From NCBI GenBank assembly GCA_021768085.1, contig JAETOJ010000036.1, forward strand, positions 1-37,921: a stretch of DNA of 37,921 bases. The letters run 5' to 3'. The translations under genes and the position numbers were made by a program. The notes beneath the pieces are model-generated. The model ran no database searches. It was not told the DNA's origin and saw only the letters and a list, made by a program, of their open reading frames with translations. Origin of the DNA: Bacillota bacterium (lineage in GTDB: Bacteria > Bacillota > Clostridia > Oscillospirales > Oscillospiraceae). Shown here piece after piece: positions 1-37,921 of the stretch; the first letter of the stretch is position 1, and each line of letters opens with the position of its first letter.

Positions 1-115
1 CCCTTTCCGGGCACTTTTTCTGCCCTATGGGGAGTCTATCTTTTTTCCCTCCTCTCCGCCACATAATTACATTTTTTCCTCGGCGTTTTCTTACATTTTA
101 TCACTGGCGCTGACA
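1..115. mobile_element. IS end (IS21-like terminal repeats), partial
   Basis: Read on the minus strand, the segment starts TGTCAGCGCC and carries two successive units of about 22 bases, each with a CGCC core followed by an A-rich stretch and TGTAA. The same arrangement starts at 37808 on the plus strand. The integrase reading frame next door stops resembling its family exactly at this boundary. Terminal TG and multiple internal terminal repeats are typical of IS21-family ends, but no transposase lies in the window, so the family assignment is an inference. The element continues off the left edge. Confidence 0.6.
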
Positions 116-281
116 TCAGCAGGTCGGTCATCTTGGCGCTGACCTCCTGCCGGGTCTTGCCGTAAAGGGATTTTTGCTTCTGTTTGCCGTCAGCCATGAT
201 ACCGATAGTCACACGGGCCTCCCAGGTTCCATCCGGGCGTTTGCGGATGGAGCCTTCATTTTGTCCACGCTTCTTTGCCAT
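36..281 (-). pseudogene. Tyrosine integrase, N-terminal fragment cut by IS
   Basis: The first ~55 codons (281 down to 116) encode the AP2-like arm-binding domain of Tn916-type integrases: the GSIRKRPDGTWEARV strand pattern followed by KTRQEV and a helix ending MTDLL. From 115 onward the frame reads into the IS end and finishes with a basic tail that does not match the family. The core-binding and catalytic (R, HxxR, Y) parts are absent, so the protein cannot recombine DNA. An RBS (AAAAGGGAAGTGAG) precedes the ATG. It lies 42 bases downstream of the XRE gene on the same strand and was probably co-transcribed with it. Confidence 0.75.
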
Positions 282-323
282 TGCTTACTCACTTCCCTTT
301 TAACGTTATTGTGTTGTGGGCAC

Positions 324-1058
324 CTAACCTTGCCCCGGTGCGTCTGTAGATAAAGCAGAGAGCTTATTATACAGCTCCTTTGCTACTTCCTCAGCATTTC
401 TCTTGGACAGATTTAACACAATGTCTACTTGTGGAAAACGTTTCTCAAGAGCCACAAAGCCAATATCACCAAGAGCCTTTACCGCCTTACAGGCATCGTC
501 TATTGCCGCTTGAAGTGAGTTTCTCAGTATCAGCATATATTCCGCTGAGCGACTATCAACGGTGATACGCTTACCTTGACCGACAGTATATGTGAGAGGT
601 CTATTTTCAGTGGTGTTTTTGTCAAGTTCATCAATTAGCGTGGTGATTGCTGTAATTCTCTCTATAACCTCCATAGTAAGGTCGAAATGCTCTGTGTTAT
701 AGGGTTTTCCTTCTGTCGTTCGGTAGGAGCGGGTGTTTTGGGTGATTGCTTCAAGATAACACTCACGCCTATCAAAGCTCATAAAGTCCAAGCTCTCACG
801 AAAGTTTTCCTCAACCATCTGGTCATAGGTCTTCATCCTGTCATGGCTTTTGAAATCCTCACGCCCCAGCAGGAAATCAACGCTGCAATCGAAATAGTCA
901 GCAAACCGCATCAAGGCATCCAGTTCGGGTCTGCTCTTTCCCTTGATGTAGCTGTTAATGGACTGCTTTTTGATTTCCAAAGCGTCTGCAAGTTGTACTT
1001 GGCTTAGTTTGCGCTCATTCATTAGCAATTCAAGTCGTTCTCCAAAAACGTTTGCCAT
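324..1058 (-). CDS. XRE-family transcriptional regulator (element repressor)
   Basis: A 244-residue protein. Residues ~6-62 form a Cro/C1-type helix-turn-helix (LSQVQLADALEIKKQSINSY, then a tail ending VDFLLG), the usual DNA-binding module of phage and ICE repressors. The remaining ~180 residues are charged and helical and I do not recognise them; they may sense a signal or mediate multimerisation. The ATG is preceded by GAGGTGATAAT, and a TTTACT-17-TATAAT promoter sits just upstream. It diverges from the excisionase-like gene at 1240, the layout of a lysogeny-style switch, so it probably represses that promoter and its own. The target is inferred. Confidence 0.8.
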   Translation of the reverse strand: MANVFGERLELLMNERKLSQVQLADALEIKKQSINSYIKGKSRPELDALMRFADYFDCSVDFLLGREDFKSHDRMKTYDQMVEENFRESLDFMSFDRRECYLEAITQNTRSYRTTEGKPYNTEHFDLTMEVIERITAITTLIDELDKNTTENRPLTYTVGQGKRITVDSRSAEYMLILRNSLQAAIDDACKAVKALGDIGFVALEKRFPQVDIVLNLSKRNAEEVAKELYNKLSALSTDAPGQG

Positions 1059-1076
1059 ATTATCACCTCAACACCC

Positions 1077-1105
1077 ATTATACTACGTTACGCCCAAAAA
1101 GTAAA
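1077..1105 (-). promoter_or_regulatory. Sigma-A promoter of the XRE gene
   Basis: On the minus strand, -35 TTTACT and -10 TATAAT with a 17-base spacer, 19 bases upstream of the XRE ATG. The adjoining AT-rich stretch (1105-1125) holds two direct copies of TCGAAA, a possible operator half-site. Confidence 0.65.
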
Positions 1106-1152
1106 TGTCGAAATTACTCGAAAAGAAAAATAATTTTTATATTGATTTTCAG

Positions 1153-1181
1153 TTGACATCCAAGTAAAATTGACTTATACT
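1153..1181 (+). promoter_or_regulatory. Sigma-A promoter of the excisionase-like operon
   Basis: TTGACA at 1153, a 17-base spacer and TATACT at 1176. It fires away from the XRE promoter, leaving about 50 bases between the two -35 boxes where a shared operator could lie. Confidence 0.7.
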
Positions 1182-1239
1182 ATATAGGTGAAATTTGAAG
1201 TTACCAAAGTGGTGGCTTCGGTGCAAAGGAGGTGGGTAT

Positions 1240-1461
1240 ATGAATGATTATTACGGAACAAACAACTTGCCCTTGGTCCTGCAAGCAAAAGACATCCAAG
1301 CCATTCTGGGAATCTCCAAAGGGAAAACCTATGAGCTGATGAACTCAGCGGGTTTTCCCACCATCTTTATTGGAAAACGTATGGTAGTTCCCAGGGACGC
1401 ATTTCTTGACTGGCTCAACGATGACAAACGGAAAATTAAAAGGAGGCCGATTTATGTTTGA
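1240..1461 (+). CDS. Excisionase-like MerR/HTH_17 DNA-binding protein
   Basis: A 73-residue protein started at the ATG at 1240 because AAAGGAGG lies 8 bases upstream; the longer frame from 1195 has no RBS. It has the compact winged helix of excisionase-family proteins: LQAKDIQAILGISKGKTYEL as the recognition helix, then FPTIFIGKRMVVPRDAFLDWL as wing and closing helix. Such proteins bend DNA at attachment sites to direct excision, or act as small regulators. Its position divergent from the XRE repressor in an integrase-bearing remnant supports an excision or regulatory role. The integrase partner here is destroyed. The gene overlaps the next one by 8 bases. Confidence 0.75.
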   Translation: MNDYYGTNNLPLVLQAKDIQAILGISKGKTYELMNSAGFPTIFIGKRMVVPRDAFLDWLNDDKRKIKRRPIYV

Positions 1462-2008
1462 AGATTATCTTTTCGATTTTATCAGGTTGCCATTACGTGA
1501 TAGAAGAAGCATTGAGAACGCAAGGTGGAAGCTGAAGTATATATATTCTTTGAATTACCTTAATTCCCAAATGAAAAGTGCGCAGGAGTTTGTAAATACT
1601 GTATGTTCTATGCTTAGGGAAAGCTATTTGATAACAGCTTGCGCAGACGGGACACACAAGGCAAGGCTGGCTATTCCTTATGGCGTTGATGATGAAAATG
1701 AAGTTTTAGGTTCCAGAACATTTGGCTATATTTTCAAGAAAGATTTCTTTTTAGACTGCACCATGATTTATGACAGAATGTGTGAGACCGAACAACACGT
1801 TGACCGATATAAGCAAGTGTTTTTTAGCAGGCTGATTCGGGCAGGAGTATTAAAACCATGCCTTCACCCTTTGCAGTATAGATGGTTCAAACAACATAGA
1901 GACCTTCATCTTGTCCCTGAACAGCTGGACCACAAATTTTATTGTGTCCCTAACAGTGTGCTAAACATGAAAATAGGAGATTTTGCCGGGATATATCAAG
2001 ATAGTTAA
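1454..2008 (+). CDS. Unknown protein of the left mobile element
   Basis: A 184-residue protein I do not recognise. The ATG at 1454 is chosen over 1406 because AAAAGGAGGCCG sits directly upstream and it starts inside the end of the excisionase-like gene, which implies translational coupling. There is no signal peptide or membrane segment. The sequence is rich in Tyr, Phe and Arg with several scattered Cys, is soluble-looking and has no obvious catalytic motif. GC content is much lower than in the core genes, in line with acquired DNA. It ends 18 bases before a strong terminator, so it is the last gene of a two-gene operon. It may be an element accessory protein. Confidence 0.7.
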   Translation: MFEDYLFDFIRLPLRDRRSIENARWKLKYIYSLNYLNSQMKSAQEFVNTVCSMLRESYLITACADGTHKARLAIPYGVDDENEVLGSRTFGYIFKKDFFLDCTMIYDRMCETEQHVDRYKQVFFSRLIRAGVLKPCLHPLQYRWFKQHRDLHLVPEQLDHKFYCVPNSVLNMKIGDFAGIYQDS

Positions 2009-2025
2009 ACTTTAATCAAATGGAA

Positions 2026-2065
2026 ACAGCCCCAGCCTGTAACAAGGCTGAGGCTGTCGCTTTTT
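2026..2065 (+). terminator. Rho-independent terminator of the excisionase-like operon
   Basis: A 13-bp stem (ACAGCCCCAGCCT pairing with AGGCTGAGGCTGT, one G-T pair), a short loop, then TTTTT at 2061-2065. Confidence 0.85.
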
Positions 2066-2075
2066 GTATGTGTTG

Positions 2076-2405
2076 CTAATCTCCAAATCCGACAATCCAG
2101 ACCCAATCGCCGTCAATCGGGTCAATCAAGCGTTTGTAGTCCCATGCCCCGGTTCCATCCGGGTACCAAAAGTCCATAATGCGAGGAATATCAAGTTTGC
2201 GGACACATATCTCCCGCTCCCATCCAATTCTTTTGCTAATACATAGAGAATCATCAAGTTTATCCATAGCAAAGTATATCCGCTTGCTGTCTGGAAACTT
2301 TGGATATATGCACCGTCTGCCACCTTCCCACAGGGCCTGTTCCTCACTCATAGCGAACATCACTTCCACCGGACAAGGATTGAAATCATCATAGTCTATT
2401 GCCAT
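2076..2405 (-). CDS. Unknown protein, last gene of the Nmad3-like operon
   Basis: A 109-residue protein started at MAIDYDDF (ATG at 2405), five bases past the stop of the gene before it; a longer frame reaches 2453 but overlaps that gene. It is acidic and aromatic, with several Trp near the end (DFWYPDG, GAWDYK, GDWVWIV), and looks like a small globular beta-rich domain. No catalytic or DNA-binding motif is evident and I do not recognise the family. Tight spacing behind the gene at 2410 and the Nmad3-like gene suggests a shared function. Confidence 0.6.
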   Translation of the reverse strand: MAIDYDDFNPCPVEVMFAMSEEQALWEGGRRCIYPKFPDSKRIYFAMDKLDDSLCISKRIGWEREICVRKLDIPRIMDFWYPDGTGAWDYKRLIDPIDGDWVWIVGFGD

Positions 2406-2409
2406 GAAA

Positions 2410-2727
2410 CTACCCCCATCTCCGAATGTTGTACTGCCTTTTAGCAACCTCATTCTTTTCCTGCCAGATTTTCAGCTTTTCCTGCTGGGGAGTAGTCTTG
2501 AAGCTGTTTACCCGGTCATACTCCGCAACGTGGTCATAGACGCAGACAGCGGCCTTGAAATCAAAATCATCCCATTCACATTCACAGCCCTCGCCTTGGA
2601 TCGTCCCACGCCATTTCTCACAGTGGAGGCAGGGCGTTCTCAGTTCCACAAGCTGGATAATCGCATTGAGCTTTTTACAATAGATGCACCCGCATTCATC
2701 AGCGAACAACGCATGAATTACTTTCAT
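2410..2727 (-). CDS. Small cysteine-rich (putative zinc-binding) protein
   Basis: A 105-residue protein. The ATG at 2727 is preceded by AGGAGGTATCAA, which fixes the start. It shows paired cysteines, DECGCIYCKK near residue 17 and TPCLHCEKW near 37, followed by GCECEW, a pattern expected of a small zinc ribbon. The C-terminal half is helical and basic (QQEKLKIWQEKNEVAKR). It begins 11 bases beyond the start of the stop-overlapping Nmad3-like gene, so the two are translated from one message. Its function is unknown; binding nucleic acid or a partner protein through the zinc site is a guess. Confidence 0.65.
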   Translation of the reverse strand: MKVIHALFADECGCIYCKKLNAIIQLVELRTPCLHCEKWRGTIQGEGCECEWDDFDFKAAVCVYDHVAEYDRVNSFKTTPQQEKLKIWQEKNEVAKRQYNIRRWG

Positions 2728-2737
2728 TTGATACCTC

Positions 2738-3538
2738 CTATGCAATCACATTTTCCACCCAGTCCAACAATTTTTGTTGAAGCTCGGCGGTTGACGTGGT
2801 AATGACAAATTCCTGTCCCCGACAAACGGAGTTCAATTCTGCATAGCCATCCTTCAAAACTGGCCTATTATCACCTTGCCAAGAGATGGAGATACCATTC
2901 TCCGCAAAGAAGGGCGGCAAGGCCCACAGCCGCCGACTGTCCTGACCCTTCTTTGTCAGCACCAGCTTATCATCATAGCGGAACGTGCCGTATGCGTCCG
3001 GGATATAGAGCCGGTTATTGCCCCGCTCCGCATTAAAAGCGTGGGGGTGCTGGGGACAGCGGGCTTTGATCTCCACGGGGTCACGCAGGATTTCCCCAAC
3101 CTTCATATAACCGTAGATGATATGTAGGATGGGAGCGCCACGGGTATACTGTAGTGTACCATCCTCCCGGTATTCCGTCTGGCGGTACATCCCATAGAAC
3201 AGGAACACATCACCAATCCCCACGCCCATCTTGTCCAAGTGCGTGGCAGAGGCGTCACACTGTCCATAGGCTGGTTTCCAACTGCTCCCTCTGCCGCCCA
3301 GTCCATTGTATATGTCCGGGTCAAGGTGGCAGGTCGCATTCTTGGCAAAGTCAAACCGGGGGCTGACCTGCCGGATGATTTCCTGTAAGCTCTGGCCCTT
3401 GTAGGTCAAGTCCGCATAGGGTTTCCCGCTCGTGCCGTCCGGGATGGGAAAGGACAGCAGCGTACCATCCGGGAGGATAGGGCTGGGGATTCCACCGGCC
3501 CTGCTGTCCATGCCTTTTCTGCTGAGAATTACATTCAT
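2738..3538 (-). CDS. Nmad3-like (nucleotide modification associated domain 3) protein
   Basis: A 266-residue protein. The start MNVILSRKGMDS at 3538 has AAAGGAGGCGCAACT upstream; the longer frame from 3577 is rejected. The N-terminal motif ILSRKG-D, then GGIPSPILPDGTLLSFPIPD, matches what I recall of the Nmad3 family, defined by comparative genomics of modified-base DNA systems and often found in mobile elements. The biochemical activity of the family has not been settled as far as I know. The middle holds conserved-looking HLDPDIY, FLFYGMYR and ILHIIYGYMKVGEI segments. It heads a three-gene operon inside the left accessory region. The family call is from memory of the motif. Confidence 0.65.
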   Translation of the reverse strand: MNVILSRKGMDSRAGGIPSPILPDGTLLSFPIPDGTSGKPYADLTYKGQSLQEIIRQVSPRFDFAKNATCHLDPDIYNGLGGRGSSWKPAYGQCDASATHLDKMGVGIGDVFLFYGMYRQTEYREDGTLQYTRGAPILHIIYGYMKVGEILRDPVEIKARCPQHPHAFNAERGNNRLYIPDAYGTFRYDDKLVLTKKGQDSRRLWALPPFFAENGISISWQGDNRPVLKDGYAELNSVCRGQEFVITTSTAELQQKLLDWVENVIA

Positions 3539-3567
3539 AGTTGCGCCTCCTTTTGCTATATGCCGAC

Positions 3568-3596
3568 ATTTTAGCACATAGCAGAGGAAAAAGCAA
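3568..3596 (-). promoter_or_regulatory. Promoter of the Nmad3-like operon
   Basis: Minus-strand TTGCTT, a 17-base spacer and TAAAAT, about 30 bases upstream of the ATG at 3538. Confidence 0.5.
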
Positions 3597-3690
3597 CACA
3601 GAGCATAAGTTAATAATGCACCCTGTGGATTACAGACCGCCTATGCAATTAGTATCATTTGCATATACTATCAGCGTTGGAGGATACCAC

Positions 3691-4023
3691 ATGGAACATC
3701 AGGCATTGGGAAAGCGGATTCGTGAGGAACGGTTAAAGCTGAATCTCACACAGGAAAAGCTGGCAGAGGACGTGAACCTCTCCACGGCCTACATAGGCCA
3801 GATTGAACGGGGAGAACGCAGTCTGACGCTGGATAATCTGATAGCCGTGGTCAATCGGCTGGGGGTATCGGTTGACTATCTTCTTTCTGATTCCGTAGTT
3901 CCGGGAGACGATGGACAGTACCGCCTATGGAGCCAGCTCATGAACGGCAGGACTGAGGATGAAAAGGCTCTTGCGGTAAACATGGTCAAGCTCATGTTCG
4001 GCTATCTGGACGAACAATCTTGA
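3691..4023 (+). CDS. XRE-family transcriptional regulator
   Basis: A 110-residue protein started at the ATG at 3691, with TTGGAGG 7 bases upstream; an open frame begins at 3541 but has no RBS. Residues ~8-62 are a classic Cro/C1 helix-turn-helix (LTQEKLAEDVNLSTAYIGQIERG, ending VDYLLS). The short C-terminal helix may dimerise. It diverges from the Nmad3-like operon, and an inverted repeat AGTAT...ATACT (3649-3668) overlaps a likely -10 in the shared intergenic space, making it a plausible local repressor. This wiring is inferred. Confidence 0.8.
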   Translation: MEHQALGKRIREERLKLNLTQEKLAEDVNLSTAYIGQIERGERSLTLDNLIAVVNRLGVSVDYLLSDSVVPGDDGQYRLWSQLMNGRTEDEKALAVNMVKLMFGYLDEQS

Positions 4024-4354
4024 TTTTGAGATGGTGAGGGGGACGGCCCCGCTGTCGAGCGGGAACGCCCCCTTCTGCTGTCCAGAAATCACCGCTACGG
4101 CACGTTTCCCGCTCCTCCTGGGAAATTACTCAACAGAGGGTAGGCGCACCGTATAACGCATTCTAAGCCGTTTTCCGTATCAACCCTAAATTCTTTAAAA
4201 TCGGCTTAAATTCGACCATTCAAAGCCATATGGCTGAAATTGATGGGTTTAAAATATGTTTTAAGAATCTTTAAATCCCATTCGTTCAGATGGATGATGG
4301 ATAATCTGCTGATTTCTAAATTTTTTAAAGATACCCCCAGTTTAAATTTAAACT
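4024..4354. other. Non-coding, structured AT-rich region beside rep
   Basis: No convincing gene. It contains a CCCGCT-GTCG-AGCGGG hairpin (about 4048-4063), TTTCCC/GGGAAA (4105-4125), a perfect 12-base palindrome AGCCATATGGCT (4224-4235), and an imperfect inverted repeat GGGTTTAAA...TTTAAATCCC (about 4246-4280) among many TTTAAA motifs. Lying directly downstream of an HUH Rep gene, it could hold a double-strand origin or part of one. This is not shown by the sequence alone. Confidence 0.4.
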
Positions 4355-5479
4355 TTAAACTTTTCGGGGCTGATACCTGGCTTTGAGAATAACATATTCG
4401 GTGTCATAGGCCAAGCTGCTCCATCGCTCATAGGTTCTTCTTACGGGCTGTTCATCATAAGTCAAATAGTCTCTTAGCTCTTGCGCAGTATAATCCGCTG
4501 TGTCCAGTGCCTTAGTAGTTCCGTAGAATACCCCATAGGGCTGAATCTGGCGAACACCTTTCAAAGCAAGGAACAGGCATTTGAAGTTTTCATAGGTCAT
4601 GGGGGTGTTATCCTCTGAACACGTCTTGGTAACATATCCAAACAGGCTTTCAAGGTCATCGGGCTGACATTTATCAACTACACAGCTATATCGGCCAAGG
4701 CCGCTGTCTTCTCCAAGGATATTATCAGCAGTGAGCCGTTTCCCGTTCACCAGTAGCCACCACATACGCTGGATAATGATTTCAAAGTCAGAGAACAGCC
4801 TGTCTTCATGGCCCTTCGAGCGGGAGAACTCATTGAAAATATGCTTATGCTCCAAAGCGTTACCGTTCCCCAAAACGGCGACAACATGGAAGTGCGGGTG
4901 ATAGCAGTCCTCTTTATAGGTGATTTCCAGAGTGCGGATACAGCCTTGGAAGCCATACTGCAAGAGGTCCATATCCCGCACTTTTATGTTTCCATCCAAA
5001 TAGTTTTTGAGCTTCTTAAAGCAACGGGACATATGGTGTACTGTCGCTCTCAAATCATCCCCACAACAGTTAGGCACTGTCAGCGTTATATGATACAAGG
5101 AATCCCGAAACGGCTCCAGATAGGGAAGGTAGCGGCTTTTACGCACCATTTTATTCGCCTGGTTGCAGTTATGGCAGAACTTGTCTTTACATCGACAGGT
5201 TCCCTCTAACACTTTCACCCGGTTAGCTTCATAGGTTACGGTCCGCCAGAATTGATTACAAGTCCCAATATGGTTGGACCGTCTGCCTATCGACCGAATC
5301 ATGGCAGTAGGTAACTCTTTATTTCTTACAGCCACATAGGCCATACGCCAGTAGTACATCTGCACCCGGTCATTCATAGCGATGTTCCGATAGACACGCT
5401 TCATATGAGGTCGTGTCACCTCTTTCACCATCACAGCCGGTTCCATAATCCCATAATCCATATTGCTGTCCATACTCAT
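4355..5479 (-). CDS. Rolling-circle replication initiator (HUH Rep)
   Basis: A 374-residue protein of the Rep_1 plasmid/ICE replication initiator type. Residues 194-198 give the metal-binding HUH motif HPHFH, and FGYVTKT around Y282 fits the catalytic tyrosine that nicks and covalently holds the origin strand. A Cys cluster CRCKDKFCHNC (residues 95-105) could form a zinc site, common in this family. AGGAGAATTT precedes the ATG. The product would nick the element's origin after excision, letting it copy itself as a circle. It lies at the right end of the left accessory region with a structured AT-rich stretch downstream. Confidence 0.85.
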   Translation of the reverse strand: MSMDSNMDYGIMEPAVMVKEVTRPHMKRVYRNIAMNDRVQMYYWRMAYVAVRNKELPTAMIRSIGRRSNHIGTCNQFWRTVTYEANRVKVLEGTCRCKDKFCHNCNQANKMVRKSRYLPYLEPFRDSLYHITLTVPNCCGDDLRATVHHMSRCFKKLKNYLDGNIKVRDMDLLQYGFQGCIRTLEITYKEDCYHPHFHVVAVLGNGNALEHKHIFNEFSRSKGHEDRLFSDFEIIIQRMWWLLVNGKRLTADNILGEDSGLGRYSCVVDKCQPDDLESLFGYVTKTCSEDNTPMTYENFKCLFLALKGVRQIQPYGVFYGTTKALDTADYTAQELRDYLTYDEQPVRRTYERWSSLAYDTEYVILKARYQPRKV

Positions 5480-5670
5480 AAATTCTCCTGTTCTCTTGGC
5501 TTATTACGCTTAGTTCTATTACAATAGATAATATCAGTGTGACACGGAAAATGCTTGGCGTTCCCTGACAGAGAAGCTACTATAAATAAAGCGCCATTCG
5601 CCATTTCCTATGTGGGGCCGCTGGGACAAGTCCGGCCCCAGGTTGTACCCTTACCTTTACCCTTAACGCC

Positions 5671-5701
5671 TTGACGCAGAGCGGAATTTATGGTATATAA
5701 T
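5671..5701 (+). promoter_or_regulatory. Strong sigma-A-type promoter of a tiny transcription unit
   Basis: TTGACG at 5671 with TATATA at 5694 (17-base spacer), overlapping TATAAT at 5696. Just upstream, TGGGGCCG (5613-5620) and CGGCCCCA (5633-5640) form an 8-bp inverted repeat. Confidence 0.65.
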
Positions 5702-5757
5702 GGACAAGGAACAACACCGATTTCTGAAATAATGATACACAACGGGAGGCTATGAAT

Positions 5758-5799
5758 ATGGTAGGATTTGGGTTTAGAATGTTCCGCTTCAACGTCTAA
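5758..5799 (+). CDS. 13-codon small ORF or leader peptide
   Basis: ATG at 5758 to TAA at 5797 encodes MVGFGFRMFRFNV. GGGAGG lies 8 bases upstream of this ATG; an in-frame ATG at 5752 would add two residues but is too close to the RBS. Four of 13 residues are Phe. The ORF sits between a strong promoter and a perfect terminator, so it is either a stand-alone microprotein gene or the leader peptide of an attenuator upstream of the yerC-like operon. No alternative antiterminator pairing for the terminator's 5' arm was found by eye. I do not recognise the peptide. Confidence 0.45.
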   Translation: MVGFGFRMFRFNV

Positions 5800-5815
5800 C
5801 CCCCATGCCTGCACC

Positions 5816-5847
5816 AGGGGCCGTCGCTTTTGCGGCGGTCCCTTTTT
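5816..5847 (+). terminator. Rho-independent terminator between small ORF and yerC-like operon
   Basis: A 12-bp stem (AGGGGCCGTCGC pairing with GCGGCGGTCCCT), TTTT loop, then a run of T. It points rightward and the reverse direction lacks a T-run, so it ends the transcript that starts at about 5708. Confidence 0.85.
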
Positions 5848-5858
5848 CCGTTTTCCTC

Positions 5859-5887
5859 TTTACTTCCGTAAAGCGTCGTGCTACAAT
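5859..5887 (+). promoter_or_regulatory. Promoter of the yerC-like operon
   Basis: TTTACT, 17-base spacer, TACAAT, just downstream of the terminator and 70 bases before the yerC-like ATG. Confidence 0.5.
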
Positions 5888-5957
5888 ATGGCTTGGACGG
5901 CGGAGCAGGAGACAGATCTTCCTCCGCCGCCCAACCAAGTTCACGGGAGGATGTCCT

Positions 5958-6242
5958 ATGCAAAACCAGCTTCACAAGCCCTGTCCCCTGCTGTATCAGG
6001 CGGTGCTGTCTCTCCAGACACCAGAGGAGTGCCGCGCCTTTTTTGAGGATCTGTGCACCGTGGCGGAGCTGAAGGCCATGTCCCAGCGCCTGGAGGTGGC
6101 CCAGCTTCTGGACGAGGGGCTGATCTACAACGACATCCTCCAGCGCACCGGGGCGTCCAGCGCCACCATCAGCCGGGTGAACCGGGCGCTGCAATACGGG
6201 GCCAATGGCTATAAGACCGTGCTGCCCAGGGTGAAGTCCTGA
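5958..6242 (+). CDS. YerC/YecD family TrpR-related protein
   Basis: A 94-residue protein. Start at the ATG at 5958 (MQNQLHKPC), with GGGAGG nine bases upstream. It has the all-helical TrpR-like fold: helices LLYQAVLSLQ, AFFEDLCTVAELKAMSQRLEVAQLL, and a helix-turn-helix IYNDILQRTGASSATISRVNRAL. It lacks evidence for tryptophan binding, and the YerC/YecD group has no firmly established ligand or regulon that I know of. Its TGA overlaps the ATG of the methyltransferase by one base (TGATG), so the two are translationally coupled, with hslO next. It may regulate its own operon. Confidence 0.8.
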   Translation: MQNQLHKPCPLLYQAVLSLQTPEECRAFFEDLCTVAELKAMSQRLEVAQLLDEGLIYNDILQRTGASSATISRVNRALQYGANGYKTVLPRVKS

Positions 6243-6982
6243 TGGATGCCTACACGGTGCTGGCTGGGAGCTATGACAGGCTCACCGCCGACGTGGACTA
6301 CGGCAAATGGGCCGACTACGCCCAGCGACATTTCCGCAGGCTGAAGCACCCGGTGGAAACGGTACTGGAGCTGGGCTGCGGCACCGGAAGTCTGACCAGG
6401 CTGCTGGCACGACGGGGGTACGCCGTCACCGCCATGGATCTGTCCCCCGATATGCTCACGGTGGCGGAGCAGAAGTGCCGGGGGCTGAACGTGCGCTTTC
6501 TGTGCCGGGACATGACCGAATTCGGCCGGCTGGGGCCGGTGGACGGGGTGGTGTCCGGCCTGGACAGCGTGAACTATGTCACCAGGCCCAAGAGCCTACA
6601 GCGGATGTTCCGGAGCGTGTTCGACAGCCTGTCCCCCGGCGGGCTGTTCCTCTTTGACGTGAAAACCCCCGCCGCCCTGGAGGGGGCGGACGGCCAGACC
6701 TGTCTGGATGAGGACGACGACCTCTACTGCGTGTGGCGGGCGGACTACCACGCCCGCCGCCGCGTATGCGGCTACGGCCTGGATCTGTTCCTCCGGCAGG
6801 AGGACGGAAGCTGGCTGCGGGAGGGGGAGTACCATGAGGAGTACGCCTACACCATGGAGGAGCTGGAGGACTTCCTCCGGGAGGCAGGCTTCCAGAGTGT
6901 GAAGCAGTATGGCGGCATGACCATGACCGCCCCCAGGCCGGGGGCCCAGCGGGTGTTTTTCGCCGCCGGAAAGGACGGATAG
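6242..6982 (+). CDS. Class I SAM-dependent methyltransferase
   Basis: A 246-residue cytoplasmic protein. Residues 41-50 give motif I (VLELGCGTGS), which binds S-adenosylmethionine; TAMDLSPDML (motif II acidic residue) and CRDMTEF follow in the usual Rossmann order. The C-terminal part, with DLYCVWRADY and a helix EELEDFLREAGF, resembles small-molecule or ubiE-like methyltransferases. The substrate cannot be read from sequence. It starts at the overlapping TGATG of the yerC-like gene and ends 6 bases before hslO, so all three form one operon. Confidence 0.8.
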   Translation: MDAYTVLAGSYDRLTADVDYGKWADYAQRHFRRLKHPVETVLELGCGTGSLTRLLARRGYAVTAMDLSPDMLTVAEQKCRGLNVRFLCRDMTEFGRLGPVDGVVSGLDSVNYVTRPKSLQRMFRSVFDSLSPGGLFLFDVKTPAALEGADGQTCLDEDDDLYCVWRADYHARRRVCGYGLDLFLRQEDGSWLREGEYHEEYAYTMEELEDFLREAGFQSVKQYGGMTMTAPRPGAQRVFFAAGKDG

Positions 6983-6988
6983 AACCGT

Positions 6989-7888
6989 ATGGATCAACTC
7001 ATTCGCGTCATCGCCAAGGACGCGCCCATCAAGGCCATGGCCATCACCGCCCGGGACACGGTGGAGCGGGCCCGGGCCATCCACGACTGCTGGCCGGTGG
7101 CCTCCGCCGCCCTGGGGCGGCTGCTGATGGCCGCGTCCATGATGGGCGCCGTCATGAAGGAGGAGGAGGGCTCCGTCACCCTGCGAGTGCGGGGCGGAGG
7201 GCCCCTGGGCGCCCTTACCGCCGTGTCGGACAGCTCCGGCAATGTGCGGGGTTATGTGCAGAACCCCGCCGTGGACGTGCCCCGGAAGGCCAAGGGCAAG
7301 CTGGACGTGGGGGCCGCCGTGGGCTGCGACGGCGATCTCACCGTCATCCGGGATCTGGGGATGAAGGAGCCCTACATCGGCTCGGTGCAGCTGGTGGGGG
7401 GCGAGATCGCGGAGGACGTCGCCGCCTACTTTGTGGAGAGCGAGCAGGTGCCCACCGCCTGCGCCCTGGGCGTGCTGATTGCCCCGGATCAGACGGTGCA
7501 GGCCGCCGGGGGCTACCTGATCCAGCTGCTGCCCGGGGCGGACGATGCGGTGATCTCCGCGGTGGAACGGGGCGTGGCCCGCTTAGGCGCGGTGAGCGCC
7601 CGGCTGGACGGGGGGATGGCCCCTCTGGAGCTGCTGCGGGAGATACTGGCTGACTTTGAGCTGGAGGTGCTGGAGACCGTCCCCATCGAATACCGCTGCT
7701 ACTGCTCGGAAGAGCGGGTGTCCCGGGCGCTGATCAGCCTGGGGAAGGACGAGCTGGACAAGCTGATCCGGGAACAGGACGGCGCGGAGCTGACCTGCCA
7801 GTTCTGCGACAAGGTGTACCGCTATTCCGCCGATCAGCTCCGGGCCCTGCGGGATGGGCTGGGCAATCCCGGGGCCACAGAGGCGTAG
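6989..7888 (+). CDS. hslO: Hsp33 redox-regulated chaperone
   Basis: A 299-residue protein, the usual Hsp33 length. The N-terminal part begins MDQLIRVIAKDAPIKAMAI and contains the SVTLRVRGGGPLG and GYVQNP segments of the family. The C-terminal redox switch has Cys 237, 239, 270 and 273 (CYC...CQFC), which bind zinc when reduced; oxidation releases zinc and activates the holdase that protects unfolding proteins during oxidative stress. All four cysteines are present, so the switch looks intact. It is the last gene of the yerC-like/methyltransferase/hslO operon, ended by a strong terminator. Confidence 0.95.
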   Translation: MDQLIRVIAKDAPIKAMAITARDTVERARAIHDCWPVASAALGRLLMAASMMGAVMKEEEGSVTLRVRGGGPLGALTAVSDSSGNVRGYVQNPAVDVPRKAKGKLDVGAAVGCDGDLTVIRDLGMKEPYIGSVQLVGGEIAEDVAAYFVESEQVPTACALGVLIAPDQTVQAAGGYLIQLLPGADDAVISAVERGVARLGAVSARLDGGMAPLELLREILADFELEVLETVPIEYRCYCSEERVSRALISLGKDELDKLIREQDGAELTCQFCDKVYRYSADQLRALRDGLGNPGATEA

Positions 7889-7898
7889 GAATAACACA

Positions 7899-7930
7899 GA
7901 GGCCGTCCCGCGATGCGGGACGGCCTCTTT
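7899..7930 (+). terminator. Rho-independent terminator after hslO
   Basis: A perfect 13-bp stem (GAGGCCGTCCCGC / GCGGGACGGCCTC), 3-base loop, then TTTT. It lies between the convergent hslO and flotillin genes. Confidence 0.85.
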
Positions 7931-7973
7931 TCGCGTTGGAACGGGGCTGGGCTTCAAATAGCCCCGTCTGCGT

Positions 7974-9488
7974 TTACTCCTCGTCCGGCTGGGGCGCAGG
8001 GGCGTCCTCCGCCCTGGGCTGCTCCGCCTGCGGGGGGCTCTGGATCACAACCGTCTTGTCCGGCCCGGCCGCCAGCCTGCCCCCCAGCATACCGGCCACC
8101 AGGGATTTCACGTCGATGCCCATGCTCTGGGTGATGCCCTCGGTGACCTGGGAGGTGCCGGTGATGATGTCCTCCAGCAGCTTGGCGCTGTTGCCCTCGC
8201 CGTACATGGTGATCTTGTCCACCTTGGACAGGGGCTGGGCCACGTACTTGGCGATCTCGGGCAGGGCCTGCATCACCATCTCGATGACGGCGGCCTCGCC
8301 GTACTTCTTCATGGCCTCCGCCTTCTTGTCGATGCCCTCGGCCTCCGCCAGCGCCTTAGCCCGGATGGCCTCGGCCTCGGCTTTACCCACAGCGGCGATG
8401 CCCTCCGCCTCCTGCTCCTTGGCGAACTTCTGAGCCTCGGCGATCTTCATCTCCGCCTGGGCCTTCTGCTCCTGCTCGTAACGGGCGGCCTCCGCGTCCT
8501 TCTGCCGCTTGAACAGGTCGGCCTCCGCCTCCTGCTGCTGGCGGTAGCGCTCCGCGTCCGCCTTGGCCCGGATCTCGGCCTCCAGCGTCTGCTTCTGCAC
8601 CTCAACCTCCGCCTGCTTCAGCTCGGCCTGGCGCTGGGTCTTGGCGATCTCGGCGTTGACGGTGGCGGTCTCGATGCTCTTGCGCTGCTCCTGGCTCTGG
8701 ATCTCGTAGGCGGCGTCCGCCTCCGCCTTCTTGCCGTCCGCCAGAATCTTCAGCTCCGCCCGGCGGATATCCAGCTCGGTCTGCTTCTGGGCGATCTGGG
8801 TGTCCGCCTGCACCCGGGCCTCGTTGGACTCCCGCTCCGCCTGGGCCTGGGCGATGGCGATGTCCCGGTCGGCCTGGGCCTTGGCAATGGCGGCATTTTT
8901 CTTGATGAGGCTGGTGTTGTCCGCGCCCAGATCCTTGATCAGGCCGTTCTCGTCGGTGACGTTCTGGATGTTGCAGGACAGGATCTCAATGCCCAGCTTA
9001 TCCATGTCCTTGCTGGCCTTCTGCATCACCTGGTCGGAGAAGGAATCCCGGTCGGTGTTGATCTCCTTCAGGGACAGAGTGCCGATGATCTCACGCATAT
9101 TGCCCTGGAGGGAGTCCTGGAGATCCCGGGTGATCTCCTCGGGCTTCTTGTTCAGGAAGTTCTTGGCCGCCAGCTTAATGCCGTCCGCGTGGGGAGAGAT
9201 GCGCACCTTGGCCACGGCGTCCACGTTCACGTTGATGAAGTCGCTGGTGGGGACGGACTGCTCCGTCTTGATATCCACCGTCATCTGTCCCAGGTACAGC
9301 TTATCCAGCCGCTCGAAGATGGGCACGCGGATGCCGGCCCGGCCGATGAGCACCTTGCTCTCTTTTTTCAGGCCGGAGATGATATACGCCTGATCGGGGG
9401 GCGCCTTGACGTAGCCCAGCAGGATGACGACGATGACGGCGATGACCGCGATCACGATGGGGATCACAATCTGAAGGTTGAATGGCAT
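7974..9488 (-). CDS. floT: Flotillin family (SPFH) membrane protein
   Basis: A 504-residue protein. The start MPFNLQIV at 9488 has AAAGGAGGAGTCCTC upstream. Residues ~5-27 are a membrane segment (IVIPIVIAVIAVIVVILLG), followed by the SPFH domain (to ~200) and a long Glu/Ala-rich coiled coil (about 205-400) of flotillins, with repeated AEA/QAE motifs. The C-terminal ~100 residues contain a hydrophobic AVIEMVMQALPEIAKYVAQPL and end in a Pro/Glu-rich tail. Flotillins form oligomeric scaffolds in membrane microdomains and influence membrane fluidity and signalling complexes. No YuaF-like NfeD partner is adjacent. The symbol is by similarity to Bacillus FloT. Confidence 0.9.
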   Translation of the reverse strand: MPFNLQIVIPIVIAVIAVIVVILLGYVKAPPDQAYIISGLKKESKVLIGRAGIRVPIFERLDKLYLGQMTVDIKTEQSVPTSDFINVNVDAVAKVRISPHADGIKLAAKNFLNKKPEEITRDLQDSLQGNMREIIGTLSLKEINTDRDSFSDQVMQKASKDMDKLGIEILSCNIQNVTDENGLIKDLGADNTSLIKKNAAIAKAQADRDIAIAQAQAERESNEARVQADTQIAQKQTELDIRRAELKILADGKKAEADAAYEIQSQEQRKSIETATVNAEIAKTQRQAELKQAEVEVQKQTLEAEIRAKADAERYRQQQEAEADLFKRQKDAEAARYEQEQKAQAEMKIAEAQKFAKEQEAEGIAAVGKAEAEAIRAKALAEAEGIDKKAEAMKKYGEAAVIEMVMQALPEIAKYVAQPLSKVDKITMYGEGNSAKLLEDIITGTSQVTEGITQSMGIDVKSLVAGMLGGRLAAGPDKTVVIQSPPQAEQPRAEDAPAPQPDEE

Positions 9489-9536
9489 GAGGACTCCTCC
9501 TTTCAAATTCTGCACAGGGTAGTTCTTCTATCTCAA

Positions 9537-9590
9537 ACAAGCCGAGACAGCGGCCCCCGGGCGGACGCCCGGAGCCTCTCGACGGCTTGT
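9537..9590 (-). terminator. Large hairpin between the DinJ-fusion gene and flotillin
   Basis: Outer stem ACAAGCCG/CGGCTTGT and inner stem CCGGGCG-GAC-(G)CCCGG, separated by internal loops. On the minus strand it is followed only by TTTG, so it is a weak terminator at best or another RNA structure in the intergenic space. Confidence 0.4.
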
Positions 9591-9598
9591 AATCTTCT

Positions 9599-10648
9599 TC
9601 AATCCGGCTGATCTAACTCCCCGGCCACGTCCCCCCGCATGGCGGCAAGGCGCTCCAGCGCCTCCACCTCTGCCTCCAGGCTCCGCCGGTTCCACTCCTG
9701 CTGCACCCGCCCGCCGTCGGTGAGCACCTGGGACAGCACCCCCGCCGCCCGCAGGCACAGGGCGGCCTCCGCCGCAACCTCCGCTCCGTCCCGTTCCGCC
9801 CGGGCCAGCTCGCCCAGGGCTCGCTCCAGAGTGGGGAGGTAGTCCGCCTCCAGCCGGGCCTTTGCTCGCTCCGGTAGGCTGTCGTAGCACCGGAGAAGCT
9901 GCCTCTCCAGGGCGTCCACCGCCGAGCGCACATAGGGCGTCCCCACTGGGCCGGCAGCCCGCTGGATCCGGGCACGGGCCCCCTGAGCGCCGCCGCGGGG
10001 GGCGGTGGAGCCCATAAACCGCCCCATGACGGCGATGAGTTCATCAAACTGCCGGGATACCCCCTCCAGCCGCCGCTGCCAGGAGGTGTAGTCGCCGCCG
10101 TCCCCTCCGGGGCACGCCTTCAGGATGGGGATCAGCGTGCCCTCGACGTCCAGCAGCTCCCGAGACACGGCGGATAGACCATCCTCGTACTCGTCCAGGA
10201 TAGTGAGATCTTTTTGGGCCAGCAGGTCGGCATTCCGGCTGGAAAACAGGGTCTGACAGGCGGTTGAGGCCCCCGCCGCCTTGTCCTTCAGCTCATCGCC
10301 GGACAGCAGCCGGATCCGCTCCATAGGCAGGCCGGTGATGGAGGCGGGGATGGCGGTGTGTATGGCGGTGAGGGAACGGCGGATCTCCCGGCACAGCTTC
10401 TCCAGCCGCTCCTGCCGGGGGGCCAGGGCGGAGGCCGGTTCCCCCGGATCCTGCCCGGGAGCGGAGTCCCGCCGCTGGGGAGCGTGGGACTCCGCGGTGA
10501 TCTCAAAGGGAATCCGCTTTTCTTTCCCCACTTTTTTCGCAAAAATAGTGAAGGCGGTCGTCATCGTCAATCCCATCTCCTTACAGGCCAGCTCCATGTC
10601 CCGTTTGGTGTCCTCGTCGATGCGAAAATTGATCATCACCTGTGCCAC
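9599..10648 (-). CDS. RelB/DinJ-type antitoxin domain fused to a long helical protein
   Basis: A 349-residue protein. I place the start at the GTG at 10648 (MAQVMINF...), since AGGGGA lies 9 bases upstream and the family usually begins this way; a GTG at 10657 is the alternative. Residues 1-50 match the ribbon-helix-helix region of DinJ/RelB antitoxins (INFRIDEDTKRDMELACKEM, LTMTTAFTIFAKKV, then RIPFEI). The normal antitoxin is ~90 residues with no more than a toxin-binding tail. Here ~300 further residues are alanine/arginine/glutamate-rich helices without a recognised domain. No YafQ/RelE toxin lies alongside. It lies upstream of flotillin on the same strand. Confidence 0.7.
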   Translation of the reverse strand: MAQVMINFRIDEDTKRDMELACKEMGLTMTTAFTIFAKKVGKEKRIPFEITAESHAPQRRDSAPGQDPGEPASALAPRQERLEKLCREIRRSLTAIHTAIPASITGLPMERIRLLSGDELKDKAAGASTACQTLFSSRNADLLAQKDLTILDEYEDGLSAVSRELLDVEGTLIPILKACPGGDGGDYTSWQRRLEGVSRQFDELIAVMGRFMGSTAPRGGAQGARARIQRAAGPVGTPYVRSAVDALERQLLRCYDSLPERAKARLEADYLPTLERALGELARAERDGAEVAAEAALCLRAAGVLSQVLTDGGRVQQEWNRRSLEAEVEALERLAAMRGDVAGELDQPD

Positions 10649-10786
10649 GTCAATCACTCCCCTTCGTACAACTCTATTATATCATTTGTAAAGCAAATTG
10701 CAACATTTTTCTTTACAGCTGCCGTATTTTTTGATGCGCCCCGTACCCGCCCCATTGCAGGGAAGGGCGGCAGAGCCCTGGACATA

Positions 10787-10820
10787 GGAAAAGGGCCCGC
10801 GGATCACTCCGCGAGCCCTT
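10787..10820 (-). terminator. Rho-independent terminator of rplJ-rplL
   Basis: Minus-strand hairpin AAGGGCTCGCGGA / TCCGCGGGCCCTT followed by TTTT, 27 bases past the rplL stop. It shows that rplJL is not followed by rpoB in this transcript. Confidence 0.85.
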
Positions 10821-10846
10821 GGTGTGCAGGGTTGGGGACAGGGGGC

Positions 10847-11221
10847 TTACTTCAGCTCCACCTTGCCGCCGGCCTCCTCGATCTTCTTCTTCAGTTCCTC
10901 GGCCTCGTCCTTGGACACGGCCTCCTTCAGGGTCTTGGGGGTGCCCTCCACGGCAGCCTTGGCCTCGGCCAGGCCCAGGCCGGTGATCTCGCGGACAACC
11001 TTGATGACCTTGATCTTGGCGGCGGCGTCGAAACCGGCCAGCACCACGTCGAACTCGGTCTTCTCCTCCACAGCGGCGGCGGGGCCGGCGGCGGCGGGGG
11101 CGGCCATGGCGGCGGCGGAAACGCCGAACTCCTCCTCCAGGGCCTTGACCAGCTCATTGACTTCCAGAACGCTGAGGCTCTTGATCTCCTCAACCATAGC
11201 GGTGATCTTCTCGCTTGCCAT
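10847..11221 (-). CDS. rplL: 50S ribosomal protein L7/L12
   Basis: A 124-residue protein of typical length. An N-terminal dimerisation helix ([29 protein letters not shown]), an Ala/Pro hinge (residues ~38-52) and the conserved C-terminal domain ending [44 protein letters not shown]-type helices are all present. L12 dimers form the ribosomal stalk that recruits and stimulates elongation-factor GTPases. An AAGGAGGAACATC RBS precedes the ATG. It lies 46 bases downstream of rplJ in the same operon. Confidence 0.97.
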
Positions 11222-11267
11222 GATGATGTTCCTCCTTAAATTTCAAAGATTAAAGTATGTGTGCCGC

Positions 11268-11804
11268 TCACTCGGCGGCGGGGGCAGGCTCCTCCGCGGG
11301 GGCGGCTTCGCCGTCCTTCTCCGCGATGGCCTTCAGCACGACGGCCAGGCTGGTAAGCGGAGCCAGCATCATACCGAGCAGTTGCGCCATCAGCGCGTCC
11401 TTGGAGGGCAGCTCGGCCATGGCGATCACATCGTCCAGGGGGAGCACCTTGCCGTCCATGAAACCGGCCTTGATGTTGAAGCGGTCGCCCATCTGCTTGG
11501 CGTGCTTGTTGACGATACGCATGGGGGCGATGGGGTCGTCCTTGGAGATGGCCATGGAGGTGGTGCCGTTAAGCACCCCATCCAGCTCGCCCAAATCCAC
11601 GTCGTCCAGCGCGCGGCGTAGCAGGGTGTTCTTCACCACGGCGTACTCCACACCGTTCTCCCTCAGCTCATGGCGCAGGGCGGTGTCCTCGGCCACGGTG
11701 ATGCCCTTGTAGTCCACCAGGACGCCGGAGCTGGCGGCCTTCAGGTTGTCCACCAGGGCGGCCACCACGGCCTGCTTCTCACTGAGAACCTTTGCGTTAG
11801 GCAT
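11268..11804 (-). CDS. rplJ: 50S ribosomal protein L10
   Basis: A 178-residue protein. Conserved L10 features include LSEKQAVVAALVDNLKAASSGVLVDYKGITV at the N-terminus and a C-terminal helix that binds L12 dimers, then an Ala/Pro/Glu-rich tail. L10 anchors the L12 stalk to 23S rRNA. An RBS CCGGAGGTGAACTTAAACA lies before the ATG. The long leader carries an L10-binding structure and a terminator (see 11950-12055), so free L10 or the L10-L12 complex should reduce its own synthesis. rplKA and rpoBC are not neighbours, which breaks the usual cluster. Confidence 0.97.
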   Translation of the reverse strand: MPNAKVLSEKQAVVAALVDNLKAASSGVLVDYKGITVAEDTALRHELRENGVEYAVVKNTLLRRALDDVDLGELDGVLNGTTSMAISKDDPIAPMRIVNKHAKQMGDRFNIKAGFMDGKVLPLDDVIAMAELPSKDALMAQLLGMMLAPLTSLAVVLKAIAEKDGEAAPAEEPAPAAE

Positions 11805-11949
11805 TGTTTAAGTTCACCTCCGGGTAATTTATCGTGGCAGGTGTTTTTCGTTGTCACGCTCGCGTTGGACACGCTTTCGTCTCAACTTCCCTCCGACTCG
11901 GGGTGGCCTCCAGTCCATCCGAGACGGCATGTCTACACTCGCGCTTCGC

Positions 11950-11987
11950 AAAAAAAACGCCGCCTTCGTGTTCACACGAAAACAGCG
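11950..11987 (-). terminator. Attenuator hairpin within the rplJ leader
   Basis: Minus-strand stem of 12 pairs, CGCTGTTTTCGT against ACGAAGGCGGCG (G-T pairs included), loop GTGAAC, followed by eight T. It lies about 145 bases before the rplJ ATG. Confidence 0.75.
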
Positions 11988-12055
11988 CAAGCATCACAGT
12001 TCGGCTGCATTCTCGGCGGGATTTACGGCGCAGGCCACCCGCTGTCTTTGAACAC
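11950..12055 (-). promoter_or_regulatory. L10 leader (ribosomal protein autoregulatory RNA)
   Basis: On the minus strand the motifs AAAGACAGCGGGTGGCC (12033-12050) and, after a loop, CCCGCCGAGAATGC (12007-12020) pair as in the known L10-leader element upstream of rplJL in Firmicutes. It ends with a terminator hairpin about 20 bases on. The family logic is attenuation by the L10-L12 complex. The alternative pairing that would disrupt the terminator was not resolved by eye. Confidence 0.8.
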
Positions 12056-12062
12056 TTTTTGC

Positions 12063-12091
12063 ATTATACCCCGGCGGAACGTCTCTGTCAA
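12063..12091 (-). promoter_or_regulatory. rplJL promoter
   Basis: Minus strand: TTGACA, 17-base spacer, TATAAT. Both hexamers are perfect consensus, as expected for a ribosomal protein operon. Transcription starts just before the L10 leader. Confidence 0.9.
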
Positions 12092-12215
12092 GAGGGAATG
12101 GGAAAAAGTTTTCGTTTTTGCGGTGTTCCCCCTTCCCCTTTCCCCTTCAAACGTTTAACATGGGTTCCGATCCGCCAATATCCACGGACGCTACTCAGAA
12201 AAGGAGCTGTTAACC

Positions 12216-13280
12216 ATGCCGCACACCTATGCTCATTCCAACCGCATCACCCTCCGTCCCCTGGCCGCCTCTCCAGCAGTGGGCTTCCCTCTGCCCCACG
12301 CCGGCCCCGCCACCAACGCCAACGTCTCTCTGGGGAGCTGGCTGGAGCTTTGGATGGACGATCAGATCGAACCCTGCCGGGCGGAGACCACCGTCAACGG
12401 CTACCGAAACATCATACGCAACCATCTGCGCCCCGCCTTGGGCCGGGTGCGGCTGGCCGACCTGACCCCGGAGCTTATCAACGGCTACTATCAGTGGCTG
12501 TCGGAGGAAAAGGGGCTGGCCCCCAACACCATCCGAAAACACCACGTCCTCATACACACTGCTCTGAAAGCTGCCTTCCAGCAGGGGGTGATTCCGGTGA
12601 ACCCCGCCCAGCGGGCCACGCCCCCCCGGCCCACCTCCACCGACGTGCTGTACTACACACCTGCTCGCCTCAGCCGCCTGCTGCGGGAGGTGGAGGGCCA
12701 GCCCTTAGAACTGCCGGTGAAGCTGGCCTGCCACCTGGGGCTGCGCCGCAGCGAAGTGCTGGGACTGCGCTGGCGGGACGTAGATCTTCAGACGGGCCTG
12801 CTGTCCGTGCGCTGGGTGCGCACCACCGTGGGCTACCGGGTGGTGGAAAAGCCCCCCAAGACCGCCGACAGCTGCCGCACCCTGTCCATCGGGGCGCTGG
12901 ACGGCCTGCTGGAACTGCTCCAGGAGCTCCGGGCCCAGCGGCAGCTGGACGACCTGCCCTGCGGCCCGGACGACTACCTGGTACTCACCCCAGATGGGGT
13001 CCCCTGGCACCCTAACGTGATGTCCGCCGACCTGGCCGACTTCGTAGCGGAGCACCGCCTGCCCCCTATCACCTTCCACGGCCTGCGCCACACCTTTGCC
13101 AGCATGGCCAACAGTGCCCGGGTGCCCATGTACCAGATCAGCCGCGCCATGGGCCATGCCAGCCCCAACATTACCCAGCGGATCTACACCCACCTGTTTG
13201 ACCAGACCCACGGTGAGGTGCTGGCCGCGGTGGCCAACACCATCGTCAATGCGGGCTTCACATCCATCACTTCCGCCTGA
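12216..13280 (+). CDS. Solitary tyrosine recombinase (phage-type integrase)
   Basis: A 354-residue protein with an AAAAGGAG RBS. Residues ~36-135 form a core-binding (SAM-like) domain. The catalytic domain carries all expected residues: R177/R178 (GLRRSEVLGL), K215 region, H288xxR291 (HGLRHTF), H314 (GHAS) and Y324 (IYTHL), so it should cut and rejoin DNA. No excisionase, cargo or relaxase lies next to it, and neighbours are rplJ on the left and the HATPase gene on the right, so its substrate is unknown. GC and codon use match the core genome, which argues for long residence or a host function such as DNA inversion. Confidence 0.85.
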   Translation: MPHTYAHSNRITLRPLAASPAVGFPLPHAGPATNANVSLGSWLELWMDDQIEPCRAETTVNGYRNIIRNHLRPALGRVRLADLTPELINGYYQWLSEEKGLAPNTIRKHHVLIHTALKAAFQQGVIPVNPAQRATPPRPTSTDVLYYTPARLSRLLREVEGQPLELPVKLACHLGLRRSEVLGLRWRDVDLQTGLLSVRWVRTTVGYRVVEKPPKTADSCRTLSIGALDGLLELLQELRAQRQLDDLPCGPDDYLVLTPDGVPWHPNVMSADLADFVAEHRLPPITFHGLRHTFASMANSARVPMYQISRAMGHASPNITQRIYTHLFDQTHGEVLAAVANTIVNAGFTSITSA

Positions 13281-13366
13281 CGGCGAAAGATCACTGGCCA
13301 CGCCCCATTTCTTCTTCCGGCGCCGCAAAGGGCGCCGCCCCCTCTGGGGACAGCGCCCTGTCCTTG

Positions 13367-14143
13367 CTATTCATACTCTCCCGGTGCGAACACCCCGGCG
13401 GGCAGAAGATGGCTCAAGCCCACCATGGCCTCGTCGAAGCCGCCCGAATCAAAGGAGGTAGCGGGACATCGCAGTTCCTCCCCGCTCCCCTGGTTCAGCG
13501 GGAAGGACGCCAGCACCCGCAGCCCCCGCCCCGGCTCACACACCGGGAACAGCCGCCCACCATGGAGCGCGGCAATCCGCCGGGACATCGCCACGCCGAT
13601 CCCATCCTGCCTCCAGTCGGGGAGAGCCGCCTCGCCGCCCCCTCCAAAGAGGGCCGCCGCCCGCTGGGGTTGCAGGCCCGGACCATTGTCCTCCACGGTG
13701 AACACCGCGTCGTCCCCGTCCCGCTTCAAGGTTAGCTTCACGGCTTTACCCGCCGCGGCCCCATTGGCCACCAGCTCCAGCAAGAGCTGCCGCACCAGCG
13801 CCCCGTCCGCCCGGGCCAGCAGACACTCCGGGCAGTCCACGGTCAGCTGCACCCCCGCCCGATCCAGCAGGCCCTCCATCCGCTCCCCCAGATCCCGGGT
13901 GAGGGCGGCCAGATCCACCGGCCCAGGGTTGATGGCCCCGCCCAGCCGGGTGCACAGCTCCATCCGGCCCACAATCCGCAGCATCCGGCAAATGCCCTGG
14001 TTCATGGCCGCCAGATAGCCCTTGCTCTTTGGATCCCAGGCGCAATGCTCCAAAAGCTGGCTGGCCGCCGTCATCTGGGCCAACTGAACTCGCAGCTGGG
14101 CCGCCGCTCTGGACGTCTCCTGCTCCATATGTTCCAACTCCAT
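13367..14143 (-). CDS. Orphan histidine-kinase-like ATPase (HATPase_c)
   Basis: A 258-residue soluble protein with no membrane segment. The C-terminal half is a GHKL ATP-binding domain: N box ELVANGAAAG (~147-156), G1 box VEDNGPGLQ (~172-180), G2 region DGIGVAMSRRIAALHGG (~204-220). An N-terminal helical region could hold a phospho-accepting His (LLEHCAWDP), but this is not a typical H box. No response regulator or receiver domain is nearby. Its promoter has paired Spo0A-type boxes at the start site, suggesting repression once sporulation begins. It may act as a kinase, phosphatase or regulatory ATPase. Confidence 0.75.
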   Translation of the reverse strand: MELEHMEQETSRAAAQLRVQLAQMTAASQLLEHCAWDPKSKGYLAAMNQGICRMLRIVGRMELCTRLGGAINPGPVDLAALTRDLGERMEGLLDRAGVQLTVDCPECLLARADGALVRQLLLELVANGAAAGKAVKLTLKRDGDDAVFTVEDNGPGLQPQRAAALFGGGGEAALPDWRQDGIGVAMSRRIAALHGGRLFPVCEPGRGLRVLASFPLNQGSGEELRCPATSFDSGGFDEAMVGLSHLLPAGVFAPGEYE

Positions 14144-14240
14144 CCCTCGCCGCCCCCTTCTGTGTCTAAATTGCCCTTTCCCTATGCTATGCAGATCTTG
14201 CGCGGGCTCTCCTGGGAATGGCTTCCACTTGCTGCCGCTT

Positions 14241-14257
14241 TGTCGAATTTTGTCGAA
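14241..14257. promoter_or_regulatory. Tandem Spo0A boxes
   Basis: TGTCGAA at 14241-14247 and again at 14251-14257, exactly one helical turn apart. They match the 0A-box consensus. They overlap the predicted start of the HATPase transcript and lie about 60 bases upstream of the MATE promoter. Confidence 0.55.
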
Positions 14258-14265
14258 TTTTTTTC

Positions 14266-14294
14266 ATTGTACCAGACACGGGCCAAATTGGCAA
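14266..14294 (-). promoter_or_regulatory. Promoter of the HATPase gene
   Basis: Minus-strand TTGCCA, 17-base spacer, TACAAT. The predicted start (about 14259) falls at the edge of the tandem 0A boxes, a repressor position. Confidence 0.6.
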
Positions 14295-14318
14295 GCGGTT
14301 TCCTCCGGGCCGTCCGTA

Positions 14319-14347
14319 TTGACAATAAAATTAAAATCCCTTATAAT
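14319..14347 (+). promoter_or_regulatory. Promoter of the MATE gene
   Basis: Perfect TTGACA, 17-base spacer, TATAAT on the plus strand, 58 bases before the ATG at 14405. Confidence 0.85.
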
Positions 14348-14404
14348 AACGGTTTATGTGACAACAAGCGATCATCTTTAAATTTGGATGGGAGGAGACG
14401 AGCC

Positions 14405-15796
14405 ATGGCGGAGCACTCCGCGCCGGAAAATAAAATGGGCGTCATGCCGGTGAACGCCCTGTTACTAAATATGGCCATACCTATTATGATCTCCATGCTG
14501 GTGCAGGCCCTTTACAATGTGGTGGACAGTTACTTCGTGTCCCAGATCAGCCAGGACGCGCTGAACGCGGTGTCCCTGGCTTTTCCGGTGCAGAACCTGA
14601 TGATTGCTGTCAGCGTAGGCACCGCCGTGGGCGTCAACGCCCTGCTGGCCCGAAGCCTGGGCCAGGGCGACCGGGAAAAGGTGAACCGCACGGCGGTGAA
14701 CGGCGTATTCCTGATGGCGCTGAGCTGCCTGACCTTCATGGTGCTGGGGCTGAGCTGCTCCCGGCTGTTCTACACCGTCCAGACCGATATCCCGGGCATC
14801 ATCCGCTATGGCGCGGACTACCTGAGCATTGTATGCGGCGGGAGCGCGGGGCTGTTCTTCGCAGTGCTGATGGAACGGTTGCTCCAGGCCACCGGCCGTA
14901 CCTTCTATACTATGATCGCCCAGGCGGTGGGGGCCGTCACCAACATCATCCTGGATCCCATCCTCATTTTCGGTCTGGGCCCCTTCCCCCGGATGGAGGT
15001 GGCGGGGGCGGCCCTGGCCACCGTGCTCGGCCAGATCCTGGGCTGCTGCGTGGGCATCTTCTTCAACGCCACCCGGAATCCCGAAGTCATCATGTCCTTC
15101 CGGGGCTTCCGTCCCCATGGCCCCACCATCCGGGAGATCTATTCCGTGGGCCTGCCCGGCATCGTCATGCAGTCCATCGGATCGGTGATGGTGTTCGGCA
15201 TGAACCAGATCCTCATCGCCTTTACCGACACGGCCACCGCGGTGTTCGGCATCTATTTCAAGCTCCAGTCCTTCTTCTTTATGCCGGTGTTCGGCCTCTG
15301 CAACGGCATGGTGCCCATTGTGGCCTATAACTTTGGGGCCCGCAAGCCGGATCGGATCGTCAAGGCCGTCAAGCTGTCCATCCTGTACGCCACCCTTCTG
15401 ATGATCCTGGGCTTCACCGTGTTCCAGCTGTTCCCCGGCCCGCTGCTGGAGCTGTTCCGGTCGGAGGAGGATATGTCGGGAAGCCTGCTGACCATCGGCA
15501 TACCCGCTCTGCGCATCATCGCCTTCAGCTGGCTGCTGGCGGGCTTCGGTATCGTGTCCGGCTCCGTGTTCCAGGCGCTGGATCACGGCGTGCTCAGCCT
15601 GACCACCTCGCTGGTGCGCCAGCTGGTGGTGCTGCTGCCGGTGGCCTTCCTGTTGGCCCGGCTGTTCCAAAACCTGGACGTAGTCTGGCTGGCCTTCCCC
15701 TTCGCAGAGCTGTTTTCCGCCACCCTGTGCGCCATTTTCCTCCGCCGGGTCTATCGGCATGAGATCCTGCCCCTCGCCTCCCAGCCGGAGGCGTAA
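14405..15796 (+). CDS. MATE family efflux transporter
   Basis: A 463-residue integral membrane protein. The start at 14405 has GGGAGGAGACGAGCC upstream; the longer frame from 14045 crosses the promoter and is rejected. It shows the two-fold MatE repeat with about 12 hydrophobic segments (first: NMAIPIMISMLVQALYNVV, with the typical DSYFVSQIS, and NALLARSLGQGD motif between helices 2 and 3; LLQATG and DPILIFGLG in the middle). These exporters use Na+ or H+ gradients to expel cationic drugs or metabolites. The substrate cannot be told. It is a single-gene transcript with its own promoter and terminator. Confidence 0.9.
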   Translation: MAEHSAPENKMGVMPVNALLLNMAIPIMISMLVQALYNVVDSYFVSQISQDALNAVSLAFPVQNLMIAVSVGTAVGVNALLARSLGQGDREKVNRTAVNGVFLMALSCLTFMVLGLSCSRLFYTVQTDIPGIIRYGADYLSIVCGGSAGLFFAVLMERLLQATGRTFYTMIAQAVGAVTNIILDPILIFGLGPFPRMEVAGAALATVLGQILGCCVGIFFNATRNPEVIMSFRGFRPHGPTIREIYSVGLPGIVMQSIGSVMVFGMNQILIAFTDTATAVFGIYFKLQSFFFMPVFGLCNGMVPIVAYNFGARKPDRIVKAVKLSILYATLLMILGFTVFQLFPGPLLELFRSEEDMSGSLLTIGIPALRIIAFSWLLAGFGIVSGSVFQALDHGVLSLTTSLVRQLVVLLPVAFLLARLFQNLDVVWLAFPFAELFSATLCAIFLRRVYRHEILPLASQPEA

Positions 15797-15810
15797 TCCC
15801 TCCAAACGCA

Positions 15811-15860
15811 AAACAGGCCCCGAGCCCGCCACCATTGGCGGAGGCCCGGGGCCTGTTTTA
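15811..15860. terminator. Bidirectional terminator between MATE and sulfatase genes
   Basis: AAACAGGCCCCGAGCCC...GGGCCTGTTTT forms a long stem with AAAC at the left and GTTTT at the right, serving the two convergent genes. Confidence 0.75.
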
Positions 15861-17732
15861 GTTTTTGTAGGAAAAATGGTGCTGCCGGTAGTACTCCAGA
15901 CAGCGGAACCGCCGCACCAGCTCCTGCTGGCCCGGGGTGAGCTCATCGTCCCACAGCAGGGCGCCGTCCGCCGTCATGCGCCTGCCCTGGACGTGTATGA
16001 CCGGGATCTCCCGGCGGATCTCGTCCATCGCCTGCATATAGGCGTCCCCCTCCCAGCCAAGCTGTTCAAAAAGCACGTTCATCAGGAAACAGGGAGAGAT
16101 GTCCGGCCCTGTCCCCACCAGGTCGTGGCCGATGGCCTCCTTGGCCGCGTCGTTGGCCCAGATCAGGTAAGGGGTAGACCAGTAGTTATAGAAGCTCCTC
16201 AGATCCTCCCAGAACAGATCGACGCCCACGGCGTCGTACACCGAGTTGTTGTTCCCCAGCCAGGGCTTGTGATCGCCGAACACCACCAGCACCACCGGCT
16301 CCTCCGCACCCCGCAGAGCGTCCACCAGCTTCGTCAGGTATATCTGGGTGTTCAGCACCGAGCCCAGGTAGTTGGCCAGGATGGTGCGCTGCTCCAGGGG
16401 CAGGTCATAGTTCTTCACCAGGCCGTCCACCCCGTCCCACCAGCACCGGTCGGTGCTGTACGGCCCGTGGCCCTGGTAGGTGACGGAGAAGGAGAACAGC
16501 GGCTCGTCCTCCTCCAGCCGCTCCAGCACCGTCTCGGTGAGGTCGGGCAGGAACAGGTAGTCGTTGAGGGTCTGATCGGCACCGTACACCGGCCCGTAGT
16601 AGTCCTCGGTGAACCGGTACTCGTCGAAGCCCAGATAGCGGTTGATATTGACCCGGTTGTAAAACCAGTTATTGCCGGGGTGGCCGCCGAAGGCCTGATA
16701 GCCCTGGTTTTTTAAGTACCACACGTAGGAGGAGGTATTGGAGCGGTAGTTCACGTCCTTGGGCCCCATGCCGGTGAGGAAGGCCCGCTCGGTGTCCACG
16801 GTGCCGCCGGCGAAGATGTTGGTGAGCAGGTTGCCGGTGTAGCTCTCCGCCTTTAGGGCATGGTACTGGGCATATACGTCCTGGGCAAACTCGACGCCCT
16901 CGAAGTCGGTGAAGTCGGTGAAGGCCTCCAGCATGAGCCCCACCACGTTGACCTTTTTGTCCTCCGGGATGTCCTTGTCCTCATATTGGGCCAGCAGCTC
17001 CCGCACCTCCCGCTCCGAGTAACCCTCCGGCGGGTCGGGCAGAGCGTCCTTCACGCTGTGTAGGAAGGGGTAGAGCAGCCCCCGGGCGATGTACTGCTGG
17101 GTGGACGACCATTGGTTGAGGTGCTGAATGCTGGCGTTGGCGTCATAGATGCCTTCGCTGGCGTATACCGGCACCAGGGCGGCAGCGCAGGCCAGCCCGG
17201 CGGCGGCCACCGCCGCCCGGAACCGGCCCCGGGGCCTGCCTCGGGCCAGCAGGGCCGGCAGGATCACGCACACTGCCGCGCACAGCAGGGCCACCACCAC
17301 CTTGCTGGAGAGGAACAGCTGATACTGCCCCGCCATCTTCCCCGCCTCCCCCAGGATGAGCAGGTCGGAGGCAATGACCGGGTCGTCCCGGAAGGCCAGC
17401 TTGTAGTAGTTCCCCACCGACAGGCCCAGCACCGGCAGGGCGGTCAGCAGGCAGGCCAGCCATCCCCGCCCGGTGGCGGCGTACAGCAGTGCGGTCAGCA
17501 CCAGGGGGGGCAGCAGGTTGAGCAGGAGCAAAACCGGTTGGCTGAGGTAGTCCAGCAGGAGCACCCGGGCGCTGAAGCCCCCCGTGGCCAGCAGCAGAGA
17601 GGCCAACCCCAGGCCGACGGCGGCCCCGGCCAGCACCAGGGCGTTCCACAGCCAGAAGGCCGCCCGCCGCTTGGGGGACAGGCCGTCCGCCGGGCGGGTC
17701 TGGAACAGGAAGCAGGAAAAAATAGAGTTCAT
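15858..17732 (-). CDS. LTA-synthase-family sulfatase (phosphoglycerol transferase)
   Basis: A 624-residue protein started at MNSIFSC (ATG at 17732, GGAG eight bases upstream); an open frame extends to 17870 but lacks an RBS. Several N-terminal membrane segments (residues ~25-190) precede the extracellular sulfatase-like domain. Expected catalytic residues can be matched: E269 (MLEAF), nucleophile T311 (AGGTVDTE), HGPY and FGDHKPW. In LTA synthases these carry out transfer of glycerol phosphate from phosphatidylglycerol to build the lipoteichoic acid chain; other members modify other glycolipids. Length agrees with LtaS (~640). The substrate is inferred from family membership. Confidence 0.8.
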   Translation of the reverse strand: MNSIFSCFLFQTRPADGLSPKRRAAFWLWNALVLAGAAVGLGLASLLLATGGFSARVLLLDYLSQPVLLLLNLLPPLVLTALLYAATGRGWLACLLTALPVLGLSVGNYYKLAFRDDPVIASDLLILGEAGKMAGQYQLFLSSKVVVALLCAAVCVILPALLARGRPRGRFRAAVAAAGLACAAALVPVYASEGIYDANASIQHLNQWSSTQQYIARGLLYPFLHSVKDALPDPPEGYSEREVRELLAQYEDKDIPEDKKVNVVGLMLEAFTDFTDFEGVEFAQDVYAQYHALKAESYTGNLLTNIFAGGTVDTERAFLTGMGPKDVNYRSNTSSYVWYLKNQGYQAFGGHPGNNWFYNRVNINRYLGFDEYRFTEDYYGPVYGADQTLNDYLFLPDLTETVLERLEEDEPLFSFSVTYQGHGPYSTDRCWWDGVDGLVKNYDLPLEQRTILANYLGSVLNTQIYLTKLVDALRGAEEPVVLVVFGDHKPWLGNNNSVYDAVGVDLFWEDLRSFYNYWSTPYLIWANDAAKEAIGHDLVGTGPDISPCFLMNVLFEQLGWEGDAYMQAMDEIRREIPVIHVQGRRMTADGALLWDDELTPGQQELVRRFRCLEYYRQHHFSYKN

Positions 17733-17838
17733 CAGGGTTTCTCCGATCCTTTCGGGTTTCTCTTTCTGCCGGGGCATACGCCCCGGGCCGCGAATCGGCT
17801 CCGCGCAAAACGCGCGGCGCAGTACACAGTATAACACA

Positions 17839-17876
17839 GCCGCCCCCGGATTGCACGGGGACGGCCGCATTTTTTT
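17839..17876 (+). terminator. Rightward hairpin with T7 run, no matching gene upstream
   Basis: GCCGCCCCCG / CGGGGACGGC (one mismatch) with a 7-base loop, followed by TTTTTTT on the plus strand. Both flanking genes are on the minus strand, so it is not their terminator. It could stop antisense transcription or be chance GC structure. Confidence 0.4.
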
Positions 17877-17925
17877 GATAGAAAGTTTTTGAAGCCGTGC
17901 CAGCGGCCGCCGGGGCCGAACCTTT

Positions 17926-19350
17926 TTAGTAGGCCAGCTTGTCGTCCAGCCAGCCCTTCAGCTCGCTGATGGGCACACGCACCTGATCCATGGTGTCCCG
18001 ATCCCGGATGGTGACGGCGTGATCCGCCTCCGTCTTGTCGTCGCCCACGGTGGCGAAGTCCACGGTGACACAGTAGGGGGTGCCGATCTCGTCCTGCCGG
18101 CGGTAGCGCTTGCCGATGGAGCCGGCGTCGTCGTAGTCCACCATGAAATACTTGGACAGCTCGGTCTGAATCTCCCGGGCCTTGTCCCCCAACTTCTTGG
18201 ACAGGGGCAGCACCGCGCACTTGAAGGGGGCCAGCGCCGGGTGGAGGCGCAGTACGGTACGCACGTCGTTCTTCTCGGCGTCCACCACCTCCTCATCGTA
18301 GGCGTTGCACAGGAAGGCCAGCAGCATCCGCTCTACCCCCAGGGACGGCTCGATAACATAGGGGATATAATGCTCGTTTTTCTCCTGATCGAAATAGGTC
18401 AGATCCTTGCCGGAGGTGGTCTGGTGGGCGTTCAGGTCGAAGTTGGTGCGGCTGGCCACCCCCCACAGCTCGCCCCAGTCGGTGAAGGGGAAGGCGAATT
18501 CAAAGTCGGTGGTGGCGTTGGAGTAGTGGCTCAGCTCCTCGGGGTCGTGGTCACGCAGGCGCAGGTTCTCGTCCTTGATGCCCAGATCCAGCAGCCACTG
18601 GTGGCAGAAGTTCTTCCAGTAGGCAAACCACTCCAGCTCGGTGCCCGGCTGGCAGAAGAACTCCAGCTCCATCTGCTCGAACTCCCGGGTGCGGAAGATG
18701 AAGTTGCCCGGGGTGATCTCGTTGCGGAAGCTCTTACCGATCTGACACACGCCGAAGGGCAGCTTCCGCCGGGTGGAGCGCTGAACGTTGACGAAGTTGG
18801 TGAAGATGCCCTGGGCGGTCTCGGGGCGGAGGTACACCGTGTTCTTCGCGTCCTCGGTGACCCCCTGGAAGGTCTTAAACATCAGGTTGAACTGGCGTAT
18901 GTCCGTCCAGTTAAACTTGCCGCAGCTGGGGCAGGCGATCTGGTGCTCATCAATGAACGCCTTCATCTCCTGCTGGCTCATGGCGTCCACGCTGTGGCCC
19001 AGCTCGAAGTTGTGCTCCTGGCACCAGTCCTCGATCACCTTGTCGGCGCGGAAGCGCTCCTTGCACTCCTTGCAGTCCATCAGCGGGTCGGAGAAGCCGC
19101 CCACGTGGCCGGAGGCCACCCACACCTGGGGGTTCATGAGGATGGCGGCGTCCAGCCCCACGTTGTAGGGGTTCTCCTGGACGAACTTTTTCCACCAGGC
19201 CTTTTTCACGTTGTTTTTCAGCTCCACCCCCAGGGGGCCGTAGTCCCAGGTGTTGGCCAAGCCGCCGTAGATCTCGGATCCGGGGAAGATGAAGCCTCGG
19301 CCCTTGCAAAGAGCCACAATCTTTTCCATGGATTTTTCACTGTTTTTCAC
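17926..19350 (-). CDS. glyQS: Glycyl-tRNA synthetase (single-chain class II type)
   Basis: A 474-residue class II synthetase that charges tRNA-Gly with glycine, the dimeric type also found in eukaryotes and many Gram-positives rather than the alpha2beta2 GlyQ/GlyS form. Motif 2 ([24 protein letters not shown], only part quoted: [10 protein letters not shown] and FRTREFEQ) and motif 3 (EPSLGVERM) are visible, with a C-terminal anticodon-binding domain (CAVLPL...). An internal CPSCG and MDCKEC zinc-like segment is also present. A T-box leader sits in its 5' region, so expression rises when uncharged tRNA-Gly accumulates. Confidence 0.95.
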
Positions 19351-19383
19351 AATATCATGCTTCCTTTCTGCTGATTCGGCTCA

Positions 19384-19620
19384 AAACGAAAAAACGCCCC
19401 GAGCCCTTTGGCTCAGGGCGAACGAAAACGTCCGCGGTTCCACCTGATTTCGCGCCGGCTGACAGCTCCGGCGCGCACTCTTGCCCGGTAACGGCGGGGC
19501 CGCCGGGCCATTTCCTGCCCGGGCTCGGGAGGGCCTTCCCGCCGCGCCTTCGGGGGACTCGCACCGTCCGTCCCCTCTCTGAAGCCCCGTGCGCGGGGTA
19601 CTGTTCTCCGTCATCGCTGA
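19384..19620 (-). promoter_or_regulatory. T-box riboswitch of glyQS
   Basis: The minus strand has the canonical T-box core AGGTGGAACCGCGG (19432-19445), preceded by a long GC-rich stem I region with the AGTA motif (in GAACAGTACCCC) and followed by a terminator. The core is complementary to the NCCA end of uncharged tRNA. Placement directly before a glycyl-tRNA synthetase predicts tRNA-Gly as the ligand; the specifier codon was not assigned with certainty. Confidence 0.9.
19389..19420 (-). terminator. T-box terminator hairpin
   Basis: Minus-strand stem CGCCCTGAGCC / GGGCTCGGGGCG with a short AAA loop, followed by TTTTTT. It is the conditional terminator of the riboswitch. Confidence 0.85.
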
Positions 19621-19629
19621 TTGGCAGAC

Positions 19630-19658
19630 ATTATATCACCCTCTCCCCCGGCTGTCAA
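19630..19658 (-). promoter_or_regulatory. glyQS promoter
   Basis: Minus strand TTGACA, 17-base spacer, TATAAT, both perfect consensus, ending 10 bases before the T-box. Confidence 0.9.
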
Positions 19659-19723
19659 GTGGGCCCGCCCCAAACGCGCCGCCGGGGACCCGAAAAAAAA
19701 GCCCCGGATTTATACTTTTTTCA

Positions 19724-19752
19724 TTTCCTTTTTTAAAATAGTATGTTATAAT
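19724..19752 (+). promoter_or_regulatory. zapA promoter
   Basis: TTTCCT, 17-base spacer, TATAAT in an AT-rich patch, 35 bases before the zapA ATG. Confidence 0.6.
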
Positions 19753-19786
19753 GTATTATCCGATAAATTGCGCAGGAGGGAACGCC

Positions 19787-20101
19787 ATGCAAAACCGCGT
19801 CACCATCACCGTAGGTGGATTGAAATACACCCTGCTGGCCGCCGAGGGGGAGGATTATGTCCACCGTGTCGCCAGCTACGTCAACGACAAGCTGAAGGAG
19901 ACCAGCGGTCAGGGCGGCATCTCCCAGATGGACGGCGCCATCCTCACCGCCATCAACATTGCGGACGAGCGCTTCAAAGAGCAGGAGGCGTCGGAAAACC
20001 TCCGCCGCCAGATCAAGGAACTGCTGGAGGAGAACTCCAAGCTGAAGTCGGAGCTAAGTGAATCCAAGCGGGAGATCTTCAAGCTCCAGCAGAAGCGGTA
20101 G
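19787..20101 (+). CDS. zapA: Cell division protein ZapA
   Basis: A 104-residue protein started at 19787 (CAGGAGG, 7 bases upstream). The N-terminal half (VTITVGGLKYTL, then YVHRVASYVNDKL) is the ZapA globular domain and the C-terminal half is a coiled coil (EENSKLKSELSESKREIFKLQQK). ZapA binds FtsZ at midcell and bundles its filaments during Z-ring assembly. It is followed after 69 bases by the U32 gene, with no evident terminator between, so the two may be co-transcribed. Confidence 0.85.
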   Translation: MQNRVTITVGGLKYTLLAAEGEDYVHRVASYVNDKLKETSGQGGISQMDGAILTAINIADERFKEQEASENLRRQIKELLEENSKLKSELSESKREIFKLQQKR

Positions 20102-20170
20102 GCGCACACCGGCCAACAAAGCCCTTCCCCTACAGATACCAAATTTCTAAGAAGGAACGAGAGAGAACCT

Positions 20171-22504
20171 ATGGAGATACTTGCCCCCGCAGGAAGCCCC
20201 GAGGCCCTGCGCGCCGCGGTGTGCGCAGGGGCGGACGCGGTCTACCTGGGCTTTGGCCAATTTAACGCCCGCCGGGGCGCCCGGAACTTTACCCGGGACG
20301 AATTCGCCTCGGCGGTTTCCTACTGCCATCTTCGAGGCGTGAAGGTGTACCTCACCCTCAACACCCTGTGCTCCGACCGGGAACTGCCAGACGCGGTGGA
20401 CTGCGCCGTCCAGGCCTCCAAGCTGGGGGCGGACGCGGTGCTGGTACAGGATCTGGGCCTGGTGCGCTCACTGCGGCAGGCCGCCCCCGATCTGCCCCTC
20501 CACGCCTCCACCCAGATGTCCCTCCACAGCCTGGACGGCGTGAAGCAGGCCGCCGACCTGGGTGTCACCCGGGCTGTGCTGGCCCGGGAGCTGTCCCGGA
20601 CGGACATCGCCTACATCTGTGAGCGCTCCCCCATCGAGATCGAGGTGTTCGTCCACGGGGCCCTGTGTATGTGCTACTCCGGCCAGTGCTTTCTGTCCTC
20701 CGTCATCGGCGGGCGCAGTGGCAACCGGGGTATGTGCGCCCAGCCCTGCCGCCTGCCCTACGGCTGGGGGGATCTGGCCGACGGCTACCCCCTGTCGCTG
20801 AAGGATATGTCGCTGGCGGGCCATTTGCAGGAGCTCCAGGACATGGGGGTGGCCAGCGCCAAAATCGAGGGGCGGATGAAACGGCCCGAATACGTCTATA
20901 TTGTCACGAAGGTATACGCCGACGCCCTCCGGGAGGGCCGGGAGCCCACCGCGGACGAGCTGCGCCGGCTGGAGCAGGCCTTCTCCCGGCAGGGCTTTAC
21001 CGACGGCTACTACCTGGGCCAGACCGGCCCGGATATGTTCGGCGTGCGGGAGGAGACCAAGCCCCCCCGGGAGCTGTTCTCCCACGCCAGGGCGGCCTAT
21101 GAGAAGGGGGAAGGCCCCGGCGTGCCAGTGAAGTTCTACGCCATGATCCGGCCCGGGGAGCCCATCCAGGTGGGAGTGGAGGACAGTGAGGGCCGGGTGG
21201 CCACCGCCGCCGGCAAGATCCCCGAGCCCGCCCGCCGCCGTCCCACCTCCCAGGCGGAGGTGGAGGCCCAGCTGGGCAAGACCGGGGGCACCCCCTTCAC
21301 CGCCGCCGGGATGCGCACCCTGGTGGAGGGCGGGCTGAACGTCCCCCTTTCGGCGGTGAACGCCCTGCGGCGGCAGGTGCTGGACGAGCTGTCACGCCAG
21401 CGCACCGCTCTGCCCCAGCGCCGCCACGGGGAGTACAAGGTGGGGGCCCGGTACGAGAACCGCCGGGAGGAGCCGGAGCTGTACGTCTCCCTGCGCCACG
21501 CGGGGCAGCTCACCTTTGAGCTGGTGAAGGCCAAGCCCGCCCTGATCACCCTCCCCGCCGACGAGATCGCCGCCCACCCGGACGACGCAGCGGGGGCCAT
21601 CCAGCGGGGCGTAACCGTGGCGGCGGTGCTGCCCCGGATCTGCTTCGACCGGGAGCTGCCCAGGCTCCGGGAGGACTTGGCCGCCTGCCGGGAGATCGGC
21701 GTCACCGACGTCTACGTGGGCAATCTGGGGCTGGTGCCCCTGTGCAAGGAGCTGGGCTTCAACCTCCGGGGGGACTTCGGCCTCCAGGTGTTCAACAGCC
21801 AGGGGCTGAAGGAGTACAAGCGGCTGGGCTTCCAATCCCTCACCGCCTCCTTCGAGCTGAAGCTGGCCCAGATCCGGGATCTCAGCAAGGCGGTGGACAC
21901 CGAGATCATCGGCTACGGCCGCCTGCCCCTGATGATCACGGAGAACTGCGCGGTGAAGAACCAGTCGGGCCAGTGCACCTGCGGCAATGTGAACCAGCTG
22001 ATTGACCGGAAGGGCGTCCGCTTCCCGGTGGAGAAGGCCTGGGGCTGCCGCAACGAGCTGCTGAACGCCAACAAGATCTTCCTGGCGGACAAGCCGGAGG
22101 ACTGGAAAAAGGCGGGATTGCGGGCCGTCCGGCTGCTGTTCACCACGGAGAACGGCGTGCGTGGAGTAGGGGCGGGCGATCTGCGCCCCCAGCCCCATGG
22201 CCGCGCGGAACAGGGCCTGGTCGTGGAGCTCCTCCAGCTCCAGGCTCAAATTGGTAAGTACCTCCAGCAATTCCCGGCCGCCCTCGCCGAGCCTGAGCTC
22301 AATTTCATCTTCTATGTCGGACAGGCGGGCTTGCAAGTCTTTTGCTTTCCCGCTGTCTTTATCCTGTTGACTGGCCCATTCATCTACCATATAATAGAGC
22401 TCGTTTATCAGTTCTGTCATAGCAAAACCTCCGATTTTTCGATATTTACATTTTTATTATACTACCGATTTATAAATAGTCAAGAGGCTTTATGGAAATT
22501 TTAG
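20171..22504 (+). CDS. Peptidase U32 family protein with replaced C-terminus
   Basis: A 777-codon ORF. Residues 1 to ~660 are a U32 family protein of the two-part type (RlhA/TrhP-like): MEILAPAGSPEALRAAVCAGADAVYLG, HGALCMCYSGQCFLSS with the Cys set, MCAQPCRLPY, then CAVKNQSGQCTCG and AWGCRNELLNA. Relatives hydroxylate RNA bases. After LLFTTEN (about position 22150) the family sequence stops and the frame reads through the antisense of a DUF6809-like gene, giving a hydrophobic, low-GC, foreign tail up to a stop at 22504 inside the next gene. The usual ~35-residue end of the family is missing, so activity may be impaired. Confidence 0.8.
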   Translation: MEILAPAGSPEALRAAVCAGADAVYLGFGQFNARRGARNFTRDEFASAVSYCHLRGVKVYLTLNTLCSDRELPDAVDCAVQASKLGADAVLVQDLGLVRSLRQAAPDLPLHASTQMSLHSLDGVKQAADLGVTRAVLARELSRTDIAYICERSPIEIEVFVHGALCMCYSGQCFLSSVIGGRSGNRGMCAQPCRLPYGWGDLADGYPLSLKDMSLAGHLQELQDMGVASAKIEGRMKRPEYVYIVTKVYADALREGREPTADELRRLEQAFSRQGFTDGYYLGQTGPDMFGVREETKPPRELFSHARAAYEKGEGPGVPVKFYAMIRPGEPIQVGVEDSEGRVATAAGKIPEPARRRPTSQAEVEAQLGKTGGTPFTAAGMRTLVEGGLNVPLSAVNALRRQVLDELSRQRTALPQRRHGEYKVGARYENRREEPELYVSLRHAGQLTFELVKAKPALITLPADEIAAHPDDAAGAIQRGVTVAAVLPRICFDRELPRLREDLAACREIGVTDVYVGNLGLVPLCKELGFNLRGDFGLQVFNSQGLKEYKRLGFQSLTASFELKLAQIRDLSKAVDTEIIGYGRLPLMITENCAVKNQSGQCTCGNVNQLIDRKGVRFPVEKAWGCRNELLNANKIFLADKPEDWKKAGLRAVRLLFTTENGVRGVGAGDLRPQPHGRAEQGLVVELLQLQAQIGKYLQQFPAALAEPELNFIFYVGQAGLQVFCFPAVFILLTGPFIYHIIELVYQFCHSKTSDFSIFTFLLYYRFINSQEALWKF

Positions 22505-22705
22505 CACAACGTATCAAGGAACAACGCCTTGAAAACAAATTAAAACAAACAGAAGTTGCCGATGCTATTGGGGTCGCCATCAGCACCTATTGCAGTTATG
22601 AATACGGCCAACGGGAGCCCGGTGCCACCGCAATTGCAAAATTGGCACGGCTTTTCCATGTATCCACTGACTACCTGCTGGGCGTAAACGAGCCAGCGCC
22701 GGGTG
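22155..22705. mobile_element. Inserted cassette: DUF6809-like gene and XRE gene, no recombinase
   Basis: The segment between the end of U32 homology and the first Maf residue holds two divergent genes with mostly lower-GC sequence: a DUF6809-like ORF (minus) and an XRE domain (plus), with an AT-rich control region at 22421-22491 containing two copies of CCGATTT. It truncates the U32 gene and replaces the start of maf. No integrase, transposase or terminal repeat was found, so the mechanism of arrival is unknown. Boundaries are approximate, set by where family homology ends. Confidence 0.55.
22160..22420 (-). pseudogene. DUF6809-like protein, 3' end lost
   Basis: From an ATG at 22420 with GGAGG eight bases upstream, about 87 codons encode a helical protein beginning MTELINELYYMVDEW and reaching EELHDQALFRAAMGLGAQIA, which aligns with the gene at 35825 (LEDLYYG..., ENFILGFRLGVRIMAE). 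After that the frame continues open, antisense to the U32 gene, to a stop at 21392, so the native stop was lost at the junction. Such small helical proteins are common in clostridial integrative elements. Their function is unknown. It is divergent from the XRE domain next door. Confidence 0.55.
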
Positions 22706-23310
22706 GAGTGGGGAAAATCATCCTCGCCTCCAAGTCTCCCCGCCGCCGGGAGCTGCTGAAGCAGATGGGCATTGAGGACTTCAAGGTCACCGCCCCCAAC
22801 GTGGACGAGTCCGTGGAACCCGGCCTCCCCCCTGCCGACATTGTGGAGCAGCTGTCCCTGCGTAAGGCCACGGCGGCGGCCAACCGGGCCGGTCCCAACG
22901 ATCTGATCATCGCCGCCGACACGGTGGTGGCCCTGGACGGCAACGTGCTGGGCAAGCCCCGGGACGAGGAGGACGCCTTCGCCATGCTGTCCGCCCTGTC
23001 CGGGCGGGAGCACCACGTCTATACCGGCGTGACGGTACTGCGGGGCGGCGAGCGCGTCACCCGGCACGAGGAGACCGCCGTGGCCTTCCGGGATATAACG
23101 CCGGAGGAGATCCGGGCCTACATCGCCACCGGCGAGCCCATGGACAAGGCGGGGGCCTACGGCATCCAGGGCCTGGGGGCCCTGCTGGTGTCCGGCATCC
23201 GGGGGGACTACTGCAACGTGGTGGGGCTGCCGGTGTTTCGGCTGGGCCGGATGCTGTCCGGCCTGGGGGTCGATTTGCTGGGGCGCAATCAGGAACAGGC
23301 AATGCCGTGA
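22492..23310 (+). CDS. maf: XRE DNA-binding domain fused to Maf pyrophosphatase
   Basis: A 272-residue fusion. Residues 1-66 are a Cro/C1 helix-turn-helix (LKQTEVADAIGVAISTYCSYEYG... VDYLLG-like end TDYLLGVNE). From ~74, KIILASKSPRRRELL starts a complete Maf/YceF domain to the end (NVDESV, LSLRKA, IIAADTVVAL, GKP, GREHHVYTGV, DKAGAYGIQGLGALLV), so the nucleotide pyrophosphatase with dTTP/UTP or modified-nucleotide preference should be active. The AGAGG upstream of 22492 drives the fusion; a GTG at 22708 could also restart Maf alone. Maf affects septum formation in Bacillus. The fusion arises from the inserted cassette. Confidence 0.8.
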   Translation: MEILAQRIKEQRLENKLKQTEVADAIGVAISTYCSYEYGQREPGATAIAKLARLFHVSTDYLLGVNEPAPGGVGKIILASKSPRRRELLKQMGIEDFKVTAPNVDESVEPGLPPADIVEQLSLRKATAAANRAGPNDLIIAADTVVALDGNVLGKPRDEEDAFAMLSALSGREHHVYTGVTVLRGGERVTRHEETAVAFRDITPEEIRAYIATGEPMDKAGAYGIQGLGALLVSGIRGDYCNVVGLPVFRLGRMLSGLGVDLLGRNQEQAMP

Positions 23311-23330
23311 GGCAGTTTTTCGTCTATTCG

Positions 23331-23360
23331 GCTGTTCCCGCCCAACAGGGTGGGAACAGC
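23331..23360 (+). repeat. Inverted repeat between maf and mreC
   Basis: GCTGTTCCC and GGGAACAGC, 9-bp perfect arms with an inner CCC/GGG. It lacks a T-run, so it is a weak terminator or processing site. Confidence 0.45.
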
Positions 23361-23390
23361 GTCAAACTGACCGGATAGGAGCACAGATCC

Positions 23391-24221
23391 ATGAAGCAAT
23401 TCTTTCGTAACAACGGCGGCCTGCTGCTGGTGGCGGCGGTGCTGCTGGCCGGCGTCCTCACGGTGGGGGCGTACATTTTAGGCTACGACCCCTTGTCCGG
23501 GGCGCTGGAGCTGCTGGCCACCCCCTTCCGGGCTGCCTCCTCGGCGGTGACGGGCTGGGCCCAGGAGCAGTATGACAAGTCCTTCCAGTACGAACAGGCC
23601 CAGGCCGAGATCGACGCTTTGCGCCGCCGGGTGGCGGAACTGGAGCAGGACGCCATCGCCGGGCAGGAGGCCGTCCGGGAGAACGAACGGATGCGAGATC
23701 TGCTGGGCCTGGCCGAGCAGCGGCCGGAGCTTCAGTACCGGGACGCGGCGGTGGTGCGCCGGGCCTCGTCCAACTGGACGTCCGATCTGACCATCGACCG
23801 GGGCACCTCCGGCGGGGTGGAGGCCGGGGACTGCGTCATCGACCAGTACGGCCACCTTATCGGTGTGGTGACTCAGGCGGATTTCAACTCCTCCCTGGTG
23901 ACCACCATTCTGGATCCCACCCTGGAGCTGGGGGGCCGGATCGCCCGCACCGACGAGGATGCTATTTTGAAAGGGGACTTCTCCCTCATGCTGGAGGGGC
24001 TGGCCCGGCTGTCCTACCTGCCGGAGGAGGCCCGGCTGGTGACGGGGGATCAGGTGATCACCTCTGGGCTGGGGGGGATGTATCCCCCGGGACTGGCGGT
24101 GGGCACGGTGCGCTCCCTCGTCACCGAGGAGGACGGCCTCACCCGATACGCCCAGGTGGAACCCGCGGCGGACATCAACGGGGTGCAGTACGTGTACGTG
24201 ATTGTGGACTACGGAGCATAA
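23391..24221 (+). CDS. mreC: Rod shape-determining protein MreC
   Basis: A 276-residue protein. An N-terminal membrane helix (residues ~8-30, GGLLLVAAVLLAGVLTVG) leads into a coiled coil (QAQAEIDALRRRVAELEQ) and the beta-rich periplasmic-side domain (RASSNWTSDLTIDRG, VIDQYGHLIGVV, SRLVTGDQVITSGLGGMYPPGLAVG). MreC links the MreB cytoskeleton to cell-wall elongation enzymes. An RBS GATAGGAG precedes the ATG. mreB and mreD are not adjacent: maf lies upstream and mutS downstream, an unusual arrangement. A hairpin follows the stop. Confidence 0.9.
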   Translation: MKQFFRNNGGLLLVAAVLLAGVLTVGAYILGYDPLSGALELLATPFRAASSAVTGWAQEQYDKSFQYEQAQAEIDALRRRVAELEQDAIAGQEAVRENERMRDLLGLAEQRPELQYRDAAVVRRASSNWTSDLTIDRGTSGGVEAGDCVIDQYGHLIGVVTQADFNSSLVTTILDPTLELGGRIARTDEDAILKGDFSLMLEGLARLSYLPEEARLVTGDQVITSGLGGMYPPGLAVGTVRSLVTEEDGLTRYAQVEPAADINGVQYVYVIVDYGA

Positions 24222-24227
24222 ATACAG

Positions 24228-24255
24228 CGCGGCGGAGGGATCCTCCGCCGCGTTT
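24228..24255 (+). terminator. Hairpin after mreC
   Basis: CGCGGCGGAGG / CCTCCGCCGCG with a GAT loop, followed by TTT only. It sits 7 bases past mreC and before mutS, so it may only partly terminate. Confidence 0.6.
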
Positions 24256-24279
24256 CCAGAGAAAGAGAAGGTGATCCCC

Positions 24280-26907
24280 ATGGCGGAAATGACTCCCATG
24301 ATGAAGCAGTATTGGCGGGTGAAGGAGGAGCACCCGGACTGCCTGCTGTTCTTCCGGCTGGGCGACTTTTACGAGATGTTCCACGACGATGCCAAGCTGG
24401 GGGCAGAGGAGCTGGGCCTCACCCTCACCACCCGGGATCGGGGCAAGCCGGAGGAGGATCGGGTGCCCATGTGCGGCGTGCCCTACCACTCCGCCCAGAG
24501 CTACATCGCCCGGCTCATCAAGCGGGGGTACAAGGTGGCCATCTGCGAGCAGATGGAGGATCCCGCCACCGCCAAGGGGCTGGTGGATCGGGACGTGATC
24601 CGCATCGTCACCCCCGGCACCGCCATGGACGACGTGATGCTGGACGAGAGCCGGAACAATTACATCTGCGCCGTCTACCGGGACAGTGCCGGGGCCGCCC
24701 TGGCCCGGTGCGACCTGTCCACGGGGCAGTTCGCCGCCGTTCCCTATCTGGGCAAGGGCTTCCTGCCCCACCTGCTCAACGCCCTGGCGGCCTGCCCCCC
24801 CAGCGAGGCCATTTTGTCCGATGCCGCCGCCTCCGACCCCGACCTGACCACCTTTCTCAAGGAGCGGCTGGGCTGCCTGTGGCAGCAGGGGGAGGAGGTG
24901 CGCTTCCGCCCCGTCCAGGCGGCCCAGGCGTTGGTAGACTGCGGTCTGCGGAAGGAAGATGAGCCCCTGCCAGAGGAGGACGGCCCCCGGCTGTGCCTCC
25001 AGGCGTCCGGGGCGCTGGCAGCCTATCTGGCCGAGACGCAGAAAACCAGCCTGGGCCATCTCAACTCCGCGGCCCCAGAGGGCGGAGCGGAGCAGGACTT
25101 TATGGAGCTGGATCTCACCGCCCGGCGCACCCTGGAGCTCACCGAGACCTTCCGGGGACAGGACAAGAAGGGCTCCCTGCTGTGGGTGCTGGACAAGACC
25201 AAGACCCCCATGGGCCACCGGATGATCCGGGCCTGGATCGAGCAGCCCCTGCTCTCCCCCGCCGCCATCGCCCGGCGGCAGGATCAGGTGGCCGCCCTTT
25301 TAGGCGACGCGGTGGCCCGGGAGGAGCTGATCCGCACCCTCCGCCGGGTGCCCGATCTGGAGCGGCTCATCGGCAAGGTGGTGTACGGCTCCGCCAACGC
25401 CCGGGATATGCTGCTGCTGGGCACAGGGCTTTCGGTGCTGCCCGAGCTGGCGGATCGGGCCCGGGACGCGGCCGCCGCCCTGGAGCCGCTGGCGGAGGGG
25501 CTGGGCGGGCTGGAGGAGCTCCAGGCCCTGCTGCTGTCCGCCATCCGGGAGGACGCGGACGACAACCGCCTGCCCTTCACCATCCGGGAGGGGAACTTCA
25601 TCCGGACGGGCTACAACGCCGAGGTGGACCGGCTGCGGGACATCCTGGATCACGGGGCGGATCTGCTGGCCGCCCTGGAGGGCCGGGAGAAGGAGCGCAC
25701 CGGGATCAAGAGCCTGAAGGTGCGCTATAATAAGGTGTTCGGCTACTACATCGAGGTGTCCAAGAGCTACTACGACCTGGTGCCGGAGGACTACATCCGC
25801 AAGCAGACCCTGGTGAACTGCGAGCGGTTCTTCACCCAGGAGCTGAAGGATCTGGAAAACGAAATTCTCTCCGCCCAGAGCCGGGTCACCGCCCTGGAGT
25901 ACCAGCTGTTCCGGGAGCTGCGTGAGGCCGCCTCCGCCCAGGTGCGCCAGGTGCAGGAGGCCGCGGCCTGCGTGGCCCGGCTGGACGTGCTGGCCTCCTT
26001 CGCCGCCGCCGCGGCCCAGGGGGGGTACTGCCGCCCGGAGGTGGACGCCAGCGGCGTCATCGACATCAAGGAGGGCCGTCACCCGGTGGTGGAGCGGATG
26101 CTGGACGGCTCCCTGTTCGTGCCCAACGACACCCGGATGGACGGGAAGGACAACCGCCTGGCCATCATCACCGGGCCCAACATGGCGGGCAAGTCCACCT
26201 ATATGCGGCAGGTGGCCCTCATCGTGCTCATGGCCCAGATGGGCTCCTTTGTGCCCGCCCGCTCCGCCCGGATCGGGGTGGTGGACCGGGTGTTCACCCG
26301 GATCGGGGCGTCGGACGATCTGGCGGCGGGCCAGTCCACCTTTATGGTGGAGATGACCGAGGTGGCGGCCATGCTCAAAAACGCCACCCCCCACTCCCTG
26401 CTCATTCTGGACGAGATCGGCCGGGGCACCTCCACCTACGACGGTATGTCCATCGCCCGGGCGGTGCTGGAGTACTGCGCGGACAAGAAACGCTTAGGCG
26501 CGAAAACCCTGTTCGCCACCCACTACCACGAGCTCACCGAGGTGGAGCAGTCCATTGAGGGGGTGCGCAACTACCACATCTCCGCCAAAAAGCGGGGGGA
26601 CGGCATCGTGTTCCTGCGGAAAATCGTCCCCGGCGGCGCGGATCAGAGCTACGGCGTGGAGGTGGCCAAGCTGGCCGGGGTGCCGGAGCGGGTGGTGAAC
26701 CGGGCCCGGGAGATCCTGTCGGAGCTGGAGGGGCAGGGCGGCCCCTCCCCCGCCCCGCGGACGGCCCCGGAGCAGCCGGACGGCCAGGTGTCCCTGGGGG
26801 ATATGGCGGGGGCGGCGGTGCTGGACGAGCTGCGCAATACCGCCGTGGAAACCCTGACGCCCATCGAGGCGCTGAACCTGCTGTACCAGTTGAAGCTGAA
26901 GCTGTGA
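24280..26907 (+). CDS. mutS: DNA mismatch repair protein MutS
   Basis: An 875-residue protein of normal length. The ATG at 24280 is chosen for GAGAAGGTGAT upstream; the longer frame starts in the hairpin region. Domain I has the mismatch-binding GDFYEMF (Phe and Glu of the FxE motif), followed by connector, lever and clamp regions. The ABC ATPase has Walker A (TGPNMAGKST) and Walker B (LLILDEIGRGTSTYDG). MutS recognises mismatches and small loops and recruits MutL. mutL is not adjacent. The C-terminal tail (LEGQGGPSPAPRTAPEQ) is the usual linker to the dimerisation helix. Confidence 0.97.
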   Translation: MAEMTPMMKQYWRVKEEHPDCLLFFRLGDFYEMFHDDAKLGAEELGLTLTTRDRGKPEEDRVPMCGVPYHSAQSYIARLIKRGYKVAICEQMEDPATAKGLVDRDVIRIVTPGTAMDDVMLDESRNNYICAVYRDSAGAALARCDLSTGQFAAVPYLGKGFLPHLLNALAACPPSEAILSDAAASDPDLTTFLKERLGCLWQQGEEVRFRPVQAAQALVDCGLRKEDEPLPEEDGPRLCLQASGALAAYLAETQKTSLGHLNSAAPEGGAEQDFMELDLTARRTLELTETFRGQDKKGSLLWVLDKTKTPMGHRMIRAWIEQPLLSPAAIARRQDQVAALLGDAVAREELIRTLRRVPDLERLIGKVVYGSANARDMLLLGTGLSVLPELADRARDAAAALEPLAEGLGGLEELQALLLSAIREDADDNRLPFTIREGNFIRTGYNAEVDRLRDILDHGADLLAALEGREKERTGIKSLKVRYNKVFGYYIEVSKSYYDLVPEDYIRKQTLVNCERFFTQELKDLENEILSAQSRVTALEYQLFRELREAASAQVRQVQEAAACVARLDVLASFAAAAAQGGYCRPEVDASGVIDIKEGRHPVVERMLDGSLFVPNDTRMDGKDNRLAIITGPNMAGKSTYMRQVALIVLMAQMGSFVPARSARIGVVDRVFTRIGASDDLAAGQSTFMVEMTEVAAMLKNATPHSLLILDEIGRGTSTYDGMSIARAVLEYCADKKRLGAKTLFATHYHELTEVEQSIEGVRNYHISAKKRGDGIVFLRKIVPGGADQSYGVEVAKLAGVPERVVNRAREILSELEGQGGPSPAPRTAPEQPDGQVSLGDMAGAAVLDELRNTAVETLTPIEALNLLYQLKLKL

Positions 26908-27060
26908 GAACGGCTCCACCGCCAAGTTGGCGAAATACCTCTCACCTCCCTTGTCACACCCATATTATCATAAATTTGTACCGCGATTGCACCTATATTA
27001 GCGCAAAGATCAGATTATTTTGTGCACATTAATTATTACAGCCCGTTCACAGGGCAAGCG

Positions 27061-27088
27061 AAAAGCCGGGGCACAGGCCCCGGCTTTT
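27061..27088. terminator. Bidirectional terminator between mutS and pepF
   Basis: AAAAGCCGGGGC / GCCCCGGCTTTT, a perfect 12-bp stem with an ACAG loop, serving both convergent genes. It is the clearest element in 26908-27092, which otherwise holds only AT-rich non-coding DNA. Confidence 0.8.
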
Positions 27089-27092
27089 CCTT

Positions 27093-28898
27093 TTATTGTT
27101 CCATTAGAGCTTCCATTTCGTCGATCAGCGTGCCGAACAGATCCAGCGCGTCCTGAACGGGCTGGGGGGAGGCCATGTCCACCCCCGCCCCCCGGAGCAG
27201 GTCGATGGGATCCTGGGAGCAGCCGCCGGACAGGAAACCCAGCATATCCTTCACCGCGGGGGCGCCCTCCTTCAGGATCCGGCGGGACAGGGCGATGGCG
27301 GCGGAGTAGCCGGTGGCGTACTGGTACACGTAGTAGTTATAATAGAAGTGGGGGATGCGGGCCCACTCCAGGGCGATCCGATCGTCGGTCACCATGTCCG
27401 GGCCGAAGTACTTGGCGTTGAGGGCCTTGTACTCCGCGCACAGCAGTTCCGCCGTCAGCGGCGTGCCCTGGGCATTGAGCTCACCCATGCGCAGCTCGAA
27501 CTCGGCGAACATGGTCTGGCGGTACAGGGTGCCCTTGAACTGCTCCAGGAAGTGGTTGAGCAGCCAGGCCCGCTGGGTTTTGTCGGTGGTGCGGGCCAGC
27601 AGGTGCTCCATGAGCAGGGCCTCGTTGCAGGTGGAGGCTACCTCCGCCACGAAGATCACATAGTCCCGGTAGACGATGGGCTGGGTCTTGTTGGACAGGT
27701 AGGAGTGGACAGCGTGGCCCAGCTCGTGGGCCAGGGTGAACATACTGTCCAGGTCGTCCTTGTGGTTGAGCAGGATATAGGGGTGGGTCACCACGCCGCT
27801 CATATAGCCGCCAGAGCGCTTGCCCACGTTCTCGTACACGTCGATCCAGCGGTTGTCCAGGCCCTCCTTGATGATGGCACGGTACTCCTCCCCCATGGGG
27901 GCCAGGGCGTCGTAGACGGTGGATTTGGCCTCCTCAAAGGGGATAACCTTGGACGCGCCCGCCACCATGGGGGCGTAGATGTCGTACATATGCAGCTCGT
28001 CCACGCCCAGCAGCTTTTTGCGCAGGCGGACATAGCGGTGGAGCTTGTCCAGGTTGGCGTTCACCGTGTCCACCAGGCTGCGGTACACCTGGGGCGGCAC
28101 CCGGTTGGAGGCCACGGCGGCGGCCAGAGGGGACTCGTACTTCCGGGCGGCGGAGAAGAAGCGGCGCTTTTTCGCCTCCGCGTCCAGCAAGGCGGCGGCG
28201 GTGTTGCGGAAGCCGCCCAGGGTGTCGTAGTAAGTCTCGTAGGCGGAGCGGCGCAGATCCCGATCCTCGCTCATCTCATAGGGCACGAAGGTGGCGTTGG
28301 ACAGGGGCAGGCGGTTCCCTTCCCCGTCCACCGCGTCGGGGAAGGTGAGATCAGCGTTGGAGAACTTGGAGAACACCTCGTCCGGGGCCTGGGCCATCTC
28401 CCCCGCCGCGGCCAGCAACTTCTCCTCCCCGTCGGACAAGGTGTGCTCCTTCTTGTCCTGTAGGACGGCGAAGTACCGGCGGTACAGCGTCAGATCCGGC
28501 TGGTCGGCGTAGAACCGCTCCAGGGTTTCCTGGGGAATTTTCAGCAGCTCCGGGGTGTCGAAAGCGGTGGCGGAGCTCAGCTCCACCCATAGGGTGCCGC
28601 CCTTGCCCGCCATGGCCTGGTACGTGCCGTTCCGGGTATCCTCGTCCTGACGCAGGCTGGCGTACTGGTAGAGCCGGCTGACTTTCTCCACCGTCTTGTC
28701 GCACAGGGTCAGGTAGTCATAGAGGGTCTGGGCGCTCTCGCCCAACCGTCCGGCATAGCCCGCCAGCACGGGGATGGCGGCCTGAACCTCCTCAAATTCC
28801 GCTTCCCACGCCTGGTCGGTGGGGTAGATATCCGCGGTGTTCCAGGTGTATTCCACCGGAATCTCGGATCGCTGGGGGATTTTCTTCGCTTCTGCCAT
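27093..28898 (-). CDS. pepF: Oligoendopeptidase F
   Basis: A 601-residue M3-family zinc metallopeptidase that cuts oligopeptides of about 7-17 residues in the cytoplasm. The active site HEXXH is LAHELGHAVHS, with a downstream Glu (STCNEALLMEHLL) as third ligand. The length is typical. AGAAGGAGGCCATACACC precedes the ATG. It is likely to recycle signal or nutritional peptides. It stands alone with a terminator at its 3' end and no clear partner upstream. Confidence 0.92.
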   Translation of the reverse strand: MAEAKKIPQRSEIPVEYTWNTADIYPTDQAWEAEFEEVQAAIPVLAGYAGRLGESAQTLYDYLTLCDKTVEKVSRLYQYASLRQDEDTRNGTYQAMAGKGGTLWVELSSATAFDTPELLKIPQETLERFYADQPDLTLYRRYFAVLQDKKEHTLSDGEEKLLAAAGEMAQAPDEVFSKFSNADLTFPDAVDGEGNRLPLSNATFVPYEMSEDRDLRRSAYETYYDTLGGFRNTAAALLDAEAKKRRFFSAARKYESPLAAAVASNRVPPQVYRSLVDTVNANLDKLHRYVRLRKKLLGVDELHMYDIYAPMVAGASKVIPFEEAKSTVYDALAPMGEEYRAIIKEGLDNRWIDVYENVGKRSGGYMSGVVTHPYILLNHKDDLDSMFTLAHELGHAVHSYLSNKTQPIVYRDYVIFVAEVASTCNEALLMEHLLARTTDKTQRAWLLNHFLEQFKGTLYRQTMFAEFELRMGELNAQGTPLTAELLCAEYKALNAKYFGPDMVTDDRIALEWARIPHFYYNYYVYQYATGYSAAIALSRRILKEGAPAVKDMLGFLSGGCSQDPIDLLRGAGVDMASPQPVQDALDLFGTLIDEMEALMEQ

Positions 28899-28966
28899 GG
28901 TGTATGGCCTCCTTCTTGTTCGGTGGGGATATCATACCATATTTAAACAGGGCTTACAAGGGCAGA

Positions 28967-29011
28967 AAACAGCGGGCCCGCCGGGGGAGGATAACTCCCG
29001 GCGGGCCCGCT
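28967..29011 (-). terminator. Terminator of the PadR/DUF4097/PspC operon
   Basis: Almost perfect long stem AGCGGGCCCGCCGGG / CCCGGCGGGCCCGCT, followed on the minus strand by TTTT. It is among the strongest hairpins in the window. Confidence 0.85.
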
Positions 29012-29072
29012 GTGGGGTACGGCGAAGCGGTTTGGGCGATCCGCCCGCCGCGCCTTTTGTCGATCAGCGGGC

Positions 29073-29258
29073 TCAGTACTCCTTGGGCATGATCAGGGCG
29101 GCGATGATATACACCCACAGGGACAGGCCCGCGAAGGCCACCAGCAGAACAGTGGCCACGCGCACAACCGTGGGATCGACATTGAAGTAACGGGCAATGC
29201 CTCCGCACACGCCGCACAGCAGGGCGTCGGGGCCGGTGGTACGACAGAGACGTTTCAT
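29073..29258 (-). CDS. PspC-domain membrane protein
   Basis: A 61-residue protein; start MKRLCRTTGPDALLCG at 29258 (GGAG, nine bases upstream). It has the PspC signature: GVCGGIARYFNVDPTVVRV followed by one or two hydrophobic segments (VATVLLVAFAGLSLWVYIIAALIM). PspC proteins respond to envelope stress and often accompany DUF4097 proteins (compare Bacillus yvlB-yvlC). It is the last gene of a PadR-headed operon, ended by a strong terminator. Confidence 0.9.
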   Translation of the reverse strand: MKRLCRTTGPDALLCGVCGGIARYFNVDPTVVRVATVLLVAFAGLSLWVYIIAALIMPKEY

Positions 29259-29280
29259 AACAATATGCTCCTTTCTCAAT

Positions 29281-29454
29281 TCAGCGCGGCAGCAGGCCGG
29301 GATTGCGCACCGTGGCCCCCGCGTAGGGCAGGACGCCGCTGACTACCCCGCAGCCGTCCAGGGCCCCCTCGTAGAGGGTGGGATCCGGGCATCTGCGGCT
29401 ACAGGAGACGCTGGGGCGGCCAGGGCGTATATCAAATACAGCGAGGTTTTTCAT
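29281..29454 (-). CDS. 57-residue unknown protein in the envelope-stress operon
   Basis: ATG at 29454 with AGGAGGTGCCCATCTG upstream (spacing 9), stop at 29281. The protein starts MKNLAVFDIRP, has Cys in SVSCSRRCPDP and DGCGVV, and ends TVRNPGLLPR. It is hydrophilic with no membrane segment. It lies 15 bases beyond the DUF4097 stop and 22 before the PspC start, so it fits the operon well. Its function is unknown; the three cysteines might bind metal or be lipid-modified, but neither is shown. Confidence 0.55.
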   Translation of the reverse strand: MKNLAVFDIRPGRPSVSCSRRCPDPTLYEGALDGCGVVSGVLPYAGATVRNPGLLPR

Positions 29455-29469
29455 CAGATGGGCACCTCC

Positions 29470-31146
29470 TCAGCGGCGATCCAGCGACACGTCGCCGCTG
29501 ACGCTGGTGACGGAATAGACGGGGTGGTCGCCGGTACAGTCGCCGTAGACGCACATCCCGTTGACGTAGTTGACGGGGAAGGAGCAGGACAGCTCGCCGC
29601 TGACGGTTTTCATCCGCGCCGAGAAGGGCCCCGCGTCGGGAATGCGGGCCTCCACGTCCCCGGACTTGGAGGACAGCTCCATGGCCTCCGGGAAGGTGGA
29701 GACGGCCGCGCTCACATCGCCGCTCATAGAGCCGCACCAGAGGCCGCCCGCCGCGCCGTCCAGCTCGATATCACCGCTGGCGCTCTTGGCGCTGACCCGC
29801 CCAAACTGGCCCCGGAGGGAGATATCGCCACTGGCGGTCTCCGCCCGGAGCTCCGCGCAGGCGCCGGACAGATCCAAGTCGCCGCTGCCGGAGCGGAAGG
29901 AGAACTGCCTGCAGTCCGCCAGGCGGAGGCTGAGATCGCCGCTGCCGGTGGTGACCCTGAGCTGGTCGATGTCCAGCCCGTCCCGGTCGAACTCCACATC
30001 GCCGCTGCCAGTGGTGATGGAGATGGTCTCCCAGCGGCGGCTGGGCAGGTAGAGCTCCACGTCGGCGGAGCCGATGCCCCGGCGGGAGAAGAAGGAGGAG
30101 CTGGCTGTGCGGCCCTCCCGGATGGTGAGCACCCCATCGGCGGAGCAGGTCACGTCCAGGTCGTCTACGTCGCCGTCGATGATCACCCCGGCGTCGGCGG
30201 CCTCGCTGACGTGGATGGTCACGTCCCCCGCCCCGGTGTGCACCTCAATGCCCCGGAGATCCTTCAGGGCGGTGACGGAATAGGAGCCGTCGTCCTGGTG
30301 CTCCATGCGGGAGTCGGAGCCGGTGAACCGGGGCCCCTGGGACTGCCCCCCCTGGTACTCGCCCCACTGGGCGAAGAAGCCGCCCTTGGCCTTGTCGTAG
30401 CCGAAGCCGTAGATGACGTCCTTCTTTTCCTTGGGCCCCGCGCCGGCGAAGAAGCGGCCCTCGTCGGAGTCCAGCTCGGCCTCAAACTCCCAGCCCTTGC
30501 CCTCCTGGGGCGGGACGGGGGGAGTGGGCGGCTCAGGCGGTGTGGGAGGCGTGGGGGGCACCGGTTCGTCCGGCTGGGTGTTGAAGTGGACGCGGACGTG
30601 ATTGTTTTCCTTTTCCACGGTGGTGCGGCGCTGGATGGCGTCCTTGGCCTGCTTCGCCGCCTCCTTCACCTGGTCTATGGCCGTCCGGCAGATCTCGCCC
30701 ACGTTGGCCAGGATGGCGTCCAGGTCGCTCTGGCCGGCGTTGGGGTCGTAGTTGTAGCGCGCGCCGCCCTGCCCGTCCGGCTGGCCCTGGGGGGCGTCCC
30801 CGGCTTCCATCCGGGCCCGCTGGGCCTCCGCCTCAACGCGCTCCGCTTCCGCGGCCAGCCGCTCGGCCTTCAGATCCTCGGGCTCGTTGTCGTTGATGGT
30901 GATGGGCGCTCCGTCCCCGGCGGGCTCCACCCCCAGATAGGCCAGCAGCTCGTCCACATCACCCAAGTCGTCCAGGGCCCGCTGGAAGGCCTCCTCCTCG
31001 GGCACACCCGCGCCGTTCATCTCCAGAAAGCGGCGGTACAGGTTGTCGGACAGCTCCTCGATGAGCTCGTCCTTCTCCTCCGACGCGGGGGCGGCGGTCA
31101 GGCGCGCGGCCACAGCGTCGATCAGCTTTACCTTCATTTCATCCAT
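29470..31146 (-). CDS. DUF4097 beta-helix protein with helical N-terminal domain
   Basis: About 558 residues. The ATG at 31146 (MDEMKVKL) is preferred to 31155 for RBS spacing and overlaps the PadR gene by 8 bases. Residues 1-80 form a HAAS/DUF1700-like helical domain, a Pro-rich linker (PPTPPTPPEPPTPP) follows, then the C-terminal half has at least nine SGD-type repeats every ~20 residues (TGSGDVEF, TGSGDLSL, SGSGDLDL, TASGDISL, SASGDIEL, SMSGDVSA, SKSGDVEA, VSGELSC, SVSGDVSL), which fold as a right-handed beta-helix. No signal peptide is visible. Bacillus relatives (YvlB) belong to an envelope-stress cluster. The precise function is unknown. Confidence 0.8.
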   Translation of the reverse strand: MDEMKVKLIDAVAARLTAAPASEEKDELIEELSDNLYRRFLEMNGAGVPEEEAFQRALDDLGDVDELLAYLGVEPAGDGAPITINDNEPEDLKAERLAAEAERVEAEAQRARMEAGDAPQGQPDGQGGARYNYDPNAGQSDLDAILANVGEICRTAIDQVKEAAKQAKDAIQRRTTVEKENNHVRVHFNTQPDEPVPPTPPTPPEPPTPPVPPQEGKGWEFEAELDSDEGRFFAGAGPKEKKDVIYGFGYDKAKGGFFAQWGEYQGGQSQGPRFTGSDSRMEHQDDGSYSVTALKDLRGIEVHTGAGDVTIHVSEAADAGVIIDGDVDDLDVTCSADGVLTIREGRTASSSFFSRRGIGSADVELYLPSRRWETISITTGSGDVEFDRDGLDIDQLRVTTGSGDLSLRLADCRQFSFRSGSGDLDLSGACAELRAETASGDISLRGQFGRVSAKSASGDIELDGAAGGLWCGSMSGDVSAAVSTFPEAMELSSKSGDVEARIPDAGPFSARMKTVSGELSCSFPVNYVNGMCVYGDCTGDHPVYSVTSVSGDVSLDRR

Positions 31147-31486
31147 GGTGTTCATCCTCCTCCACTGAAATCAGCGCGTCCAAAAGCGCCCTTGTGTTTT
31201 CCCATTCCTGGCGGCTCTCCGCCCAGCGCCTGCGGCCCTCGTCGGTGATGGCGTAGTACCGCCGCCGGGCCCCGGGGCCGTCGTCCCCCCAGTAGGAGGC
31301 GATGAGCCCCCCCTGCTCCAGCCGCTTGAAGGCGGTGTATAGGGTGGCCTCCTTCAGGCCATACTCCCCCTGGGTCAGCTGCTGAATGTTTTTATTGATT
31401 TCATAACCATAGTTGTCCCCGCGCATCAATTGTGCTAAAATAATGGTGTCCGTGTGTCCGCGCAGGGTATCCGCGGAAATTGACAT
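31139..31486 (-). CDS. PadR-family transcriptional regulator
   Basis: A 115-residue protein started at MSISADTLRG (ATG at 31486, GAAGGGAGGACGCC upstream); an open frame extends to 31621 but lies over the promoter. It has the PadR winged helix (HTDTIILAQLMRGDNYGYEI, LTQGEYGLKEATLYTAFKRLEQGGLI, ARRRYYAITDEGRRR) and a C-terminal dimerisation helix. PadR repressors often control efflux or envelope genes and their own promoter. Several GGTATCT-type repeats in its promoter support autoregulation. It heads the operon DUF4097/57-aa/PspC and diverges from the Mrp-like gene. Confidence 0.88.
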   Translation of the reverse strand: MSISADTLRGHTDTIILAQLMRGDNYGYEINKNIQQLTQGEYGLKEATLYTAFKRLEQGGLIASYWGDDGPGARRRYYAITDEGRRRWAESRQEWENTRALLDALISVEEDEHHG

Positions 31487-31525
31487 GGCGTCCTCCCTTC
31501 TGTTGGTTGGCGGTCTGTTGATTGC

Positions 31526-31616
31526 TGAGATACCCAGCTGTTTAAGATACCTCATGAGCCGAAGTAACTTGATGTGCTTACTATAACACGAGATACCTCG
31601 CCTGTCAAGGTATTTT
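31526..31616 (-). promoter_or_regulatory. PadR operon promoter with repeated operator motifs
   Basis: Minus strand TTGACA, 17-base spacer, TATAGT (31580-31608). Four copies of a GGTATCT-like motif surround it (31527-31536, 31544-31553, 31591-31600, and one inverted near 31606-31616, AAGGTATTT), with one between -35 and -10. This pattern suits PadR autorepression, and it could also influence the divergent Mrp gene. Confidence 0.6.
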
Positions 31617-31672
31617 ATCAAAAAAATTTTTCCGGGTCATTTTATGCCCGGAACCATAAGGAGATGTTGCAA

Positions 31673-32497
31673 ATGAGCGAGTGCACCCACGACTGCTCCT
31701 CCTGCGGCGAGAGCTGCGGAGAGCGCACCAGCCCCCAGGACTTCCGAAAGCCCGCCAACGCCCTGTCCTCCATTCAAAAGGTGATCGCCGTGGTCAGCGG
31801 CAAGGGAGGCGTGGGCAAGTCCGCCGTCACCTGCACCCTGGCCGCCGCCATGGCCCAGAGGGGGAAAAAGGTGGGCATCCTGGACGCCGACATCACCGGG
31901 CCGTCGGTGCCCCGGGCCTTTGGCATCAGCCAGCGGGCAGAGGGCAGCGAGGTGGGCATCTATCCCGCTGTCACCGAGGGCGGCATCGAGCTGATGAGCC
32001 TGAATCTGCTGATGGAGCGGGAGACCGACCCGGTGGTGTGGCGGGGCCCCGTCATCGCCGGAGCGGTGGAGCAGTTCTGGACGGACGTGGTCTGGGGGGA
32101 TCTGGACTATCTGTTTGTGGATATGCCTCCCGGAACCGGGGACGTGCCGCTGACGGTGTTCCAGTCCCTACCGGTGGACGGGGTGATCGTGGTGTCCGCC
32201 CCCCAGACGCTGGTGGGCATGATCGTCACCAAGGCGGTGCGTATGGCGGAGATGATGGACATACCGGTGCTGGGGTTGGTGGAGAACTACTCCTTCTTCC
32301 GCTGCCCCGGCTGCGGCCAGGAGCACCCGGTCTTTGGGGAGAGCACCATCGACGCGCTGGGGGCGCAGCTGTCCCTGCCGGTGCTGGCCAAGCTACCCAT
32401 CGACCCGGCCCTGGCCCGGGCGGTGGACGCGGGGAAGGTGGAACAGTATGAACCCAACCCCATGACCGCAGTGGCGGAACTGCTGGACAAGGAATAA
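31673..32497 (+). CDS. Mrp/NBP35-family P-loop ATPase (Fe-S carrier)
   Basis: A 274-residue protein started at 31673 (AAGGAGATGTTGCAA upstream). The N-terminus is Cys-rich (CTHDCSSCGESCG), then the deviant Walker A SGKGGVGKS, DADITGPSVPR switch region and VDMPPGTGD. A C-terminal CPGCG motif is present. Mrp/ApbC/NBP35 proteins bind and transfer iron-sulfur clusters to apo-enzymes as dimers using ATP. It is a single-gene transcript with a clear terminator. Confidence 0.9.
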   Translation: MSECTHDCSSCGESCGERTSPQDFRKPANALSSIQKVIAVVSGKGGVGKSAVTCTLAAAMAQRGKKVGILDADITGPSVPRAFGISQRAEGSEVGIYPAVTEGGIELMSLNLLMERETDPVVWRGPVIAGAVEQFWTDVVWGDLDYLFVDMPPGTGDVPLTVFQSLPVDGVIVVSAPQTLVGMIVTKAVRMAEMMDIPVLGLVENYSFFRCPGCGQEHPVFGESTIDALGAQLSLPVLAKLPIDPALARAVDAGKVEQYEPNPMTAVAELLDKE

Positions 32498-32503
32498 GGC
32501 CAA

Positions 32504-32547
32504 AATCCGGCCCGGGGCAGGGCTCCGGGCCGGATTCAACTTTTTTT
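32504..32547 (+). terminator. Rho-independent terminator after the Mrp gene
   Basis: AATCCGGCCCGG / CCGGGCCGGATT stem followed by TTTTTTT. Confidence 0.85.
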
Positions 32548-32567
32548 GCGGAGGGGCGAAAAAAAGG

Positions 32568-32596
32568 TTGACATTTCTTCGGAAATGAGGTATATT
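32568..32596 (+). promoter_or_regulatory. tRNA operon promoter
   Basis: TTGACA, 17-base spacer, TATATT, ending 31 bases before the first tRNA. Confidence 0.8.
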
Positions 32597-32627
32597 ATCA
32601 CTTGCCCCTGCTGAGGGCGGCAAACAT

Positions 32628-32704
32628 GGCGGCGTAGCTCAGTTGGCTAGAGCACTCGGTTCATACCCGAGTTGTCACCGGTTCGAATCCAGTCGCCGCT
32701 ACCA
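32628..32704 (+). tRNA. tRNA-Met (CAT)
   Basis: 77 nt. Acceptor stem GGCGGCG / CGCCGCT (first pair G-T), D-arm AGCTCAGTTGGCTAGAGC, anticodon arm CTCGG-TTCATAC-CCGAG with CAT, TTCGAATC T-loop, and encoded CCA. It could be elongator or initiator Met; the first acceptor pair is G-T, not the C-A mismatch of initiators, so elongator (or Ile2 after modification) is likelier. Confidence 0.95.
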
Positions 32705-32706
32705 GA

Positions 32707-32737
32707 CCCAAAGAAGCGGCGAGGCCGCTTCTTTGGG
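32707..32737 (+). repeat. Perfect 14-bp hairpin between tRNA-Met and tRNA-Glu
   Basis: CCCAAAGAAGCGGC and GCCGCTTCTTTGGG around a GAG loop. It has no T-run after it, so it could be a processing signal between co-transcribed tRNAs or a weak terminator. Confidence 0.6.
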
Positions 32738-32773
32738 AGCCCCTTCCACAGAAAAGCCCGCCTTGGGCACCCT

Positions 32774-32848
32774 GGCCCGGTGGTCAAGCGGCTAAGACAC
32801 CGCCCTTTCACGGCGGTAACACGGGTTCGATTCCCGTCCGGGTCACCA
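32774..32848 (+). tRNA. tRNA-Glu (TTC)
   Basis: 75 nt. Acceptor GGCCCGG / CCGGGTC, anticodon arm CCGCC-CTTTCAC-GGCGG with TTC, T-loop TTCGATT, encoded CCA. It is the second tRNA of the cluster. Confidence 0.95.
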
Positions 32849-32852
32849 ATAT

Positions 32853-32929
32853 GGAGGCTTAGCTCAGTTGGTTAGAGCGCTTGCTTCACACGCAAGAGGT
32901 CACAGATTCGAGTTCTGTAGTCTCCACCA
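32853..32929 (+). tRNA. tRNA-Val (CAC)
   Basis: 77 nt. Acceptor GGAGGCT / AGTCTCC, anticodon arm CTTGC-TTCACAC-GCAAG with CAC, T-loop TTCGAGT, encoded CCA. It is the last tRNA, followed by a terminator and then the integrase genes, so its 3' end is a plausible attachment site. Confidence 0.95.
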
Positions 32930-32931
32930 CC

Positions 32932-32970
32932 TTCCCTCTCAAAATCATACGATTTTGAGAGGGAATTTTT
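32932..32970 (+). terminator. Rho-independent terminator of the tRNA operon
   Basis: TTCCCTCTCAAAATC / GATTTTGAGAGGGAA, a perfect 15-bp stem with a 4-base loop, followed by TTTTT. Confidence 0.9.
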
Positions 32971-33016
32971 ATTTTGCATCACTTTTCTTGCGGTTTCTAT
33001 TTTGGCATTTGGGCCT

Positions 33017-33036
33017 TGACCACATAAATGACCACA
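33017..33036. repeat. Direct repeat of TGACCACA near the integrase end of the element
   Basis: Two copies at 33017 and 33029, 12 bases apart, between tRNA-Val and the integrase terminator. They could be integrase arm-binding sites of the right-hand element, as direct repeats flank Tn916-type ends. Binding is not shown. Confidence 0.4.
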
Positions 33037-33039
33037 GAC

Positions 33040-33075
33040 AGAAAAAATCTGCCCCCGGCTGGGAAGGGGCAGATT
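33040..33075 (-). terminator. Terminator of the tandem integrase operon
   Basis: Minus strand stem AATCTGCCCC / GGGGCAGATT (perfect 10 bp) followed by TTTTTT, 70 bases beyond the second integrase stop. Confidence 0.8.
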
Positions 33076-33144
33076 GGGGGGTTGGTTTGGACAGCACCGC
33101 GGGATGTCCTTGCTGATTACAGCGTGGTAAATCTTTCCCAATTT

Positions 33145-34653
33145 TCACGTGAGAAGATCCTTTTTTCTCGTCCCCCTCGCTTTCTTTTGTACTGCCAGCG
33201 CCATGGCCGCTTCCCATTTCCCCTCAGCGGCCAAATGCTTTGCCTCTGCAACCTCTGCTTTCGTCTGCCGGATCAGCCCGGCCAGTTTTTCCTCGCATTT
33301 GGCCTTGGTGTTGGCGTAGATATTGCGGGAGTGGATTTTTCCATCGGGCCACTTGGGGGAGAATTTTCCTTCCCAGAGATGGTCGTTGATCTGCGTCACA
33401 CAGCCTGTCCCCGGCTTGCGGATTTTGCCCTTGTAGGGTTCAAACGGAACCTTTGAGGGTAGGTCGGACGTTTTGGTGGGTAAACCCTCGCCGTGGCCGT
33501 TCGGCGGCTCACACTTGCCAATTCCCCGGTCAATTTTTGCCGCCGCCGTCTGCCGCATGGCGTCGGTGACGTGCGTGTAGACATTCAGCGTAGTCTTGGC
33601 GGACACGTGTCCAATGATGGTGGACAGGGTTTTCACGTCCATTCCATTTTCCAGGGCCGTGGTCACGAACAGGTGGCGCAGGTCGTGGAAGCGGACTTTT
33701 CTGCACCCCGCGTGTTTTAAGATGGTCTGGAGGCGTTTCCGAACAGTGGCCGGGTCAAGGGGCGAGTCCTCCTTTGCCGGGGAGGGGAACATCCAGCGGG
33801 AATTGATTTGCCCGTGGTATTCCTCAAGCACACCCGCCAGAGAGTGCGGTAGGACGATGGTGCGCAGGGCGGCTTTCGTCTTAGGCGCAGATATAACCAA
33901 TTCCCCATTTGCCCGATAAACCTGGCGCTGGATGCGAAGCTCCCCGGTGTTGAAGTCCAGATCGTCCCATTGGAGGGCCAACACCTCACCCCGGCGCAGA
34001 CCCGTGGCCAGCTCCAACAGGAACAGTTCGAAATACCCTTCCTCCTTGGCCTGGATGAGAAACCTCTGCATCTCCTCCCGCGACAGCACCTTCATCTCCT
34101 TGGTGTTCTGATGCGGGAGCTTGCAGTCTGTGGCAGGGTTGATACGAATGAGGCCATCCTGTACTGCCCGGTCCAGCGCCGTCCTGATCCGGGTGTGGCA
34201 AGACCACACAGTACGGTCTGAAACGCCCTCCCCGTAGAGTTCGGCGCGGATCAATCGACCATTCTTTTTCAACTTGGTATAAAATTGCTGGATTTCATTT
34301 GTGCCCAATTCAGACAGCGGAATTGCCCCCAGCGCGGGGATGATATGCTTGTAGATGGCGTTTTCGTACCCGGCCTGGGTAGTGGGCCGCAACTTGGGTT
34401 TAGAGTAGTTTTGATACCAAAAGTCCAGCCATTCACCGAAGGTCATATCCGGCTGGAGCTTCTCTGTTGGCTGCCCGGAACAGGTTTCCTGCAAAGCTTT
34501 CAGCTTATCCAGACACGCCGTTTTTGTCTTTGCCAGCACGTTTTTGGTAATGGGCAGGTTCTTCTCGTCGTAGCCCACCACTACCCGGCCCTCCCAGCGG
34601 CCGTCCTTTCTCAGGTGGATGCTTCCTTCGCCCCGTTTTCTGCGTTTTGCCAC
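33145..34653 (-). CDS. Tyrosine integrase with an extra C-terminal AP2-like domain
   Basis: A 502-residue Tn916-type recombinase that joins element and chromosome ends. It begins at a GTG (34653) with AAGGAG eight bases upstream, inside the end of the previous integrase. An N-terminal AP2-like arm-binding domain (residues 8-45, GEGSIHLRKDGRWEG), core-binding domain (70-180) and catalytic domain follow, with R220 (TGLRRGE), H323xxR326 (HDLRH), H349 (IGHVS) and Y359 (NVYTH). About 120 additional residues follow the catalytic Tyr. At 415-465 they repeat the AP2-like pattern (TQINDHLWEGKF...KAKCEEKLAGL), implying duplicated arm binding. All catalytic residues are intact. Confidence 0.9.
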   Translation of the reverse strand: MAKRRKRGEGSIHLRKDGRWEGRVVVGYDEKNLPITKNVLAKTKTACLDKLKALQETCSGQPTEKLQPDMTFGEWLDFWYQNYSKPKLRPTTQAGYENAIYKHIIPALGAIPLSELGTNEIQQFYTKLKKNGRLIRAELYGEGVSDRTVWSCHTRIRTALDRAVQDGLIRINPATDCKLPHQNTKEMKVLSREEMQRFLIQAKEEGYFELFLLELATGLRRGEVLALQWDDLDFNTGELRIQRQVYRANGELVISAPKTKAALRTIVLPHSLAGVLEEYHGQINSRWMFPSPAKEDSPLDPATVRKRLQTILKHAGCRKVRFHDLRHLFVTTALENGMDVKTLSTIIGHVSAKTTLNVYTHVTDAMRQTAAAKIDRGIGKCEPPNGHGEGLPTKTSDLPSKVPFEPYKGKIRKPGTGCVTQINDHLWEGKFSPKWPDGKIHSRNIYANTKAKCEEKLAGLIRQTKAEVAEAKHLAAEGKWEAAMALAVQKKARGTRKKDLLT

Positions 34654-35822
34654 GGTTTCAGCTCCTTTCCGAAGATATCCTCCATGAAGTTCCCCACAAT
34701 GGCTGCCGCCTGCTTCTGCATATCGCCGGTGACGTGTGTATAGGTATTCAGCGTGAACGCGGCGTCGGTGTGACCCAGGATGCCCGAGAGGGTTTTGGCG
34801 TCCACCCCGCTGGCCAGTGCATGGGTGGCGAAGGTGTGACGCAGTCCGTGGAAGGGGATACTCTGCGTGATCCCGGCCTCACGTAGCAGGGATTTCAGCC
34901 GCCGGTAGGCCGCGTCGGGGGAGATGGGCTGCTCCGGCTTGAACGGATTGGGGAATATCCACTTGCCGGGAAACGTTTCCTGGCGCACCCGGAGCATATC
35001 CGCTGTGCTCTGGGGGAGCAGAATCTTGCGCCGTCCTCGCCCGGTTTTCGTTTCGCCAGTCTCAAATCCGCCGCCTGACATTCTGTGCAAGGTGCGGCAG
35101 ATCTGCAATGTACCCGTTTTAGGATCAAAGTCGCGCCACTGGAGGGCGCAGATCTCACCCCGGCGCAGACCGGTGGTGAGTTCAGTGTAGAAGAAGTCAT
35201 GCCAGAGCGTGTCGGCTTGGATGGCTTCCATGAATTTGTCCAGCTCTCTGTCAGTGAGGACACGTTTGGCCGAGCAGTCTGCTTTCGGCAGCGTCAGGCC
35301 CTCGGCAGGGTTGCGTGGGATGATGTGGGCTTTCACAGCATCCCCGAAGGCGCGGTGGAGCATGGTGTGGATACGTCGGATGGTGGCGGCGGATAAGGCG
35401 CGGCCATGCTCCGGGTGTTCATGTATCCGACCCTCTTTTTTCAGCTTGGTGTACAACCGCTGGATATCCGCTGGGGTGATGGAATTCATTTTCTTGTTCC
35501 CCAGACGTGGCTTGATATACTGCTCGGCATACATCCGATAACCGCTCATGGTGCTTTCCCGCAAGCGCGGGGCAGCGTACTCGTCCAGCCAGCGATCCAG
35601 CCATTGGGCCAACGTCATCCGGCTGTCCTCACACAGCTCCACATCCCGGAAGACCTCAATATTTTGGTGAAGCTTGGGCAGAAGGGCTTTCTGCGTGGGC
35701 GCAAGGACGTATTGGAAGATGGGATCGCCATCCTCCTTGTGTCCCACCACGATGCGGCCCTCCCAACGGCCATCCTCTCGCTTGCGTACCATACCGTCGC
35801 CGGACGGCCTGCGCTTTGCCAT
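34611..35822 (-). CDS. Tyrosine integrase, first of a tandem pair
   Basis: A 403-residue Tn916-type recombinase. AP2-like N-terminal domain (GMVRKREDGRWEGRIVVG), core-binding domain, and catalytic residues R220 (TGLRRGE), H325xxR328 (HGLRH), H351 (LGHTD) and Y361 (NTYTH). The coordinates of the catalytic residues almost match those of the next integrase, which suggests duplication. Its last 43 bases overlap the start of the next gene, giving coupled expression. It starts 3 bases after the DUF6809-like stop, so all three form one operon read toward tRNA-Val. Confidence 0.92.
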   Translation of the reverse strand: MAKRRPSGDGMVRKREDGRWEGRIVVGHKEDGDPIFQYVLAPTQKALLPKLHQNIEVFRDVELCEDSRMTLAQWLDRWLDEYAAPRLRESTMSGYRMYAEQYIKPRLGNKKMNSITPADIQRLYTKLKKEGRIHEHPEHGRALSAATIRRIHTMLHRAFGDAVKAHIIPRNPAEGLTLPKADCSAKRVLTDRELDKFMEAIQADTLWHDFFYTELTTGLRRGEICALQWRDFDPKTGTLQICRTLHRMSGGGFETGETKTGRGRRKILLPQSTADMLRVRQETFPGKWIFPNPFKPEQPISPDAAYRRLKSLLREAGITQSIPFHGLRHTFATHALASGVDAKTLSGILGHTDAAFTLNTYTHVTGDMQKQAAAIVGNFMEDIFGKELKPWQNAENGAKEAST

Positions 35823-35824
35823 GG

Positions 35825-36121
35825 TCAGTCACCTCCAGTTCTAATATCGCCGTCGTTGTCATCCATGCACTCGGCCATGATCCGAACGCCCAGCCGAAAG
35901 CCCAGGATGAAGTTTTCCATAGCGGTGATACTGTCAATTTCCTGCTGTGATTCTATGAGTTTCTCCAAAACCGCTTGCCCGGCTTCATCAAGCCGCTCCG
36001 TGAGTTGGTTTTCGAAACGGGCCACCCGGTCTGTTGCCCGCCTCAACTCCGAATTGGGGGCCATGTCCTGCGCATTGGGTGTGATGTTGCCGTAGTAGAG
36101 ATCTTCTAAAGTGTTTCGCAT
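35825..36121 (-). CDS. DUF6809-like small helical protein
   Basis: A 98-residue protein, started at MRNTLEDLYYG (36121, AGGAGGCGAGAATC upstream). It is predicted all-helical: LEDLYYGNITP, a coiled region (ATDRVARFENQLTERLDEAGQAVLEKL) and ENFILGFRLGVRIMAEC at the end. The pattern agrees with what I recall as DUF6809, a family frequent in clostridial integrative elements; no function is known to me. It has a homologue in the cassette at 22160-22420. It leads an operon with two integrases, so it may be involved in integration control. Confidence 0.7.
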   Translation of the reverse strand: MRNTLEDLYYGNITPNAQDMAPNSELRRATDRVARFENQLTERLDEAGQAVLEKLIESQQEIDSITAMENFILGFRLGVRIMAECMDDNDGDIRTGGD

Positions 36122-36438
36122 GATTCTCGCCTCCTGTAGCGACACACCATACCACAGGTTGGTGGAAATAGCCATGGGCATCGGCGATAGTTATCAGAAC
36201 AGACACATATTCTTGACGGTGCGTGGCAGGGCTTTTCTTTGGTAACACTGGTGCAATTCACAGCCGCTCACAGCGACCCACAAAGGGGCCAACACCGCGC
36301 CTCACTGGCGCAAGGTGTACGGAATGCCCCCTGCTCTGTGGGATGGGCACAAACTGCCACACAGGGGCTAACACGGGGGAAACAACTTGGGCGGCGCTCC
36401 GCAGGTGTGGAACGCCGCCCGCTTTTGCTTGAGAACGC
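36122..36438. other. Non-coding region with inverted repeats
   Basis: No convincing gene. It contains GGGCGGCGCTCC / GGAACGCCGCCC (36388-36420), followed by CTTTTG on the plus strand, and the imperfect CCCCTG...CCACACAGGGG pair (36326-36368). These may be a terminator for the neighbouring amidase-like gene, or structured DNA of the element such as an origin. Neither is proved. Confidence 0.4.
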
Positions 36439-37137
36439 CTATTCCGGATAACGTGTGTAGAGGGCATACCCAGGTTGTTCCTCCAACCACCACTTGAAGT
36501 ACTGCCCGCCCCAGCGGGCATGGTTGTTGAGACCGCTTTCGGTGACCTTGACATAATCGTCCGTCTTACTGATCACAACTACCACGTGGCCGTTTCCGCT
36601 GTTGTCATAGCGGATCAGGTCGCCGGAGCGGATCTGCTCCCAACTTGGGTTGTCTACTTTCCGCCATGGAAGATCGCCAAACGCAGCATCCGAACACAGT
36701 GTAGCCCAGCCGGAGCAGTGGGTGCCCCGGTGGTAGGGCCCGCCGCTGATGGAGCGGTAGGGCGTGGGGTACACTGTCCCGGTGGGATAGGTTTCCCGGA
36801 GCTGTGCCAGGGCGGCCTGCACACTTTCCTCCGTGGGGGCGGATGGTACTGTTGAGGTTCCCTCCCAGTAGGGCTGGGTGCTGTCGACGTGGACGGAGTT
36901 AGTTGCGGCGTCATAGGTCACGCCGAAGTCTACCGCTCTGCCGATGTCCCGGAGCCGGACATAGTTGTTGCCGCCGATGGAGTAGGCGGTCATGCTCACT
37001 CGCTGACCGTCCACGTAGATAGGCTGGGTACTCAGTGTGGCTGTGATGTTGGTAGCTGCTTGCGCGGCGGGGCCGCTTAGGGCGAGGCCGGCGAGGATGC
37101 CGATCCCCATAAAGACTGCTTCCCGTTTTCTGTTCAT
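36439..37137 (-). CDS. Secreted copper-amine-oxidase-like/NlpC-type amidase protein
   Basis: A 232-residue protein started at MNRKREAVF (37137, AAAGGAGAGCAAATC upstream). A signal peptide (basic start, then FMGIGILAGLALSGPAAQA) leads into a domain like the copper amine oxidase N-terminal repeat of Gram-positive surface proteins (QPIYVDGQRVSMTAYSIGGNNYVRLRDIGRAV). A C-terminal papain-like region has Cys (THCSGWATLC) and His (GHVVVVISK), typical of a cell-wall amidase or endopeptidase (NlpC/P60-like). In an element it may help cell-wall passage or colonisation. The enzyme class is inferred. Confidence 0.7.
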   Translation of the reverse strand: MNRKREAVFMGIGILAGLALSGPAAQAATNITATLSTQPIYVDGQRVSMTAYSIGGNNYVRLRDIGRAVDFGVTYDAATNSVHVDSTQPYWEGTSTVPSAPTEESVQAALAQLRETYPTGTVYPTPYRSISGGPYHRGTHCSGWATLCSDAAFGDLPWRKVDNPSWEQIRSGDLIRYDNSGNGHVVVVISKTDDYVKVTESGLNNHARWGGQYFKWWLEEQPGYALYTRYPE

Positions 37138-37156
37138 GATTTGCTCTCCTTTCAGT

Positions 37157-37185
37157 ATGGTTGTGCTTTTTGCAAACACAACCAT
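37157..37185. repeat. Perfect inverted repeat in the leader of the amidase-like gene
   Basis: ATGGTTGTG and CACAACCAT, 9-bp arms around an 11-base loop, placed just before the RBS. It may be an operator or an RNA hairpin that controls translation. Confidence 0.55.
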
Positions 37186-37312
37186 GCCGAAGGAGGGCCG
37201 GGAAGTCAAGCACAATCGGGGCGGCGGCTCGGAGAAAAATAGAGGAGCAAACGAAGCACATTGCACAGCGGGGTGTTCCTATTGTTTTCTGTGGCGCAAA
37301 ATTTGCATGGGG

Positions 37313-37903
37313 TTACATGGTCATGCCGCCCCAGCCCGGCTCCACATGATCGTCCGGCTTGTGGCCCATGGCGATCTTCTTTTCCTGGATTCTGCGCCGT
37401 AGCTTGCGGTCGGTGTGCTGGCCCTGGGTACTGTCCATCGTTCGGGCATTGTCTTGGAAGATACGGCCTATCGAATGGAGCAGACTGTTGACCACCAGGA
37501 TGGCGGAGGGCAGGGAGGGGCCATCCTGACGCTCTAACAGGAGTTGGGCGTAAGGGTGTCCCTGTTCCGCCGCCTGGGTCAGCCAGTAGACGGCCTGCCC
37601 CATGTCCTGGGGGATAGCCTCACCCTCCCAGTACAGCTTGCCCAGCAGATATTCGGCGTAGGGGTTGTCCGCTTCCGCCGACATTGTGAGCCAAGGCAGG
37701 GCCTCCGCCATCTTCCCATCCTTGAGAAGCTCCTTGGCCAGACGGTAGGCGGCGTACTCGTGCCCTCTCTCGGCGGCCTGCTTTAACCAGCGGATGCCCT
37801 GCTCACGTGTCAACGCCGATATGAAATTGTAAGAAAACGCCGAAGAAATTTTGTCATTTTTCGGCGGCGGGGGGTAACAAAAATCAGGTACTGCCTTGCT
37901 CAA
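37313..37903 (-). pseudogene. Relaxase C-terminal fragment with Sel1 repeats, cut by IS
   Basis: Codons from 37807 down to 37313 read TREQGIRWLKQAAERGHEYAAYRLAKELL and two more Sel1 repeats, then an ending with RIQEKKIAMGHKPDDH. I recall this combination as the C-terminus of MobP-type relaxases in clostridial elements, which nick the origin of transfer. The start at 37903 and its first ~30 codons are IS-derived. The catalytic N-terminus is missing, so mobilisation by this protein is lost. The relaxase call rests on the tail motif. Confidence 0.6.
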
Positions 37904-37921
37904 AAAGAGTGTTCACGATTT
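37808..37921. mobile_element. IS end (IS21-like terminal repeats), partial
   Basis: On the plus strand the segment starts TGTCAACGCC and repeats the AACGCCGA...GAAATTTTGTCA unit at about 22-base steps, as at the left edge of the window in the opposite orientation. The relaxase fragment ends exactly here. The two copies share roughly 75-80% of bases over the first 60, so they are related but not identical IS copies. The element runs off the right edge. Confidence 0.6.

Follow-up and report, generated by a model that had tools for sequence, protein, structure and literature searches.

We found that, in the 37,921-nucleotide stretch of DNA analysed here (the window), which belongs to a group of uncultured gut bacteria, an XRE-family repressor domain and a complete Maf nucleotide pyrophosphatase domain are encoded in one frame, as part of a small module that also carries a divergent DUF6809 gene and lies next to a U32 peptidase-family gene. 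The explanation that we favour, with moderate confidence, is that the XRE-Maf protein represses DUF6809 and that the unit moves by homologous recombination. According to this model, a resident divergent DUF6809/XRE regulatory module of ~0.5 kb fills the gap between U32 and maf. From the sequence we infer that XRE-Maf would bind operator-like sites through its XRE part, one of them within the spacer of the DUF6809 promoter, and would hold DUF6809 off while hindering or tuning its own message. The module has no recombinase and would pass from one species to another by homologous recombination in the conserved sequences on either side, with the repressor and its operators replaceable as a unit.

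The source genome (G000) comprises 110 contigs and 2.94 Mb, and its contig C39 is the window. The block consists of the DUF6809 gene on the minus strand (start at 22420), followed by 71 bases and then by a single open reading frame on the plus strand (22492-23310) in which the XRE domain is in frame with the complete Maf domain. The window DUF6809 scores 34.7 bits against PF20648 (cut-off 27), the XRE domain 47.7 bits against PF01381 (HTH_3; cut-off 23, E 1.5e-12) and the Maf domain 223.4 bits against PF02545 (cut-off 27, E 2.5e-66), all three above the family cut-offs. An earlier, sequence-only reading had described a block with a divergent DUF6809 gene and an XRE domain fused to Maf, and had noted that it lacks a recombinase. 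The Pfam matches and the single frame confirm this description, its coordinates are right, and the list of open reading frames contains no recombinase frame in the block (22155-22705).

Table 1 Features of the U32-maf region in the window (positions are those of the window).
Feature	Position	Strand	Basis or remark
U32 peptidase-family gene (TrhP-like), in its native frame as far as the deletion	20171..22159	+	PF01136, E 5.5e-79; alignment to the sister up to 22159
83-bp deletion point	22159..22160		In blastn with L085, the alignment breaks off at 22159/4584 and resumes at 22160/4668
DUF6809 gene, divergent from XRE	22157..22420	-	PF20648; stop lost, frame extends to 21392 (ORF 21392-22420)
XRE-directed promoter-like site within the DUF6809 coding region	22367..22395	+	TTGACT, 17, TATAAT
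Left operator-like site CCGATTTTTCGATA	22431..22444		Chosen by eye; G015 has a similar site, other genomes other words
DUF6809-directed promoter-like site	22456..22483	-	TTGACT-16-TATAAT
Right operator-like site CCGATTTATAAATAG, within the DUF6809 promoter spacer	22465..22479		Chosen by eye
Segment foreign to the sister (operator region and XRE domain)	22421..22690		60-base windows with 58-78% identity
XRE (HTH_3) domain of the fusion	22492..22686	+	PF01381; folded domain in the model
Linker	22687..22713	+	Low model confidence; GTG codon present
Maf domain, complete YhdE subfamily signature	22714..23310	+	PF02545; PDB match 4heb, E 1.7e-43

The junction between the two domains was examined in all eight genomes that carry the fusion. 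The XRE stop codon is gone in each of them and XRE continues in frame into Maf. Five of the eight fusions contain no ATG, GTG or TTG within nine codons upstream of the Maf domain; in G018, G016 and G054 the GGAGG word is retained, but GCG, ACG or GCA is found where non-carriers have the start codon, two codons before an Ile. A possible Maf start is retained in three, the window and G044 (GTG) and G015 (ATG), and none of five tested Shine-Dalgarno words accompanies these starts (searched within 60 nt in the window). Because the XRE stop is missing and, in at least five carriers, the usual maf start is missing as well, the repressor and the nucleotide pyrophosphatase are probably translated jointly as one protein. 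The predicted structure of XRE-Maf contains two folded domains with low confidence at about residues 66-75, and the linkers vary between species in both length and letters. For the XRE part, matches were obtained to families of phage repressors (phrog_8, E 4e-19) and to 7t8i, a structure of the ICEBs1 Xre. In the Maf part, Ser82, Arg85, Glu106, Lys125, Asp143 and Lys155 as well as Arg84, Thr144 and Gln226 are invariant in an alignment of 18 rows, and all nine signature residues of the YhdE type (S-R-E-K-D-K and R-T-Q) are present in the predicted domain. The list of signature residues is that given for YhdE-subfamily Maf nucleotide pyrophosphatases in passages of PMC3899018, and was mapped onto the fusion by motif and by alignment with 4heb.

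Within the genus, 41 of 42 genomes have a Maf match; XRE and Maf share one frame in eight of these (G000, G044, G018, G016, G017, G015, G054 and G055) and Maf stands alone in 33. The same eight genomes carry a maf-adjacent DUF6809 of the window subtype, and the maf-type DUF6809 profile matches in only eight of the 42 genomes. Comparison with strains lacking the block revealed the empty sites: in 19 of 21 readable non-carrier loci, ~16-219 bp separate the U32 stop from the maf start, and many of the non-carrier gaps hold a Shine-Dalgarno-like word. The remaining two gaps measure 447 and 1145 bases, and the longer one (G042, L091) contains a different, unfused DUF6809-XRE pair. In seven carriers, 531-853 bases lie between the U32 stop and the Maf domain, a distance that is unreadable in this way in the window. 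The concern that all relatives might share the arrangement, with no empty site, is thus removed by the 33 genomes with Maf alone. A recent insertion in the window strain is likewise not supported, since the fusion is common to eight of the 42 genomes. The 83-bp deletion in U32 that is seen in the window assembly only (see below) might point to an assembly chimera; the same fusion in eight genomes of differently named assemblies rules this out for the fusion itself, and we give a chimera next to no probability. At the family level, 230 of 250 genomes have a Maf match, and the matches listed include no real fusion except that of the window. The class level yielded no further fusion at E 1e-70 among 391 genomes, a cut-off so strict that it makes this a weak test, and a repressor-Maf fusion was thus absent outside the genus both among the matches listed and above the strict cut-off. 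In a scan of named genomes, for which 80 of 126 loci were listed, seven loci match over both domains and all of them are carriers. In a Lawsonibacter sp. (L102), a DUF6809-like gene and an XRE gene lie directly before an unfused maf in a different neighbourhood.

The best NCBIfam match of the U32 gene is TrhP, a tRNA uridine hydroxylase (184 bits, below the cut-off of 534). The sequence-only reading had taken the end of this gene to be replaced by the block. The other seven carriers (G018, G016, G015, G017, G044, G054 and G055) keep the complete end ...RGLYYRDVE followed by the stop, and the 83 bp, absent in the window alone among the eight carriers, are present in the sister (L085, the same locus as G044). 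The loss is thus a separate event specific to the window, either a deletion or an assembly fault. Because the 83 bp are missing, the last U32 codons are out of frame and the DUF6809 stop is lost; the intact DUF6809 of the sister (L078) ends ...ARPYSTSR. With both U32 and DUF6809 altered in this manner, the window copy of the module may be decaying.

XRE-DUF6809 pairs recur at other sites and in other genomes. Among 74 loci examined, 42 contain 44 pairs and 32 contain none; after four duplicate places were dropped, 40 pairs remained, 39 of them in 13 genomes of the genus plus that of L102. The loci were drawn from part of the DUF6809 matches, all 14 matches to the maf-type profile, some XRE matches and a few others, and the numbers represent a partial census. 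Six further loci, five of them outside the genus, also contain pairs, all with a promoter towards DUF6809, and the profile of another paired DUF6809 subtype matched in only five of 150 family genomes (E 1e-8). The pairs were found between U32 and maf, argS and rimP, pth and mfd, topA and trmFO, and IF-2 and rbfA, and at ileS, thiI, ilvE, rsmG, mnmG, rpoD and miaB as well as at a gene for a Mur ligase; the topA-trmFO site holds a pair in another genus also (G085). Neighbouring genes were chosen by a GC3 rule and the examples named by NCBIfam, some from partial frames that score below the family cut-off. Most pairs appear next to genes of translation or tRNA function, an apparent bias, and each of the six pairs found in the window genome neighbours either U32 or a gene with a role in tRNA or ribosome biology. 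Where the gene to the right of XRE is readable, which it is not cleanly in L204, L219, L220, L237 and L238, XRE is mostly co-directional with it; the exceptions are convergent genes at thiI (G016, G018) and rpoD (G083). Trees of 39 pairs (L102 left out) require 12 changes of site label for DUF6809 and 14 for XRE, compared to a shuffled mean of 26.6 for both, and this clustering indicates that most copies stay at their own site. The rimP site harbors three unlike XREs, two of which group with XREs of other sites, and the DUF6809 of the G042 pair that lies unfused at maf is nearest to the rimP-site DUF6809 of G005.

The control regions of these pairs bear on whether XRE acts on DUF6809. A strict scan of all 40 pairs revealed a near-consensus promoter directed towards DUF6809 in 35 of the intergenic regions (shuffled sequences: mean 1.3, maximum 4), and a laxer scan of the 36 pairs with a spacing of at most 130 bases revealed one in 36 of 36 (shuffles: mean 6.0, maximum 11). 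In the direction of XRE, no site emerged from the strict scan of the 40 intergenic regions, and the laxer scan, which reaches into the DUF6809 frame, found one in 16 of the 36 pairs (shuffled sequences: mean 4.8, maximum 11). Ten of these 16 sites have at most one mismatch; all ten belong to the window DUF6809 subtype, the window included, and such a site is found at a like place in five of the eight fused loci. As the site overlaps conserved DUF6809 codons, its presence may merely reflect the encoded protein. Across 32 pairs with a promoter call and an intergenic region shorter than 125 bases (L102 left out), the similarity of the DUF6809 promoter spacers is weakly correlated with the similarity of the XREs (Mantel r 0.139, p 0.004; partial p 0.007), and after removal of XRE it has no link to DUF6809 (p 0.53). 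Because the spacer tracks XRE and not DUF6809, the most probable reading is that XRE binds within this spacer and thereby keeps DUF6809 silent. Palindromes exceed those of shuffled sequences in 14 of 40 intergenic regions, and that of the window does not (p 0.66). These data also bear on whether the fusion is neutral, that is, whether two neighbors were merely joined and an irrelevant XRE part is tolerated by Maf. The differing linkers would be expected in that case, but the XRE frame is open in all eight fusions and under amino-acid constraint (pN/pS 0.08-0.50, with pS near saturation) and the spacers follow XRE over the 32 pairs; we regard neutrality as quite improbable.

The sister species offers a natural experiment, since it differs from the window in the repressor and the operator region but hardly at all in the partner gene and the fused enzyme. 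Overall the window and the sister are 95-97% identical, and most 60-base windows in U32, DUF6809 and Maf show 90-100% identity (a few in Maf 83-88%), whereas ~270 bp (22421-22690) comprising the operator region and XRE are only 58-78% identical. The synonymous difference (pS) is 0.725 in XRE compared to 0.146 in Maf and 0.090 in DUF6809. A value so much higher in XRE than in its neighbors is better explained by the arrival of a foreign allele than by rapid divergence, and the segment as a whole is consistent with the repressor and its presumed binding sites having been exchanged as one piece between the sister species. A tree of the XREs (63 columns) places the sister, but not the window, with G016 and G054; no near donor of the window XRE was found in the genus, the best other match having 69% identity.

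Trees of the flanking genes reject a single clade of the eight fused alleles, both for U32 (p 3e-42), where starred branches force at least four changes, and for maf (p 0.0099), with at least two changes; the trees comprise 22 (U32) and 29 (maf) of 30 Maf loci drawn from the 41 genomes with Maf, and all eight carriers are in both. The lower count on the maf tree fits homologous recombination with maf attached, and repeated loss would account for the trees equally well. We infer homologous recombination to be the route by which the module is exchanged, and the locus would thereby suggest how small regulatory units that lack a recombinase settle between housekeeping genes. The earlier proposal of a recombinase-free mobile cassette is supported in part, by the lack of a recombinase of its own, the empty sites, the recurrence of pairs elsewhere and the several changes of state on the trees; a recent insertion in the window strain is not supported, nor is an origin in integrase elements.

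That origin had been suggested by a second DUF6809 gene at 35825, beside tandem integrases, from which the block could have been carried or left behind. The two genes do belong to the same Pfam family (PF20648), but the copy at 35825 has no adjoining XRE and groups with XRE-less copies, mostly located beside integrases. None of 48 pair loci (206 kb, including the four duplicate places) contains an open reading frame like the window integrases at E 1e-4, compared to 17 of the 27 loci at which DUF6809 lacks an XRE (109 kb; those of the 32 pair-less loci that have a DUF6809 match). The search covered ~1.5-5 kb around each pair and was confined to frames like the window integrases. On a tree of 67 DUF6809 proteins, paired and unpaired copies separate with three changes (shuffled mean 21.7), and the carriers have a common site across species. 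The link to the tandem integrases therefore fails, and we consider a derivation from such elements very improbable.

The module resembles XRE-controlled toxin-antitoxin and phage-type repressor modules in that a small gene with a strong promoter faces an XRE repressor. It differs from them in its partner, DUF6809, in its placement between housekeeping genes, in the exchange of repressor and operator region together and in the fusion of one version to the downstream enzyme. DUF6809 and XRE are divergent and do not form the one operon of a type II toxin-antitoxin system, and the recombinase expected within a transposon or integrative element is absent from the block, as are window-like integrases from the 48 pair loci. 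A guard role of DUF6809 is possible. In this scheme DUF6809 would be toxic or growth-stopping and XRE its transcriptional antidote, tied to a housekeeping gene group whose loss or transcriptional arrest would release DUF6809; in XRE-Maf the antidote would be part of the guarded enzyme. The strong DUF6809 promoters, the position of the pairs between housekeeping genes with XRE mostly reading with the downstream gene, and the arrangement beside topA in G142 (another genus), where one recognised DUF6809 is accompanied by three consecutive XREs and another close by, as expected of spare antidotes, are in keeping with such a module. DUF6809, predicted to form three helices, has no match in the PADLOC defence library and no usable fold match, however. 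The restriction of the maf-type profile to eight genomes, the convergent next gene at thiI and rpoD, and an XRE-directed promoter-like site in ten of 36 pairs also count against a guard, and overall we judge it unlikely, if worth weighing. CreTA, a guard of CRISPR-Cas (PMC9458426), shares the idea of silencing that depends on a host system, but it is RNA-based and tied to CRISPR, and its likeness to the XRE-DUF6809 unit is one of analogy only. A broader version of the guard reading, which we put forward as a single and rather speculative proposal, would have DUF6809 as the shut-down protein of a class of modules between housekeeping genes, with the supply of XRE dependent on gene groups that serve nucleotide house-cleaning, ribosome maturation and the modification of tRNA. 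Co-exchange of repressor and operator would keep parallel modules of a genome from silencing one another, and XRE-Maf would be the end point, a guard within the guarded enzyme.

NrtR-type Nudix-HTH regulators unite an HTH domain with a fold of the nucleotide-hydrolase type. XRE-Maf has the same combination in one chain, but its domains are unrelated to those of NrtR and sensing by it is a candidate function only. Under such a function Maf would be the sensor and XRE the output, and the levels of canonical or modified UTP/dTTP would set the expression of DUF6809 and maf. The complete catalytic signature within the fusion and the association of XRE with the promoter spacer would suit a sensor, and Nudix-related regulators exist (NrtR; PMC8865458). 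The XRE part, however, is exchanged while Maf stays, and XRE stands without Maf at other sites, which shows that sensing is not needed for the module; we hold a sensor to be improbable. A Maf domain covalently fused to another domain is found in human ASMTL, where the partner is a methyltransferase (PMC3899018). XRE-Maf has the complete signature of the YhdE subfamily and, like this protein, a covalently joined partner, but its partner is an N-terminal XRE DNA-binding domain and an operator-like region adjoins its gene. The component domains are each already known, and what appears to be new is the XRE-Maf protein and the XRE-DUF6809 unit, neither of which was found in the literature search, made in a library with few subscription journals; the same library yielded no paper on DUF6809. 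The locus makes the specificity of the repressor, the role of DUF6809 and the possible sensor role of Maf directly testable.

Finally, inspection by eye revealed the word GTGGAGTRGGG at both borders of the block in the window and in G044; the right border showed no such word in those other carriers whose two ends were inspected.

The 3' end of U32 in the window lacks, at positions 22159-22160, 83 bp that are present in the sister genome (locus L085), and their absence both shifts the U32 frame and opens the DUF6809 frame. In the sister genome an 8-base word, CGTGGAGT, stands at each end of the 83-bp stretch.

Other DUF6809-XRE pairs were found at maf. In the Lawsonibacter sp. locus the gene neighbourhood of the DUF6809-like gene, XRE and maf differs, and the reading frame is shared with maf. 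In L091, a locus from a genome of the window's genus, the promoter of the unfused pair is surrounded by a long palindrome. A palindromic repeat, ACTTTCTCTC...GAGAGAAAGT, was also spotted by eye close to sites in two genomes and could provide homology for movement.

Features in the window and compared loci
Feature	Location	Remark
DUF6809-like gene and XRE immediately before unfused maf	L102 4660-5846	Lawsonibacter sp. record
Different, unfused DUF6809-XRE pair in same U32/maf gap	L091 4158-5579	
Run of three distinct, consecutive XRE genes, fourth nearby; one recognised DUF6809	L261 5540-7328	Adjoins topA; another genus
Two tandem phage-type integrases and DUF6809 gene without XRE	Window 33145-36181	
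Palindromic intergenic repeat ACTTTCTCTC...GAGAGAAAGT	L017 about 750-790; L091 about 4930-4960	By eye
Two more XRE-type frames	Window 327-1067 and 3541-4020	

DUF6809 genes without an adjacent XRE occur repeatedly within the genus, and an ORF resembling the window's integrases lies nearby in 17 of the 27 such loci compared. The DUF6809 profile search found no DUF6809 beside either further XRE-type frame of the window. Some of the XREs clustered in L261 are similar to single XREs located at the same site, topA, elsewhere.
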